From NCBI RefSeq assembly GCF_030419005.1, contig NZ_CP106951.1, positions 186,001-250,000 on the forward strand: DNA of 64,000 nt. The letters run 5' to 3'. The notes beneath the pieces are model-generated. The model saw only the letters and a program-made list of their open reading frames with translations, was not told the DNA's origin and did not search any database. The translations under genes and the position numbers were made by a program. Positions within the stretch are counted from its first letter, which is position 1. Each line of letters begins with the position of its first letter. Source of the DNA: Eleftheria terrae (GTDB lineage Bacteria > Pseudomonadota > Gammaproteobacteria > Burkholderiales > Burkholderiaceae_C). Below are positions 1 to 64,000 of the stretch, piece by piece.

Positions 1-323
1 CGCGCAGCCAAGCAGGTTCGGTGCCAGACGGGGCGCTTGGCGGATGGGCCGCTTCGGTGCGCACCCGGCCGCGGTGTTCGGCCGATGGTGGGCGGCGGTG
101 TTCGGTACCTGGGCTGTACCGCCCGTTCCATTGCGGGACGCTGTGCCTGTGCCATCGCTCTCCGGTCGCGACAGTGCCCTGTCAGAAGCGACCGGCTTGC
201 CGGCCAGGGCGGAACCGCCTATGCATGCCTTGCAGGCCCGCATCGCTGCCGGTGGAGCCACGGGGGCACCGGCACGAGGCATCACGGGTCTGACATGCAA
301 CCCTCCCCGAGGGAGTAGCGATC
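1..323. other. Gene-less left edge
   Basis: No coding region could be supported here. The open frames overlap each other on both strands and none resembles a known family. It probably holds the promoter side of the secreted-protein gene that starts at 324, whose start is preceded by a GAGGGAG Shine-Dalgarno-like stretch. Confidence 0.4.
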
Positions 324-899
324 ATGCGACATGCCCTGCTTCTCAGTGCACTGGCCGCCGCCTGCTCATGCGGCGCGGCGCACGCTGCCGATGTGTCCAC
401 ACCGGCCCTCACGGGCCTGACAGGCCCAGCCGGTGCGGAGGCGCCGGTGCCCGGCACGGCGGCGCCCTGGCCGGAATGCGCCGGCATCCCGCTGGCGTCG
501 GACATGCCGTTCTACGACTACGAGGGGCTCAGCGGCAGCTACGGCAGCAGGATGCCGTTCGCCGAGGGCCAGCCGATCACCGTCACCTTCGCGCTGCTGC
601 ATTCCCAACCGTATGCCTGGTCGGATGGCAACTACAGCGGCTTGTTCATGGCGGCCAATGGCACGATGCGGTGGCGCTATGGCAAGTTCGCGGCCGTGCC
701 TGTCAATCCGGCGGCCAGCCCGGGCATCGTGCTGCAGACAGACCCGTTGCCGTCGAGCGCCGCCTTCATGGTGTTGGGCCTGTTGAAGTCCTCAGGGACC
801 GGGCACATCACGGCCTTGTGTCTCTATGACGCCCGGCATCCCTGGCCACCGACGGTGTTCCCGCAGCGCCCCTTCACGCTGCGTCGCCTGTCGCCGTGA
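324..899 (+). CDS. Small secreted hypothetical protein
   Basis: A 191-aa protein with a clear Sec signal peptide (MRHALLLSALAAACSCGAAHA, cleavage near residue 21). The start is supported by a purine-rich GAGGGAG about 10 nt upstream. The mature part has a Pro/Ala/Gly-rich linker (about residues 25-55) and then a compact domain with aromatic residues and three cysteines, which suggests a soluble periplasmic or extracellular domain. I do not recognise the family. It converges on the dikinase-like gene, whose stop lies about 80 bp downstream. High GC at third codon positions supports it as a real gene. Confidence 0.7.
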   Translation: MRHALLLSALAAACSCGAAHAADVSTPALTGLTGPAGAEAPVPGTAAPWPECAGIPLASDMPFYDYEGLSGSYGSRMPFAEGQPITVTFALLHSQPYAWSDGNYSGLFMAANGTMRWRYGKFAAVPVNPAASPGIVLQTDPLPSSAAFMVLGLLKSSGTGHITALCLYDARHPWPPTVFPQRPFTLRRLSP

Positions 900-980
900 A
901 GGCCCGGCCGGGCGGGTGCCCGGCCTTGGTTGAGGTCGCGCCGGCGGGCCGCTGACGGGGGCACCGCCCGGCGACCCGGC

Positions 981-2963
981 TCACAGGTTGGAGCGCTGCA
1001 CGTAGGGCCGCGCCTGCAGCAGCACGACGCGGCCTTCGCCGTCGATGGCCCATTCGATGTCCTGCTCGGCCTTGCCCAGGCCGCGCTTGACCTGTTGCCC
1101 GATCCTGGCGAGGCGGCGCACATCGGCATCCGACAGCACCGGTGCGTGGCGCTCCACCGGCACCTCCTTGACGCCGCCTTGCTCGTCCAGCCGCAGTTCG
1201 GTGTCCTCGGCCGAGCGCGAAAAGCGCTGCACTGCACCGTTGCGGCTGTTGTAGAGCGATTGCTCGGCAATGCGCCGGCCTTCGACCACCCGGATGCCGA
1301 TGCCGCGCTTGGCGGAGATGTAGATGCTGTCGTTGCGCTCGGCGTCGAAGGGGTCGCGGGTGATCATCACGCCGGACAAGCGGGAGTCGATGGCCCGTTG
1401 CACGAACACCGCCATGCGGACCTGGTCGTGGGCCAGCCCGGCGGCGCGACGGGCCTCGAAGGCCTCGGCGTTGAAGACCGATGCCCAGACCGTCTTGACG
1501 GCCCGCGACAGGTCCTGCGCCTGGCGCACATTGGGCACCGTGCTGTAGAGCCCGGCGCCACTGAAGTTGGCCAGGTCTTCCGAGTTGGAGGAGCTGCGCA
1601 CGAAGACGCCGCTGCCCGCGAGTTGCTCGCGCCAGCGCTGCAGCCATTGTTCTTCGAGGCCGGCCGGCAGCGGCAGCTCGACCAGGTCGGCTCGCAGCTG
1701 CTGCAGGACCTGCCGGCGCACCCGGCTGCTGCGGTCGAAGCGCTCGGTGGCCAGCGCCTGGCGGATCAGCGCCTGGGCCTGCGGCTGGGCCATGAAGGCG
1801 GCATGCTGCGCGAACGGCAGGCAGAAGCCGTCCGGCACCGGCGCCACCCCGGGCAAGCGGCCGGCCAGGCGCAGCCGCTCCAGCACGCCGAGGCGGGCCG
1901 CCTTGCCGCCACAGGCCGAGGTGTCGGTGGCCTTCAGTGCCACCAGCGGGATCGGCGCCGACCGGGAGAGGTCGGGCTTGGCAATGAGGGCGGCGGTCTT
2001 GCGTGTGGGCAGCCGGGCGGGCCGCTCGGTGGCCTCCAGTTGATAGCTGTCGCGGCCGGCTTCAAAGCGCACCCAGCGCCCGTCATGCCGTGCCAGCGCC
2101 TCGTAGGCATCCCGCACATAGGCATTGGGAATGCCCCAGCCCTTGGCCAGCAGGTTCACATGCGACAGCGCGGTGGACGGCTGCACGGTGATGACGCCAG
2201 CCACCGGCGGCAGCGACAGCGGCACCTCGCGCAGCACCACGATGTCGTAGGGCTCGATGTCGTCCTGCGTGTCGCCTTCCAGGTTGTCGATGAGGCGCAG
2301 CCGGCCCACCGCGCGTCCCTGGTTGAGCGGCAGGTAGTCGCGCTGCGACACCAGCTGCTGCTGCGTGATGGCCGCGATGCCGGCCTGCCGCGCCGACGCC
2401 TCGTGCAGCGTGGAGTTGGCCTTGAAGGCCAGCGGGGCGAAGAAGGTGTCGCGCAGCCGTCGGTCGGCCAGCGCCACATGGTCGGCCGTGGCCTGGTCGC
2501 CATCCCAGAATTCGTAGACCCAGCGGCCCAGCGCCGGGTGCAGGCTCAGCGTGCCCAGCACGAAGCGCCGGTTGGGCTTCTGGTAGAAGCCGAGCAGGGT
2601 GGCGTGGTCCAGGTTGGCCACCAGGTGCTGCGCCCGCAGGAAGTCCTCGTGGAAGGGGAAGCGGACGCTGTGGATGTAGTAGACCCGATCGCCGGCGCTG
2701 CGGTCGATCGCGAAGATCAGGTGGGGCGTGGCCTGGGCGCTGCCGTCACCATGGATGCGGGCCAGGCGGTCGAAGTCGCTGCGGCTGTCCAGGCGGTCCA
2801 GGAAGGCCGGGCCCTGGCGGGCCGCCTGTGGCGCTGCCGGCTGCATGGCGCCACCGCGGCGTGCGGCGAGGAAGTTGGACGGTTTCTCGTCGGTCTGGGC
2901 CTGCGCCAGCAGCGGGGCGGCTGCCAGCAGCAGCAGGCCGAGGGTTCTTGGGGTGAAGATCAT
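981..2963 (-). CDS. Secreted PEP-synthase/dikinase-like protein
   Basis: A 660-aa protein. The start was set at 2963 because it gives a standard Sec signal peptide (MIFTPRTLGLLLLAAAPLLAQA). The middle (about 260-310) has a swivelling phosphohistidine domain signature (TALSHVNLLAKGWGIPNA), where SH matches the catalytic His of PEP-utilising enzymes. The C-terminal half is a PPDK_N / ATP-binding domain (FVRSSSNSEDLANFSGAGLY; later GVMITRDPF and VVLLQARPY). The order His domain then ATP domain is that of glucan water dikinases and the reverse of PEP synthase. Export of an ATP-dependent fold is odd because the periplasm lacks ATP. A perfect hairpin sits 1 nt upstream of the ATG. The substrate cannot be inferred. 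Confidence 0.8.
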   Translation of the reverse strand: MIFTPRTLGLLLLAAAPLLAQAQTDEKPSNFLAARRGGAMQPAAPQAARQGPAFLDRLDSRSDFDRLARIHGDGSAQATPHLIFAIDRSAGDRVYYIHSVRFPFHEDFLRAQHLVANLDHATLLGFYQKPNRRFVLGTLSLHPALGRWVYEFWDGDQATADHVALADRRLRDTFFAPLAFKANSTLHEASARQAGIAAITQQQLVSQRDYLPLNQGRAVGRLRLIDNLEGDTQDDIEPYDIVVLREVPLSLPPVAGVITVQPSTALSHVNLLAKGWGIPNAYVRDAYEALARHDGRWVRFEAGRDSYQLEATERPARLPTRKTAALIAKPDLSRSAPIPLVALKATDTSACGGKAARLGVLERLRLAGRLPGVAPVPDGFCLPFAQHAAFMAQPQAQALIRQALATERFDRSSRVRRQVLQQLRADLVELPLPAGLEEQWLQRWREQLAGSGVFVRSSSNSEDLANFSGAGLYSTVPNVRQAQDLSRAVKTVWASVFNAEAFEARRAAGLAHDQVRMAVFVQRAIDSRLSGVMITRDPFDAERNDSIYISAKRGIGIRVVEGRRIAEQSLYNSRNGAVQRFSRSAEDTELRLDEQGGVKEVPVERHAPVLSDADVRRLARIGQQVKRGLGKAEQDIEWAIDGEGRVVLLQARPYVQRSNL

Positions 2964-2964
2964 G

Positions 2965-2990
2965 GGCGGCGAGCATCGCTGCTCGCCGCC
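2965..2990 (-). promoter_or_regulatory. Hairpin next to the dikinase-like start codon
   Basis: A perfect 11-bp inverted repeat (GGCGGCGAGCA / TGCTCGCCGCC, 4-nt loop) ends one base before the ATG at 2963 on the minus strand. It occupies the place where a Shine-Dalgarno site should be and no other good site is visible, so it could block translation initiation. Function is inferred. Confidence 0.45.
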
Positions 2991-3146
2991 TGGCGCGCCA
3001 TCCCCAGGACGCGGGACACCGGTCGAAAGCGCCTGGAGGACCGAAAAAGTCACACTTCATCGTCCGCATGTCGAGCGCTGCAGGGCGTGCCCGACAACCG
3101 CCGTCGCCCGCTGTGGCGCCGGCCGGTTGGCTTGCCGCCGCGGCGC

Positions 3147-4109
3147 TCAGCCGGGCGGGCGCCGCAGGTGCTGCAGCTTCTGCGGATTGCGCACCACGTA
3201 CACCGCGGCAATGCGGCCCTGCCCGTCGGGCTGGATCGACAGGGTCTGGATCGGCGAGCCGTCGACGGCGTCGTACACCAGCCAGCCGGGCAGGCCATTC
3301 ACCTCGGCCAGCATCACCCGCTGGCGCTCGCGGTCGGCCTGCCGCGCGAAGCCGGTGAGCGCCTTGGCAATGCGGGCGGCGCCGATCAGGGGGCGTGGCA
3401 CGGCGGTCACCACGCCGCCGCCGTCGGAGACGAACTTCGCATCCTCGGCCAGTGTGCTGGCCAGCGCCTCGACGTCGCCGCGGGCCAGTGCCTCGGCGAA
3501 GGCGCCCAGCAGGCGCTGCCGCTGCTCGGCCGCGACCTCGCAACGCGCATAGCCGGCACGCAGGTGCTGGCGGGCCCGGCTGGCCAGCTGCCGGCAGGCG
3601 GCGGCCGAACGGTCGAGGCGCTGGGCCACTTCGTCGAACTCGAGGTCGAACACGTCGTGCAGCAGGAAGGCCGCGCGCTCCAGCGGGCTCAGGCGCTCCA
3701 GCGCAAGGAGGAAGGCATTGGACACGTCCTGGGCGTACTCGCTGGTCACATCGGCACCGGGGTGGAAGTCGTGGGCCTCGTTCACCAGCGGCTCGGGCAG
3801 CCAGGCGCCGACGTACTGCTCGCGGCGGTGGCGGGCGCTCTGCAGCCGGTCCAGGCACAGGTGGGTGGTGACCTGCGTGAGGAAGGCGCGCACATTCACC
3901 ACCTCGGAGCGATCGGCGGCCTGCCAGCGCAGCCAGGCGTCCTGCACCGTGTCCTCGGCCTCGGCGCGTGAGCCGAGCATGCGGTAGGCCAGCGCGCGCA
4001 GGTAGCGGTAATGCGGTTCGAACTGCAGGTCGGCCTGCGGCCGGGGGGCTGCGGGCGGCACGGTGGAGGCAAGGGCGGTCATCGCTTCGGTGGAGAGCTC
4101 AGTGGGCAT
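3147..4109 (-). CDS. ECF41-type RNA polymerase sigma factor
   Basis: A 320-aa sigma factor. Residues about 30-95 hold sigma region 2 (YRYLRALAYRMLGSRAEAED, then VQDAWLRW) and about 130-195 region 4 (LERLSPLERAAFLLHDVF, FDEVAQRLDRSAAACRQLAS). The rest is a SnoaL/NTF2-like extension with a DGGG motif (AKFVSDGGGVV), the mark of the ECF41 group, in which the C-terminal domain modulates sigma activity in place of an anti-sigma factor. The start at 4109 overlaps the upstream AhpD-like gene by 11 bp, so translation is probably coupled. An ATG at 4082 is a possible alternative start. ECF41 factors usually direct transcription of a neighbouring carboxymuconolactone-decarboxylase-like or oxidoreductase gene, which fits this operon. 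Confidence 0.92.
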   Translation of the reverse strand: MPTELSTEAMTALASTVPPAAPRPQADLQFEPHYRYLRALAYRMLGSRAEAEDTVQDAWLRWQAADRSEVVNVRAFLTQVTTHLCLDRLQSARHRREQYVGAWLPEPLVNEAHDFHPGADVTSEYAQDVSNAFLLALERLSPLERAAFLLHDVFDLEFDEVAQRLDRSAAACRQLASRARQHLRAGYARCEVAAEQRQRLLGAFAEALARGDVEALASTLAEDAKFVSDGGGVVTAVPRPLIGAARIAKALTGFARQADRERQRVMLAEVNGLPGWLVYDAVDGSPIQTLSIQPDGQGRIAAVYVVRNPQKLQHLRRPPG

Positions 4110-4659
4110 GGGTCGATGGGGACGGAGGAAGGGTGAGGCCGGCCACCTGCACCCGCTGGCACGCCTGGGCATGGCCGAGCGCGTATTTGAGCATTGGATA
4201 CATCCGGGCGGCCGCAATGCCGACGGCCAGCGCCGCCAGGCCGCGGTCGCCCCAGCGGCGGCGCAGTGCTTCGCCCAGGGGCGCGATGTCGGCACGGCGG
4301 TCCACCACTGCATGCGCGTAGCGCCAGCCGAGGGCCGCGGCAGCGTCCAGCCGGTCCAGCTCGTCTTCGCAGTCGCACAGCGCTGCGGCCAGCACGGCGG
4401 GTGGCACGCCGGCGGCCAGCCCCATGTCGACCGCCAGCTGGGTGCAGGGGCCGCAGTCTTCGGCGCGCAGGGCAACGATCCTGGCCGCGTACCACGCGGC
4501 GGGCGGCACGTCGCCGCGTGCCTCCGCCAGGCGGCCGGCCCGGGTGAAGCCGAGGAAGGCGCGCCGGCTCATGGCCAGCAGCTGCTTGAGGTCGCTGGCG
4601 TCGTAGCCGAAGCGGCGCTCGAAGCGAGCGATCTGCCAGCGGATCAGGGCGTCGATCAT
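4099..4659 (-). CDS. AhpD-like / carboxymuconolactone decarboxylase family protein
   Basis: A 186-aa alpha-helical protein of the AhpD/CMD superfamily. The redox motif CGPC (EDCGPCTQLAVDMGLAAGV, about residue 73) matches the CxxC of this fold; the usual downstream His is not evident. Several members act as peroxidase partners or decarboxylases, but the substrate here is unknown. It lies second in a three-gene operon, 4 nt after the membrane protein and overlapping the ECF41 sigma gene by 11 bp. This is the standard ECF41 genomic context, so it is likely the sigma factor's target as well as its co-transcribed partner. Confidence 0.88.
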   Translation of the reverse strand: MIDALIRWQIARFERRFGYDASDLKQLLAMSRRAFLGFTRAGRLAEARGDVPPAAWYAARIVALRAEDCGPCTQLAVDMGLAAGVPPAVLAAALCDCEDELDRLDAAAALGWRYAHAVVDRRADIAPLGEALRRRWGDRGLAALAVGIAAARMYPMLKYALGHAQACQRVQVAGLTLPPSPSTHAH

Positions 4660-4663
4660 CGGC

Positions 4664-5050
4664 TCAGTCCTTGCGGGCGGGTGGGGGCAGCGCGAGCGCC
4701 AGGGCCAGCAGCGCCGGGAGGATGACGCCGGGCATGTCGCGCCACAGCGCCGGCCAGCCACAGCGGCCCAGCAGCGTCTCGGCGAGGTGGACGCCGGCGT
4801 GCAGCAACAGGAACAGCGCCCCGGCCAGTGCCGCCGGTGCACCGCTGGCCGGCCGGGCTGCGCGCCAGGCGAGGCCGGCGGCGCTGACCAGGTAGGCACA
4901 CCCGATGTCACGCACGAAGTGCAGGTTGAGCGGGCCGGTGAAGGGCACGCCCGGCACGCTGTGGTACCAGGTGTCGGGAGCCAGCAGCATCGCCAGGCCG
5001 TTGGCGGCCAGGCCGAGCGCGAGCAAGCCGCGCAGCAGCAGAAGGATCAT
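4664..5050 (-). CDS. Small integral membrane protein of the ECF41 operon
   Basis: A 128-aa hydrophobic protein with about four predicted membrane segments, starting MILLLLRGLLALGLAANGLA. The start at 5050 puts the first helix at the N-terminus and follows an AAG-rich stretch; longer upstream frames have no coding character. It is the first gene of an operon with the AhpD-like and ECF41 genes (4-nt gap). I recognise no precise family beyond DoxX-like or DUF-type small membrane proteins. Its position suggests that the ECF41 regulon starts with membrane or redox homeostasis, which is inference. Confidence 0.8.
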   Translation of the reverse strand: MILLLLRGLLALGLAANGLAMLLAPDTWYHSVPGVPFTGPLNLHFVRDIGCAYLVSAAGLAWRAARPASGAPAALAGALFLLLHAGVHLAETLLGRCGWPALWRDMPGVILPALLALALALPPPARKD

Positions 5051-5152
5051 GGCAAGTCGATGGCATGAAGTCGGCACCCCTTCATGACGACACAGCCTCG
5101 CACGGTGTGACATGCACCGCGTCGCTGCCGGGTGGCAGCGAGGCGGGCAGGT

Positions 5153-5950
5153 TCAGCGGGAGGCGCGGCGCTCGTTGCCGGCCCACATCGCGGTCCAGGG
5201 CTGCGCTTCCTCGCGGCCCGGACCGTGGCTGGCGGAGGCGCCGCCCGCGGCGCCTGAGCGCCACATGGCCGGCAGCACGCCCATCAGCGGGGGCAGCACC
5301 GCGAGCTGGCGCATCAGGGTGCCGATGCTGTCGGTGGCGGTCTTGGTGCGCACGCTGGCGATGTGCGAGCGGATGGTGGCGATGGCCACCCCCAGCAGCC
5401 GCGCGATCTCGTCGGGCCGGGTGCCGGCGGACAGCGCGGTCAGCACCCGGCTTTCGGTGGAAGTGAGGCCGTGGCTGCCGGCATAGCCCTGGATCGACAG
5501 CTCGGTGCACACCTCGCGCTTGCCGAGCAGCAGCAGGATCGGCCGTGGGCCCTCCGGCTCCAGCGTGCCGAGCGGCACGACGGATACGTTGAGCCGGTGG
5601 TCGGCGTCACCGAGGGCCAGCAGCTTGCGCAGGCCGCGAGCGGACGCGGTGCGCAAGGCCGAGTACAGCACCGCCGCATCGACGCAGCGCCGCGTGTGCA
5701 GCTGCCCGCCGACCAGCAGCAGCGGGTCTTCTCGCTGCAGCTCGAAGCGCGCCATGCGGTTCAGGTGCAGGGTATGGGCCTGCTCGTCGAGGATCAGTGC
5801 GCCGTAGTCGATCTCGTCCAGCGCGGCGGCCAGCCAGCGGGTGTCGGCCGCCAGCGAGGTGCGGGGCAGTGCGCTGCCGTAGGGCACCGGCCGGGGCGTG
5901 GATTCGGCCGGCGGGTCGGCCCGGGCGGGGGCAAAGATCGTGTCGGACAT
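5153..5950 (-). CDS. LuxR-family transcriptional regulator
   Basis: A 265-aa regulator. Residues about 45-150 look like a PAS-like sensory region (LDEIDYGALILDEQAHTLHL). Residues about 165-225 form a LuxR/GerE helix-turn-helix (GLTSTESRVLTALSAGTRPD, EIARLLGVAIATIRSHIASV). The start at 5950 is chosen for the GGAGA Shine-Dalgarno 5 nt upstream. After the HTH there is a tail of about 35 residues with no recognised domain. It is a stand-alone gene between the ECF41 operon and an exported Cys-rich protein. The ligand and targets are unknown. Confidence 0.85.
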   Translation of the reverse strand: MSDTIFAPARADPPAESTPRPVPYGSALPRTSLAADTRWLAAALDEIDYGALILDEQAHTLHLNRMARFELQREDPLLLVGGQLHTRRCVDAAVLYSALRTASARGLRKLLALGDADHRLNVSVVPLGTLEPEGPRPILLLLGKREVCTELSIQGYAGSHGLTSTESRVLTALSAGTRPDEIARLLGVAIATIRSHIASVRTKTATDSIGTLMRQLAVLPPLMGVLPAMWRSGAAGGASASHGPGREEAQPWTAMWAGNERRASR

Positions 5951-6091
5951 GAAAGTCTCCTGCGGGGGCCGGGGCGCACCGCGCGTCTCGGCATGACTCA
6001 AGATTAGGGAGAGCAGGGACTCACCGACAGTGAGTAATGCCGGGCGGCGATGCGACATATTCACGCTGGCGCAGCCGCCCGGCCAGCGGGC

Positions 6092-6685
6092 CTAGCGACC
6101 GAAGCAGACGTCCACGTAGACCTGCTTGCCGTCCACATTGCGCTCGACCAGGTAGCACTGCGAGCCGCTGTGGCGCACGACGCCCAGCGAGTCGATCTTG
6201 CGCACCGTGGTGCCGACCGCGGAACGGCAGAGGTTGCCGGCCGGCGCAGGCGCCTGCGCACCGGCACCCGCTCCAGGCTCGGGCTGGGCGGGCGCCGAGG
6301 CGGTGGCGGTGGCCGGTGCGGTGCCGGTGGCCGGTGCAGTGGCGGACGGCCCCGCCGCGGCGTCGCCGCTGGCGGCTGCACCGGCTTCGCCGGCCGCCTT
6401 GGGCATCTCGCGGCAGCCGCGGCCGAACACCCGCTCGAGTTCCTCGGTGCACGGCTGGCAAGGCGGCAGGAGCCGGCCCTCGCGGTCCACCACGTAGGAG
6501 TTGCCCTGGGCGTCGTAGACGATGGCGAACACGCCGTTCTGCGGCAGTGCGCCGGTGCGCGGCGGCTTGTTGCCGGGCGGTGGCGCCACCGGCTTGGCGG
6601 ACAGCGCCGGCAAGGGCTGGAAGAGGATCAGGCAGGCCGCGGCGGCCATGGCAAGGCGGGTGGATCGGGGGGCTGAAAGGAACAT
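6092..6685 (-). CDS. Exported Cys-rich hypothetical protein
   Basis: A 197-aa protein with a Sec signal peptide ending near PLPALSA. I chose the ATG at 6685 because GGAGA lies 8 nt upstream; an upstream ATG at 6697 has no such site. The mature part has an N-terminal domain with a CxxC pair (PPCQPCTEEL) and a further Cys (GRGCREM), a Pro/Ala/Gly linker (about 95-140), and a C-terminal domain with three Cys (NLCRSAVG, SQCYLVER, VDVCFGR), so disulfides are likely. It lies 48 bp downstream of the FecR-TPR-barrel gene on the same strand and may be co-transcribed with it. Family not recognised. Confidence 0.72.
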   Translation of the reverse strand: MFLSAPRSTRLAMAAAACLILFQPLPALSAKPVAPPPGNKPPRTGALPQNGVFAIVYDAQGNSYVVDREGRLLPPCQPCTEELERVFGRGCREMPKAAGEAGAAASGDAAAGPSATAPATGTAPATATASAPAQPEPGAGAGAQAPAPAGNLCRSAVGTTVRKIDSLGVVRHSGSQCYLVERNVDGKQVYVDVCFGR

Positions 6686-6733
6686 CGAGGTCTCCATCGT
6701 ATTGGCATATGCCTAGGGGCGGGAACAGCTGCG

Positions 6734-9700
6734 CTAGAAGCGCACCTCCAGCCGGCCAGCGATCGTGCGGCCGGGTTGGAACGGGGGCACTTGCGCCCTG
6801 GGCTCGCCCAAGGTGATCACGTCCATGCCCTGAAACTTGAACTGCCGGTTGAACAGGTTGGCCACTTCCAGGGTGGCGGTGGCCGACCGCGACGGCAGGC
6901 GCCAGCGCAGGCCGAGGTCGACCAGCCAGAAGCGCTCGGAGGGGGTCTCGATGGAGGAGGAAGCAGAGGGGTGGGCTTCGATGCGCTGCTGCACGCCGCG
7001 CACCTCGCCGAAGGCGGTGAGGCCGCCTGGCAGGAAATAGGCCAGCCGCATTGGCAGCTGCCAGGTGCGCGCAGCCAGCGGACGGTCGAGCACCGCCGCG
7101 CGCGTGGACAGGCTTTGCGCGTTGCGCTCGAGGGCGACCGATGCCGCCCAGCGGGCGCCCCAGCGCGTTTCGAAGTGCAGGCGGTAGAGGTCGGAGCTCC
7201 AGCGCTGGTTGCAGCCGGCCGGGCCGCAACGGCCGTTGCTGGCCGGCTGCACCGGCACCGACAGCTGCCCGTGTACCGCCTCCGCGCCCCAGCGCGAGGC
7301 GGTACCCAACGGTTGGTCCAGCCCGAGGCCGACCCGCCGCGAGCGGGTGCCGTCGGGGTCGTCGAACAGCTGGTTGAAGCCGGCGAACTGGGTCGGCTCC
7401 AGCGTCTGTTCCTTGGCTCGCGCGCCCTTGACGCTGCCAAACAGCGCCGCCCGCACGCGCAGGCCCGCCGGCCCTTGCAGCACCACCCCCAGCTTGGGAT
7501 GGGTGCGGTGCTGCCGGATGTCGCCATCTTCGTAGCGGTCGTGGCTCAGCCCCCACAGCAGGGTGGTGGGCGACGCCAGGCTCCAGCTGCCGTAGGCAAA
7601 CAGCAGGTCGTGCCGCACCGGCGGCTCCTCGGTGCGTCGCGCTGGCGTGCTGCAGAGCGGCGCCGGGCACAACGGCGGGCGCAGCACGATACGGCTGGTG
7701 ATGGTGCGGTCATCGCGATAGCGCGAGCCGCCCAGCGTCCATTGCAGCGCGCCATGGTGGCCGGAATGCAGCAGCTCGGCCAGGCGGCTGTCGCGGCGCA
7801 GCTCGTCGTCGAAGGTGAAGGGGGGAGTGTTGTAGACATCCTGCAGCGCGCCGGTGCGGCGGCCGCGGATGAAGGACGCCAGCCATTCGCTGTGCACGTC
7901 GGGCGCGTAGCGCAGCCCCAGCCGCACCGCCTGGGTGGTGAGGTCGCGCCGGTGCTCGAAGATGGCAGGCAGCAGCGGGTGGGTGGTGTCGCCGACGTCG
8001 CCGGTGGTACGGCGCCATTCGGCCTGCACCCGCAGCTGCGGCGTCAGCTCGTGCTGCCAGAGCAGGCTGTTGAAGTCCAGCCGCACATCGGCCCGTGAGC
8101 GGAAGCCCTGCGTCTGGTAATGGAAGTGGCCCAGCGAGAACTGGCCAATGGCGGTGTTGCGCCAGGCGAGCAGGGCCCGGCCGAACTGGTCGCGGTTGCC
8201 GGCCATCAGGCCCAGGCGCAGGCCGCCGGGCTGCTCGTCGAACCAGGCACCGGTGTCCTGCAGCGCAAGGGCACGCGGCCCGTAGAGCACCGGCAGGCCG
8301 GGCTGCAGCTCCTGCGGCGGCACCGGCTCGGCGCGTGGCGACTGCCGCAGCTGGGCCTGCAGCAGCTCGCTGACGCGCGCGGTCTCATACCGAGGGTCGC
8401 GCGCATAGGCCTCGGCGAGCAGGCGGTGCGCGGTGTCGCTCTGGGGGTCGTCGAGCAGCGCGCCGCGGGCCGCCGAGAGCAGCGCAGCGTCGAAGCCCAG
8501 ATCGTGCCAGACACTGGCCAGTGCCGCGGTGCGCGCGGCGCGGTCGATGTCCAGCAGGGTGCGCGGCCGCAGCACGGCGCGCTCGTCATTGAGCGCCAGG
8601 GCGCGCTCGAAATCGGCGGCGGCCTCCACCGGACGGTTGTCCTGCTGCTTGCGCATGCCTTCGTAGAACCAGGGCGTCGGGTCGCGCGGGTCCATCTGGC
8701 GGGCCAGCGTGAACTCCTCGCCGGCCAGCCGGCCGCGGCGTTCGGCGAGATAGGCCCGGCCGAGCAGCGCGCGCAGTTCGGCATCGCCGGGCGCCAGCAT
8801 CACCGCCATCTCGAACCGGCGGCGGCCTTCGGCCAGTGCGCCGGCGCGCAACAGCGCCAGGCCCTGACCGACATGAGCCAGCGGGTCGCCGGGCGCTTCG
8901 GCCTCCGCCTGGGCCAGGGTCTGCCGAGCCGCTGCGTCTTCGCCACGCAGCAGCTGGGCAAAGCCGATCAGCGCGGTGACCCGCGGTGTGGCGGGGGCCA
9001 GCGCGCGGGCGCGGGCCGCGCTCTGCTCACCGGCGCGCAGCTCGCCGGCGGAGAGCTCCAGCTCGGCCTGCCGGGCCCAGGCCAGGGGATGGCCAGGCTC
9101 CAGGGCCGTGGCCTGGCGTGCCGCCGCGAGCGCGGCCGCCGGATCGCGCCGGGCCTGCAAGGCATAGCTCAGGGCCAGCTGCGGCGCGGCGGCACGGGGA
9201 TCGAGCGCGACCGCTTCGCGGGCCGCCGCTTCGCCCTCGGCAGGCCGGTTGCGCACGACATGGATGACCGACTGCAGGGCGAGCCCGGCCGCCATGTCGC
9301 CACCTCCGGCGGCACGGCCTCGTGCCAGCAGCGCCTCGGCTTCGTCGATGCGGCCGACACCCAGCCACCAGCCGGCCCGCTCCACCGCGAGCGGCTCCAC
9401 CAACGCGGCCGGCCAGGCGGCCAGTGCGTCGTGGTAGCGGCCCGCGGCGGCGTGCCGTGCGGCAGCGCCGGCCGCGGGCGGCAGTGCAGCCAGGGCCGCC
9501 TCGCTGGGGCGGGTGACCTGCGGGTAGTACATCGCCCACCGCACGGCGTCGAGCGGCTGCACCTGCAGGGCCACCGGGGCCGCGGCGCCGCTCGACTCGG
9601 CTGCCTGGCCGGGCAGCAGGGTCTGGCGGCCGGCCGCATTGTGGGCCTGCACCCGTCCTTCGGCCACGCTGACGCGGGCCGTGCCGTTGTCGACCGCCAC

Positions 9701-10156
9701 CGTGAACTCGGTGCCCTCGACCATGGCATTGAGATAGGGCGTGGCCACGCCGAAGCGCTTGGCGAAGCGCGTCAGCACATGCAGCGCGCCGCGCAGCAGG
9801 CCCAGCTCCGAGGGCTGGTCGGCGGCCACTGCGGTGAGCGTCAGCACCGAGTGCTGGTCCAGCCTCAGCAGCACATCGTTGGCCAGCACGATGGCGGCCC
9901 GGCTGCGAGCGCGCACGGCCACCGTGTCACCGGGGCAGAGCCGCTCGTTCAGCGTGGCGGGGCGCCAGCGGTCGGTCTGGGCGGGGCGGATCTCGACCAC
10001 CCCTTCCACCGAGGTCAGGCGGCCGCCGGGTGGCTCGCATGCCAGGGCTGCGCCGGCCGGGCCGGCCAGTGCCAGCACGGCGATGCGGCCGAACCGGCCC
10101 AGGACCCCTGAGCCACCGGCCCAGGCCGTGATGACAGTGACGACGTGTCTGACCAT
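6734..10156 (-). CDS. FecR - TPR - outer-membrane barrel fusion protein
   Basis: A 1140-aa exported protein. After the signal sequence (ends near GAALACEPP, residue about 40) comes a FecR-type domain (about 45-190: VEGVVEIRP, ALHVLTRFAKRFGVATPYLN, VEGTEFTVAVDNGTARVSVA). TPR-like helical repeats follow (about 190-560, many LALLRAGALAEGRRRFE-type helices). The last 500 residues have alternating aromatic strands and end with a terminal strand GRTIAGRLEVRF, typical of TonB-receptor-like barrels, including VANLFNRQFKFQGMD. No TonB box or plug domain is evident. It follows the CHASE2 cyclase gene by 88 nt, so one operon is likely. The start at 10156 is preceded by a strong GGAGG separated by a hairpin. 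An ATG at 10255 is the alternative. Confidence 0.82.
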   Translation of the reverse strand: MVRHVVTVITAWAGGSGVLGRFGRIAVLALAGPAGAALACEPPGGRLTSVEGVVEIRPAQTDRWRPATLNERLCPGDTVAVRARSRAAIVLANDVLLRLDQHSVLTLTAVAADQPSELGLLRGALHVLTRFAKRFGVATPYLNAMVEGTEFTVAVDNGTARVSVAEGRVQAHNAAGRQTLLPGQAAESSGAAAPVALQVQPLDAVRWAMYYPQVTRPSEAALAALPPAAGAAARHAAAGRYHDALAAWPAALVEPLAVERAGWWLGVGRIDEAEALLARGRAAGGGDMAAGLALQSVIHVVRNRPAEGEAAAREAVALDPRAAAPQLALSYALQARRDPAAALAAARQATALEPGHPLAWARQAELELSAGELRAGEQSAARARALAPATPRVTALIGFAQLLRGEDAAARQTLAQAEAEAPGDPLAHVGQGLALLRAGALAEGRRRFEMAVMLAPGDAELRALLGRAYLAERRGRLAGEEFTLARQMDPRDPTPWFYEGMRKQQDNRPVEAAADFERALALNDERAVLRPRTLLDIDRAARTAALASVWHDLGFDAALLSAARGALLDDPQSDTAHRLLAEAYARDPRYETARVSELLQAQLRQSPRAEPVPPQELQPGLPVLYGPRALALQDTGAWFDEQPGGLRLGLMAGNRDQFGRALLAWRNTAIGQFSLGHFHYQTQGFRSRADVRLDFNSLLWQHELTPQLRVQAEWRRTTGDVGDTTHPLLPAIFEHRRDLTTQAVRLGLRYAPDVHSEWLASFIRGRRTGALQDVYNTPPFTFDDELRRDSRLAELLHSGHHGALQWTLGGSRYRDDRTITSRIVLRPPLCPAPLCSTPARRTEEPPVRHDLLFAYGSWSLASPTTLLWGLSHDRYEDGDIRQHRTHPKLGVVLQGPAGLRVRAALFGSVKGARAKEQTLEPTQFAGFNQLFDDPDGTRSRRVGLGLDQPLGTASRWGAEAVHGQLSVPVQPASNGRCGPAGCNQRWSSDLYRLHFETRWGARWAASVALERNAQSLSTRAAVLDRPLAARTWQLPMRLAYFLPGGLTAFGEVRGVQQRIEAHPSASSSIETPSERFWLVDLGLRWRLPSRSATATLEVANLFNRQFKFQGMDVITLGEPRAQVPPFQPGRTIAGRLEVRF

Positions 10157-10190
10157 CGCAAGGACGGTCTGCCGGGGGACCGTCCCCTCC
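10157..10190 (-). promoter_or_regulatory. Shine-Dalgarno separated from ATG by a perfect stem-loop
   Basis: On the minus strand a GGAGG (10190-10186) is followed by a perfect 8-bp stem (GGACGGTC / GACCGTCC, loop 10170-10177) and then 5 nt to the ATG at 10156. The linear spacing of 29 nt is too long for initiation, but folding of the stem would bring the effective spacing to 5 nt. This supports the start and suggests structure-dependent translation. Confidence 0.5.
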
Positions 10191-10244
10191 TTCCTGAATG
10201 TGCCGGCGTTCGCCGCGGACCCGGCGATGCAGCCTGGGGCGCGA

Positions 10245-12401
10245 CTACTTGGCATTGAGCACGATCGGCTCTTCGCTGTCGAGCCGATCCATCAGAAACC
10301 GCGCCGGCCCATCCTCCGGGCAGCACTCGAGCAGGGCACGCAAGGAGGCACGGGCCAGCTCCAGCTGCCCGGCCGCGCGCGCGGCAAGCGCCTGGGCGTA
10401 GAGCGACGACACCCGGGGCGTGGGAGGCATTGGATCGCCCAGGCCCACCGGACGCTGCTTGCCGACGAGCAGGAACCGCCCGAGCGGCCGCACATCGGGC
10501 CCCGGCAGGTGGGCGGCAACGACGTCGGACACCAGCACCCGGGTGCCCAGCAGCTTGTTGGCCGACTGGATGCGGCTGGCGGTGTTCACGATGTCGCCGA
10601 CCACCCGGGGCTCCGCATGCTCCGGGTCGCCCACCTCGCCCAGGGCGACGGGGCCGAAGTGCAGGCCGATGCGGGTGGGCCAGGCATCGGCATCGAAGGG
10701 CGCGCCAACGGCATTGGGATTGAGCGCACGGTGCAGCGCGCGGGCCGCGTCCACCGCTGCCTGGCAGGCCGCAGCCGGCGAACCGCCGGACAGCCAGATG
10801 CAGACGGTGGAGTCGCCGGCATGGTCCACCACATGGCCGCCGTGTTCTCGAACGATGGGGAATACTTTTTGAAAATAAGCATTTACCCAAAGACGTGCAT
10901 CAACTGGTTCACGAGCCTCGACGCGGCGGGTGTAGTCCTCGATGTCGCTGCTCATGCAGACGACATAGACGTCCTCCGATCGGGCGTCAAGCTCGCGCGC
11001 AAGCCGGGCCACCGCCTCGCGCGGGCCATAGCGGTCGAGCGCCGCATGCAGCCGGCGGCGCTGGCGCTCGACCTCGGCAAAGCGCAGCAACAGCCCGCTC
11101 AGGGCGGCGGCCGGCAGCACCACCAAGATGGGCAGCGCCATCGGCAGCCACAGGCCGGCGCGCGCGAACAGCATGCAGGCGGCTGCGGCATGCAGCCCGG
11201 CCACCGCCAGGCTCAGCAGCGCCGCGCGCGCCGGCGACGACAGCAGCCAGGCACCGAACACCGCGGCAGCGAAGGCGGCCACCAGTGCGGCCCGGGCCGC
11301 CGGGGGCAGCGGCCGCAGCGCGGAGCCGTCCATCCAGTTGGCGACGGCAGTGGCAGCCAGCTCGACGCCGCTCACGTCGAGGCCGTCGTCGGTGCTCCAG
11401 GCGGTGGGGTAGCCGTCGCGCTGCTCGGTCTGCTTGAACTCGGACAAGCCCACCAGCACCGCGCGGCCGCGGAAGCGCGCCGCCTCCGGCGAGGAGGTGC
11501 GCAGCCAGGTGAGCGCCCGGTCGTAGGGCACCGTGTCGATGTGGCCCGGCGGGCCGTAGAGGTTGAGCCAGACCCGGGTGTCGACCTCGCTCAGCACGCG
11601 CTGCCAGGCCGCCACCGCGCGCGACGCCGCCGGCCGCTGCGCTGCCGCGGGGCGGCCCTCCTGCGGCGGGCGGCTGCGTGCCGCGCGGCGCAGTTGCGCC
11701 AGCCAGCGGGCCGGGTCGCCGGCCTCGGCGGGCACGCCGAGGGTGGCCGACAGCGCCGTCAGCGGCATCGGGTCGAGCGCCGCGGCCAGCACCAGCGGCA
11801 GGGTGGGGCGATCGTCCTGCTCGGGAGCGAAGGCCAGGTAGTTGGAAACGCCTTGCGGCGTCTTGGGCAACACGAAGGGCGCGGTGGCCAGCGTGGCGTT
11901 GGTGAACAGGGGCAGCGCCGGCATGCTGCGGTCGATCACCGCCTGCGTGGCGCCGGCGCGCACCACGTCGCGGCGCAGGTACTCGACCAGCACGACATTG
12001 CCGGCCTCGCGCATCGCGGTGCTCAGGCGCTGGTCGTCGGCTTCATCGCGCGGGCGGTCGAAGAGCAGGTCGAAGGCCACCACCGCCGCACCGTGGCGGT
12101 GCAGGCCCTCGATCAGCTCGGCATGCCAGCGGCGCGGCCAGCGGTCGGGCCGCGGCGCGGTGCCGAGCGCCTCGGCGGCTTCGGTGTTGAGCGCGACGAC
12201 GGTCACCCGCGGCGGTGCCTCGCGCGCGCCCCGCATCGCATACAAGGCGGCGAGCCCCAGGCCGGGCTCCAGCGACTGCAGCGGACTCAGCGCGAGCGCC
12301 GCGCCGATCGAGGCAAAGCCCGCGACGAGTACGGATTGGCGCAAGGGCAGGCCAAGCCGGTATGCTGTCGAACGAGCCGCATTCCACATCGCCGCCACCA
12401 T
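10245..12401 (-). CDS. CHASE2-domain adenylate/guanylate cyclase
   Basis: A 718-aa class III nucleotide cyclase. Residues about 15-35 form a membrane segment, followed by an extracytoplasmic CHASE2 domain (about 45-370: ALNTEAAEALG, VAFDLLFDRPRD, FRGRAVLVGLSE). Three membrane helices lie at about 385-465. The catalytic domain (about 500-660) has both metal-binding Asp motifs (CMSSDIEDYTRRVE and HAGDSTVCIWL) and the NxxxR transition-state motif (GDIVNTASRIQSA). The start at 12401 is supported by AAGGA 5 nt upstream. That site lies inside the first codons of the divergent crp-like gene. It probably makes cAMP for that regulator and shares an operon with the FecR-TPR-barrel gene. Confidence 0.92.
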   Translation of the reverse strand: MVAAMWNAARSTAYRLGLPLRQSVLVAGFASIGAALALSPLQSLEPGLGLAALYAMRGAREAPPRVTVVALNTEAAEALGTAPRPDRWPRRWHAELIEGLHRHGAAVVAFDLLFDRPRDEADDQRLSTAMREAGNVVLVEYLRRDVVRAGATQAVIDRSMPALPLFTNATLATAPFVLPKTPQGVSNYLAFAPEQDDRPTLPLVLAAALDPMPLTALSATLGVPAEAGDPARWLAQLRRAARSRPPQEGRPAAAQRPAASRAVAAWQRVLSEVDTRVWLNLYGPPGHIDTVPYDRALTWLRTSSPEAARFRGRAVLVGLSEFKQTEQRDGYPTAWSTDDGLDVSGVELAATAVANWMDGSALRPLPPAARAALVAAFAAAVFGAWLLSSPARAALLSLAVAGLHAAAACMLFARAGLWLPMALPILVVLPAAALSGLLLRFAEVERQRRRLHAALDRYGPREAVARLARELDARSEDVYVVCMSSDIEDYTRRVEAREPVDARLWVNAYFQKVFPIVREHGGHVVDHAGDSTVCIWLSGGSPAAACQAAVDAARALHRALNPNAVGAPFDADAWPTRIGLHFGPVALGEVGDPEHAEPRVVGDIVNTASRIQSANKLLGTRVLVSDVVAAHLPGPDVRPLGRFLLVGKQRPVGLGDPMPPTPRVSSLYAQALAARAAGQLELARASLRALLECCPEDGPARFLMDRLDSEEPIVLNAK

Positions 12402-13079
12402 ATGGATCCTTCCTCCGGTCCACGCGAACACCCGCAGCTGAGGGCAGTGCCGCTGTTCTCGCAGCTGCCGCTGCACGCCCTCGACGAGCTCGACCGCCAC
12501 ACCCGCCGGCGCAGCTACGCCAAGGGCGCCATCCTGGTCAACGAGGGCGACGCAGGCAATGAGCTGTTCATCGTCTGCTCCGGCTCGCTGAAGGTGTACC
12601 TCAACGACGACCAGGGGCGCGAGGTGATTCTGTCGGTACTCGGCCACGGCGACCACTTCGGCGAGCTGGCGCTGCTGGACGGCGCGCCGCGCTCGGCCAG
12701 CGTGGAGGCGCTGGAGCGCAGCGACCTGCTGGTCATCAACAAGCCCACCTTCGAGGCCGTGCTGCACGGCAACCCGGCCTGCATGGACGTGGTGGTGCGC
12801 GAACTGGTGGGCCGGGTGCGCGAGCTGTCCGAGAACGTGCGCGCGCTGGCGCTGGTGGACGTGTTCGGCCGCATCGCGCGGCTGCTGCTGTCGCTGGCCC
12901 GGGAGGACGGTGACACGCAGGTGGTGCATCCGCGGCCGACGCAGCAGGACATCGCCAGCCGCATCGGTGCTTCGCGCGAGATGGTGAGCCGGGTGCTGAA
13001 GGAGCTGGTGGTCGGCGGCTACCTGAGCATCGAGGCCGACCGCATGGTGATTCATCGCAAGTTTCCGAGCCGGTGGTGA
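12402..13079 (+). CDS. Crp/Fnr-family transcriptional regulator
   Basis: A 225-aa regulator with an N-terminal cyclic-nucleotide-binding domain (about 15-125: KGAILVNEGDAGNELFIVCS, FGELALLDGAPRSASV; the FGELALLDGxPRSAxV segment is the phosphate-binding cassette) and a C-terminal winged helix (about 155-215: TQQDIASRIGASREMVSRVL). It has no N-terminal FNR-type cysteines, so cAMP binding is likely. The ATG at 12402 abuts the cyclase start on the other strand with no base between. No Shine-Dalgarno is visible for this gene. The pairing with a cyclase suggests a dedicated signal and receptor. Confidence 0.92.
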   Translation: MDPSSGPREHPQLRAVPLFSQLPLHALDELDRHTRRRSYAKGAILVNEGDAGNELFIVCSGSLKVYLNDDQGREVILSVLGHGDHFGELALLDGAPRSASVEALERSDLLVINKPTFEAVLHGNPACMDVVVRELVGRVRELSENVRALALVDVFGRIARLLLSLAREDGDTQVVHPRPTQQDIASRIGASREMVSRVLKELVVGGYLSIEADRMVIHRKFPSRW

Positions 13080-13105
13080 GGGCCGCGGCCGGTTGGTCGC
13101 GGCCC
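13080..13105. terminator. Hairpin in a convergent gap
   Basis: A perfect 8-bp GC stem (GGGCCGCG / CGCGGCCC, 10-nt loop) directly after the crp-like stop codon and 12 bp from the stop of the convergent protease gene. There is no clear T-tract; it is probably a shared bidirectional terminator. Confidence 0.5.
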
Positions 13106-13116
13106 CGTGTCCTGCC

Positions 13117-14280
13117 TCAGCAGGCCCAGGGGTAGGCCGAGCAGGTGTTGGTCACCATGGTGCCGAACGTGCCGTTGAGCTGCGTGCCGCCCTGCACCTT
13201 GCGGGCCGGGTCGATATAGCCCCAGGACACCACCGAGGTGACGCGGTTGCCCTCATACTCGGACGGCACCGGGCTGCTGTTGACGTAGTCGGCGCGCAGG
13301 TTCAGCACGATGGGCCCGCCGCTCGATCCGCCTTCCATGTCGGAGCCGAAGCTGCCGTTGCCGGTGCCCGAATCGGTCACCATGCTTTCCACCCGGTGCA
13401 GTTGCCCGCCGGAATCGAGGTTGCCGGGGTAGCCCAGCACGCTGTTGTGGCGGCCGATCATCGCGGGGTACTTGTAGCCCAGCCAGCCGGTGTAGTCGCC
13501 GATGCGGTAGCCGCTGCCGTTGCGGTTGAAGACGATCAGTGCGAAGTCGCCGGCATTGGGCACGCCGCCACCGCCGCACGCCCAGGTGGTGGTGGTGGTG
13601 GCATAGGCCCAGTTGGCCCAGGTGCCGTAGGGGCGGGTCTCGACCGCGCCGACGCGGCGGAAGCCGGGGATGAATTCGAAGCTGTCGTAGAAGCCCTCGC
13701 TGCCGCCGCGGCAGTTGGCGCGGTGCACGCAGTGGCCCGCCGTGACCACCACGCCGGGCTTGATCATCGAGCCCGAGCACATGTAGCGGCCGCCGGTGGA
13801 GGGATCGCGGAAGTAGAGCTTGCCCACCGTGCGGGTCGGATAGGTGGTGTCCGAGTTGTTCGGATAGACCCGGGTCGAGGTGAAGTGCACGCCCATGGTG
13901 CCGACCGCCGAGGGGGCGACGCCGTCCGTGGCGGCGGCGGGCAGCAGCAGCGCGCTGTACGTCTTGCGCTGGGCGAGGCCCGCGGCGTCGCGCCCGCCGG
14001 CCGAGCCGGCAGCGCTGGCGCCACTGCCGGTGAAGCTGGCGGCCGAGACGGCGGCGTTGTAGTCGAACACCGAGGCCGGCAGCACGCTGACACGTGGCAG
14101 GGGCAAGGCCTGGGCGCGCGCATAGTCGGCGTCGCTCCAGCCGGCGCTGGCGGTGGCGGTGCCTTGCATCGATTGAGCGGTGACCGAGACGAGCCCGCGG
14201 GCTGCGTTGTGCTGTGCGCCGGCGCTCGCCGCCGCCAGGGTGGTGATGCAGGCGAGGAACAGCTTGGTGTTGGTGTGCAT
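13117..14280 (-). CDS. Secreted trypsin-like serine protease
   Basis: A 387-aa exported protease. It has a signal peptide (MHTNTKLFLACITTLAAASA, then GAQ), a propeptide-like region to about residue 150, and a chymotrypsin-fold domain. The catalytic triad is visible: His in VVTAGHCVH, Asp in NAGDFALIVFN, Ser in MEGGSSGGPIVLN. Cysteine pairs (HCVHRANC; a C-terminal CSAYPWAC) suggest disulfides. The start at 14280 is supported by GGGAG 7 nt upstream. It resembles V8-like or glutamyl-endopeptidase-type secreted proteases. It converges with the crp-like gene and diverges from the MNIO cassette. Confidence 0.9.
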   Translation of the reverse strand: MHTNTKLFLACITTLAAASAGAQHNAARGLVSVTAQSMQGTATASAGWSDADYARAQALPLPRVSVLPASVFDYNAAVSAASFTGSGASAAGSAGGRDAAGLAQRKTYSALLLPAAATDGVAPSAVGTMGVHFTSTRVYPNNSDTTYPTRTVGKLYFRDPSTGGRYMCSGSMIKPGVVVTAGHCVHRANCRGGSEGFYDSFEFIPGFRRVGAVETRPYGTWANWAYATTTTTWACGGGGVPNAGDFALIVFNRNGSGYRIGDYTGWLGYKYPAMIGRHNSVLGYPGNLDSGGQLHRVESMVTDSGTGNGSFGSDMEGGSSGGPIVLNLRADYVNSSPVPSEYEGNRVTSVVSWGYIDPARKVQGGTQLNGTFGTMVTNTCSAYPWAC

Positions 14281-14649
14281 ATGGAACTCCCGGAAAGGAC
14301 AACTGTCGCCAAACCCACTGGCGCCCTGTGTGCCGGTGTTGCGACGGGAGCAACGATAGGTGGCCGCTTTTCCGCACGCCTCCTTCACACATACTAGAAA
14401 TGCTTCAGGGGCGAGGCGATGCGGCCGCCAGCCCAGGCGCGCCGGCCATCGGCGATTTGCCATCCCCCTTCGGAGGGGGTCCCCCCTCGCGGGCGGGGTG
14501 GCCGGCACCTCCCTCCGTGGTGGGATGTGGCCGCTGCGGCTGCGGCCTATGTTTGCGGCGTGGTGCCTGCCTCGGTCGCGTTGCCGGGCGGTGCCACACC
14601 GATGCTGCACCTGCCGTGCAGCGTCCTGCACCACCGCAAGGAGGACATC
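14281..14649. other. Divergent intergenic region upstream of the MNIO cassette
   Basis: No gene was found in these 369 bases. There is a G/C hairpin (CCCCCT / AGGGGG, 14464-14479) and a second perfect 7-bp hairpin (GCTGCAC / GTGCAGC, 14604-14622) that ends 15 bp before the Shine-Dalgarno of the peptide gene. An AT-richer spot at 14386-14402 could hold promoter elements, but no convincing -35/-10 pair was identified. Confidence 0.4.
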
Positions 14650-14886
14650 ATGAGAGACCTGAAGTTCCAGCCCCTGGCGTACCAGGAGGGGCGCATCCGC
14701 GTCTATGTCGACAGCAGCGTCACCTACGACCTGGAGAAGATGAACCGCATCACCGCGGCCGTCCTGGAGAAGTACGGCTGTGCCGGCTGCCATTCGGGCC
14801 GCACGCTGGACTTCGTCAGCCTGCGCGACTTCGTCGTCAACCCGGTGACGCTGGACATCGAGGACGTCGCGGCCCGCCCGGCCTGA
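14650..14886 (+). CDS. Putative MNIO substrate peptide with CxxCH motif
   Basis: A 78-aa peptide preceded by a very strong Shine-Dalgarno (AAGGAGG, 14638-14644, spacing 5). It has no signal peptide. The N-terminal half is a charged leader-like region (QEGRIRVYVD, DLEKMNRITAAVLEKYG). Then come Cys44 and Cys47 with His48 (CAGCHSG), followed by an Asp-containing tail (LDFVSLRDFVVN, LDIEDV). It lies 10 bp upstream of an MNIO-family gene, so by analogy with methanobactin, TglA, chryseobasin and bufferin systems it is likely the modified peptide. CxxCH also matches a haem-c motif, but without export haem attachment is unlikely. Assignment as precursor is inference from context. Confidence 0.75.
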   Translation: MRDLKFQPLAYQEGRIRVYVDSSVTYDLEKMNRITAAVLEKYGCAGCHSGRTLDFVSLRDFVVNPVTLDIEDVAARPA

Positions 14887-14896
14887 GGCGGTGGCC

Positions 14897-16321
14897 ATGC
14901 GAGCGCTGGGCGTCGGCTTGACGTACTGGCCGGTGCTCTCGCCGCTGTTCGAGGGCGACACGCCGGCCGCTGCCGTGCTGGAGCTCGAGCCGCAGACCCT
15001 GTGGACCAAGGTCGCCACCGCGGCCGGCTGGCAGTACCGCTGCAACGAGGCGCTGCTGGCTCGCGTGGCCGCGCTGCCCCAGGCCAAGCTGCTGCACGGC
15101 GTGGGACAGCCCCTGGCGGGCGCCACCCGCGATCCGCTGCCGCATCGGTCGCTGCTGAGGCAGGCGGCCGATGCACTGCGTGTCGCCTGGGTCAGCGAAC
15201 ACCTGAGCTTCAACCGGGTGCGCCGCCAGGGTGGCGTGCAGGAGGCCGGCTTCCTGCTGCCGCCGCGCCAGCGGCCGGCGGCGGTGCGGGTGGCGGCCGA
15301 TGCGGTGCGGCGCTATGGCCGTGCGCTGGGCCGGCCGGTGGCCTTCGAGACCGGCGTGAACTACCTGCGCCCGCAGCGTGACGAGATGAGCGACGGCGAC
15401 TTCTTCGCGGCGGTGTCGCAAGCGGCCGGCTGCGGCATCGTGCTGGACCTGCACAACCTCTGGTGCAACGAACGCAACGGCCGCCAGCGGATGGCCGAGG
15501 CGCTGCGCCAGGTACCCCTGGAGCGGGTGTGGGAACTGCACCTCGCGGGCGGCATGCCGATGGGCAGCTACTGGCTCGACGCGCACAGCGGCGCAGTGCC
15601 AGAGCCGGTGATGGCGCTGGCGGCCGAGTGGCTGCCGCGCCTGCCGCAGCTCGGCGCGATCATCTTCGAGATCCTGCCCGAGCATGTGCCGCGGCTCGGC
15701 CTGGACGGCGTGGCGCGGCAGCTGGAGCGCCTGCAGGCGCTGTGGGCGCTGCGTCCACCGCGCACGCTGGCCGTGCCCCGGCTGCACGCGGCAGCGCGCC
15801 GGCGCCCAGCGGCGTCCAGCAGCGACCTGGCCGCCGTCGCTGCCTGGGAGAGCGCGCTGGTGGACACGCTGCGCGGCCAGGTGCGGCCCGGCTTCGGCTG
15901 GCTGGCCGCCGATCCCGGCGTGGCGCTGCTGGCGGAGCTGGTGGCCGACTTCCGCCGCGCCAGCCTGTCGAAGGTGTTGCGCTACACGCTGACGCTGCTG
16001 CTGGGCACGCTCGGCGAGGCGGAGACCGCGGCGCTGCTGGCGGCCTACCTGGTCCAGCACCCGCCGGACAGCTTCGCTGCGGTGGAAGCCGAGCAGTTCA
16101 CCCGCTTCCTGGCGGCGCACGAGGCGATGCTGCGGCGGGTGCCGCACCTGGCGGAGGTGCTGGCCTTCGAGCAGGCCTTGCTGCGCGCGACCCTGTACGG
16201 CGAGAGCCGCCAGCTGCGCTGGAGTGTCGATCCGGCCGGGCTGTTCGAGGCGCTGGAGGCCGGGCGAGTGCCCGCCGCACAGGCCGCCTTGCCGACCACG
16301 ATGCTGATCACCACCGCCTGA
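14897..16321 (+). CDS. MNIO (DUF692) enzyme fused to a DUF2063-like domain
   Basis: A 474-aa protein; the ATG at 14897 has GAGG 8 nt upstream. Residues 1-285 are a DUF692 TIM barrel. The family's metal-ligand positions are visible: His67 (LHGVG), His102 (VSEHLSF), Glu151 (FETGVNYL), Asp184 and His186 (LDLHNLW, where most members have an Asn), His215 (HLAGG), Asp228 and His230 (LDAHSG). Such enzymes use a multi-iron centre and O2 to modify Cys or Asp residues of ribosomal peptides. Residues about 290-474 are helical and resemble DUF2063/BufC partner proteins (YLVQHPPDS, FTRFLAAHEA, PHLAEVLAFEQALLRA), so enzyme and partner appear fused. It is probably co-transcribed with the CxxCH peptide gene. 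Confidence 0.88.
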   Translation: MRALGVGLTYWPVLSPLFEGDTPAAAVLELEPQTLWTKVATAAGWQYRCNEALLARVAALPQAKLLHGVGQPLAGATRDPLPHRSLLRQAADALRVAWVSEHLSFNRVRRQGGVQEAGFLLPPRQRPAAVRVAADAVRRYGRALGRPVAFETGVNYLRPQRDEMSDGDFFAAVSQAAGCGIVLDLHNLWCNERNGRQRMAEALRQVPLERVWELHLAGGMPMGSYWLDAHSGAVPEPVMALAAEWLPRLPQLGAIIFEILPEHVPRLGLDGVARQLERLQALWALRPPRTLAVPRLHAAARRRPAASSSDLAAVAAWESALVDTLRGQVRPGFGWLAADPGVALLAELVADFRRASLSKVLRYTLTLLLGTLGEAETAALLAAYLVQHPPDSFAAVEAEQFTRFLAAHEAMLRRVPHLAEVLAFEQALLRATLYGESRQLRWSVDPAGLFEALEAGRVPAAQAALPTTMLITTA

Positions 16322-16567
16322 CTGCAGCCGTGAACAGGAGAAATGTCACTGATGTGCAGGGCGATCGGCTGTTGCCGGGAACCGATCGGCGGTTCGGCGA
16401 ACTGATGCAGGCGTGCAGCAAATTCTTCACATCGGCGTGAGATGGCGAAGCGGCTCGACGGCCGCCGCAAACACGCACTCGCGGCACTGCCAAATCCGCA
16501 CGCGTTGACACCCCTGGCAGCGCCTCCTATAAACCGCGTTTTGCTTTTCAGCAGGATCGATCGCCTC

Positions 16568-17125
16568 GTGACGCATCTCTCCCGCCGCCGTTTCGTCGCT
16601 GCCCTGGCCGCAGCACCGTCCCTCGCCGCCTTGCCCAGCTGGGCACGTGCCGCATCTGCCGCCCCCACTGCCGCAGGCTCCCGCGCACTCAAGTTCGCGC
16701 ACCTGCACACCGGCGAACGCCTGAGCGTGGAGTATTTCGCCCAGGGCGCCTACCTGCCGGATGCCCTGGCCGAGATCAACCGGCTGCTGCGCGACTTCCG
16801 CACCGCGGAGGTCAAGCCGATCGATCCCCATCTGCTCGACCTGCTGCACGGCCTGGCCGAGCGCACCGGCACCAGCCGGCCGTTCGAGATCATCTCCGCC
16901 TACCGTTCGCCTCACACCAACGAAGCGCTGCGTGGCAAGAGCGCCCACAGCGGCGTCGCCACCCGCAGCCTGCACATGACGGGCCAGGCAATGGACATCC
17001 GGCTGGCCGACGTGTCGCTGCCAGACCTGCGCCGCGCCGCGCTGTCGATGGGCGCCGGCGGGGTCGGCTATTACCCGGAGTCGCGGTTCGTCCACGTGGA
17101 CACCGGGCGCGTGCGCGCCTGGTAA
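16568..17125 (+). CDS. MepK-like murein endopeptidase (YcbK/DUF882, M15 fold)
   Basis: With a GTG start at 16568 this is a 185-aa protein beginning with a Tat-type signal (SRRRFVAALAAAP, ending ARA). An upstream in-frame ATG at 16442 would add 42 residues that look non-coding. The domain carries the zinc-site motif of M15/DUF882 peptidases: His136 and Asp143 (SLHMTGQAMDI) and His176 (FVHVDTG). The E. coli homologue MepK cleaves meso-DAP 3-3 crosslinks. Here the gene converges with an L,D-transpeptidase that makes such crosslinks, 59 bp away, so the pair likely remodels 3-3 linkages together. Confidence 0.88.
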   Translation: MTHLSRRRFVAALAAAPSLAALPSWARAASAAPTAAGSRALKFAHLHTGERLSVEYFAQGAYLPDALAEINRLLRDFRTAEVKPIDPHLLDLLHGLAERTGTSRPFEIISAYRSPHTNEALRGKSAHSGVATRSLHMTGQAMDIRLADVSLPDLRRAALSMGAGGVGYYPESRFVHVDTGRVRAW

Positions 17126-17184
17126 GCCGGGGCGGGGCCGGCGAGCTCCCCTCCCGCGCTGGCCCGCCGGCATGGCGCCCCGGC

Positions 17185-18957
17185 TCAGGCGGGCGAGCCG
17201 TACAAGGCTTGCTCCAGCTTCTTGTCGTGCCCGTAGATGTCGGTGGCGAAATGGATGCTGCCGTCGCGCGGCGACACCATCGCGGTCACGTAGAACAGCA
17301 GCACCTGGATCGGCTGCTTCAGCTCCACCCGGGCCTGCTGGCCGGCCGACATGGCCGCCTCGATGCGCTCGCGCGTCCATTCCGGCTGGTCCTGCAGCGC
17401 CCATTGCGCCAGCGCCAGCGGGTTCTCCACCCGCACGCAACCATGGCTCAGGTCGCGCCGGCTGCGGTCGAACAGCTGCTGGGCCGGCGTGCCGTGCAGG
17501 TAGACCGCGTCGTCGTTCGGGAAGATGAACTTGGCCGGTCCGAGCGAGTTCTTCGGTCCCGGCCGCTGGCGCACCCTCAGCTGGCCCTGTTCCAGCAGCG
17601 CCAGGTGCTCGGGGGTCACCTCCACCGGGCGCGCGTCGTCGCCGGGCCCCTGGACCAGCTCCATCTCCTGCGCGGCCAGGTGCCCGGGGTTGCGCTGCAG
17701 GGCCGGCAGCAGTTCCTCGCGCACGATGGAGCGGGGCACGTTCCAGTACGGGCTGAAGACGATGTAGCGCATTTCCTCGACCATGGCCGGCGTCTCGGTG
17801 TCGAGGGCGCGGCCGACGATCACGTCCATGTCGAGCGCGGGCTGGCCGTCCAGCGCCTGCGGCCCGCCGGCCCAGAGCTTGAACATCGGGATGTTGATGC
17901 CGACGAAACGCTGCGCCTGCAGCGGCGGGAACCAGCGCATCCGCTCCAGCGCCAGCTCGATCTGGCGCACCCTGCGGGCCAGCGGAACGTCCAGTGCCGC
18001 CAGCGTCGACTTGCCGAGCACCCCTTCGGCCGGCAGGCCGTGGCGGGCCTGGAAGCGCTTCACCGCGTCGACCAGCGGCCCTTCGTAGAGGGCGCCTGCT
18101 GCCGGCGCCGGTGCATCCGCCGGCAGGTCGCCCAGCAGCACCAGGCGCTGGTGCAAGGCCGGCACGCCGGCATAGGGCTGGCCTGGCCGCAGGTCCTTGC
18201 CCACCGGTGGCAGGGGCGCCGGCGCGGGCTGCTCGGCCAGCGAACGGTAGCGCGCCAGCATGGCCCGCAGGCTGCGGTACTGCTCCAGCGGCGGCCGTAA
18301 CGAGTCCACCGCCTCCCCGAGCCGCTGGCGCTGCAGCGCTGCCCGCAGCGGGCCGGCCAGGGCATTGGGGTCGGTGGCCTTCTCCGGGGTGCGGAAGCCC
18401 ATGCGGCGCGGGTCGGCCCGCCCCGCGTGCAGGTGGCGCAGGTAGCGCAGCATGCTGCGGCTCAAGGCCAGGTCCAGCGCGGCCGCCTCGGCATCGCCCG
18501 GCAAGCCGGCCGACTGTGCGGCGGCCACCTTCGCTTGCAGCTCCTGCGCCTGGTAGTCGGCGGGCTGCAGGCCTTCGGCGGCGGCGCCGCTGAGCAGGCG
18601 CACCGCCTCCGCCGCGCTCGGGCCGGGACGGTGGGCCTGGTCCAGCCACAGCGGACGCCATCCTCCTGGCTGGTAGAGCGCCTGCAGCGGACCGCGCTCA
18701 TCGGCCGGCAGGGCGCCTTCGCCTTCGGCGGCGTTCAGGCGGCCTTGCAGCACGGCCGCGGCACCGGTGGGGACCGGTGGCGCCACGGCGGCGGGCGCTT
18801 CCGGCCCCGGCGGGCTTGCGTCGGGATGGCGGGCGCCATCGCTGCAGCCCAGCAGGGCCAGTGCGAGGCAGGCGCCGGCCAGCAGGCCGGAGGGAGCTAG
18901 CGGCCGCTTGGTGGACCAGGCCGGGCAAGCGGGGGAACGAACGAGGGGACTGCGCAT
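17185..18957 (-). CDS. ldtD: L,D-transpeptidase, LdtD/YcbB type, lipoprotein
   Basis: A 590-aa enzyme. The start at 18957 gives a lipoprotein signal with lipobox LALLGC (about residue 42). The central part holds a peptidoglycan-binding segment (LYEGPLVDAVKRFQARHGLP, AEGVLGKSTLAALDVP, about 285-320). The C-terminal YkuD domain has the catalytic motif SHGCVRVENP with Cys507. It forms meso-DAP(3)-meso-DAP(3) crosslinks in the periplasm. E. coli YcbB is membrane-anchored by an N-terminal segment rather than by lipid, so the lipobox is notable. It converges with the MepK-like gene. Confidence 0.9.
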   Translation of the reverse strand: MRSPLVRSPACPAWSTKRPLAPSGLLAGACLALALLGCSDGARHPDASPPGPEAPAAVAPPVPTGAAAVLQGRLNAAEGEGALPADERGPLQALYQPGGWRPLWLDQAHRPGPSAAEAVRLLSGAAAEGLQPADYQAQELQAKVAAAQSAGLPGDAEAAALDLALSRSMLRYLRHLHAGRADPRRMGFRTPEKATDPNALAGPLRAALQRQRLGEAVDSLRPPLEQYRSLRAMLARYRSLAEQPAPAPLPPVGKDLRPGQPYAGVPALHQRLVLLGDLPADAPAPAAGALYEGPLVDAVKRFQARHGLPAEGVLGKSTLAALDVPLARRVRQIELALERMRWFPPLQAQRFVGINIPMFKLWAGGPQALDGQPALDMDVIVGRALDTETPAMVEEMRYIVFSPYWNVPRSIVREELLPALQRNPGHLAAQEMELVQGPGDDARPVEVTPEHLALLEQGQLRVRQRPGPKNSLGPAKFIFPNDDAVYLHGTPAQQLFDRSRRDLSHGCVRVENPLALAQWALQDQPEWTRERIEAAMSAGQQARVELKQPIQVLLFYVTAMVSPRDGSIHFATDIYGHDKKLEQALYGSPA

Positions 18958-19134
18958 CGGTTCGGGCCGGCAGGCCGGCGGGAGGGAAAGTCGGCTCCAT
19001 TGCGCCAGAGCCGCCGGGCGCTGTCGGTCGGCCAAGCGCCGACATCCGGCGTGGGGGCGACGCCGGCCCGGGGCCCGGCCCTGCAGGCTGCGCTCGATGG
19101 CAACGCCGGGTATCCGCCTTGCTAACAGCGCCGT

Positions 19135-20634
19135 ATGGCACTACGACCCGACGACAACGTTTCCCTGGACGATGTGACAAGGGGCCAGCAGGCCCTGGTG
19201 AAGGACGCGGCCTGGGCCAGCCTGGCCGGCTCGCTGTATGGCGGCGTGATCCTGGTGGGGTTTGCGCTGGCCCTGGGCGCCGGGCCGATGCACATCGGCC
19301 TGCTGGCCGCCATACCGTTGATCGCGCAGGCGGTGCAGTTGCCCGCCATCGCGCTGGTCGAGCGGGTGCAGCAGCGCCGCAAGATCACGGTCATCGCCGT
19401 CACGCTGGCGCGCACGCTGATCCTGTCGCTGGCGGTGCTGCCCTTCATCGGTGATGCGCCGGTGCAGCTCACCTGGCTGCTGCTGGCGCAGTTCACCATC
19501 TCGGCGCTCGGCTCGGTCAGCGCCTGCTCGCTCAACTCCTGGCTGCACCAGCTGCTGCCGCGCGAAGGGCTGGGCGCGTTCTTCGCGCGCCGGCTGTTCT
19601 GGGCCACCACCATCGCCTGTGTCGGCACGCTGTGCGCCGGCCTGCTGGTGGACCACGCCCCGTTCGAGCAGCAGCTGCATGCCTATGCGGTGTCATTCGC
19701 CGGCGCCGGCCTGGCGGGCTATGTCAGCTCGTGGTACCTCTCGCGCGTTCCGGAGCCGCGCATGGCCAGCGTCAGCCATGGCACCGTCTGGTCGCGGCTG
19801 CGGCTGCCGTTCACCGACCGCAACTTCCGCAACTTCCTCGTCTACATGGCCAGCTGGAACGTGGCGTCCAGCTTTGCCGCGCCGTTCCTGACGGTCTACC
19901 TGATGCGGCAGCTGGGCTACCCCTTGAGCACGGTCACCACGCTGTGGGTCGCCAGCCAGGTGGCCAACGCGCTCACGCTCTACGCCTGGGGCCGCATCTC
20001 GGACCGGCTGTCGAACAAGGGCATTCTGTCGGTGGCGATGCCGGCCTGGTTCGCCTGCATGCTGGCGCTGGTCTTCACGGCCGAGCCGTCACGACACGCG
20101 CTGACCCTGCCGCTGCTCTATCTGCTGCACCTGGTGATGGGCGCGTCGGCCGGCGGCATCGGCCTGGCCAACGGCAACATCGGCCTGAAGCTGGCGCCGC
20201 AAGGGCAGGGCACTGCCTATCTTGCGGCCATCAGCCTGGTCGGATCGGTGGTGGGCGGGCTGGCGCCACTGGCCGCGGGGGGGCTGGCGCAGTGGCTGCA
20301 GGACAAGCAGCTGTCGCTGGTGCTGCACTGGGCGTCTTCGTCGCGGGTGAACGATGTGGCCTTCATCGACTTCACGCAATGGGAGTTCCTGTTCGTGGTG
20401 GCCGCACTGTTCGGGCTCTATGTGCTGCACCGGCTGTCGAAGGTGCAGGAGGGCGAGCACGTCAGCGAGCGGGTGGTGGTGCAGCAGTTCGCGCTGGAGG
20501 CGATGCGCACGGTCAACAACATCTCGTCGGTGGGTGGCATGCTGGGCAGCTTGTTCACCTTCGCGCGGCTGTTCGACCGCCGGCTGTACACCCGCACGGT
20601 GTACCGTCGCGAAGGCGAGGCGCGGCAGGGCTGA
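19135..20634 (+). CDS. MFS transporter
   Basis: A 499-aa integral membrane protein with about 12 hydrophobic segments. Segments include SLYGGVILVGFALALG, TLILSLAVLPFIG, ACVGTLCAGLLV and LHLVMGASAGGIGLANGNIG. The pattern and the loop after helix 2 (LVERVQQRRK) fit a major facilitator superfamily member. The substrate cannot be told from sequence alone. A C-terminal cytoplasmic tail of about 60 residues follows the last helix. It is monocistronic. A weak stem (CGGCAG / CTGCCG) spans the stop codon. Confidence 0.85.
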   Translation: MALRPDDNVSLDDVTRGQQALVKDAAWASLAGSLYGGVILVGFALALGAGPMHIGLLAAIPLIAQAVQLPAIALVERVQQRRKITVIAVTLARTLILSLAVLPFIGDAPVQLTWLLLAQFTISALGSVSACSLNSWLHQLLPREGLGAFFARRLFWATTIACVGTLCAGLLVDHAPFEQQLHAYAVSFAGAGLAGYVSSWYLSRVPEPRMASVSHGTVWSRLRLPFTDRNFRNFLVYMASWNVASSFAAPFLTVYLMRQLGYPLSTVTTLWVASQVANALTLYAWGRISDRLSNKGILSVAMPAWFACMLALVFTAEPSRHALTLPLLYLLHLVMGASAGGIGLANGNIGLKLAPQGQGTAYLAAISLVGSVVGGLAPLAAGGLAQWLQDKQLSLVLHWASSSRVNDVAFIDFTQWEFLFVVAALFGLYVLHRLSKVQEGEHVSERVVVQQFALEAMRTVNNISSVGGMLGSLFTFARLFDRRLYTRTVYRREGEARQG

Positions 20635-20797
20635 GCTGCCGTCCCCGGCGGCAAGGAGCGGCAGGCCCTGCCAGGCCGATCGCCGCCGCAGGGCGGTGGC
20701 CTGTGTGCAATCCGGCACGCCGGGTGCGCGGCCGCGGACGGCCCAGGTGTGCAAATTTGCCTGAAGCCGGCCTCAAGGTTCAGGAGCGGCGGTCGAT

Positions 20798-23503
20798 ATG
20801 CGCTGGGTCGAGTTCTCGGTCCGCCTGTGCCGCCCCATGCCCTTTGCCCTGTTTCCCCACCGCGGGTCGTCGGATCGCCTTGGCCGGATCTATGCGTCCA
20901 GTGTCGCGGCGACCCTCGTCCTGATCCTGCTGCTGTGGCTGGGCGCCGGGTGGTCGATCTCCGAGAGCCACCGCACCGCGGTGCGCTTCGCCTTCCTGCA
21001 GGCCGACAGCGCGTCGCAGAAGCTGGCCGAGCGCACGGCACGCCTGCTCGAGCGGGTGGACCAGACCGCCATCATGGTGAAGTTCCTGCAGGAACGCGAC
21101 GGCATGGTGGACCTCAAGCGCCTGGAGCGCGAAGGGCTGCTGGTCGACCCGGCCACCCTGCCGGCCGTGCACCTGCTCGACGCCCATGGCCGGGTGGTGG
21201 CCAGCACCCTGGCGGGGCTGGATGTCCAGCTGGGCGACCGCGCCTACTTCCGCGCGGTGCAGCACAGCGGCGATGACCGCCTGGTGGTGACGGCACCGGT
21301 GCAGAGCCGGGCCCGCAAGCAATGGGTGCTGCCTGCGGCCAAGCGGGTGCTGGCGCCGGACGGCAGCTTCGCCGGCGCGGTGGTGGTGTCCTTCGATCCG
21401 ATCGTCCTGACCCGCGGCTTCACCTTGCATGGCCACCCGGACGCGCTGGTCGGCGTGATCGGGGAGGATGGCCTCTACCGCGCCCGTTCCTCTGGCAGCT
21501 CGCATTCCATCGGTGTCAGCATTCCGCGCGAGCGGCTGCAGCAGGCCACCCGCATCGAGCAGCGCCAGCTGGCGCCGGCGGTCAGCCCCATCGACGGCAT
21601 TGCGCGCTTCAACTCGGCGGCGCCGGTCGGCCGGCATGGCTTGTATGCGGTGGTGGCCGTCCCGGAGAGCACCGCGCTGACCGAGCATCGGTCGGTGCGC
21701 CGGCAGATCCTGGCCATTGCGCTGCTGTCGAGCCTGGGCATCGTCGCCTGCGCCGTCTTCCTGACGCGCCAGGCGGTGCGCATCGCCCGCACCACGCAGG
21801 CACGCACCTTGGCGGAGGTGCGGCTGTTCAACGAGAAGGAATTGCTCCATGTGACGCTGCGGTCCATCGGCGACGGCGTCATCACCAGCGACGCCGAGGG
21901 CCGGCTGACCTACCTCAACCCGTCTGCCGAGGACATGACCGGCTGGCCCACCGGCGAGGCGGCCGGCCGCCCGGCCAGCGACGTGCTGCGCATGGTCGAT
22001 GCCGAAGGCGCCAGCTGTGGCGATCCGCTGGACCAGGTGCTGCACGAGCGCCGGCCGGCCACCGGCGGCACCGAGCTGGCCGTGCTGTCGCGCAGCGGCA
22101 TGCAGCGGCCGGTGGAGCATTCGGCCGCGCCCATCTTCGACCGCGAGGGCGCCCTGCTTGGCGCGGTGATGGTGCTGCACGACGTGACGCGGGCGCGCCG
22201 CCTGGCCCAGCAGCTGTCGTGGCAGGCCAGCCATGACGCGCTCACCAACCTGCTCAACCGCACGGCCTTCGAGGAGCGGCTGGATGCCGCCATCGAGGCC
22301 GCCGCATCGCAGGGCCGGCAGCACGTGCTGATGTTCCTCGACCTGGACCAGTTCAAGATCGTCAATGACTCCTGCGGCCACATCGCTGGCGACGAGCTGC
22401 TGAAGCAGCTCAGCCACGTGCTGTCGACCCAGGTGCGCAAGGACGACACGCTGGCCCGGCTGGGCGGCGACGAATTCGCGCTGTTGCTGAAGGACTGCCC
22501 GCTGCCGGCGGCCATGCGGGCGGCCGACGCGGTGCGCCAGCAGGTGCGCGACTTCCATTTCGTCTGGCAGGACAAGAAGTTCCAGCTCGGCGTCAGCATC
22601 GGCGCGGTGGCCATCCACGACGGCCGGCACAGCCGCACCGATCTGCTGCGCATGGCCGACACCGCCTGCTACCTGGCCAAGGACAACGGCCGCAACCGCA
22701 TCCACGTGTATGACGACGCCGACCATGTGGTGGTGCAGCGGCAGGGCGAGATCGACTGGGCCTCGCGGCTGCAGAACGCGCTGAGCGAGAACCGCTTCCT
22801 GCTCGAAGGCCAGCGCATCGAGCCGCTGCGCGAGTCGGAGGCCGGCATGGCGGGCTACGAGATCCTGATCCGGCTGCGCGACGAGAACGGCCGGGTGGTG
22901 CCGCCGATGGCCTTCCTGCCGGCGGCCGAGCGCTACGGCCTGATGGCCGGCATCGACAAGTGGGTGATCGACAAGGCCCTGGCACTGCACGCGGCCTGCC
23001 GCGGGAAATGGCCGGCGGCCACCCGCTTCTCGATCAACCTGTCCGGCGTGACGCTGTGCGATCCGACGCTGGTGGAGTACATCACCGGCAAGCTCGCGGA
23101 GCACCGGGTGCCGGCCACTGCCATCTGCTTCGAGGTGACCGAGACGGCCGCCATTGCCAACCTGGGCATCGCGGTGGACCTGATCCACCGCTTGCGCCGC
23201 CTGGGCTGCCGCTTCGCACTGGACGACTTCGGCAGCGGCATGTCGTCCTTTGCCTACCTCAAGCAGCTGCCGGTGGACTATGTGAAGATCGATGGCGGCT
23301 TCGTCAAGGACATGCTGGACGATCCGGTGGACTATGCGATGGTGGAGGCCATCCACAACATCGCCCAGCGCATGGGCCTGAAGACGGTGGCCGAGTTCGT
23401 CGAGAACGCCCAGACCATCGAGGCGCTGCGTGCGCTGGGGGTCGACTATGTGCAGGGCTATGGCGTGGAGCGGCCGCGGGCGCTGGACAAGCCGGGCGGT
23501 TGA
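20798..23503 (+). CDS. Membrane-bound GGDEF-EAL c-di-GMP enzyme with Cache and PAS domains
   Basis: A 901-aa protein: TM helix (about 35-55), periplasmic double-Cache-like sensor (about 60-300), second TM helix (about 300-325), PAS domain (about 350-465), GGDEF (about 475-640) and EAL (about 650-895). The GGDEF active site is intact (RLGGDEFALLL), with an RxxD inhibitory site five residues upstream (RKDDTLARL). The EAL motif reads EILIR, which keeps the ExLxR catalytic pattern. SINLSG, FEVTETA, DDFGSG and VKIDGG supply the other metal and substrate residues, so phosphodiesterase activity is likely. An ATG at 20840 is an alternative start. A 9-bp hairpin spans the stop codon. Confidence 0.9.
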   Translation: MRWVEFSVRLCRPMPFALFPHRGSSDRLGRIYASSVAATLVLILLLWLGAGWSISESHRTAVRFAFLQADSASQKLAERTARLLERVDQTAIMVKFLQERDGMVDLKRLEREGLLVDPATLPAVHLLDAHGRVVASTLAGLDVQLGDRAYFRAVQHSGDDRLVVTAPVQSRARKQWVLPAAKRVLAPDGSFAGAVVVSFDPIVLTRGFTLHGHPDALVGVIGEDGLYRARSSGSSHSIGVSIPRERLQQATRIEQRQLAPAVSPIDGIARFNSAAPVGRHGLYAVVAVPESTALTEHRSVRRQILAIALLSSLGIVACAVFLTRQAVRIARTTQARTLAEVRLFNEKELLHVTLRSIGDGVITSDAEGRLTYLNPSAEDMTGWPTGEAAGRPASDVLRMVDAEGASCGDPLDQVLHERRPATGGTELAVLSRSGMQRPVEHSAAPIFDREGALLGAVMVLHDVTRARRLAQQLSWQASHDALTNLLNRTAFEERLDAAIEAAASQGRQHVLMFLDLDQFKIVNDSCGHIAGDELLKQLSHVLSTQVRKDDTLARLGGDEFALLLKDCPLPAAMRAADAVRQQVRDFHFVWQDKKFQLGVSIGAVAIHDGRHSRTDLLRMADTACYLAKDNGRNRIHVYDDADHVVVQRQGEIDWASRLQNALSENRFLLEGQRIEPLRESEAGMAGYEILIRLRDENGRVVPPMAFLPAAERYGLMAGIDKWVIDKALALHAACRGKWPAATRFSINLSGVTLCDPTLVEYITGKLAEHRVPATAICFEVTETAAIANLGIAVDLIHRLRRLGCRFALDDFGSGMSSFAYLKQLPVDYVKIDGGFVKDMLDDPVDYAMVEAIHNIAQRMGLKTVAEFVENAQTIEALRALGVDYVQGYGVERPRALDKPGG

Positions 23504-23513
23504 GCCGCCCGGC
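23491..23513 (+). terminator. Hairpin spanning the GGDEF-EAL stop codon
   Basis: A perfect 9-bp stem (GCCGGGCGG / CCGCCCGGC) with the TGA stop in its 5-nt loop. There is no T-run after it, so it may stabilise the 3' end or end transcription with Rho. Confidence 0.4.
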
Positions 23514-23980
23514 TGCTGCAGGCTCCGGGCCCGGCCGGCACGGTCGGCGTAGCGGGCGAAGCCCCGCATGCGGCCGGCGGCGCGCCGCGCATCGGGCACA
23601 CGCTGGCGGCGCAGCTTTCGTAGCGGCCGCCCCGGGGCGCGGCGGGACGCCGGGCGCGCGTGGCAGCCGGTCCTGCCGGCGGTGGGCGCGGGGCGTCCCG
23701 GCCGGACCTGGCGCGTCTGCTGGCCGAGCGGCGCCGCCGCCTGCGGCACACTGGGGGTGGCCGGGGACAATCCGGCAAGCCTGCAGGCCTGGGCAGCTGC
23801 CGCGATGGCGGCCGGCCCGCGCCCAGCCCGGGGCAGCAGGGCGTGATTTTTTCTGGGCGCGTGTCGTGCTGGATGTACCGAAACGGCTCAACTTCACGCC
23901 GCCTCTGACGATAAGCTAGAAGTTCCGCTGCACGATTCCGCCATCGGGTCGGGAGGCAGGACCTGCAACTGCTTGATGCC
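23504..23980. other. Intergenic region before the SBP-DGC-SBP cluster
   Basis: 477 bases without a supported gene. Open frames on both strands are G/C-driven shadows with low-complexity Arg/Pro/Ala content. AT-richer DNA at 23840-23950, including a TTTTTT run and GATAAGCTAGAAG, is the likely promoter area for the downstream cluster, but no specific promoter can be named. Confidence 0.4.
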
Positions 23981-24781
23981 ATGCCCATCGCCACCTTCTT
24001 CGCGCTGCTGTCGTCCGGTTACCCTCTGCGGGGCCGTCGCGCCCTGCTGCTCGGTGCCTGCCTGCTGCTGCTGCTGCCGCTGCTGGCGGCCCGGGCGCAG
24101 GAGATCCGGGTGGTGACCGAGGAGCTGCCGCCGTACAACATGACGGAGAACGGCAAGCTCACCGGCTTCAGCACCGAAGTGGTCGAGGCGGTGCTCAAGG
24201 AGGTCGGCGTGACGGCCACCATCCAGTCCATGCCGTGGGCACGGGCCTACGACATCGCGCGCAACGGCGAGAACGTGCTGATCTACTCCATCGCCCGCAC
24301 TCCAGCGCGCGAGAAGATGTTCAAGTGGGTGGGCTCGATCGCCACCTCCGAATGGGCGCTGTTCGCGGCACCCGGCAGCCCGATTCGCCTGAGCCGGCTG
24401 GAAGATGCCAAGAAGTACCAGGTCGCCACGGTGAACGAGGATGTCGGCGAGCAGTACCTGGTGTCCAAGGGCTTCGTGATCGGCAAGAACCTGCAGTCGA
24501 GCAACAAGTACGAGTTCAACTACGACAAGCTCAAGCTCGGTCGTGTCGACCTGTGGATCTCCAACCAGGCGGCGGCGCGCTACATGGTGCGGCGCGGTGG
24601 TGGCGATCCCGAGACCGGCCTGGTGCGGGTGCTGGAGCTGCCCGAACTCGCCAGTGACGAAGGCCTCAGCATGGCTTTCGGCGCCAAGACGTCGGACGCC
24701 CTGGTCGAGCGCTTCCGCAAGGGGCTGGAGACGATCCGCAAGAACGGCAAGTACGAGGCGTTGCGACGCAAATGGCTGTAG
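23981..24781 (+). CDS. Orphan family-3 periplasmic solute-binding protein
   Basis: A 266-aa exported protein with a signal peptide ending AARAQ (about residue 40) and a type-2 periplasmic binding fold (IRVVTEELPPYNMTENGKL, then GFSTEVVEAVLKEVGV; SMPWARAYDIARNG). No ABC permease or ATPase gene lies nearby, so it may be a sensor rather than a transporter part. It is similar to the protein at 26196-26936 (both have PWARA, IARTP and FKWVG motifs), with a GGDEF protein encoded between them. No good Shine-Dalgarno is visible at the start. An arrangement where a binding protein modulates a diguanylate cyclase sensor domain is inferred. Confidence 0.87.
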   Translation: MPIATFFALLSSGYPLRGRRALLLGACLLLLLPLLAARAQEIRVVTEELPPYNMTENGKLTGFSTEVVEAVLKEVGVTATIQSMPWARAYDIARNGENVLIYSIARTPAREKMFKWVGSIATSEWALFAAPGSPIRLSRLEDAKKYQVATVNEDVGEQYLVSKGFVIGKNLQSSNKYEFNYDKLKLGRVDLWISNQAAARYMVRRGGGDPETGLVRVLELPELASDEGLSMAFGAKTSDALVERFRKGLETIRKNGKYEALRRKWL

Positions 24782-24866
24782 CGTGGACTTCGCTCACGAT
24801 CCAGGCCGTGCCACGGCCGCCGCATTTCCCGTCCCCGTTTCCCGGCCCGGCCAGGGGCGCGCGCTC

Positions 24867-26180
24867 ATGAAGCCCGGGCGCCGCGCGGCGCGGTCGCTGG
24901 GACGCCGGGTGGCGCTGGTGACCATCTGCTTCTGCCTGCTGTTCACGTTGGTGGCGGTGGCCGTGCGCACCTGGTCTGCCTGGCAGGGCCACATGGCCGA
25001 CCTGAACCACGAGCTGGAGCAGGTCGACCAGGTCTTCAACCGCACGCTGGCCAAGGCCATCTGGGAGATGGACCGCGACACGCTGAACACCCACATGGCG
25101 AGCGCCGCGCAAGTGAGCGCGGTGGGCCGGGTGCAGCTGAAGATCCAGCATGCCAACCGCCAGCCCGAGGTGATCGAGCGGCTGCGCCCCGGCTGGTCGC
25201 CGGCCGACCACATGCCCTCGCTGCGCCACATGCTGGTCTACGAGCCGTATGCCGGCGCGAGCGAGCAGGTCGGCGAGCTGACGCTCGATGCGGACGAGCG
25301 GGTGCTGTGGGAACGCCTGGGCGGTGAGGTGGCCAGCATCGTCATCACCCAGCTGGTGCAATCGGTGCTGCTGGCGGGCCTGGTGATGTGGTTGTTCAAC
25401 CGCTCGGTGACCGTCCATGTGAAGCTGATCGCCCGCCACCTGGCGGCGCTTTCGCCGGAGACGCTGCGCACGCCGCTGGTGCTGCCGCGCAAGGCCGCCC
25501 GCGATGACGAGTTGAGCCAGCTGGAGTCCGGCGTCAACCAGCTGCAGAGCAGCCTCTACGACTACCTGGAGCGGCAGCGCCAGTACGAGCGCGAGCTGGC
25601 CGCCCACCGCGACACCCTGGCCGACCTGGTGCACGACCGCACCAAGGAGCTCGAAGCCGCCATTGCGCGGCTGGAGGAGCTGTCGCGCAGCGACCCGCTC
25701 ACCGGCCTGCCGAACCGCCGGCATTTCGACGAGATGAAGGAAATCGAGCTGCGCCGTGCGCGGCGGTCGCAGCTGCCGCTGTCGGTGCTGCTATGTGACG
25801 TCGATTTCTTCAAGCGCTTCAACGACGCCTACGGGCATGCCAACGGCGACCGCTGCCTGCAGGCGGTGGCCCAGGTGCTGAAGGACAGCTTCGGGCGGGC
25901 CGGCGAGCTGCCCGCGCGCATCGGCGGCGAGGAATTCGCGGTGCTCCTGCCCGGCGTGGACGCGGCTCGCGCCCATGATCTGGGCGAGCGACTGCGCCTG
26001 GCGGTGGCGGCCTGTGCGATCCCGCATGCGGGGTCGGAGGTGGCGCCGCATGTCACGCTGAGTGTCGGCGTGGCACAGTTCAATGCCGCCACGATGGACC
26101 GCTTCGACGTGCTGCTGCAGCATGCCGATGAGGCACTGTACCGGGCCAAGACCCGGGGCCGCAACCAGGTGGCACATTGA
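24867..26180 (+). CDS. Membrane diguanylate cyclase (GGEEF)
   Basis: A 437-aa protein: TM helix (about 12-32), periplasmic sensor of about 120 residues, second TM helix (about 155-180), linker or HAMP-like helix and coiled coil (about 180-270), then GGDEF (about 280-435). The active site is GGEEF (ARIGGEEFAVLLPG), a form that retains activity in known enzymes. The I-site is degenerate (RAGE instead of RxxD), so product inhibition may be weak. Substrate and metal motifs are present (DPLTGLPNRRHFDE, DVDFFKRFNDAYGHANGD). The start at 24867 was chosen because the frame upstream overlaps the binding-protein gene. It sits between two paralogous binding proteins in an operon-like run. Confidence 0.9.
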   Translation: MKPGRRAARSLGRRVALVTICFCLLFTLVAVAVRTWSAWQGHMADLNHELEQVDQVFNRTLAKAIWEMDRDTLNTHMASAAQVSAVGRVQLKIQHANRQPEVIERLRPGWSPADHMPSLRHMLVYEPYAGASEQVGELTLDADERVLWERLGGEVASIVITQLVQSVLLAGLVMWLFNRSVTVHVKLIARHLAALSPETLRTPLVLPRKAARDDELSQLESGVNQLQSSLYDYLERQRQYERELAAHRDTLADLVHDRTKELEAAIARLEELSRSDPLTGLPNRRHFDEMKEIELRRARRSQLPLSVLLCDVDFFKRFNDAYGHANGDRCLQAVAQVLKDSFGRAGELPARIGGEEFAVLLPGVDAARAHDLGERLRLAVAACAIPHAGSEVAPHVTLSVGVAQFNAATMDRFDVLLQHADEALYRAKTRGRNQVAH

Positions 26181-26195
26181 CCGAGGGAGAGGTGC

Positions 26196-26936
26196 ATGAA
26201 GAAGTCCTTGCTGCTGGCGCTGCTGGTGCTGCTCGCGCCGGCTTGCCGGCTCGCAGTGGCGCAGAAGGTGCAGGTGCAGGCCGTCACCGAGGCCACGCCC
26301 TACACCTTCCTGCGCAACGGCAAGGTAGCCGGGCCGGCCACCGAGATCGTCGAGATGAGCCTGGAGCGGGCCGGCCTGAGCGATTGGCGCATTTCGCTCT
26401 ATCCCTGGGCCCGGGCCCTGGACCTGGCCCGCAACGAGCCCAATGTGCTGATCTTCCTGATCGCCCGCACGCCGCAGCGCGAGTCGCAGTTCAAGTGGGT
26501 GGGCGAGTTCATGAAGATGGAGTACCACCTCTACCGGCTGAAGGATCGCCGCGAGGTGACGGTGGGCCGCCTGGAAGACGCGCGCAACTTCTCGGTGGGC
26601 GTGACGCGCGATGACCTGCGCCACCAGTACCTGCAGGGCAAGGGCTTCACGAAGATCGTGGTCTCGGCCCACAACATCGACAACTTCCGCAAGTTGCTGG
26701 CCGGCCAGATCCAGCTGATCCCGCTGCCGGAAAACGACCTGCTGGACCTGTGCGCCGAGACGCGCACCGACTGTGCCCGCATCGAGCGGGTGCTGACGCT
26801 CGACGAGCTGAGTGCCAGCCTCTACATGGCCTATGGCCTGAAGACGTCCGACGAACTGGTCGAGCGCACCCGCGTCGGCTTCCTCAAGGTGAAGGCCGAC
26901 GGCACGGTCGGCCGGCTGATGCGCCTGCGTCCCTGA
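26196..26936 (+). CDS. Second orphan family-3 periplasmic solute-binding protein
   Basis: A 246-aa exported protein with a signal peptide (MKKSLLLALLVLLAPACRLAV, then AQ) and the same binding fold as the protein at 23981 (TEATPYTFLRNGKVAGP; LYPWARALDLARNEPN; IARTPQRESQFKWVGEF). The start follows a GAGAGG 4-5 nt upstream and lies 15 bp after the diguanylate cyclase stop, so both are probably co-transcribed. No transporter genes are adjacent. Ligand unknown; polar or cationic amino-acid-like compounds are typical for the family. Confidence 0.87.
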   Translation: MKKSLLLALLVLLAPACRLAVAQKVQVQAVTEATPYTFLRNGKVAGPATEIVEMSLERAGLSDWRISLYPWARALDLARNEPNVLIFLIARTPQRESQFKWVGEFMKMEYHLYRLKDRREVTVGRLEDARNFSVGVTRDDLRHQYLQGKGFTKIVVSAHNIDNFRKLLAGQIQLIPLPENDLLDLCAETRTDCARIERVLTLDELSASLYMAYGLKTSDELVERTRVGFLKVKADGTVGRLMRLRP

Positions 26937-27137
26937 GGCGCGTGCGGTGCCCCAGGCTCCCGGGGCGGCCGGCTGGCGAGCCGGGGCGCCCGGCCCTTCC
27001 TGCGCGGGGCGCTGCGGCATTCTTTACACTGCCGCGATGAGCTGTACGCGCGCATCCGGCCGGCCTGGCCTCGTCCCCACTTCCCACCGGCACCGGCCGC
27101 CCCCGCCAGGGCGGGCGGCGGGGCGGGGCGTGGCCCG

Positions 27138-30100
27138 ATGACGGCCGACATCCGGCCCGGCCTGCTGGTGCTGCACGGCAATCGCCTCGAACTGCTGAGG
27201 GACACCGTCTTCGCCTGGATCGAAAGCCACCCGCTGCAGCCGCTGGAGGAAGAGGTCTTCCTCGTGCAGAGCAACGGCGTGGCCGAATGGCTCAAGATGG
27301 CGCTGGCCGAGAGCCAGGGCATCTGCGCCGCCACCCGGGTGGAGCTGCCGGCGCGTTTCCTGTGGCGGGCCTGGCGCCAGGTGCTGGGCCGCAACGCGGT
27401 GCCGGCCCAGTCGCCGCTCGGGCGCCAGGCGCTGGTCTGGCGCTTCATGCGGCTGCTGCCCTTGCACCTGGAGCGGGCCGACTTCGCGCCGCTGGCGCGT
27501 TTCCTCGGCGAGGGGGCCGACACGCTGCTGCGCCGGCTGCAGCTCGCGCAACGCCTGGCCGACCTGTATGACCAGTACCAGGTCTATCGCGCCGACTGGC
27601 TCGACGCCTGGGGCCGCGGCCAGGACGAGCTGCCACGGCCGCAAGGCCAGCCGCTGCCGGTGCCGGCTGACCAGCGCTGGCAGCCTGCGCTGTGGCGCGA
27701 GCTGCTGGCCGGCCTGGACGAGGCCGGTCGCGAAGGCGTGCGGCCCCGGCTGCACCGGCGGGTGCTGCAGGCGCTGGCTTCCGGCCAGCCGCCGGCGGCG
27801 CCGCTGCCGCGCCGGGTGGTGCTGTTCGGCATGTCGCATGTGCCGATGCAGACGCTGGAGGCGCTGGCCGCCCTGGCCGGCCACACGCAGGTGGTGATGT
27901 GCATCCCCAACCCCTGCCAGTACCACTGGGCCGACCTGATCGACGGCCGCGAGCTGCTGCAGCTGCAGCGGCGCCGCCAGCCGCTGCGCCAGGGCCGCGA
28001 GCTGGCCGACATCCCGGTGGAGGACCTGCATGCGCATGGCCACCCGCTGCTGGCGGCCTGGGGCCGCCAGGGCCGCGACTTCGTGCGCCTGCTGGATGTC
28101 TTTGACGACGCCCAGGCCGCCCGGCAGCAGTTCAGCCTGCCGCGCATCGACCTGTTCGACGATGGCGAGGGCCAGACCCTGCTGGAGCAGGTGCAGGCCC
28201 GCATCCGCGACCTGGTGCCGCTGGCGCCCGAGGAGCCGCCGGCGCCACTGGCGGACGACGACCGCTCCATCGTCTTCCACGTCGCCCACAGCGCCCAGCG
28301 CGAGCTGGAGATCCTGCAGGACCGCCTGCTGGCCCTGCTTGCGCAACCGCCCGGGGGGCGGCCGCTGGCGCCGCGCGACGTGGTGGTGATGGTGCCCGAC
28401 ATCGCCGCCTTCGCGCCGGCCATCCAGGCGGTGTTCGGCCAGTATGCGCGGCAGGACCCGCGCTACATCCCGTTCGAGATCGCCGACCAGCAGCAGCGCG
28501 GCCACAACCCCCTGCTGGTGGCCCTCGAATGGTTGCTGCGGCTGCCGCAGCACCGGTTCCGGGTGGGCGAGATCCGCGACCTGCTGGAGGTGCCCGGCAT
28601 CGCGCGGCGCTTCGGGCTGGGCGAGGAGGACCGCGAGCGGCTGATGGCCTGGATCGACGGTGCCGGCGTCCGCTGGGGCCTGCATGCCGGGCAGCGGGCC
28701 GTACTGGGGCTCGAGGTCTGTGGCGAGCAGAACACCTGGCTGTTCGGCCTGCAGCGAATGTTGCTGGGCTATGCGAGCGGTGAAGACGCGGACTTCGCCG
28801 GCATCGAGCCCTATGCCGAGGTCGCCGGGCTGGAGGCCGGCCTGGCCGGCTCGCTGGCGCTGCTGCTGGACCGCCTGGCCGCCTGGGAGCGCGAGGCCTG
28901 CCGGGCGGCCTCGCCGGCCGAGTGGACCGAGCGAGCCCGCCGCTTGCTGGACGACTTCGTCGATGCCGGCGACGAGATGGAGCGCCTGAGCGTGGCCGCC
29001 CTGGAGGCGGCCCTGGCCCGCTGGCGCGAGGCCTGCGACGCGGCCCGCTTCGACGAGGCGGTGCCGCTGGCGGTGCTGCGCGAGGCCTGGCTGTCCGGCG
29101 TGGACGAGCCGACGCTGAACCGGCGCTTCCGCGGCGGCGGCGTGACCTTCTGCACCCTGATGCCGATGCGGGCCATTCCCTTCGAGGTGGTGTGCCTGCT
29201 CGGCATGAACGACGGCGACTACCCGCGCCAGACCAGCCGCACCGACTTCGACCTGATGAGCCTGCCGCAGCAGCGCCGTCCCGGCGACCGCTCCAAGCGC
29301 GACGACGACCGCTACCTGGTGCTCGAGGCGCTGCTGTCGGCCCGCCGTGTCCTCTATGTCAGCTGGACCGGCCGCAGCGTGCGCGACAACAGCGAGCAGC
29401 CGCCCTCGGTGCTGGTGGCCCAGCTGCGCGACTACCTGCGGGCCGGCTGGGGCGAGGCCGCGCTGGCCCGCCTCACCACCGAGCATCCGCTGCAGCCCTT
29501 CAGCCGCCGCTACTTCGAGCAGGACGGTCCGGCCGAGCTGTACACCTTCGCCCGCGAATGGCGCAGCGCCCACGCAGGCGAAGGCGGCAGGCCGGCGGCC
29601 GCCGGCCTGCCGCCCTACCAGCCCGAGCCCGGCGTGCCGCTGGGCTTGCAGCCGCTGGTGGATTTCCTCAACCACCCGGTGCGCGAGTTCTTCCGCGTGC
29701 GGCTGGACGTGCGCTTCGAGGCGGTCGAGGAAGCGCTGGAGCAGGACGAACCCTTCCACCTTGCGGGCCTGGCCGAGTACCAGCTGCTGGCCGGCCTGCT
29801 CGACAGCGCCGCCGCCGGCGACTGGCAGGACGCCGACGCGCTGGTGCGCGGCCTGCAGCGCCGCGCGCTGCAACAGCAGCGGGCCGGCCGGTTGCCGCTG
29901 GCGGCGCTGGCCGGCCGCGCCCGGCACAGCCTGCTGGGCGTGGCCGAGCCGATGGTGCGCGAATGGCAGCGCCTGCGGCAGGCCCACCCGCGCGCCTACG
30001 ACAAGCAGCCGCTGCGGTTCGAGCATGACGGCCTGGTGCTGGAAGACTGGCTCGAAGGCCTGCACGACGACCAGGGCCGGCCGCTGTGGATCGAGATGCG

Positions 30101-30635
30101 TGCCAGCCGGCTGGCCGGCGTCAAGCGCGACGAGAAGAAGGGCAGCGTGAGCATCGCCTGGCGGCCCGAGCGCCTGCTGGGCGCCTGGGTGCGCACCCTG
30201 GTCGCGGCCGCCTGCGGCATTCCCCTGCGCGGCATGATCGTGGGCCGCGACGCGGTGGTGACGGTGGAGGCGCTGCCCGCCGAGCAGGCCACCGGGCACC
30301 TGCAGGTGCTGATGGAAACCTGGCGCGAGGGCATGGCCGCGCCGCTGCCGCTGTCGCGCGGGGCGGGGTTCGCCTATGCAATGAGCGGCGACGCGGCCAA
30401 GGCGGCGCCGCTCTACGACGGCCAGGCCGGGACCCGCCAGCGCCTGCCGGCCGAGCGCGACGACCCCTTCCTCGCGCGGGTGTTCCCCGACTTCGAGGCG
30501 CTGTGTGCCGATGGCCGCTTCGCGTCGCTGGCCGGGCGCCTCTACCTGCCGGTGTGGGACTGGCTCAAGCAGCATGGCCGGGCCGTGGCCCTGGCCGGCG
30601 CGGCCGACCTGGCCGGGGAGGCCGGCGATGAGTGA
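27138..30635 (+). CDS. recC: Exodeoxyribonuclease V gamma subunit RecC
   Basis: A 1165-aa protein, close to the usual RecC length. It has the inactive-helicase layout of the family: N-terminal HGNRLELL and VQSNGVAEWLKMALAES, central LFGMSHVPMQTLEALAAL, MVPDIAAFAPAIQAVFG, and a conserved C-terminal segment (CLLGMNDGDYPRQ). RecC recognises Chi and splits the duplex in the RecBCD complex. The ATG at 27138 gives the expected N-terminus (MTADIRPGLLVLHGNR). It overlaps recB by 8 bp, which indicates translational coupling. Gene order is recC-recB-recD without the ptrA gene found in enterics. Confidence 0.95.
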   Translation: MTADIRPGLLVLHGNRLELLRDTVFAWIESHPLQPLEEEVFLVQSNGVAEWLKMALAESQGICAATRVELPARFLWRAWRQVLGRNAVPAQSPLGRQALVWRFMRLLPLHLERADFAPLARFLGEGADTLLRRLQLAQRLADLYDQYQVYRADWLDAWGRGQDELPRPQGQPLPVPADQRWQPALWRELLAGLDEAGREGVRPRLHRRVLQALASGQPPAAPLPRRVVLFGMSHVPMQTLEALAALAGHTQVVMCIPNPCQYHWADLIDGRELLQLQRRRQPLRQGRELADIPVEDLHAHGHPLLAAWGRQGRDFVRLLDVFDDAQAARQQFSLPRIDLFDDGEGQTLLEQVQARIRDLVPLAPEEPPAPLADDDRSIVFHVAHSAQRELEILQDRLLALLAQPPGGRPLAPRDVVVMVPDIAAFAPAIQAVFGQYARQDPRYIPFEIADQQQRGHNPLLVALEWLLRLPQHRFRVGEIRDLLEVPGIARRFGLGEEDRERLMAWIDGAGVRWGLHAGQRAVLGLEVCGEQNTWLFGLQRMLLGYASGEDADFAGIEPYAEVAGLEAGLAGSLALLLDRLAAWEREACRAASPAEWTERARRLLDDFVDAGDEMERLSVAALEAALARWREACDAARFDEAVPLAVLREAWLSGVDEPTLNRRFRGGGVTFCTLMPMRAIPFEVVCLLGMNDGDYPRQTSRTDFDLMSLPQQRRPGDRSKRDDDRYLVLEALLSARRVLYVSWTGRSVRDNSEQPPSVLVAQLRDYLRAGWGEAALARLTTEHPLQPFSRRYFEQDGPAELYTFAREWRSAHAGEGGRPAAAGLPPYQPEPGVPLGLQPLVDFLNHPVREFFRVRLDVRFEAVEEALEQDEPFHLAGLAEYQLLAGLLDSAAAGDWQDADALVRGLQRRALQQQRAGRLPLAALAGRARHSLLGVAEPMVREWQRLRQAHPRAYDKQPLRFEHDGLVLEDWLEGLHDDQGRPLWIEMRASRLAGVKRDEKKGSVSIAWRPERLLGAWVRTLVAAACGIPLRGMIVGRDAVVTVEALPAEQATGHLQVLMETWREGMAAPLPLSRGAGFAYAMSGDAAKAAPLYDGQAGTRQRLPAERDDPFLARVFPDFEALCADGRFASLAGRLYLPVWDWLKQHGRAVALAGAADLAGEAGDE

Positions 30636-33600
30636 AGCACTCGACGTCCTGCGCCTGCCGCTGTGGGGCAGCCGCCTGATCGAGGCCAGCGCCGGCACCG
30701 GCAAGACCTGGACCATTGCCGCCGTCTACCTGCGCCTGGTGCTCGGGCACGGCGAGGCCGGTGCGGCCTTCGGCCGTGCGCTGCTGCCGGCCGAGATCCT
30801 CGTGATGACCTTCACCCGCGCCGCCACGCGGGAGCTGTCCGATCGCATCCGGGCCCGGCTGCTGGACGCCGCCCGCTGCTTCCGTGGCCAGGCCGAGCCG
30901 GCGCCGCACGACAGCCTGCTGCAGGCGCTGCTGGAGGCCCACCCGGAAGGCGAGGCGCGCCGGCGCGCCGCCTGGCGGCTGGCATCGGCGGCCGAGGCGA
31001 TGGACGACGCGGCGGTCTTCACCATCGATGCCTGGTGCCAGCGCATGCTGCGCGAGCATGCCTTCGACAGCGGCTGCCTGTTCGACGAAGAGCTGCTCGC
31101 CGACGAAAGCCGCCTGCTGCAGGAGGCCGCGCGCGACTATTGGCGGCAGCAGGTCTATCCACTGGACGGCAGGGCGCTGGAGGCGGTGCTGGCCGTCTGG
31201 CCGCATGTGGACGAGCTGCAGGCCGACGTGGCCAGCCTGCAGGCCCATCCGCAACGCCACCGCGACGGCGCGCTGCCGCCGCTGGGCGTGCTGGCGCTGC
31301 AGCTGTACGAGGAGCGCGACCGCGCGCTGGCGGCCCTCAAGGCCGGCTGGGCCGACAAGGCCGAGCGCATGCGCGCCTGGCTCGACGGGCACTACGAGGC
31401 CCAGCCCAGCCCGCTGCAGAAGCAGTCGCTGAAGGCCCACCACTACCAGCAGTGGCTGCAGCAGCTGCGGGCCTGGGCGCTCGATCCGCAGGCCGATGCA
31501 CCGGACCTCGGCAAGGGCGCCGAGCGGCTCACGGTGGACGGGCTGCGCGCGGTATGGAAGGGCCCTGAGCCGGCCTGGCCGCAGGAGTTCGCCGACTTCG
31601 CCCGGCTGCAGGCCGGCCTGCGCCAGCTGCCCGAGCCGCAGGCCACGCTGCGCCTGCATGCTGCCGCCTGGGTGGCACGCCGCCTGGCGGCGCTGAAGCA
31701 GCAGGCCGGCAGCTTCGGCTTTGCCGACATGCTGGAGCGGCTCGATGCCGCGCTGGCGGGCCCGAACGGCGAGCGGCTGCGCGAGCGCGTTCTGCAGCAG
31801 TACCCGGTGGCGTTGATCGACGAGTTCCAGGACACCTCGCCGCTGCAGTACCGCCTGTTCGACCGGCTCTACCGCACGGCCGACAACGATCCGGCCACCG
31901 CGCTGTTCCTCATCGGCGACCCCAAGCAGTCGATCTACCGCTTCCGGGGCGCCGACATCTACAGCTACCTCGACGCCCGCCATGCCACCGCCGGCCGCCA
32001 CTACATGCTGGGCACCAACTACCGCTCCACCGCCCGGCTGGTGGCGGCGGTCAACCAGCTCTTCGTGCAGGCCGAGCAGCGGCCGGGCGGCGCCTTCCTG
32101 TTCCGCGCAGAGGGCGGCGAGAACCGGCTGCCCTTCGAGCCGGTGCAGGCCAGCGGCCGGCCCGAGACGCTGGTGAGCGCCGCTGGCCCGCTGCCTGCGA
32201 TGACGCTGTGCCATGAAGAGGAGCTGCTCAATGCCGACACCGCCAACCGCCGTTTCGCGGCGCGCTGTGCCGAGCACATCGTCGGCCTGCTGAACGACCG
32301 GCAGGCCGGCTTCGAGCAGCCCGGCCGCCCGCCGGTGCCGCTGCGGCCGGCCGATGTCGCGGTGCTGGTGCGCACCGGGCGGGAAGCCGCCCTGGTGCAG
32401 CGCGAGCTGCGGCGCCGCGGGGTGCCCTCGGTCTACCTGTCGGACAAGGACTCGGTGTTCGACAGCCTGGAAGCGCGTGACCTGCTGGCCTGGCTGCGCG
32501 CCGTCGCCTCGCCGCGCGACATGCGGCGGGCCCGGGCGGCCTTCGCCAGCTCGCTGATCGGCCTGTCGCTGGAGCAGCTGGCCGCCCATGCGGCGGATGA
32601 CGATGCCTGGGAGGAGCGCCTCGCCCAGCTCGCCACGCTGCATGCAGTGTGGCTGCACCAGGGCGTGCTGGCCATGCTGCGCCAGACGCTGCACCTGCTG
32701 GAGCTGCCGGCGCGCTGGCTGGCGGCCGCGGACGGCGAGCGGCGCCTGACCAACTACCTGCACCTGGCCGAGCTGCTGCAGGGCGCCAGCCGGCAGGTGC
32801 AGGGCGAGCAGGGCCTGGTGCGCTGGCTGCTGGAGCAGCTGCAGGGGCAGGGCGGCAGTGCCGACGAGCGGGTGGTGCGCCTGGAAAGCGATGCCGACCT
32901 GGTGCAGGTGGTGACGGTGCACAAGTCCAAGGGCCTGGAGTACCCGCTGGTCTACCTGCCCTTCGTGTGCGGCTGCCGGCCGGTATCGGCCGGCGACCGG
33001 CTCTTCGAGCGGGTCGATGCGGCCGGGCGCCGCAGCGTGGAACTGAGCCCCAGCGCGGAGGTGGTGGAGGCGGCCGACCTCGAGCGCAAGCGCGAGGACC
33101 TGCGGCTGCTGTACGTCGCGCTGACCCGTGCCCGGCATGCCCTCTGGCTGGGCGTCAGCGCGCTGAAGGACGGCCGCGCCAGCCGCTGCGGCCTGCCGCG
33201 CAGCGCGATGGGCCACCTGCTCGGCGTGCCGCCCGATGTGCAGGCGGCGGAGATCGGCCGCTACCTGCAGGCCTGGGCCGAGGGCGGCGCGGACATCGTC
33301 CTGCAGGCGGCCGATGGTGTCACCGGCTGCACGCCGATGCGCTCCCGTGCGGCGGGCGATGCGCTGCAAGCGGCCGGCCGCTACCAGGGCCGGTTCGAGC
33401 GCGACTGGCAGATCGGCAGCTTCTCGCTGATGGTGCGCGACCTGCGCGTGCCGCGGGTGGAAGGCCTGCTGGAGGCCGGCGCCCGCGAGGAGGAGCTGCT
33501 GGCCGGCTCCGGCGACGAGGCGGCCGAGCCGCTGCAGGTCCGTCCCGGCGACGCGCCCTGGCACCGCTACCCGCGCGGCGCGCGGCACGGCAACTTCCTG

Positions 33601-34281
33601 CATGACCAGCTCGAATGGCTGGCCGACGAAGGCTTCGCGCTGGCCGATTCCCCGGAGCTGCAGCAACAGCTGCTGCGCCGCTGCGAACGGCACGGCGCGG
33701 GCGACCGCCAGCACGATGTGCTGGACTGGCTGCAGGCGGTGCTGGCCACCCCGCTGCCACCGCTGGGAGTGCCGCTGCAGGCGCTGCGCGGCGGGCTGCC
33801 CGAGATGGAGTTCTGGTTCGCCAGCGACGGCCTGCGCACCGCCGAGGTGGATGCGCTGTGCCGCCGCCACCTGCTCGACGGGCTGCCGCGCCCGCCGCTG
33901 CCCGAGCGCACGCTGCGCGGCATGTTGATGGGCTTTGCCGACCAGGTGTTCGAGCATGCAGGCCGCTACTGGGTGCTCGACTACAAGTCCAACGCCCTCG
34001 GCACGCGCGACGAGGACTACAGCGCCGCCGCCCTGCAGGCCGCCATGGCGCAGCACCGCTACGAGGTGCAGGCCGCGCTCTACCTGCTGGCGCTGCACCG
34101 CCTGCTGCGGGCCCGCCTGGGCGCCGGCTACGACCCGGCCCGCCAGCTCGGCGGCGCCATCTTCCTGTTCCTGCGCGGCATCCGGGGCCCCGCCGCCGGC
34201 TGTTGCCACATCCCGGCGCTGCCGGCGCTGCTCGATGCGCTGGACCAGGCCGTCGGCCTGCCGTCCGAGGTGCAGCCATGA
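30628..34281 (+). CDS. recB: Exodeoxyribonuclease V beta subunit RecB
   Basis: A 1217-aa SF1 helicase-nuclease. Walker A is near the N-terminus (IEASAGTGKTWTIAAVYLRL), followed by UvrD motifs Ia (VMTFTRAATRELSDRI), II (ALIDEFQDTSPLQYRLFDRL), III (LIGDPKQSIYRFRGAD) and VI (LRLLYVALTRARHALWLG). The C-terminal nuclease domain carries the DYK motif (YWVLDYKSNAL). The start at 30628 is the only ATG that places Walker A at the expected 25 residues. It overlaps recC by 8 bp and recD by 4 bp (ATGA). Confidence 0.96.
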   Translation: MSEALDVLRLPLWGSRLIEASAGTGKTWTIAAVYLRLVLGHGEAGAAFGRALLPAEILVMTFTRAATRELSDRIRARLLDAARCFRGQAEPAPHDSLLQALLEAHPEGEARRRAAWRLASAAEAMDDAAVFTIDAWCQRMLREHAFDSGCLFDEELLADESRLLQEAARDYWRQQVYPLDGRALEAVLAVWPHVDELQADVASLQAHPQRHRDGALPPLGVLALQLYEERDRALAALKAGWADKAERMRAWLDGHYEAQPSPLQKQSLKAHHYQQWLQQLRAWALDPQADAPDLGKGAERLTVDGLRAVWKGPEPAWPQEFADFARLQAGLRQLPEPQATLRLHAAAWVARRLAALKQQAGSFGFADMLERLDAALAGPNGERLRERVLQQYPVALIDEFQDTSPLQYRLFDRLYRTADNDPATALFLIGDPKQSIYRFRGADIYSYLDARHATAGRHYMLGTNYRSTARLVAAVNQLFVQAEQRPGGAFLFRAEGGENRLPFEPVQASGRPETLVSAAGPLPAMTLCHEEELLNADTANRRFAARCAEHIVGLLNDRQAGFEQPGRPPVPLRPADVAVLVRTGREAALVQRELRRRGVPSVYLSDKDSVFDSLEARDLLAWLRAVASPRDMRRARAAFASSLIGLSLEQLAAHAADDDAWEERLAQLATLHAVWLHQGVLAMLRQTLHLLELPARWLAAADGERRLTNYLHLAELLQGASRQVQGEQGLVRWLLEQLQGQGGSADERVVRLESDADLVQVVTVHKSKGLEYPLVYLPFVCGCRPVSAGDRLFERVDAAGRRSVELSPSAEVVEAADLERKREDLRLLYVALTRARHALWLGVSALKDGRASRCGLPRSAMGHLLGVPPDVQAAEIGRYLQAWAEGGADIVLQAADGVTGCTPMRSRAAGDALQAAGRYQGRFERDWQIGSFSLMVRDLRVPRVEGLLEAGAREEELLAGSGDEAAEPLQVRPGDAPWHRYPRGARHGNFLHDQLEWLADEGFALADSPELQQQLLRRCERHGAGDRQHDVLDWLQAVLATPLPPLGVPLQALRGGLPEMEFWFASDGLRTAEVDALCRRHLLDGLPRPPLPERTLRGMLMGFADQVFEHAGRYWVLDYKSNALGTRDEDYSAAALQAAMAQHRYEVQAALYLLALHRLLRARLGAGYDPARQLGGAIFLFLRGIRGPAAGCCHIPALPALLDALDQAVGLPSEVQP

Positions 34282-36509
34282 TGAAGGACGACCACCTGCC
34301 GTCCCGCCAGCCCGCCAGCGGCGGCCGCGAAGCGCTGCTGCAGCAGCTCGGCGACTGGAGCGAGCGAGGCTGGCTGCGCCGGCTCGATGCCGCCTTTGCC
34401 CGCTTCGTGGCCCAGCTGGCGCCGCAGGCCCCGGAGCCGGTGCTGCTCGCAGCCGCCTTGCTGGCCCACCTGGAGGGTCGCGGCCACGCCTGCCTGGACC
34501 TGGGCGAGCTGCTGTCGGCGCCTGACGCCTTGCTGGGGTGGCCGCCTCCCGCGACCCAGGCGCTGCAGGCGGTGCTGGACGGCTTGCCGGCCACCGCGGC
34601 GCCATGGCTGGGCGCGCTGCGGCAGTGCGAGCTGGTGGCCGGGGCCGACGGCGGCCAGGGCCAGGAGCCGCTGGTGCTGGCCGACGGCCGGCTCTACCTG
34701 CGGCGCTACTGGCGCTACGAGCAGCGCATTGCCGCCGAGGTGGCCCGGCGGGTCGCCGAGCCGCTGCCGGTGGACACCGCCCGGGCGCGCCACTGGCTGG
34801 ACCGCCTGTTCGATGCGGCCGAGCCCCGGCCGGACGACGCGGTGGACTGGCAGAAGGCGGCCTGTGCGGTCGCGCTGCGGGGCCGGCTGTCCATCATCAC
34901 CGGCGGCCCCGGCACCGGCAAGACCTACACCGTGGCGCGGCTGCTGGCGCTGCTGCACGCCATGCAGCCGGCCGGCCAGCAACTGCGCGTGGCCCTGGCT
35001 GCGCCCACCGGCAAGGCCGCCGCGCGGCTGCGGCAGTCCATCGAAGACGTGCTGCAGGCCTTGCAGCCGGCGCTGGCCGCCGAGCTGCCCGGCCTGGCGG
35101 CCTACACCGCCCGGCTGGGCGCGGCCCGCACGCTGCATGCGCTGCTCGGCGTGCTGCCCGACACGCGGCGCTTCCGCCACGATGCGGCCCACCCGCTGGA
35201 AGTGGACGTGCTGGTGGTCGACGAGGCTTCCATGGTGCACCTGGAGATGATGAGCGCCTTGCTCGACGCGCTGCCACCGGCGACCCGCCTGGTGCTGCTC
35301 GGCGACAAGGACCAGCTGGCCTCGGTGGAGGCCGGCTCGGTGCTGGGCGACCTGTGCCGCGGCGCGGAGGCCGGCCGCTACGACGCCGCCACTCGCGACT
35401 ACCTGCTGCAGGCGGGCGGCCAGGCGCTGCCCGCGCGCTGGCTGGGGGCCGGCACGCCGCTGGCGCAGCAGACGGTGATGCTGCGGGAAAGCCGGCGCTT
35501 TGGTGGCCCGCTGGGCCGGCTGGCGCAGGCGGTCAATGCGGGCGACGTGGCGCAGGCCGCCGCCGTGCTGCGCTCCGGTGGCGAAGGCGCGCTGGGATGG
35601 CAGGAGCAGGCTTCGCCGCAGGCCGTGGTGCAGCTGGCGCTGCAGGGCCGCCCCGGCGCACCTGGCGGCTACCGAGCCTACCTGGAGCGGCTGCACGAGC
35701 GCCCGCCAGCCGGCGATGCCGCGGCACACGAAGCATGGGCGCGGGCGGTGCTGGACGCTTTCGACCGCTTCCGCGTGCTGTGCGCGCTGCGCGAGGGGGA
35801 GTGGGGGGTGGCCGGGCTCAACCAGGCCATCGAGGCGGCGCTGGTGGAGGCGCGCTGGCTGGCCCGGCGCGGCGAGTGGTACGAAGGCCGGCCGGTGATG
35901 GTGACCCGCAACGACGCGACCCTGGGCGTGTTCAACGGCGACGTCGGCATTGCGCTGCGGCCCTTCGGTGCGGCGGGCGCGGCGCTGCGGGTCTATTTCA
36001 AGGATGGCGAGCGGCTGCGCTCGGTGCTGGTGAGCCGGCTGGCGGACGTCGAGACCGCCTTCGCGATGACGGTGCACAAGTCCCAGGGCTCGGAATTCGC
36101 CCACACCGTGCTGGCCCTGCCGGAGGACGACAAGGGCATGCTCACGCGCGAGCTGGTCTACACCGGCATCACCCGGGCGCGGGCCGCCCTGTCGCTGCTG
36201 ACCGCGCGGCCGGCCGGCTTCGAGGCGGCGCTCGGCCGCACCACCCGGCGCGGCAGCGGCCTGGCGCCGGCCATCGAGGCCCTGCAGCGGCGGCCCGGGC
36301 CGCCCGCTGCTGCGGCGCCCCTGGCTGGCGGCGCTGGCCCAACCTTGGGCAGCTGCGGGGCGGCTGCTTCGCCGGGCGGCCCGGCCGAATCATCGTCCCT
36401 GGACGAGGCGGCGGCCCCGGCCGACGGCCCACCCGCGCCTGCGGCCGGAGGCGGCGCCGAGGCCCCCGGCGGGGCCCCGGCGCCCTGGACCCAGGGCAGC
36501 CTTTGGTAG
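34278..36509 (+). CDS. recD: Exodeoxyribonuclease V alpha subunit RecD
   Basis: A 743-aa 5'-3' helicase. Walker A is SIITGGPGTGKTYTVARLLA, motif II is VLVVDEASMVHLEMM, motif III is LVLLGDKDQLASVEAGSVLG, and the C-terminal motif is FAMTVHKSQGSEFAHTVLAL. The start at 34278 overlaps the recB stop in an ATGA arrangement. Typical RecD proteins are 600-700 aa; here an extra C-terminal tail of about 75 residues is rich in Pro, Ala and Gly and looks disordered. The assignment to the recBCD operon is firm. Confidence 0.95.
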   Translation: MMKDDHLPSRQPASGGREALLQQLGDWSERGWLRRLDAAFARFVAQLAPQAPEPVLLAAALLAHLEGRGHACLDLGELLSAPDALLGWPPPATQALQAVLDGLPATAAPWLGALRQCELVAGADGGQGQEPLVLADGRLYLRRYWRYEQRIAAEVARRVAEPLPVDTARARHWLDRLFDAAEPRPDDAVDWQKAACAVALRGRLSIITGGPGTGKTYTVARLLALLHAMQPAGQQLRVALAAPTGKAAARLRQSIEDVLQALQPALAAELPGLAAYTARLGAARTLHALLGVLPDTRRFRHDAAHPLEVDVLVVDEASMVHLEMMSALLDALPPATRLVLLGDKDQLASVEAGSVLGDLCRGAEAGRYDAATRDYLLQAGGQALPARWLGAGTPLAQQTVMLRESRRFGGPLGRLAQAVNAGDVAQAAAVLRSGGEGALGWQEQASPQAVVQLALQGRPGAPGGYRAYLERLHERPPAGDAAAHEAWARAVLDAFDRFRVLCALREGEWGVAGLNQAIEAALVEARWLARRGEWYEGRPVMVTRNDATLGVFNGDVGIALRPFGAAGAALRVYFKDGERLRSVLVSRLADVETAFAMTVHKSQGSEFAHTVLALPEDDKGMLTRELVYTGITRARAALSLLTARPAGFEAALGRTTRRGSGLAPAIEALQRRPGPPAAAAPLAGGAGPTLGSCGAAASPGGPAESSSLDEAAAPADGPPAPAAGGGAEAPGGAPAPWTQGSLW

Positions 36510-36785
36510 GCGGGGCCGGATGGCTGCCCGCCGGGCCCGGGCCCTGTCCGGCAATGCCGGCTGGATCGCCCGGTTCAACAACCCGCCACTTCAAGCGGCT
36601 CATCGAGCTCTTCGTTCTGTCCGTGTTGACCTGCCGTTGTCGCCACCCGGGAAGGGCCGCCGGCATCCACGCGGCTCTCCGAGCGCGCAGCGCGATCGTC
36701 CTGCAATGAATGCCATGCTGGGCGGTGTCGTGGTACCCGCTGAGGCGACGCTGCCACCACTTCGCTCTTTCCCCAGGGGCAGAGT

Positions 36786-37358
36786 TCAGTCTTCCCAGTG
36801 GAATAGGGCGTCGAACTGGCTCAGTCCGTGAGTCGCCAGGTTCGTCGCCACGTGAACGCCCGCCGAGAGCGGCTCGTGCAGTTCGCTCCTGCCGACCCGA
36901 ATCAAGCCGAATGATTCGAGAACGGGCTGCACTTCCTCGCTCAGCTTCGCCACGGCTGGTGTGGTGATCCTGTCGACCATGTCGAACTCCGGCATATAGC
37001 TGACAGTGCCGCGCTGGTCCCACCGCTTCTCACCCTCCATGAAGACGCAGTACGGCGACAAGCGACTGAAGAGCACGACCAGTCCGGTGTGTTCTTCCTG
37101 GTAGCCCGAGCGCTTCTTCACATCGAAGCCCGGGTCGCGCTTGTAGAACCATGCATCGATGAACGAGGCATAGCCTGAGCCGTAGTGGTTCCATTCAATG
37201 CGCGACAGGGCGCGGGTCGATCGCGAGACCGCTGCGCACGTGGCCTTGAGGTGAGCCTCGACTGCCATGGGGTCGCCGGACGCCCACGGATGTCGATCCG
37301 AGATCGGCTGCTGATGGATCAGCATCTGGATCGAGGATTCGGACAGCAATGGCTTCAT
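36786..37358 (-). CDS. Hypothetical protein in a lower-GC patch
   Basis: A 190-aa soluble protein starting at 37358 (MKPLLSESSIQMLIHQQPIS) with a weak AAGG just upstream. It is rich in aromatic residues (WNHYGSGYASFIDAWFYK) and shows no signal peptide, membrane helix or known motif. Codon use is less GC-biased than in neighbouring genes, which suggests transfer. It lies in the same orientation as the DUF4287 gene 156 bp upstream. I do not recognise the family; an orphan immunity or defence-associated protein is one possibility but not supported by direct evidence. Confidence 0.6.
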   Translation of the reverse strand: MKPLLSESSIQMLIHQQPISDRHPWASGDPMAVEAHLKATCAAVSRSTRALSRIEWNHYGSGYASFIDAWFYKRDPGFDVKKRSGYQEEHTGLVVLFSRLSPYCVFMEGEKRWDQRGTVSYMPEFDMVDRITTPAVAKLSEEVQPVLESFGLIRVGRSELHEPLSAGVHVATNLATHGLSQFDALFHWED

Positions 37359-37514
37359 CGCCTTGGGACATCGAAACCACGGCCCCGAAGGCGGCCGTGC
37401 GCCCACCTTGGACATGAGCGGGCGACCCGGCTTGCCGGGGCACGCCCGCCCGACGGGGACATTGGCCCCCGCCTGCTGGGCAGGCCCGCGCCGCAATCAG
37501 CGCCGGGCTGCAAG

Positions 37515-37724
37515 CTACTGCTGGGCCAAGTGGTAGGCGACCAGTGCATTGGCATGGCCATGACCGAGTCCATGCTCCGACTTGAGCAGGCCGACCAACT
37601 CCATATGCTTGAGCTGCCCGGCCTCTCGCAGCACCCCGAACCAATGCTCCACCGGCTGGCCATACTTCTTCTCGATGGACGGAAAGTAGGAAGCAGGGCC
37701 CTTCGACTTTTCTGTTGGCTCCAT
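37515..37724 (-). CDS. DUF4287-domain small protein
   Basis: A 69-aa protein that is almost entirely a DUF4287 domain (SYFPSIEKKYGQPVEHWFGV and KHMELVGLLKSEHGLGHGHA, then NALVAYH). The start at 37724 is supported by GAGGTGA 5 nt upstream. The function of the family is unknown; small members are common in bacteria and sometimes sit beside DUF5655 proteins. It lies in the same lower-GC patch as the hypothetical gene at 36786. A hairpin (37764-37788) lies about 40 bp upstream of its start. Confidence 0.88.
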   Translation of the reverse strand: MEPTEKSKGPASYFPSIEKKYGQPVEHWFGVLREAGQLKHMELVGLLKSEHGLGHGHANALVAYHLAQQ

Positions 37725-38154
37725 TATTCACCTCGACGAAACACACGGAGGAGGGCTCGGCAGAGCAGGGCAGGTCGCTCGCCCTGCTGGGCCCGACGAT
37801 TGAAACGGCAATGCCGCTTCACCCTCACGACGAACAGGCAGGCTCGATTTCGACAGGAGTTCGTCCCGGCACAAGCGCGGCTTGTCGCTCGACGTGAGCG
37901 GCCGCGCGGAGGTGGACCGCTCCGAGTATCGCCCGGATCGCTTGCTTGCAAAGCCCGGCAGCTCCATGGACCGGCGGCCTGCACAGCGGCTCCCGACAGC
38001 ATCTGCGATTGCATGGCACGTCGAACGCCAGGGGACGTTGGAAGCGTTGTCGTCGCCGTGTCTTTCCGTCTCGTGCGCCATCAATGGACCCGGGCGACCT
38101 CTGGCACGAGCGCTGGATGTCTTATGCTGCCCGACCCCACTCCAGGAGATGCCA
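37725..38154. other. Non-coding stretch between DUF4287 and EthD genes
   Basis: 430 bases with mixed composition. A perfect 8-bp inverted repeat (AGCAGGGC / GCCCTGCT, 37764-37788) lies here. Open frames present show no family resemblance and frequent interruptions. It may be a decayed or regulatory segment; I see no gene. Confidence 0.4.
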
Positions 38155-38469
38155 ATGATCAAGGTCAGCGTGATGTATCCCAACACGCCGGGCGCCCGCT
38201 TCGACCACGCGTACTACCGTGACCAGCACATGCCCATGGTGCAGGCCCGGCTGGGCGAGCACTGCCGCTCCTACACGGTGGACAAGGGCCTGGCCGGCGG
38301 CGCGCCCGGCTCGGCGCCACCCTATGTGGCGATGTGCCACATCTTCTGCGACTCGCTGGAGGCCTTCCAGGCCGGCTTTGGCCCGCATGCGCAGGAGATC
38401 ATGGCCGACGTCGCGAACTACACCGACCTGACGCCGCTGCTGCAGATCAGCGAAGTGGTGGTGGACTGA
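38155..38469 (+). CDS. EthD-family dimeric alpha/beta barrel protein
   Basis: A 104-aa protein with the EthD pattern (MIKVSVMYPNTPGARFDHAY, YRDQHMPMVQARLGEHCRSY). AGGAG lies 6 nt upstream of the ATG. EthD-like proteins are small ferredoxin-fold dimers linked to degradation pathways, including ethyl tert-butyl ether breakdown; the exact substrate or role of this member is unknown. It is followed at 77 bp by acylphosphatase. Strong GC3 supports coding. Confidence 0.88.
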   Translation: MIKVSVMYPNTPGARFDHAYYRDQHMPMVQARLGEHCRSYTVDKGLAGGAPGSAPPYVAMCHIFCDSLEAFQAGFGPHAQEIMADVANYTDLTPLLQISEVVVD

Positions 38470-38546
38470 GCCGGCGCCGAAGCGGCGGCCGCGGCACCAG
38501 CAGGGCCAGCTTCGCCGGCGCGGGGCAGGGCGCGCATACTGCGGCG

Positions 38547-38861
38547 ATGCACAGCACCACTCCCTCCCATCCATCGCCCGCCGGCGCAGCCTCGCGCACG
38601 GCGGCGCATTTCCTCGTCAGCGGCCTGGTGCAGGGCGTCGGCTTTCGCGCGGCGACGCGCCGGCAGGCCGAACTCCTGGGTCTCGACGGCTTTGCCCGCA
38701 ACCTGTCCGACGGCCGTGTCGAGGTGATGGCCGAGGGCCCGGCCGCCGCCATCGAGCAGCTGGCGCTGTGGCTGGCCCAGGGGCCGGCCGGCGTCATGGT
38801 CGAGGAGGTGCGGCGCGAAGCTGCCCAGCCTGCCGGCCGGCACGGTTTCGCCACCGGCTGA
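38547..38861 (+). CDS. acyP: Acylphosphatase
   Basis: A 104-aa protein with the acylphosphatase signature: VSGLVQGVGFRAATRRQAEL, where the Arg binds phosphate, and GFARNLSDGRVEVMAEGP with the catalytic Asn. It hydrolyses carboxyl-phosphate bonds such as 1,3-bisphosphoglycerate and carbamoyl phosphate in vitro. The first 20 residues are Ser/Pro-rich and not part of the domain, so a later start is possible, though no clear alternative ATG is visible. It lies between the EthD gene and the SUV3-like helicase gene, all on one strand. Confidence 0.92.
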   Translation: MHSTTPSHPSPAGAASRTAAHFLVSGLVQGVGFRAATRRQAELLGLDGFARNLSDGRVEVMAEGPAAAIEQLALWLAQGPAGVMVEEVRREAAQPAGRHGFATG

Positions 38862-38994
38862 CCAGCGCGGCACCCCGCGTGCCACGGGTGCATGGCGCGG
38901 CGGTGCAAAATCGGGGCTTTTCCTGCTGGCCCCGCCCGGCTTGCCGGCGCCGTGCCCGGTGTGCCGGGTCCCGGGGTAGCCTTTGCCTGTGTCC

Positions 38995-41217
38995 ATGTCC
39001 TCTGCCGCTGAACCCCGCCTCCTGCCCGACCCCAGCCACGCCAGCCGCATTCCGCCCCACCTTGCGCCCGAGCAGGTGCAGCGCATCCGCAAGGCCGCCT
39101 ACCACCTGCCGCAGGTGGTGAAGCCGGCCGACTTTGCCGAGGGCGACGCGGCCGAGGACGAGGACCACCTCGACTGGCTGGGACTGGTGCTGCTGCAGAA
39201 GGGGGTGCCTGGTGCACGACCCAGCCGCTGGATCGCGCCCACCCTGATGGACGAAGCCCTGTGCCACCTCGACGCAGTGCCCGCGCGCGAGCTGCGGACC
39301 GTGCTCACCGGCCGTGGCGCGGCGCTCGAAGCGCTCGGCATCGTGCGCAGCGGCAATGGCTGGGAGCGGCTGAGCAACGAGGAGCTGGCCCTGGCCGGCG
39401 CGCCCGACTGGCGGGTGCCGGTCGCCTTTTATGCACCGATCGACGCGGCCGCCGTCTGGGCCTTCTTTCGCACCGGCGACCAGGCCGCGCTGCTGGCGGC
39501 ACTGGGGCCGCCCGCCCGCTATCCCGGTGCGGCCGCGCTGCAGGCCCACCTCGACGGCCTGATGGCGCAGGCGCGCCGCCACAACGAGCGGCAGCTGCCG
39601 TCGCTGCTGGCCGGGCTGCAGGCCGAATGCGCCAAGCCGCGCAGCCTGGACGCCCTCAAGTCCGGTTGCAGCCGTGCGCTGGAGCGCTGGCAGCACCGCG
39701 TGACCGAGCTCGACACGCTGGCCGACCTGAACAGCGAACTGGCCTTCCAGGGCTATCCCGACACCTTCCCGCTGGCGCGGCGGCTGCAGCGCCGGGTGCG
39801 GCTGTTCGTCGGCCCACCCAACAGCGGCAAGACCTATGCGGCCTTCGAGCGGCTGGCCGCGGCCGGCCACGGTGCCTACCTGGCGCCGCTGCGGCTGCTG
39901 GCGCTGGAGGGCCGCGACCGCCTGCAAGCGCGCGGCGTGCCGTGCTCGCTGCGCACCGGGGAAGAAAACGTGCCGGCCGAGGACGCCCGGGTGGTGTCCA
40001 GCACCATCGAGATGGTCAACACCTCCGACGAGGTCGACGTGGCGGTGATCGACGAGGCGCAGATGATCTTCGACGCCTCGCGCGGCTGGGCCTGGACCCA
40101 GGCCATCGTCGGCGTGCCGGCACGCGAGGTCATCATCATCTGCTCGGCTTATGCGGCCCGCGCCATCGGCAACCTGCTGGGCCTGTGCGGCGAAAGCCAC
40201 GAGGTGGTGCACTTCGAGCGCAAGCAGCATGTGGAGCTGCTGCCGGCGCCGGTGCCGCTGGCTTCGCTGAAGAAGGGGGATGCGGTGGTCGCCTTCAGCC
40301 GCAAGGACGTGCTGATGCTGCGCGACCAGATCGGTGCCCATGGGCGGCCGGTGTCGGTCATCTACGGCGCGCTGCCGCCGGAGGTGCGGCGCCGCGAGGC
40401 CGAGCGCTTCGCCCAGGGCGAGTCGCACATCCTGGTGGCCACCGATGCCATCGGCATGGGCCTGAACCTGCCGATCCGCCGGGTGCTGTTCAGCACCCTG
40501 ACCAAGTTCGACGGCCAGGAAGACCGGCTGCTGGGCGTCTCCGAGACCCACCAGATCGCCGGCCGGGCCGGCCGCTTCGGCATGCACGAGGAGGGTTTCG
40601 CCGGCGTGCTGCAGGAGGCTGAGGCCGGTGCCGGCCGCGAGCTGAAGGAGCTGCTGGAGAAGACGCCGCGCGCCCCGCGCAACTTCAAGGCGCCGGTGGC
40701 GCCGAACTGGTGGCATGTGAGCACCATCGCCTCGCGCCTCGGCAAGACCCGGCTGCGTGAGGTGCTGGGGATCTTCATGGACCAGCTCAAGCTCGACACC
40801 GCCCACTTCGAGGTGGCCGAGCTGGAGCAGATGCTGGAGCTCGCGGAGCAGCTCGACCGCACCGCCAGCCGGCTGCCGCTGCGCGAGCGCTTCATCTATG
40901 CGCAGGCGCCGGTCGACACACGCACCGAGACCCAGCTGCACGAGTTCCTCAGCTGGACCGAGAGCCACGCCCACACCGGCCGGGCCGGGCAGCCCTGGTT
41001 CCTGCAGGACGTGGACGAACACAGCCGGCTCGACCGCATGGAGCAGGGCTTGCGCTCCTGCACGCTGTGGCTGTGGCTGGACCAGCGCTTCCATGACGTC
41101 TATGGCCATGTGGAAGCGGTCGACGACCTGCGCCTGCGGCTCAATGACGGCATCGAGCGGCAACTGAAGGGCAAGCGGCCGTTGTGGCAGACGCGCGGGC
41201 GGGCGCGGCGGCGCTAG
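38995..41217 (+). CDS. SUV3-like ATP-dependent RNA helicase
   Basis: A 740-aa DExH helicase. Walker A is FVGPPNSGKTYAAFERL and motif II is DEAQ (VIDEAQMIFDA). Later motifs are VSVIYGALPPEVRRREAERF, ILVATDAIGMGLNLPIRRV and QIAGRAGRFG. GxxNSGKT and the QIAGRAGRFG ending are typical of SUV3, the mitochondrial RNA degradosome helicase; bacterial homologues are known in some proteobacteria. About 250 N-terminal residues precede the helicase core, and a SUV3-type C-terminal region follows (about 640-700, FIYAQAPVDTRTE). The ATG at 38995 was chosen over an upstream TTG at 38983; no clear Shine-Dalgarno is visible. Confidence 0.88.
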   Translation: MSSAAEPRLLPDPSHASRIPPHLAPEQVQRIRKAAYHLPQVVKPADFAEGDAAEDEDHLDWLGLVLLQKGVPGARPSRWIAPTLMDEALCHLDAVPARELRTVLTGRGAALEALGIVRSGNGWERLSNEELALAGAPDWRVPVAFYAPIDAAAVWAFFRTGDQAALLAALGPPARYPGAAALQAHLDGLMAQARRHNERQLPSLLAGLQAECAKPRSLDALKSGCSRALERWQHRVTELDTLADLNSELAFQGYPDTFPLARRLQRRVRLFVGPPNSGKTYAAFERLAAAGHGAYLAPLRLLALEGRDRLQARGVPCSLRTGEENVPAEDARVVSSTIEMVNTSDEVDVAVIDEAQMIFDASRGWAWTQAIVGVPAREVIIICSAYAARAIGNLLGLCGESHEVVHFERKQHVELLPAPVPLASLKKGDAVVAFSRKDVLMLRDQIGAHGRPVSVIYGALPPEVRRREAERFAQGESHILVATDAIGMGLNLPIRRVLFSTLTKFDGQEDRLLGVSETHQIAGRAGRFGMHEEGFAGVLQEAEAGAGRELKELLEKTPRAPRNFKAPVAPNWWHVSTIASRLGKTRLREVLGIFMDQLKLDTAHFEVAELEQMLELAEQLDRTASRLPLRERFIYAQAPVDTRTETQLHEFLSWTESHAHTGRAGQPWFLQDVDEHSRLDRMEQGLRSCTLWLWLDQRFHDVYGHVEAVDDLRLRLNDGIERQLKGKRPLWQTRGRARRR

Positions 41218-41231
41218 GGGCGAGGCGCCCC
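41217..41231 (+). terminator. Short GC hairpin after the SUV3-like gene
   Basis: A perfect 6-bp stem (GGGGCG / CGCCCC, 3-nt loop) starts on the last base of the SUV3-like stop codon. No T-tract follows, so this is a weak terminator call. Confidence 0.3.
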
Positions 41232-41332
41232 CGCGTAGCGGCGAAGCGCGACCCACCGCCCGGGGCAGGAGCCGGTCCGGCCTCGCGGCCACCGCAGCCG
41301 GCGGCGCCGGCCGCAAGGCCCGGTGCGCCGGC

Positions 41333-42229
41333 TCACTCCTCGACCCCTGCCTTGCAGTGATCCACGAACGCGCGCACGGTGGCCGGTGTCTGCCGGCTCG
41401 GGTAGTAGAAGTGAAACCCGGGGTGGCTGGGCCACAGTTTGGGCAGCACCGGCAGCAGGCGCCCCGCGGCCAGGTGGGGCGCCACCTGCCGCTCGAACAC
41501 ATAGGCGATGCCGATGCCGTCCAGCGCCGCCTGCGCCATGCTCAGGCTGTCGGACACCGTCAAGGGGCCGTCCACCGCCACCTCCACGATCTGGCCCCTG
41601 CATTTCACCTCCCACCGGTAGATGGCCCCGCTGCCCGGGAAGCGGTAGCGGATGCAGCGGTGGTCGCGCAGGTCGTCCACCTTCCCGGGCAGGCCGTACT
41701 GCCGGGCATAGGCCGGCGAGGCGACCATGCAGGTGCGCTCGCTGCGCGTGAGGGGCACCGCCACCATGTCGCGCTGCACCGAGGCGCCAAGGCGAATGCC
41801 GAGGTCAAAGCCCGACGCCACGATGTCGACGAAACCGTCTTCCAGGGCCAGCTCCAGCTGCACCGCCGGGTGGGCTGCCAGGAAGCCCGGCAGCAGCGGA
41901 CGCAGCAGCATCTCGTGCACCACCAGCGGCGCGTTCACCTTCAGCCGCCCGCTGACGCCGTCGCGGAAGCTGTCCAGCACTTGCGAGGCCTCCAGCAGCT
42001 CGCTGACCGCCGGGCCCACCCGTGCGAGATAGCGTTCGCCCGCCTCGGTCAGGCCCACGCTGCGCGTCGTGCGGTGCAGCAGCCGCACGCCCAGGCGGCC
42101 TTCGAGCTGCTTGACCGCCTGGCTGACCGCCGGCGGCGTCACCTCCAGCACCGAAGCGGCGGCGGTGAAGCTGCGATGCCGGGCCACCATGGCGAAGGCC
42201 AGCAGGCCGTCCAGTTGCGTCAATTTCAT
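41333..42229 (-). CDS. LysR-family regulator next to an aldo/keto reductase
   Basis: A 298-aa protein with an N-terminal winged helix (LDGLLAFAMVARHRSFTAAA, TPPAVSQAVKQLEGRLGVRL) and a type-2 periplasmic-binding-like effector domain (about 90-295). The gene is divergent from the aldo/keto reductase gene with a 101-bp gap, the usual layout where a LysR protein controls the neighbour. The gap contains TTATCACTGCATCAAGATTA, which could include a T-N11-A LysR site, but the exact operator is not certain. Effector unknown. Confidence 0.9.
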   Translation of the reverse strand: MKLTQLDGLLAFAMVARHRSFTAAASVLEVTPPAVSQAVKQLEGRLGVRLLHRTTRSVGLTEAGERYLARVGPAVSELLEASQVLDSFRDGVSGRLKVNAPLVVHEMLLRPLLPGFLAAHPAVQLELALEDGFVDIVASGFDLGIRLGASVQRDMVAVPLTRSERTCMVASPAYARQYGLPGKVDDLRDHRCIRYRFPGSGAIYRWEVKCRGQIVEVAVDGPLTVSDSLSMAQAALDGIGIAYVFERQVAPHLAAGRLLPVLPKLWPSHPGFHFYYPSRQTPATVRAFVDHCKAGVEE

Positions 42230-42330
42230 TGCGAAGCGCTGCTTATCACTGCATCAAGATTATGGCGGTTTATCCGTAGTGGGCCGGAGGCTAAGCTCGC
42301 CTTCATCCATTCACGAAGGAGCACACCACC

Positions 42331-43434
42331 ATGCCACTCGACACCTACTACACCCTGGGCCGCAGCGGGCTGCGCGTCAGCCGCCTTTCGCTGGGGGCCA
42401 TGACCTTCGGCACCGAATGGGGCTGGGGTTCCGACAAGCACAACGCCCGCCGCATCTTCGACCTGTATGTCGAGCGTGGCGGCAACTTCATCGACACCGC
42501 CGACGTCTACACCAACGGCACCAGCGAGGCCTGGCTGGGCGAGTTCGTCGCCGACGCCGGCCTGCGGGACCGGCTGGTGCTGGCCAGCAAGTACACCTTC
42601 AACCTCGGCGACCGCAATGCCAACGGCGGAGGCAACGGCCGCAAGAACCTGCTGCGCGCGGTGGAGGGCTCGCTCAAGCGGCTGGGCACCGACTACCTCG
42701 ACCTGTTCTATGTGCACGCCTGGGACCAGCTGACGCCGGCGGAGGAGGTGATGCGCACGATGGACGACCTGGTGAGCAGCGGCAAGGTGCGCCACATCGG
42801 CCTGTCCGACGTGCCGGCCTGGTATGCGGCCCGGGCCCAGACGCTGGCGGAGTGGCGCGGCTTCGAGCCGGTGTCCGCCCTGCAGCTGCAGTACTCGCTG
42901 GTGGAGCGCAACCTGGAGCATGAACACGCGCGCCTGGCCACCGAGCTGGGGATGGGCATCACGGTGTGGAGCCCGCTGGCGAGCGGCCTGCTGTCCGGCC
43001 GATATCGAAAGGATGCCGCGCCCGAGGGCCGCCTGGGTGTCATGAAGGACAACGGCAATCCGGCCTTCCAGCATTTCAGCGAGCGCAACTGGCGCATCGT
43101 CGAGGAACTGGAGCGCGTGGCCGGCGAGATCGGCCGGCCGATGGCGCAGGTGGCACTCAACTGGGTGGCGAACCGGCCCGGGGTGGCCAGTGTCATCGTC
43201 GGCGCCAGCCGCCCGGAGCAACTGAGCGACAACCTGGGTGCGCTCGACTTTGAGCTGCCGGCCGCGCTGGCCGAGCGGCTCACCCGCGCCAGCGACATGC
43301 CGGCCCCCTTCCCGTACTACTTCTTCACCAACGCCATGCAGGGAATGATGTACGGCGGCGCTACCGTGGGCGACAAGCCGGCCGGCTACCGGGCGCCGGT
43401 GCGGGTGTCGGGCTCGGGCAGCGGCGTGGAGTGA
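42331..43434 (+). CDS. Aldo/keto reductase
   Basis: A 367-aa NADPH-dependent oxidoreductase of the YghZ/PdxI-like group. The catalytic tetrad is visible: Asp and Tyr in IDTADVYTNG, Lys in LASKYTFNLG, His in DLFYVHAWDQLTP. The C-terminal segment binds the cofactor (VIVGASRPEQLSDNLGAL). AAGGAG precedes the ATG at 10 nt. Divergent from the LysR gene and likely controlled by it. Substrate unknown; an aldehyde or ketone. A strong hairpin follows at 43472. Confidence 0.92.
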   Translation: MPLDTYYTLGRSGLRVSRLSLGAMTFGTEWGWGSDKHNARRIFDLYVERGGNFIDTADVYTNGTSEAWLGEFVADAGLRDRLVLASKYTFNLGDRNANGGGNGRKNLLRAVEGSLKRLGTDYLDLFYVHAWDQLTPAEEVMRTMDDLVSSGKVRHIGLSDVPAWYAARAQTLAEWRGFEPVSALQLQYSLVERNLEHEHARLATELGMGITVWSPLASGLLSGRYRKDAAPEGRLGVMKDNGNPAFQHFSERNWRIVEELERVAGEIGRPMAQVALNWVANRPGVASVIVGASRPEQLSDNLGALDFELPAALAERLTRASDMPAPFPYYFFTNAMQGMMYGGATVGDKPAGYRAPVRVSGSGSGVE

Positions 43435-43471
43435 GCGATGCGGCTCGGGTGCCGCCGGCCGCGGCCCGGCT

Positions 43472-43501
43472 GGCCAGGCGCCTTCGAAAAGGCGCCTGGC
43501 C
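43472..43501. terminator. Strong bidirectional terminator hairpin
   Basis: A perfect 13-bp inverted repeat (GGCCAGGCGCCTT / AAGGCGCCTGGCC) with a CGAA tetraloop, located in the 121-bp gap between the convergent aldo/keto reductase and oleate hydratase genes. It serves both directions. Confidence 0.75.
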
Positions 43502-43555
43502 CAAGCGCTGGACGGGATGGCGCCGAGCGCGTCCTTCTGGGCCGGCGCTCCCGCC

Positions 43556-45118
43556 TCAGGTCAGCAGGGTCTGGATCGCATGCACCAGCACCGACGGGTG
43601 GGCCGCGCCGTTGTAGATCGCCGGCGGTGCCTTGTCGAGGCCCAGCAGGCCGTAGACCGCCGTCTGCGCGGCACGCACCGAATACTCCACCGTGAACACC
43701 ACGTCGTCCGGCAACTCGCAGAACTGGCCGACGAAGGCGAAGTTGGTGCTGCCCGGCGGCAGCACCGGCGGCCGGTCGCCAGGTTCGCGCACCAGGAACT
43801 GGCTGGTGATGTAGGGCATCTTGCACGGCACGCAGCGGGTGCCCTCCAGCAGCCGCGGCAAATGCGCCTGCCAGCCCAGGTGCGAGCACAGCTCCGTCAT
43901 CAGCTCCGCACCGCTGCAGTCGGCCATCTTCTTGGCCACGAAGTTGCCCGGTTGGTCGGGGAACAGGCCATAGCCCCAGAACACCTGCAGCCCGGCCGGC
44001 TGGTTCAGGAAGTGCGGCTGGCGGGCCACCACGAAGGACATCAGCCAGTTCGAGTCCTGCAGGGTCACCAGCGCGCCGGTGCCGGCCTCGTTGCCGGTGA
44101 ACTGCTCGATCAACTCGAGCATCAGCGGGTCGTGGCAGGTGACGGTGAACGACTCCCACCACGACTGGTCGATGTGCTCGGTGAAGACCGAGGGGCGGCC
44201 GAAGCCGGGGCGTTGGCGCGCAATGCGCTCCCACAGCAGCCAGTCGGCGGTCTTGCGCGTGTCCAGCGGCGGCGGCTCGGCATGGCTGCCCAGCGTGGAC
44301 GCCGCGGTCATCGAGCCATTCGTGAAGATCACCAGGTCGCCGGGCGCCACTTCGATGCGGCGGGCCCGGCCCTCGGATTCAAGCGCCAGGGCACGCGCGG
44401 TGACGGCCTGCGTGCCGGGCTCGAACTCGATGTCGGTCACGGTGGTGCCGAGGTGGAACTGCACGCCCTGGCGGCGCAGCCAGGTCTCGATCGGCAGCAC
44501 CACCGAGTCGTACTGGTTGTACGGCGAACGGTCGACACCGGCCAGCGTGTTGATGCGCGGGAACTCGTGCACGAAGCGATGCAGGTAGCGCTTGAACTCC
44601 ACCGCGCTGTGCCACGGCTGGAAGGCGAACATCGTCGCCCACATGTACCAGAACGGTGTCTCGAAGAAGGCCGGCTGGAAACACTCGTCGATGCGCTTGC
44701 GGCCCAGCGACGCTTCGGAGGCCAGCACCATCGCGCACAGGTCCAGCCGGTCCTTCATGTCGAAGCCCATGCGCGAGCTGTCGACCTTCTGGCCACCTCG
44801 CACCAGCCGGGCGCGGGCATCGGTCTTGTACCGCTCGTTGAACTCGCGGAACTCGTCCAGCACGGTCCGGCCGGCATCGGTCAAGGACGGGATGAAGGAC
44901 AGCAGCTCGTAGGTGCACAGGTAGCTGAAGTTGAACATGCGCCCGCCGCGGATGACATAGCCGTCCTGCGGCGTGCCGGCGCCGTCCAGGCTGCCGCCGA
45001 GCACCGGCTGGGCTTCGAAGACGTGGATGTCGCTGCCACGCAGGCCGCCGTCGTGGATGAGGTGGGCCGCGCTGGCCAGCGAGGCGATGCCGCCGCCGAT
45101 GAGATAGGCCTGGGTCAT
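43556..45118 (-). CDS. ohyA: Oleate hydratase (MCRA family)
   Basis: A 520-aa FAD enzyme that adds water to the cis-9 double bond of oleate to give 10-hydroxystearate. The start at 45118 gives an immediate FAD-binding motif (AYLIGGGIASLASAAHLIHD). Family motifs follow: VIRGGRMFNFSYLCTYELLS, GDLVIFTNGSMTAASTLGSH and EHIDQSWWESFTVTCHDPLM. Length is near that of smaller hydratases (bacterial forms are 520-650 aa). An AGGAAGGA sequence lies upstream. A perfect palindrome matching the PsrA box lies 70 bp upstream of the start. The usual role is detoxification of unsaturated fatty acids. Confidence 0.93.
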   Translation of the reverse strand: MTQAYLIGGGIASLASAAHLIHDGGLRGSDIHVFEAQPVLGGSLDGAGTPQDGYVIRGGRMFNFSYLCTYELLSFIPSLTDAGRTVLDEFREFNERYKTDARARLVRGGQKVDSSRMGFDMKDRLDLCAMVLASEASLGRKRIDECFQPAFFETPFWYMWATMFAFQPWHSAVEFKRYLHRFVHEFPRINTLAGVDRSPYNQYDSVVLPIETWLRRQGVQFHLGTTVTDIEFEPGTQAVTARALALESEGRARRIEVAPGDLVIFTNGSMTAASTLGSHAEPPPLDTRKTADWLLWERIARQRPGFGRPSVFTEHIDQSWWESFTVTCHDPLMLELIEQFTGNEAGTGALVTLQDSNWLMSFVVARQPHFLNQPAGLQVFWGYGLFPDQPGNFVAKKMADCSGAELMTELCSHLGWQAHLPRLLEGTRCVPCKMPYITSQFLVREPGDRPPVLPPGSTNFAFVGQFCELPDDVVFTVEYSVRAAQTAVYGLLGLDKAPPAIYNGAAHPSVLVHAIQTLLT

Positions 45119-45187
45119 GTCGGGAGGTCCTTCCTGAGGTGGGCCGGCGAGCGCTGCCGGCATCGAATGGATGCCGGCCATCATCGT

Positions 45188-45205
45188 TTCAAACACCTGT
45201 TTGAA
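45188..45205. promoter_or_regulatory. PsrA-like operator upstream of oleate hydratase
   Basis: A perfect 18-bp palindrome (TTCAAACA-CC-TGTTTGAA), AT-rich in a GC-rich context, fits the published PsrA pattern (G/C)AAAC-N2-4-GTTT(G/C) with N4. PsrA is a TetR-family repressor released by long-chain fatty acids such as oleate, so control of the oleate hydratase gene is plausible. It lies between the stop of norR and the start of ohyA. No psrA gene lies in the window. Confidence 0.7.
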
Positions 45206-45229
45206 TCAACCGCTTGGGCTTGATGCAGC

Positions 45230-46783
<1,554 letters not shown>

Positions 46784-46792
46784 GACCACATT

Positions 46793-46809
46793 GTGGTCCA
46801 AACGACCAC
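46793..46809. promoter_or_regulatory. NorR binding site 1
   Basis: GTGGT-N7-ACCAC with the core GGT-(N7)-ACC at 46795-46807, the site described for NorR of Ralstonia. It lies 10 bp upstream of the norR start and within the norR-hmp divergent region. A second site is centred 25 bp away. Confidence 0.75.
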
Positions 46810-46817
46810 GGCGTGCT

Positions 46818-46834
46818 GTGGTGGAGATGACCAC
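46818..46834. promoter_or_regulatory. NorR binding site 2
   Basis: GTGGT-N7-ACCAC with GGT-(N7)-ACC at 46820-46832. It is the same pattern as site 1, about 65 bp upstream of the candidate -24/-12 promoter of hmp. A degenerate third copy (TGT-N7-ACC) overlaps the norR start at 46775-46787. Confidence 0.75.
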
Positions 46835-46883
46835 GCAGAAGTTTGCGCCAAGTCAAATCAAGCACTTGCGCGCGGTCGCCGGC

Positions 46884-46899
46884 TGGCCCGGGTCTTGAT
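46884..46899 (+). promoter_or_regulatory. Candidate sigma-54 promoter for flavohaemoglobin
   Basis: TGGCCCG-N4-TTGAT resembles the consensus TGGCACG-N4-TTGCW, with GG and GA ten bases apart as for -24/-12 elements. The -12 GC is GA, a deviation. The ATG lies 36 bp downstream, and two NorR sites lie upstream at a suitable distance. Confidence 0.45.
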
Positions 46900-46934
46900 A
46901 AGAGGCAGATGTCATCAACAACTCAGGAGTCCGC

Positions 46935-48128
46935 ATGATCTCGTTCCAGACCGTCACCCTCGTCCAGGCCACCGTGCCGCTGCTGCGCGAGCAGGGCGAA
47001 AGCATCACGCGGCATTTCTACCAACTGCTGTTTCGCAACCATCCCGAGGTGCGCGGCTTCTTCAATGAATCGCACCAGGCGGCAGGCACCCAGGCCCGCG
47101 CACTGGCCGGCGCGGTGCTCGCGTTCGCCGAGCACATCGAGCGGCTCGACGCACTGGCCGGCATGCTGCCGCGCATCGTGCAGAAGCACGCCGCGCTCGG
47201 CGTGCGGCCCGAACACTATCCGGTGGTGGGCGGCTGCCTGCTGCAGGCCATCCGCGAAGTGCTGGGCGAGGAGCTGGCCACCGAGCCGGTCATTGCCGCC
47301 TGGGCCGAGGCCTACCAGGCGCTGGCCGGCATGCTGATCGCGGCCGAGGAAGCGGTCTACCAGGCCAACGAGGCCCGGCCTGGCGGCTGGCGCGGCACCC
47401 GGCAGCTGCGCATCGTGCAGCGGGTGCAGGAGAGCGAGGAGATCACCTCCTTCCACCTGGCGCCGGTCGACGGTGGCCGCCTGCCCGACTTCATGCCGGG
47501 CCAGTACCTGACGCTGGTGCTCGACATCGACGGCCAGCAGCTGCGCCGCCACTACTCGCTCTCGGCCGCGCCGGGGCAGGCTCACTGGCGCATCAGCGTG
47601 AAGCGCGAGCCGGGCGGCCGGGCTTCGAACTGGCTGCATGACCATGCGGTGGTCGGCACCGAGCTGGCAGTGCAGGCGCCCGGCGGCGACTTCGTGCTCG
47701 ACACCCAGGCGCCGGTGCAGCGGCCGCTGGTGCTGGTCACCGGCGGTGTCGGCATCACGCCGGCCATCTGCATGCTGGAGGCGGCCGCTGCCAGCGGCCG
47801 GCCGATCCGCTTCGTGCATGCCGCGCGGCACGGCGGGGTGCATGCGTTCCGCGAGCGGGTGCGCGAGCTGGCGGCACAGCATCCGCAGGTGCAGACGCTG
47901 TTCGTCTACGACCAGCCGCGCCCCGGCGACCAGCCCGATGCCCAGGGCCGCCTGACGGCCGAGCTGCTGGCCCGCCAGCTGCCGGCGGACCGGGATGTGG
48001 ACCTCTATTTCATCGGCCCCAAGCCCTTCATGCAGGCGGTGTACGCGATGGGCCGTGCGCTCGGCGTGCCGGCAGCGCGGCTGCGCTACGAGTTCTTCGG
48101 CCCGCAGGAGGCGCTGCAGGCCGCCTGA
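46935..48128 (+). CDS. hmp: Flavohaemoglobin, nitric oxide dioxygenase
   Basis: A 397-aa protein that oxidises NO to nitrate with O2 and NAD(P)H. The globin domain (1-137) has Tyr B10 region (ITRHFYQLLFRNHPEVRGFF) and the proximal His (RIVQKHAALGV). The FAD domain has RHYSLSA and APGGDFVL, and the NAD domain has VTGGVGITPAICMLEAA and LYFIGPKPFM. AGGAG lies 5 nt upstream of the ATG. Divergent norR, two NorR sites and a sigma-54-like promoter indicate induction by NO. Confidence 0.96.
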   Translation: MISFQTVTLVQATVPLLREQGESITRHFYQLLFRNHPEVRGFFNESHQAAGTQARALAGAVLAFAEHIERLDALAGMLPRIVQKHAALGVRPEHYPVVGGCLLQAIREVLGEELATEPVIAAWAEAYQALAGMLIAAEEAVYQANEARPGGWRGTRQLRIVQRVQESEEITSFHLAPVDGGRLPDFMPGQYLTLVLDIDGQQLRRHYSLSAAPGQAHWRISVKREPGGRASNWLHDHAVVGTELAVQAPGGDFVLDTQAPVQRPLVLVTGGVGITPAICMLEAAAASGRPIRFVHAARHGGVHAFRERVRELAAQHPQVQTLFVYDQPRPGDQPDAQGRLTAELLARQLPADRDVDLYFIGPKPFMQAVYAMGRALGVPAARLRYEFFGPQEALQAA

Positions 48129-48221
48129 GCGGCGGCCCGGCCGGGCGCTTTGCTGCGGTGGCGATCCCGGGCGAGGATCGTGCGCGACATCGCCCGGCAG
48201 CCATGGCGCCCCGGCGTTGGC

Positions 48222-48465
48222 CTACCGCTTGAACGGGTTGCTGATGCGCCGGTGCACGCGAATGGTCCACTGCAAGCGGGCGCCGCTTCGTTGCAGGTCG
48301 CAGGGGGCCGGCGAAGGCGCGGCCGCCGATGACCACCTGCTCGTCGAGCGCCCGCGGTGGCAGCGCGCCCGGACAGAAGCGGCCGGCCCAGGGCATGCGG
48401 CGCTCGGCTGCCATGCGCCCTGGCTTCGTCGAGGCAGAGCCGGTGTCCGAGAGGGGGCCGTGCAT
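48222..48465 (-). pseudogene. Possible frameshifted small gene
   Basis: On the minus strand, codons with high GC3 run from an ATG at 48465 (MHGPLSDTGSASTKPG, later ALDEQVVIGGRAFAGP) and then, after a one-base shift near a run of five C (plus-strand G 48303-48307), continue in another frame (CDLQRSGARLQWTIRVHRRI, ending SNPFKR and stop at 48222). Removing one base joins them into one product of about 80 residues. This suggests a disabled gene or a sequencing error. No family was recognised and no Shine-Dalgarno is visible. Confidence 0.35.
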
Positions 48466-49097
48466 CCGGCCGGCGGCTGTCCCGGTGTGATGCCTGGCGC
48501 TGGATGCCCGACCCCGGCAAAGCACGCCGACGCGGTGGGCCCGGGCGGAGCCGAGCTGCGCGGGCGCATGTCGGTGGCCAAGCGGTGCGAATGCAGCATC
48601 TCGTGGCCGGCCCGGCCACCTCTGCCTCCCGGTGAGCTATCGGCGCTGCTCTCGGCGCGGGCGCCGGGCCCAGCAGCAGCCCGAAGGCCGGGGCGGCCCT
48701 GCTCAGGCGGCAGGCCCGCCCCCGCCCATCGCAAGGCCGTCCACGGTGCCGGCCGCTTCAGGGCAAGCCCACCGGCCGGCCGGGCGCCGGCGCCGGCGCC
48801 GGCGAATGTTCAGCTCCAGGGAATCTCCTTAAGCTATTCAGTGTCTGGCCTTCTCCATGCCGCGTGCTCCCGGGCAAGGAGGGGCTCACTTGCCGTCCGC
48901 GACAGCGGGCGCGCCACCAAGCCGGGCTCGCACACCGCTGCTGTGCTGCCGGTGGACGGGGGCGGGCCGCGCAAAACGTCCGCCGCCAGGGCACACTGGC
49001 AATTTTCCTCCTGTATGTGTCACTCGCCGTTACCGGCAGGAGGCAATTCAAGGCGACATTACGGCGTCGTCAGTTACATGCGCTGAGGAGAAAAGCA
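48466..49097. other. Gene-poor stretch upstream of the poly-HAMP kinase
   Basis: No gene could be supported in these 632 bases. Open frames on both strands are low-complexity Arg/Pro/Ala/Gly. AT-richer DNA around 48815-48845 (CTCCTTAAGCTATTCAG) may hold the promoter of the kinase operon, but a defined promoter was not identified. Confidence 0.35.
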
Positions 49098-52000
49098 ATG
49101 AACGGGCCCGATCAAGTGGTAGCAGAGGCCGGCAACGAACCCCTGGCCATGATGTTGGCCGCCTTGAGCGCCCTTCGACGGGGCGATGCGTCGGCCCGGC
49201 TGCCGGTGCACTGGAGCGGGGTGCATGGCAAGCTGGCCGAAGTCTTCAACGATGTGGTCGAGCGCAACGCCGAAATGGCCCAGGAGCTCGCTCGTCTGCG
49301 CCAGGTGGTCGGCAAGGAAGGCAAGCTCAAGCAGCGTGCCGTGCTGACCGGTGCGCGCGGCTTCTGGGGCGAGTCGATCGACTGCATCAACTCGTTGATC
49401 GACGACCTGGTGCACCCCACCAGCGAGGTGGCCCGCGTGATCGGCGCGGTGGCGCAAGGCGACCTCTCCAAGAGCATGGCGCTGGAGGTCGAGGGCCGGG
49501 CGCTGGAAGGCGAGTTCCTGCGCACTGCCAAGACCATCAACAAGATGGTGGAGCAGCTCGGCAACTTCTCGGCCGAGGTGACGCGGGTGGCCCGCGAGGT
49601 GGGCACCGAAGGCAAGCTGGGCGGCCAGGCCGACGTGCAGGGCGTGGCCGGCACCTGGAAGGACCTGACCGAGTCGGTCAACTTCATGGCCGGCAACCTG
49701 ACCTCGCAGATGCGCAACATCGCGGAAGTGACGAAGGCGGTGGCGGCAGGCGACCTGTCAAAGAAGATCACGGTCGACGTCAAGGGCGAAATTTCAGAAC
49801 TGAAGAACACCATCAACACGATGGTGGACCAGCTGCGGTCGTTCGCTGCCGAAGTGACGCGGGTGGCCCGCGAGGTGGGCACCGAAGGCAAGCTGGGCGG
49901 GCAGGCCGACGTGCAGGGCGTGGCCGGCACCTGGAAGGACCTGACCGACTCGGTCAACTCGATGGCGTCCAACCTGACTTCGCAGGTGCGCAACATCGCC
50001 GACGTGACCAAGGCGGTGGCGGCGGGCGACTTGTCCAAGAAGATCACGGTGGACGTGAAGGGCGAGATCCTGGAGCTGAAGGCCACCATCAACACCATGG
50101 TGGACCAGCTGTCCTCCTTCGCCGCCGAGGTGACCCGGGTGGCCCGCGAGGTGGGCACCGAGGGCCGGCTGGGCGGCCAGGCCGAGGTGCGGGGCGTCTC
50201 GGGCACCTGGAAGGACTTGACCGACTCGGTCAACTCGATGGCCGGCAACCTGACCTCGCAGGTGCGCAACATTGCCGACGTGACCAAGGCGGTGGCCGCG
50301 GGCGACTTGTCCAAGAAGATCACGGTGGATGTGAAGGGCGAGATCCTGGAGCTGAAGGCCACCATCAACACCATGGTGGACCAGCTGCGATCGTTCGCTG
50401 CCGAAGTGACGCGGGTGGCCCGCGAGGTGGGCACCGAAGGCAAGCTGGGCGGCCAGGCCGACGTGCAGGGCGTGGCCGGCACCTGGAAGGACCTGACCGA
50501 GTCGGTCAACTTCATGGCCGGCAACCTGACCTCGCAGGTGCGCAACATCGCGGAGGTGACCACCGCGGTGGCGGCGGGTGACCTGTCGAAGAAGATCACC
50601 GTCGATGTCAAAGGCGAAATTTCAGAACTGAAGAACACCATCAACATCATGGTGGACCAGCTGTCCTCCTTCGCCGCCGAGGTGACGCGGGTGGCCCGCG
50701 AGGTGGGCAGCGAAGGCAAGCTGGGTGGCCAGGCCGACGTGCAGGGCGTGGCCGGTACCTGGAAGGACCTGACCGAATCGGTCAACTCGATGGCCGGCAA
50801 CCTGACTTCGCAGGTGCGCAACATCGCCGACGTGACCAAGGCGGTGGCCGCGGGCGACTTGTCGAAGAAGATCACGGTGGATGTGAAGGGCGAGATCCTG
50901 GAGCTGAAGAACACCGTCAACACCATGGTGGACCAGCTGCGGTCCTTCGCTGCCGAGGTGACGCGGGTGGCGCGCGAGGTGGGCACCGAAGGCAAGCTGG
51001 GCGGCCAGGCCGACGTGCAGGGCGTGGCCGGCACCTGGAAGGACTTGACCGAGTCGGTCAACTTCATGGCCGGCAACCTCACTTCGCAGGTGCGCAACAT
51101 CGCCGAAGTGACCACCGCGGTGGCAGCCGGCGACTTGTCCAAGAAGATCACGGTGGACGTGAAGGGCGAGATCCTGGAGCTGAAGAACACCATCAACACG
51201 ATGGTGGACCAGCTGCGGTCGTTCGCTGCCGAAGTGACGCGGGTGGCCCGCGAGGTGGGCACCGAAGGCAAGCTGGGCGGCCAGGCCGACGTGCAGGGCG
51301 TGGCCGGCACCTGGAAGGACCTGACCGACTCGGTCAACTCCATGGGCTCCAACCTGACGGTGCAGCTGCGCGATGTGTCCAAGGTGGCCACCGCCATCGC
51401 GATGGGCGACCTGACGCAGAAGATCACGGTGGACGTGCGCGGCGAGATCCTGCAGATCAAGAACGTCATCAACACCATGGTCGACCAGCTCTCGTCCTTC
51501 GCGGCCGAGGTGACCCGCGTCGCGCGCGAGGTGGGCACCGAAGGCCGGCTGGGCGGGCAGGCGCAGGTGCGTGGGGTGTCCGGCACCTGGAAGGACTTGA
51601 CCGACAACGTCAACTTCATGGCCGGCAACCTGACCGGCCAGGTGCGCGGTATCGCCAAGGTGGTGACCGCGGTGGCCAACGGCGACCTGAAGCAGAAGCT
51701 GACGGTGGAGGCCAAGGGCGAGATCGCCGCGCTGGCCGAGACCATCAACAGCATGACCGACACGCTGGCCACCTTTGCCGACCAGGTGACCACCGTGGCG
51801 CGCGAGGTGGGCGTGGAAGGCAAGCTGGGCGGGCAGGCCAAGGTGCCGGGCGCGGCCGGTACCTGGAAGGGGCTGACCGAGAACGTCAACCAGCTCGCCG
51901 CCAACCTGACGACGCAGGTGCGTGCCATCGCCGAGGTGGCGACGGCCGTGACCCAGGGTGACCTGACGCGGTCCATCACGGTGGAGGCGCAGGGCGAGGT

Positions 52001-54848
52001 GGCCGCGCTGAAGGACACCATCAACGAGATGATCCGCAACCTGAAGGACACCACGCAGAAGAACACGGAGCAGGACTGGCTGAAGACCAACCTGGCCAAG
52101 TTCAGCCGCATGCTGCAGGGCCAGAAGGACCTGGTGACGGTGGGCCAGCTGATCCTGTCGGAGCTGGCGCCGGTGGTGCGGGCGCAGCAGGCGGAGTTCT
52201 ACGTGGTCAGCACCGCCTCGGAGACGCCGCGCCTGAAGCTGTTCGCCAGCTACGCCTCCGGCGGGCAGCAGACGCACGGCAAGGAGATCGAGCTGGGCCA
52301 GGGCCTGGTGGGGCAGTGCGCGCTCGACAAGGAGAAGATCCTGCTCACCAACGTGCCGTCGGCCGCCTTCCGGGTGGCCACCGGCCTGAGCGAAAGCGCC
52401 GCGATGGACGTGCTGGTGCTGCCGGTGGTGTTCGAAGGCCAGGTGCGCGGGGTGCTGGAGCTGGCCTCGCTGGAGCGCTTCAACCCGGCGCACGAGGCCT
52501 TCCTGGACCAGCTGACCGAGAGTATCGGCATCGTCATCAACACCATCGAGGCCAACAGCCGGACCGAGGACCTGCTGAAGCAGTCGCAGTCATTGGCCGA
52601 GGAACTGCAGAGCCGCCAGCAGGAGCTGCAGCAGACCAACCAGGAACTGCAGGAGAAGGCCCGCCTGCTGGCCCACCAGAACCAGGAGGTGGAGCGCAAG
52701 AACCAGGAAGTGGAGCAGGCCCGGCAGGCGCTGGAGGAAAAGGCCGAGCAGCTGGCGCTGACGTCCAAGTACAAGTCGGAGTTCCTGGCGAACATGTCGC
52801 ATGAGCTGCGCACGCCGCTCAACAGCCTGCTGATCCTGTCCGACCAGCTGTGCAAGAACGCCGAAGGCAACCTGACGGCCAAGCAGGTGGAGTTCTCCAA
52901 GACCATCCATTCCTCCGGCAACGACCTGCTGATGCTCATCAACGACATCCTGGACCTCTCCAAGATCGAGTCCGGCACGGTGGCGGTGGATGTCAGCGAG
53001 CTGCGGCTGGACGAGCTGCAGCGCTATGTGGAGCGCAGCTTCCGGCACTTTGCCGAGTCCAAGCAGCTGGACTTCCAGATCCGGGTGGACACGCCCCTGC
53101 CCAAGAGCATCGTCACCGATGTGAAGCGCCTGCAGCAGATCATCAAGAACCTGCTGTCCAACGCCTTCAAGTTCACGCATGAGGGGCAGGTGAACTTCAC
53201 GCTGCGCTCGGTCCACGACGGCTGGTCGCCGGACAACGAGGAACTCAACCGCGCCGCCCAGGTCGTCGCTTTCGAGGTGGCGGACACCGGCATCGGCATT
53301 TCGCCTGACAAGCAGCAGATCATCTTCGAGGCATTCCAGCAGGCCGACGGCAGCACCAGCCGCAAGTACGGCGGCACCGGCCTCGGCCTGGCCATCAGCC
53401 GCGAGCTGTCGCGGCTGCTGGGCGGCGAGATCCGCCTGGTCAGCGCGCCGGGCAAGGGCAGCGTGTTCACGCTGTTCCTGCCGCAGGCGATGAACGGGCA
53501 GCGCAGCGGCCGCAGCGCCCGCCCACCTGCACTGGAGGCACCGCGCCGCCCCGCGCCGGCGCCCGAGCTGGCCGCCAGCCGGGCCGCGCTGCTCGCGCCG
53601 GGCGCCTCGCAGGACGAGGGCGAGGACAGCGTCGGCGCGCCCAACCTGGCCGGCGACGACCGCGACGAGATCCAGGCCGGCGACCGCGTGCTGCTGATCG
53701 TCGAGAACGACCTGGGCTTTGCCCGGGTGCTGCTGGAGTCGGCACACGAGCACGGCTTCAAGGGGCTGGTGAGCCCCACCGGCGCGCAGGCGCTGTCGAT
53801 GACGGTGGAATACCAGCCGGCTGCCATCACGCTCGACATCCACCTGCCCGACATGCAGGGCTGGCGCATCCTCGACCGGCTGAAGGCCGACTTTGCCACC
53901 CGCCATGTGCCGGTGGCCGTGGTGTCGACCGACGACGCCCGCGAACGCGCCTTCGCCAGCGGTGCGCTGGCCTTCCTGGCCAAGCCGCTGCAGTCCAAGG
54001 ACCAGGTCGACGAAGCGGTGGCCGACCTGGCCCGCTACGTGAGCCGCCGGCCGCGCCGAGTGGTGCTGGCCATGCCGCCGTCACCGGCCCGGGGACTGCT
54101 GCAGGACAGCCTGGCCGGCGAGGCCGAGGTGGTGCTGGCCGAGCAGCCGGACGCCGCCCGCGAAGCGCTGGCCGGGCCGGCGCCGGACCTGCTGGTGGTG
54201 GACGCGGCGCTGCCCGGGGTGGAGCCTGGCGCCCTGCTGGCGGAGATCGACGCCTTCCCGCCCGGCCGGCCGGTGCCGGTGCTGCTGTATGGCGACACGG
54301 CCGAGGACGGCGAATCGGCCTGGCGCAGGCTGCACCGGCCGGTGCCGCTGCGCTGGGCGGACAGCAGCGCCGAGCTGCTGGACCAGGCGGCCTTCCTGCT
54401 GCACCGCAGCGTCGCGTCGCTGCCCAATGCCGAGCGCTCGGCGCTGGAGCAGCTGCAGGCGGAGGTGCGCAACCTCGCCGGCCGCAAGGCCCTGATCGTC
54501 GACGATGACATGCGCAACATCTTCGCCCTGGCCACCGTGCTGGACGACCACGGCATGGTCATCGTCTCGGCCGAGAGCGGCCGCGACGCGATCCGGCTGG
54601 TGCAGGAGGATGCCGGGATCGACATCGTGCTGATGGACATCATGATGCCGGAGATGGACGGGATCGCCACCATCCAGGAGATCCGCAAGCTGCCCGGCGG
54701 GCGCGAGCTGCCCATCGTGGCGGTGACGGCCAAGGCAATGAAGGGCGACCGCGAGAAATGCATCCAGGCCGGTGCCTGGGACTACCTGTCCAAACCTGTC
54801 GACACCACTCACCTGTTGTCGGTCCTGCGGAGCTGGCTGTGCCGTTGA
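49098..54848 (+). CDS. Soluble poly-HAMP hybrid histidine kinase
   Basis: A 1916-aa protein with no membrane helix or signal peptide. Residues about 1-985 are a tandem array of HAMP-like modules: nine 92-residue units, each with a GTWKxLT-xVN segment and a GDLxxxxTV segment, plus a divergent first unit. A GAF domain (about 1010-1155), a Gln/Glu-rich coiled coil, HisKA with phosphorylation His1235 ([17 protein letters not shown]), HATPase ([30 protein letters not shown]), receiver 1 (Asp1580, [12 protein letters not shown]), a degenerate receiver ([10 protein letters not shown]) and receiver 3 (Asp1847, [11 protein letters not shown]) follow. It resembles fungal group III (Nik1/Os-1) osmosensing kinases. 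Start 49098 is supported by GAGGAG 8 nt upstream. A second hybrid kinase follows at 11 bp. Confidence 0.93.
49540..52050 (+). repeat. Tandem 276-bp repeat encoding the HAMP array
   Basis: The sequence GCACCTGGAAG recurs at exact 276-bp steps (49651, 49927, 50203, 50479, 50755, 51031, 51307, 51583, 51859; the last copy has one variant base after it). Units 1-7 are nearly identical in DNA, with only scattered changes (AAGGCC/AAGAAC, GTCTCG/GTGGCC), while the last two diverge. This pattern suggests recent duplication or gene conversion in the centre of the array. Unit number may vary between strains and short-read assemblies may collapse it. Confidence 0.9.
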
Positions 54849-54859
54849 ATTCCGTTCCC

Positions 54860-57037
<2,178 letters not shown>

Positions 57038-57081
57038 ACCGGCCCCCCTGCATCTCGGGCACCCAGGGCCTCCGCGCCCTC

Positions 57082-57600
57082 TCAGGTGGCCGCGGCGGCT
57101 GCCTCTTCGGAGGCGGCCGCTCGCACGGCGGCCGGGTCGGCTCCCAGGGCCTTCAAGGTGCGTACCGCGACACCGTGCTTCATCGAGGCGATGACTGCCA
57201 ATACGTGGGCGCCCAACAGGGGCGAGCCCGGTGCGCGACCCTCATGGCGGGCCAGCGCCTGCACCACGGCCTGTCCGGAGCCGCTTGCCTTGTAGAGCCC
57301 GTGGCCGCCCGGGTGCCCGGCTTCGGCCGGCGCCAGCTCGAAGGCGTCGGCGTTCACGCCGACATGGCGCAGCGCGTCCTGGTACTGCTGGGCCAGGGCC
57401 TGGGCCAGCCGTTCGGGCGGCAGCTGCAGCCGCTGCAAGGTGCGCCGCGCCGTTCCGTCCGGCAGGTCGAGGGCCGCCAGCAGGAAGTGCTCCGCACCCG
57501 GCTCGGCCTGGCCATGCTGGCGGGCGTGGCGTTCGGCACCCTCGCACAGCGTTCTGATCGTCTTCATGTCGCGCCACTTGCGGCGCAGGCCTGCCCACAT
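57082..57600 (-). CDS. Clp N-terminal domain protein
   Basis: A 172-aa protein made of a Clp_N repeat pair (about 15-150; IRTLCEGAERHARQHGQAEP, GAEHFLLAALDLPDGTARRT; second half SPLLGAHVLAVIASMKHGVA). There is no AAA+ domain, so it may act as an adaptor or chaperone-like factor rather than a protease partner. AGGAGG lies 5 nt upstream of the ATG. It follows the small HTH gene by 22 bp in an operon. Similar HTH/Clp_N pairs occur in other bacteria. Role unknown. Confidence 0.85.
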   Translation of the reverse strand: MWAGLRRKWRDMKTIRTLCEGAERHARQHGQAEPGAEHFLLAALDLPDGTARRTLQRLQLPPERLAQALAQQYQDALRHVGVNADAFELAPAEAGHPGGHGLYKASGSGQAVVQALARHEGRAPGSPLLGAHVLAVIASMKHGVAVRTLKALGADPAAVRAAASEEAAAAAT

Positions 57601-57622
57601 ACAGCCTCCTGGTTCGGTGTTG

Positions 57623-57832
57623 TCATCGTTGCACCCACGGCGCGAGGCGCTTGTGAGCGGCCTGCTTCGTCACTCCCAGTGCCTCGGCAATGTCGGCCCA
57701 GGACCAGCCTTGCTGCAAGGCGTGCGCCACGGCCTGTTGTTCGAGCCGGTCCGCCATCAGGCGCAGGGCCAGCACGGCTGCCAGCGCCTGTCCTGGATCG
57801 CGAGGGGAGGGAAGGTCTTTCGCGTCGAACAT
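57623..57832 (-). CDS. Small helix-turn-helix regulator of the Clp_N operon
   Basis: A 69-aa protein that is essentially one HTH (QQGWSWADIAEALGVTKQAA, then HKRLAPWVQR) preceded by a short helix. The start at 57832 lies inside a perfect palindrome and has no Shine-Dalgarno. The predicted promoter places +1 at the A of the ATG, so the mRNA is probably leaderless. It is first in an operon with the Clp_N gene. Two identical operators around the promoter suggest autorepression. Confidence 0.83.
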   Translation of the reverse strand: MFDAKDLPSPRDPGQALAAVLALRLMADRLEQQAVAHALQQGWSWADIAEALGVTKQAAHKRLAPWVQR

Positions 57833-57856
57833 GCGTCAACTCTAGTTGACGCATGT
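57829..57856. promoter_or_regulatory. Operator 1 over the HTH start codon
   Basis: A perfect 28-bp inverted repeat: ACATGCGTCAACT, a 2-bp spacer, then AGTTGACGCATGT. It contains the core CGTCAAC-N4-GTTGACG (57834-57851), overlaps the HTH gene start at 57832 and covers the -10 element. Confidence 0.85.
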
Positions 57857-57867
57857 CCAGCCGTCAA
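57839..57867 (-). promoter_or_regulatory. Predicted sigma-70 promoter of the HTH-Clp_N operon
   Basis: -35 TTGACG (57867-57862), 17-nt spacer, -10 TAGAGT (57844-57839). The first base of the ATG (57832) lies seven bases after the -10 hexamer, so transcription would begin at or next to the start codon. The -35 lies in operator 2 and the -10 in operator 1. Confidence 0.6.
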
Positions 57868-57880
57868 CCATTGTTGACGG
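57861..57880. promoter_or_regulatory. Operator 2 over the HTH promoter
   Basis: A perfect 20-bp inverted repeat: CCGTCAAC, CATT, GTTGACGG. It has the same core CGTCAAC-N4-GTTGACG as operator 1, centred 28 bp away, and contains the predicted -35 hexamer. Confidence 0.85.
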
Positions 57881-57997
57881 AAGGGGAGTGGCCAACCGCC
57901 GGGCGAAGCAGGGCCGGCGGTCGGTGAAGCGCCGTGGCCGGACAGCCCGCCGGCCGCCCCGCCGCACCGAGAGCGCGGCACGGCAAGGGCAGGGGGC

Positions 57998-59914
57998 TCA
58001 GAACCGGTCGACGCGCTTGAAGGTGGGGGGGCCGCCGGCGCCCCAGACGCCAAAGACCGGCTGGCCGGCCGGCACGCCGGTGTTGTCGCGGATCACCATC
58101 GGCGAGGTGCCCATCTCGCGGTAGTCGCCGTAGCCGCCGTATTCCTTCAGCGTGATGCGCAACGGCAGCTGGCCCATCTCGTTCTTCTCGACCACCGAAT
58201 GGCCGACCAGCAGCCCCACCCGGGTCTGCGTGCCGTGGCCGCAGAACACCTCGCGCACGGCCGGCTGGCCGTCGGGGCCGGTGTAGGTTTCGGGTACCGT
58301 CTTTGCGCTCACGCCACCGACGTGCGTGACGCTGATGGACGTGCGGCTCTTGAAGTCGGCGGCGCCGCCCTCGTCGATGATCTGGTTGCCGCTGATCCGG
58401 AAGCCCAGGCCGGTGCCCCACAAACCGATGGCGGTGGTGTTCTTGCCCGAGTACGCCTTGCTGTAGATGAGGTTGTCCTCGATGCGGATGTTGGCCGCCA
58501 CCGCGCCGATCGAGACCTTGTGGTTGTTGGCGATCAGCGTGAAGTCCTCCTGCGTCAGCTCGCCCAGCCGCAGCCCTTTGGCGCCGGCCTTCAACACCAG
58601 GTTGTCGGCGTGGCGCGGGCTGCGCAGCCAGAAGGCCATCAGGCGGCCGTTGTCGTGCAGGGTGCACTTCCAGATCTGGGCGTACTTGCCGGTCAGCGGG
58701 CCGGAGTTCCAGACCACGAAGTAGTCCTGGTAGAGCTTCTCGCTGAAGGGCAGGGCGTCCTTCGGCAGGTTGGGGTTGACCGGCACCAGCACCGCGGGCC
58801 GCTCGGGCGTGCCGGTCTTGCCGTATTCGCTGCCGCCGACGCGGGCCAGGTCGAACACATCCACCACCGGATGCCACAGGCCGCCCTCGGCGTGGGCGTC
58901 GTAGCTGATGGACTCCTCGACGATGTTGCGCAAGGTGTTGCCCTGGATCAGGTTGTCCAGGTGCGACTGGTTCGGCGCATGCGAGTTCTGCCCGGTGGTG
59001 GATTGGGGCAGGCCCATCACGACGGCGGTGATGCCGATGAAGCCACCGTCGATGTAGTTCGAGACGAACTGGTTGTTCCAGCCGCCCTCGTACCAGATGC
59101 AGCGGCCCTTGATCTCGTCGCGCCCGTCCAGGCGGATGCGGTTGTGGCTCAGCACCGAGTCGCGCAGGTCGGCGGCATAGACGCCGTAGGCATAGGGGGC
59201 GGGTTGGCCGTTGGCACCGATGCCGCCGATGTCGTTCCACTGGAAATCGACCTTGTTGTACCTGTCCCAGCCCACCGGATGGAGGCGCAGCGCCTGCGAC
59301 TTCGGGGCCGGGTCGGTGAAGCGGTTGAACTGCAGCACGAGGCCGTTGACCCAGCCGGCATAGACCTGGTCCGGCGAGCGCTGGCGGAACCAGCAGTTGT
59401 AGAGGCGCATGGCCCGGTCGAGCTTGAGCCTGCCCTTGCCGGTGAAGGCGTGCCGGCCCTCGGTGAAGAGGGTCAGCGGGCCTTGGCCGGCGGGCACCAG
59501 CGCGGCCGGGTTCCAGTCGTCTTCGAGCCAGGTGTCGCCGGCCGGCAGCAGCACGGTGTAGTGCTTGTCCTGCACGGCGCGCTGAATGGCCTTCACGACA
59601 TCATCGAGCCGGGCGCTGGCGGCGGTCACGTACTTCTGCGCCTTCAGCCTGGCGAGCTGCTCCTGCCAGCGGGTGTCGCGGGCCGACTGCCAGTCTTCGG
59701 CTGTCGCATGGCCGGTGGCCGAGGCGTCGCTGCCGGCGGCAGGCGCGGTGCCGGCATCGCTGGCGGCTTCGCTGCCGGTGTGGCCACCGCCGCCGCAGGC
59801 GGCAAGCAGGGCGCAGGAGGCGGTGCCAAGCAGCAGGTGGCGTCGGGACATCGGGCTCGGGTGCTGCTCGACCGCTTCACCGGCGGCCGGGGAAGTGGGA
59901 TGTTGCGGATGCAT
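57998..59914 (-). CDS. Tat-exported lipoprotein with right-handed beta-helix
   Basis: A 638-aa protein. The N-terminus has a twin-arginine signal with lipobox (MSRRHLLLGTASCALLAACG, about residues 22-41). The body has repeated short strands with Asn and His turns (FVSNYIDGGFIGITAV, LIQGNTLRNIVEES, ADNLVLKAGAKG, FRISGNQIIDEGG), typical of a pectate-lyase-like parallel beta-helix. The enzyme activity is unknown; polysaccharide lyase or glycosidase is possible. The start at 59914 is supported by AGGAG 5 nt upstream. It is probably anchored to the outer membrane facing the cell wall or outside. Confidence 0.83.
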   Translation of the reverse strand: MHPQHPTSPAAGEAVEQHPSPMSRRHLLLGTASCALLAACGGGGHTGSEAASDAGTAPAAGSDASATGHATAEDWQSARDTRWQEQLARLKAQKYVTAASARLDDVVKAIQRAVQDKHYTVLLPAGDTWLEDDWNPAALVPAGQGPLTLFTEGRHAFTGKGRLKLDRAMRLYNCWFRQRSPDQVYAGWVNGLVLQFNRFTDPAPKSQALRLHPVGWDRYNKVDFQWNDIGGIGANGQPAPYAYGVYAADLRDSVLSHNRIRLDGRDEIKGRCIWYEGGWNNQFVSNYIDGGFIGITAVVMGLPQSTTGQNSHAPNQSHLDNLIQGNTLRNIVEESISYDAHAEGGLWHPVVDVFDLARVGGSEYGKTGTPERPAVLVPVNPNLPKDALPFSEKLYQDYFVVWNSGPLTGKYAQIWKCTLHDNGRLMAFWLRSPRHADNLVLKAGAKGLRLGELTQEDFTLIANNHKVSIGAVAANIRIEDNLIYSKAYSGKNTTAIGLWGTGLGFRISGNQIIDEGGAADFKSRTSISVTHVGGVSAKTVPETYTGPDGQPAVREVFCGHGTQTRVGLLVGHSVVEKNEMGQLPLRITLKEYGGYGDYREMGTSPMVIRDNTGVPAGQPVFGVWGAGGPPTFKRVDRF

Positions 59915-60146
59915 GCGGACTCCTGAGTGTTGTGATGGGGCTGAGCGTGGGCGGACCTGCCGATCAGCCCACGCCTGCCGTCCTGTGAGAGGGCGCGACG
60001 CGGGCAGCGGCAGCCGCGCTAGAAGCTATCCGCAATGGCGCCGTGTGGGAGCCGTCCAAAGAGGGGGCCCGCTGTATCAGGCGTAAGTAGCGGCAAGACG
60101 CCGGCAGGGCGCAGGCGGAGTGCGGCGGGGCAACCGGCTGGCTGCT

Positions 60147-60416
60147 TCAGCCTTTGCGGCGGCCGCGCAGGTTCTTGTCGACGATGGCGCCGAGGATCAG
60201 GGCAAAGCTCAGCAGGCGCACCAGATAGGCCAGTGGCGCTTCCTCGTGGGGCGGCAAGGCCAGTCCCAGCGCGACGCGGTTCAGTGCGTCGAGCAGGAAG
60301 GCCAGCGCGAACAGCAGGAAAAAGCGGTCGCGCGTGCGGCGCCAGAAGCGCAGGAAAAACAGCGAGGCCACCACCGAGGCCATGGCGATCGCACCCATCA
60401 GCAAGGCATTGACCAT
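60147..60416 (-). CDS. DUF5985-like small membrane protein A
   Basis: An 89-aa protein with three membrane helices (MVNALLMGAIAMASVVASLF, FFLLFALAFLLDALNRVALG, LAYLVRLLSFALILGAIVDK) and a basic C-terminus (NLRGRRKG). It is the last gene of a three-gene operon, 4 bp after its paralogue. The helix pattern and size fit DUF5985-type proteins of unknown function. Confidence 0.8.
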   Translation of the reverse strand: MVNALLMGAIAMASVVASLFFLRFWRRTRDRFFLLFALAFLLDALNRVALGLALPPHEEAPLAYLVRLLSFALILGAIVDKNLRGRRKG

Positions 60417-60420
60417 GGGC

Positions 60421-60681
60421 TCACTCCGAATCGAGGATCAGGCCGTACAGCAGGACCAGCATGGCCAGCAGTGCGAGCAAGGAGCGCGGCACGCTCAGGT
60501 CGACGCTGGGCACCAGCAGCTTGTCCACCACCAGCAGCAGGTTGTTGAGTGCCAGGCCCACGAAGCACAGGCCGCTCCACAGCAGCAGGCGATAGCGGCC
60601 CTTGGCCCAGGCCTGCAGCAGCAGCACCGCGCACAGCACCGCGGTGAGCGCGCACAGGAAGTAGATCGTGCTGGCCATCAT
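60421..60681 (-). CDS. DUF5985-like small membrane protein B
   Basis: An 86-aa protein with three membrane helices (MMASTIYFLCALTAVLCAVL; LLLWSGLCFVGLALNNLLLV; LLALLAMLVLLYGLILD). It shares the FVGLALNNLLL / FLLDALNRVAL layout with the paralogue downstream. The ATG at 60681 overlaps the stop of the regulator gene (ATGA), indicating coupled translation. The two may form a heteromeric complex; function unknown. Confidence 0.8.
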   Translation of the reverse strand: MMASTIYFLCALTAVLCAVLLLQAWAKGRYRLLLWSGLCFVGLALNNLLLVVDKLLVPSVDLSVPRSLLALLAMLVLLYGLILDSE

Positions 60682-61112
60682 GTCCTGTCGCCTTTTTTCC
60701 TGAGCTTGAAGGCATCCGCGAATTCCTGGATGCGATTGTCGCGCTTGGCATGGATCAGGTTCGTGACGGGAATCAGGTGGCTGGCATACAGCCGCGCGAG
60801 TTCGTCCGCCTGTCTTGCCAGCGCTTCGGAGGCCGGGCCCCACCCATAGCCCTTGCCACGCCGCTGTGCCAGCCCCTGGCTGACCAGCCGCTCCAGCACG
60901 CGGGCCGCTTCGGCGGGCGCGATGTAGAGACGCCCGGCCACCTGGTCAGCCGTCCACGTCGCATCGGGTTCGCGCCACAGCATCGACCAGGCCTCCATGT
61001 GCGCGATGGAGTCCACCTGCGTCAGGATGAAGTGGCGGATGCCGGCCGGGATCGGTTCTGGGTTCACGGGGACGGGCACTGGGAGGCGGGCAGCGAAAGC
61101 GGTCGTCGCCAC
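60678..61112 (-). CDS. Winged-helix regulator upstream of the DUF5985 pair
   Basis: A 144-aa protein with a winged-helix-like core (WTADQVAGRLYIAPAEAARV, LERLVSQGLAQRRGKGYGWG, about 52-95) and a C-terminal helical tail. It begins with a GTG at 61112, for which no Shine-Dalgarno is seen; a GTG at 61067 is an alternative. It overlaps the DUF5985 gene by 4 bp and is first in the operon. It may regulate the operon itself or sense a signal for the membrane proteins. Confidence 0.75.
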   Translation of the reverse strand: MATTAFAARLPVPVPVNPEPIPAGIRHFILTQVDSIAHMEAWSMLWREPDATWTADQVAGRLYIAPAEAARVLERLVSQGLAQRRGKGYGWGPASEALARQADELARLYASHLIPVTNLIHAKRDNRIQEFADAFKLRKKGDRT

Positions 61113-61212
61113 GGAGGGCGAGCCAAAAACGCAGAGGCCGCTTTATACCCTGCCCGGCCGGCCCTGTGGCAAGCCCGCAGCCCCAGGGCGTGCCGGCGGC
61201 CGCCGGGGGGGC

Positions 61213-62235
61213 TCAGGCGGCAGCACCGCGCGCCAGCAGCTCGGCGTAGCGTGGCACATCCATGTTGGAGCCGCACACGATCAGGCCCACCCGGCGGCCG
61301 TCCAGCCGCTGCCGCAGCGGCCCGAGCAGGGCGGCGGTGGCGGTCGCCGCGGCCGGCTCGGTCACCAGCTTCATGTCGCGGAACAGGTGGTGCATGGCCT
61401 GGCACAGCTCGTCGTCGGAGACCCGCACGATCTCATCAACGAAACGCCGGCAGACGCCGAAGCTGTAGGGCAGCGCATAGGGCGCGCCCAGGCTGTCGGC
61501 CACGGTGTCCACCGTCGCCAGCGACTGCGGCGTGCCCGCCTGGAAGCTGCGGTACATCGCATCGGCGCCGAAGGGTTCGACACCGAACACCTGGCACTGC
61601 GGCCGCAGCTGCTTGACCGCCGCGGCAATGCCGCCGCACAGGCCGCCGCCGCCCACCGGCACCACCACCGCATCCAGCTCGGGCAGCTGCTGCATCACCT
61701 CCAGCCCCAGGGTGCCGGTGCCTTGCGCGGTGAGCGGGCCGTCGAAGGGGTGCATCATCGTGCGCCCCTCTTCGAGGACCAGGGCCTGGGCCCGGGCAAA
61801 GGCGTCGTGCACGCTGTCGGCCAGCACCACTTCGGCGCCCTGCGCCCGGCAGGCCGCGATGCGGGCCGGGCTGGCGTGCCGGGGCATCGCGACCTTGGCG
61901 GAGGTGCCGGCCACGCGGGCCGCATAGGCCACCGCCATCGCGTGGTTGCCGGCGCTGGCGGCGACCACGCCGCGCTGCAGGGCCGCGGCGTCGAGGGTGG
62001 CGATGGTGTTGAGCGCGCCGCGCAGCTTGAAGGTGCCGGTGCGCTGGAACAGCTCCAGCTTCAGCCACACCTCGGTGGACGGCTGCAGTGCTTCAGCGAC
62101 GATGCCGGTCTGCCAGCGCCAGACCGGGGTTTCCAGCACCTGCCCGGCCAGGCGGGCCGCGGCGGCGCGGATGTCCTGCAGGGTCGGGTACTCGGCAAGC
62201 GGGTGGGCGGTGGTGGGCGTGAGGACGGCGGTCAT
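61213..62235 (-). CDS. Threonine/serine dehydratase-like PLP enzyme
   Basis: A 340-aa fold-type II PLP enzyme. The PLP-binding Lys is in FQRTGTFKLRGALNT, the Ser/Asn active-site loop is ASAGNHAMAVAYAARVAG, and the glycine-rich phosphate site is VVVPVGGGGLCGGIAA. It lacks an ACT domain, so it is like catabolic threonine or serine dehydratases or related hydroxy-amino-acid dehydratases. The start at 62235 has GGAGAG upstream; a second ATG at 62250 is possible. It is on the same strand as the LysR gene upstream. Confidence 0.9.
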   Translation of the reverse strand: MTAVLTPTTAHPLAEYPTLQDIRAAAARLAGQVLETPVWRWQTGIVAEALQPSTEVWLKLELFQRTGTFKLRGALNTIATLDAAALQRGVVAASAGNHAMAVAYAARVAGTSAKVAMPRHASPARIAACRAQGAEVVLADSVHDAFARAQALVLEEGRTMMHPFDGPLTAQGTGTLGLEVMQQLPELDAVVVPVGGGGLCGGIAAAVKQLRPQCQVFGVEPFGADAMYRSFQAGTPQSLATVDTVADSLGAPYALPYSFGVCRRFVDEIVRVSDDELCQAMHHLFRDMKLVTEPAAATATAALLGPLRQRLDGRRVGLIVCGSNMDVPRYAELLARGAAA

Positions 62236-62476
62236 CTGGAATCTCTCCATTCGAATCTGGATGCGGTGGGCGTGCGGGTTGGCACGGCGAGGCGGCGGGA
62301 CCGCCGAGCACCGGCCGCAGCCGCAGCTCAGCGATCCGGTCGAATTCGAAGGAGCGCGCGCCGCGCGGGCGCCAAGGCCGTGGCGCCGCTTGTATGCGAG
62401 CTTGCGCCAGCGGCATGGGCCGTGGGCAGGCAGCAGGTGCGGCGTGGGCGGGGGAGGGAGGACATCACGCGCCGCA

Positions 62477-63466
62477 TCATGGCACAGCGGGCTCGACGAT
62501 GCAGCCGGCATTCGGGGTGGGCCGCTCGGTGGGCCTGGCACCGGTGGCGGCCGCCGCCGACCCCATGCCGAGGAGCGGCGGCAGGCCGGCCACCAGCGTG
62601 TCGATGGCCACCCGGGTCTTGGCGGCCAGGTAGCGGCTTTGCGGCCAGACCGCCTGGATCTCCACCGGCGCAACCCGCTCGCTGCTGAACACCAGCTCCA
62701 GCGCACCGCTGCGCAGGTGGGGCGCGGTGAGCCAGCAGGGCAGCCAGGCCAGGCCCACGCCGGCCAGTGCCGCGTCGGCAATGGCCTGCAGGTCGTCCAG
62801 CCGCACGCGGCCCTGCACCCGCACCTCGCGCAGCTGCCCGTCGTCGTGCTGCAAGCGCCAGGGTTTGTCGCCGTCGTGGCGGTGGTAGAGGATGCCGGTG
62901 TGGTGCGCCAGGTCGTCGAAGCTGGCAGGCCGCCCGTGGCGCGCCAGGTAGGACGGGGCGGCGCAGATGCCCATGCGCTGCATGCCGAGCGCCCGGGCGG
63001 CCAGGCTGCTGCTGTCGGGCAGCGGGCCGACCCGCACCGCCAGGTCGTAGCCGTCCTCCACCAGGTCGGCCACCCGGTCGCTGAAGCACATCTCGATGTC
63101 CAGCCGGGGATGGCGGGTCACCAGCGGCAGCAGCAAGGGCGCGACGCATTGCCGGCCGAGCACCACCGGCGCGCTGACGCGCAGGCGGCCGCTCGGCTCC
63201 CGGCGGCCGGAATCGAGCTCGGCCTCGGCGGCCTCCAGCTCTGCCAGCGCGCGTACGCAGCGCTCGAAGAAGGCCTGGCCGTCTTCCGTCAGGCTCTGCG
63301 AGCGGGTGGTGCGGTGGAACAGCCGCGTGCCCAGGCGCTGCTCCAGCCGGGCGACCGCCTTGGCCACCGCGGATCGGGTCAGGCGCAGCCGCTCGGCCGC
63401 CAGCGAGAAGCTGCCGGCCTCGACGGCCTGCACGAAGACGTCGATGCCGGTGAGTCGGTCGTTCAT
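62477..63466 (-). CDS. LysR-family regulator divergent from an alcohol dehydrogenase
   Basis: A 329-aa regulator with an N-terminal winged helix (GIDVFVQAVEAGSFSLAAER, TRSAVAKAVARLEQRLGTRL) and an effector-binding domain (about 92-300). The start at 63466 is chosen as the usual LysR length. It diverges from the alcohol dehydrogenase gene, with 147 bp between, so that gene is the probable target. A Pro/Thr-rich tail of about 25 residues is extra. Confidence 0.9.
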   Translation of the reverse strand: MNDRLTGIDVFVQAVEAGSFSLAAERLRLTRSAVAKAVARLEQRLGTRLFHRTTRSQSLTEDGQAFFERCVRALAELEAAEAELDSGRREPSGRLRVSAPVVLGRQCVAPLLLPLVTRHPRLDIEMCFSDRVADLVEDGYDLAVRVGPLPDSSSLAARALGMQRMGICAAPSYLARHGRPASFDDLAHHTGILYHRHDGDKPWRLQHDDGQLREVRVQGRVRLDDLQAIADAALAGVGLAWLPCWLTAPHLRSGALELVFSSERVAPVEIQAVWPQSRYLAAKTRVAIDTLVAGLPPLLGMGSAAAATGARPTERPTPNAGCIVEPAVP

Positions 63467-63613
63467 GCGCGGATGATATGCAGAAGATTGTTGCCTTGTG
63501 GGAAACACAGTGCCGAGATGAATGATCCACTGTCGCCCATGGGGCAACCATAGAGTGTCCTCCTGTCAGCAACCTGCGGCGTTTCCCTTGCCGCTTCCCA
63601 GGAGGACATCGAC

Positions 63614-64000
63614 ATGAAGGCATACCGCATCGTTCCCGGCCAGGACATCGCCGGGCTGGAGCGCGTGGACATCGAGGCGCGGCCGCTCGGCCCGCGCGAG
63701 GTGCGCGTGCGAATGCGCGCCGTCTCGCTCAACTTCCGCGACCTGATGCTGGTGCGCGGCTGGTATCCCAGCGGCAGCAATGCACGGCCGGTGCCGACCT
63801 CCGACGGTGCCGGCGAGGTGCTCGAGGTGGGCGCCGCGGTGCGCCGCTTCCGCCCCGGCGACCGGGTGGTGACGACCTTCTTCCAGGGCTGGCGCAGCGG
63901 CGAGCGGCCCGCGGGCGTGAGCCAGATCGCGCTGGGCGCCCATCTGGACGGCGTGCTGGCCGAGCAGGTGGTGCTCGACGAGGACGGCTTGCTGGCCCAG
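63614..64000 (+). CDS. Zinc-type alcohol dehydrogenase-like protein, partial
   Basis: The first 129 codons of a medium-chain dehydrogenase/reductase, cut by the window end. The N-terminus MKAYRIVPGQDIAGLERVDI leads into the GroES-like domain (SLNFRDLMLVRGWYP, TSDGAGEVLEVGAAVRRFRP, GDRVVTTFFQGW). The usual zinc-ligand Cys is replaced by Asn-Phe-Arg (SLNFRD), as in NADPH-dependent quinone-reductase-type members. CAGGAGG lies 8 nt upstream of the ATG. The gene diverges from the LysR gene. Confidence 0.9.
   Translation, partial: MKAYRIVPGQDIAGLERVDIEARPLGPREVRVRMRAVSLNFRDLMLVRGWYPSGSNARPVPTSDGAGEVLEVGAAVRRFRPGDRVVTTFFQGWRSGERPAGVSQIALGAHLDGVLAEQVVLDEDGLLAQ

Follow-up and report, generated by a model that had tools for sequence, protein, structure and literature searches.

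We analyzed a stretch of 64,000 nucleotides from the genome of Eleftheria terrae [NZ_CP106951.1], hereafter the window, and revealed in it two adjacent genes located on the forward strand at 14638–16321. The first encodes a small peptide and the second an enzyme of the MNIO type. The following features were recognized:

14638–14644 (+), Shine-Dalgarno sequence AAGGAGG, read directly, 5 nt upstream of the peptide start
14650–14886 (+), gene of a 78-aa candidate substrate peptide with GCAGCHSG; ATG at 14650, stop codon at 14884–14886
14779–14802 (+), codons 44–51 of the peptide, CAGCHSGR; GCxxCxSG core, candidate modification site
14897–16321 (+), gene of a 474-aa MNIO enzyme with a fused partner domain; ATG at 14897; PF05114
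14897–15760 (+), catalytic TIM-barrel domain of the enzyme, residues 1–288, with nine iron ligands
15785–16318 (+), fused DUF2063-type partner domain, residues 297–474, recognized with hhalign; a separate gene in locus L108

The translated motif of the peptide is C44-A-G-C47-H48. An alternative in-frame GTG start of the enzyme is present at 14891, and the start at ATG 14897 is supported because the majority of relatives in an alignment of 27 start near M-x-x-LGVGL. The gene pair is confirmed as real. The first-pass annotation of this DNA had described a strong Shine-Dalgarno sequence and, 10 bp before an MNIO gene, a CAGCH-bearing peptide; the former was read ahead of the peptide gene, and for the latter the coordinates (10 nt from the peptide stop to the enzyme ATG) and the PF05114 match agree.

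It should be mentioned that a GC-rich inverted repeat with a terminator-like score and a poor T run is located about 100 nt upstream of the peptide gene (window 14526–14547). Judged by eye from their translations, the flanking genes have the look of a trypsin-like serine protease (about 13117–14320, reverse strand) and of a DUF882/YcbK-type secreted protein (about 16576–17125, forward strand). Both are absent from the recurrent neighbors found in the 40 sources surveyed below.

The window genome contains one PF05114 gene. Its product matches this family with E 8.7e-37 and 127.2 bits (curated cut-off 25), and its structural model (pLDDT 95.3) is a TIM-barrel, the best structural match of which is TglH from pearlin biosynthesis (TglH/TglI; PDB 8hi7/8hci), the closest solved relative of the catalytic domain. 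The two enzymes share nine iron ligands, in the window enzyme H67, H102, E151, D184, N187, H215, D228, H230 and E258, and these are retained in all 54 aligned enzymes; L039 was left out of the enzyme alignment A4 owing to a stop within its range. The set of ligands visible to the first-pass annotation thus stands, except that the ligand in LDLHN is Asn187 rather than His186 and that Glu258 had been omitted. HLAGG and LDLHN, which had been regarded as differences from known systems, are both present in TglH and were rejected as signs of a new subfamily. The TglH substrate is also signal-less, like the window peptide (PMC12452194), whereas the TglH partner is a separate protein and that of the window enzyme is fused.

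In the model, residues 297–474 of the window enzyme form a helical domain ending in a short strand-helix-strand. We compared this domain with a DUF2063 alignment composed of the L063 protein, which matches PF09836 with E 4.2e-23, and 22 homologues taken from 30 loci that a PF09836 search had revealed. The hhalign probability was 94.5 (P 7.8e-8, 125 columns), as against at most 0.5 for 30 column shuffles, 0.1 for the reversed profile and 0.7 for the catalytic domain. A profile of the C-terminal domain also matched PF09836 proteins whose genes adjoin those of ordinary MNIOs (L114, E 1.5e-5; L063, 5.2e-5; L110, 1.8e-4). The Pfam signature PF09836 itself matched neither the window enzyme nor anything else in the window genome. 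The resemblance to DUF2063 proposed earlier for the C-terminal half of the enzyme, the lack of which was to count against the proposal, was therefore found, and it lies in the C-terminal third of the protein. This part is a DUF2063-type partner domain.

A relative in another genome of the window's order (L108, genome G206) contains peptide, MNIO and partner as three consecutive genes. The first encodes a 67-aa peptide containing GCRPCLSG, the second an MNIO of 304 aa and the third a protein of 192 aa, whose gene overlaps the MNIO stop by 4 nt. The 192-aa protein matches the fused domain with E 4.7e-25 and is below the cut-off for PF09836 (E 0.0082). Since this relative encodes MNIO and partner domain separately, the fusion in the window enzyme is real.

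The peptide has no match in Pfam or NCBIfam, and a profile search revealed 646 related proteins with E ≤ 0.001. Its conservation was studied in 153 sequences, 126 of them database-listed (the window peptide included) and 27 taken from loci, which comprise 157 domains and are skewed to good matches. In this set the GCxxCxSG motif is nearly invariant: G43 is present in 156 domains, C44 in 151, C47 in 156, S49 in 155 and G50 in 156. Position 46 is G or A in 148 of the 157 domains, and position 48 is more variable (His in 78, Cys in 63, Thr in 9). A c-type haem at CxxCH was rejected, as His48 occurs in only these 78 domains and an export signal is not visible. Position 54 is Arg in 86 domains and Asp in 40; Asp54, suggested in the first-pass annotation as a modification target, is thus poorly conserved and was dropped. 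The first Cys is missing in six of the 157 domains (L016, L017, L039 and P0021 among them) and Cys47 in one, that of L017. A degenerate peptide with Trp replacing Cys47 precedes a full-length enzyme in L015.

Some members of the family (L029, L031, L032, P0145, P0197, P0230, P0239) carry two copies of the peptide domain. In Rhodosalinus and Marivita the duplicated domain is located in one ORF (L029, 9541–9978; L031, 9541–9972; L032, 9551–9973); the second copies read HPACATG, HDACCSG and CGACCSG, and in two of these three the first Cys is absent.

The AlphaFold model of the peptide (pLDDT 84) has a beta-alpha-beta arrangement, in which a strand and a helix are followed by the motif loop and then by further strands. 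Comparison with solved folds gave no clear match; the similarity to the metallochaperone HypA found with Foldseek is weak and not significant (E 0.44). In six close pairs of relatives dN/dS was 0.10, 0.32, 0.33, 0.25, 0.27 and 0.63, three of the pairs being drawn from the same three Massilia; purifying selection thus acts on the peptide in these relatives. It is conserved over most of its length and, unlike a typical RiPP precursor, displays no obvious leader/core split. No export signal is visible by eye at the N-terminus, MRDLKFQPLAYQEGRIRVYV, which lacks a hydrophobic stretch, in agreement with the first-pass annotation. An apparently folded, conserved body not divided into leader and core suggests a modified protein and not a cleaved natural product.

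To get insight into the pairing of peptide and enzyme, we analyzed 56 loci obtained by a pattern-based scan of a species-genome collection. Thirty-nine loci were classed as fused (L002–L039 and L041, with broken frames in L034 and L036) and 17 as unfused; the profile of the C-terminal domain did not match the MNIO frames of the latter. For the peptide profile, the window peptide was combined with 22 database proteins, chosen by homology and not by position; the loci were excluded, and the profile was run on 17,027 ORFs from 63 sources. It matched 36 of the 39 fused loci (E ≤ 1.7e-6), which are not independent of each other and include five Massilia and some close pairs, and none of the 17 unfused loci (best E 2), which are mostly distant MNIOs. 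All 36 matches are on the strand of the enzyme; relative to the start of the enzyme match, the peptide stop ranges from 49 nt upstream to 3 nt within it. Of the remaining fused loci, L015 gave E 0.012, and L034 and L036 gave no match. Thus, peptide homologues go with the fused enzyme in nearly all of the loci analyzed, close to the constant co-occurrence that the first-pass annotation had proposed to look for. Peptide and enzyme identities are correlated over 23 loci (Mantel r 0.578, with 0 of 5000 permutations as high), a value that shared descent alone could also yield.

The same picture emerged from 300 genomes of the window's order, the enzyme and peptide scans of which were treated as the same draw (their handles recur). 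The full fused enzyme was found in three genomes, that of the window included, and all three contain the peptide; by the same profile it was found in none of 18 others with MNIO matches at E ≤ 1e-40. One of these 18, G206, carries the divergent L108 peptide, seen only by eye and with hhalign (probability 76.6, P 2.1e-5; 0 of 200 shuffles as high) and missed by peptide profiles A3 and A5 at E ≤ 0.05. Here the peptide accompanies an unfused enzyme, and therefore it is the enzyme clade, and not the fusion as such, that the pairing tracks. Across the phylum, the peptide was present in at least two of 398 genomes, G000 and G421, with up to 14 candidates scored per genome. Homologues occurring without MNIO genes would speak against the proposal; peptide-like sequence without an adjoining fused enzyme was seen in two genomes, as a peptide at a contig end in G197, where no enzyme match was found, and as a weak fragment in G421, whose sole A4 match, a frame of 282 aa, is located in another place.

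Two loci with broken enzyme frames deserve separate mention. In Luteimonas endophytica (L034, 9695–11590) the fused MNIO is frame-broken and the peptide match is absent, as if the cassette had decayed as a unit. In a cyanobacterial MAG (L036) an 84-aa ORF at 5240–5494 is located 141 nt before the match of the frame-broken fused MNIO. It contains the leader-like ELSDGEQEASNGG, which we take to be a leader of the double-glycine type, and its tail contains SCPACSSG, i.e., the same CxxCxSG on a different scaffold. Within the more specific, speculative reading formulated below, this locus would suggest that the motif, and not the scaffold, is recognized by the enzyme clade.

We also studied the neighborhood of the gene pair, considering ORFs of at least 90 aa within 9 kb in 40 sources (39 loci and the window; several contigs are short). 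Apart from the enzyme, the peptide and overlapping ORFs, the families listed occurred in at most seven of the 40 loci and at inconsistent positions, and most of the rest reflect Massilia synteny. A larger gene cluster was rejected, as no further neighbor occurs in more than seven of the 40 loci. Among the recurrent neighbors of these sources none points to metals, and none is a protease or an exporter. The locus is thus a two-gene cassette.

In a tree of the catalytic domain, which does not include L108 and L116, 46 fused rows fell on a single branch (support 99/96) after three rows had been relabeled by hand; four label changes were needed before. One of these rows, L047, had been called fused by an HMM-length rule and is actually a distant lone row where the C-terminal profile matches nothing; the other two, L034 and L036, had been labeled single owing to their broken frames and were relabeled as fused.

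Comparison with known systems revealed that the gene pair is probably already catalogued in part. Passages of a survey by Antoine et al. (2025; PMC12452194) describe adjamnio-7, putative precursors of MNIO cluster 7 that lack a signal and contain CxxC; the example given is WP_078758616, from Novilysobacter spongiicola. The window peptide is likewise signal-less (by eye), contains CxxC and is encoded together with an MNIO enzyme. N. spongiicola carries a homologous pair of peptide and fused enzyme (L010, L067); L010 comes from Lysobacter spongiicola DSM 21749, the strain recorded for this species. It contains two PF05114 genes, one of the fused type with the peptide ahead and the other followed by a separate DUF2063 gene. 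Because of this homologous pair we think that adjamnio-7 is the family of the window peptide, matched here through organism and description and not through the sequence of WP_078758616. The peptides differ in subtype, CHSG in the window and CCSG in N. spongiicola. As a novelty, the new subfamily proposed by the first-pass annotation is not supported in this respect, signal-less CxxC proteins of cluster 7 having been catalogued (PMC12452194). The MNIO-DUF2063 fusion and the GCxxCxSG motif are not mentioned in the consulted passages of the survey, where an MNIO|nitroreductase fusion is.

The bufferins (BufA-BufB-BufC) also combine an MNIO and a DUF2063 partner with a Cys-bearing substrate encoded just upstream, and in their clusters the gene order is strict, with the precursor gene directly before the MNIO gene (PMC12452194). 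However, their precursors carry Sec signals and the partner is usually a protein of its own, whereas the window peptide has no visible signal and the partner is fused. Bufferin-related enzymes read LDxNN and HLAGH, in contrast to LDLHN and HLAGG in the window enzyme, which reaches 109.9 bits with the BufB equivalog model (cut-off 310). TglI-type partners belong to PME-type 2 (PMC12452194); the window domain resembles this type in being DUF2063-homologous without the Pfam signature and differs in being fused, the partner being encoded separately there and also in L108.

The fusion, put forward as a difference from known systems, is real but not unique: bufferin-type MNIO|DUF2063 fusions were found in single frames in Massilia atriviolacea (L064, 1381–3114) and in the window's order (L116, 2864–4762), with PF05114 and PF09836 both over the cut-off. 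Unlike the window enzyme, they contain LDVNN or LDINN, and HLAGH. In the catalytic-domain tree L064 does not belong to the clade that contains the window enzyme and is probably an independent fusion, which suggests that such fusions arose more than once. Recognition or partner parts also share a chain with the MNIO in HvfBC, which is man-made, and in MovX. According to sections of a 2026 preprint (PMC13419390), weak association of enzyme and partner prompted the artificial HvfB-HvfC fusion, which is active; the partner enables a mixed-valent di-iron state, and MovX and ChrH are named as exceptions to separate partners. The fused C-terminal part of MovX is described there as an RRE, and in the survey as a winged helix-turn-helix domain (PMC12452194).

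Taken together, we propose that the peptide and the fused enzyme form a two-gene post-translational modification cassette, an overall explanation to which we assign a probability of roughly 0.65. That the two proteins are an enzyme and its substrate is highly likely, and the cysteines Cys44 and Cys47 are a likely modification site. The substrate would be the 78-aa peptide, acting as a small, folded protein of the cytosol. The partner, joined to the C-terminus of the MNIO, would keep enzyme and partner always at 1:1 and, by analogy with the separate partners, may hold the peptide and support a mixed-valent di-iron center. The thiolate of Cys47, of Cys44 or of both would bind iron, O2 would be activated and reduced at the iron center, and the Cys would be oxidized. 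The product would most likely be a 5-thiooxazole or an oxazolone/thioamide-like group formed with the preceding small residue (Gly43 or Gly46); ring closure onto the preceding backbone is plausible because small residues precede both Cys. A thiooxazole-like product is a tentative assignment, somewhat short of an even chance, and binding of metal by the product is more tentative still. Since proteases and exporters are not among the recurrent neighbors, the product is probably retained in the cytosol, where it may serve as a metal ligand.

Alternatively, the peptide could be an accessory subunit that donates iron or electrons through CxxC[CH], with the enzyme modifying something else. Conservation over the whole peptide, its folded model, its tight pairing with the enzyme and the weak similarity to HypA would all fit such a role. 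We consider it improbable: no other recurrent neighbor is available as a substrate, the peptide occupies the position of a bufferin precursor directly before the MNIO gene (PMC12452194), two-domain peptides are better suited to a substrate, and the HypA match lacks significance.

Oxidation of a residue other than Cys, such as the conserved Ser49, Asn/Asp64 or Phe61, would account for the L017 locus, where a related Cys-free peptide (1547–1783) directly precedes an enzyme with nine of nine iron ligands. Known MNIOs do act on Asp, Asn, Phe and homocitrulline (PMC12452194; PMC13174530). However, L017 is the sole Cys-free case among the 153 peptides and comes from a metagenome contig of 3.6 kb, and this explanation is more improbable than the preceding one. 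A TglH-type reaction, suggested by the closest solved relative with its common LDLHN and HLAGG, is very improbable, as the Asn73 essential for TglH falls in a one-residue alignment insertion and has no counterpart in the window enzyme (0 of 54 aligned rows have Asn at positions 68–70), and TglH acts on a C-terminal Cys whereas Cys44 and Cys47 are internal among the 78 residues of the window peptide.

MNIO chemistry is an active research field. Within the modification cassette that we favor, a more specific reading can be formulated, which we regard as speculative and, taken as a whole, unlikely: the system would modify a protein and not a natural-product precursor. A self-sufficient fused MNIO would oxidize Cys within the GCxxCxSG loop, and the small folded cytosolic protein bearing this loop would then be used whole, neither cleaved nor exported. 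Scattered lineages of several phyla would thereby have acquired a built-in metal ligand or redox group that is genetically minimal. In this clade, MNIO and partner occur naturally in a single chain, the candidate substrate is one small, well-conserved protein and no further gene recurs, and therefore the reaction is directly testable. If the reading is true, such a folded, uncleaved, cytosolic substrate would broaden the range of the MNIOs beyond peptide natural products, towards the modification of proteins.
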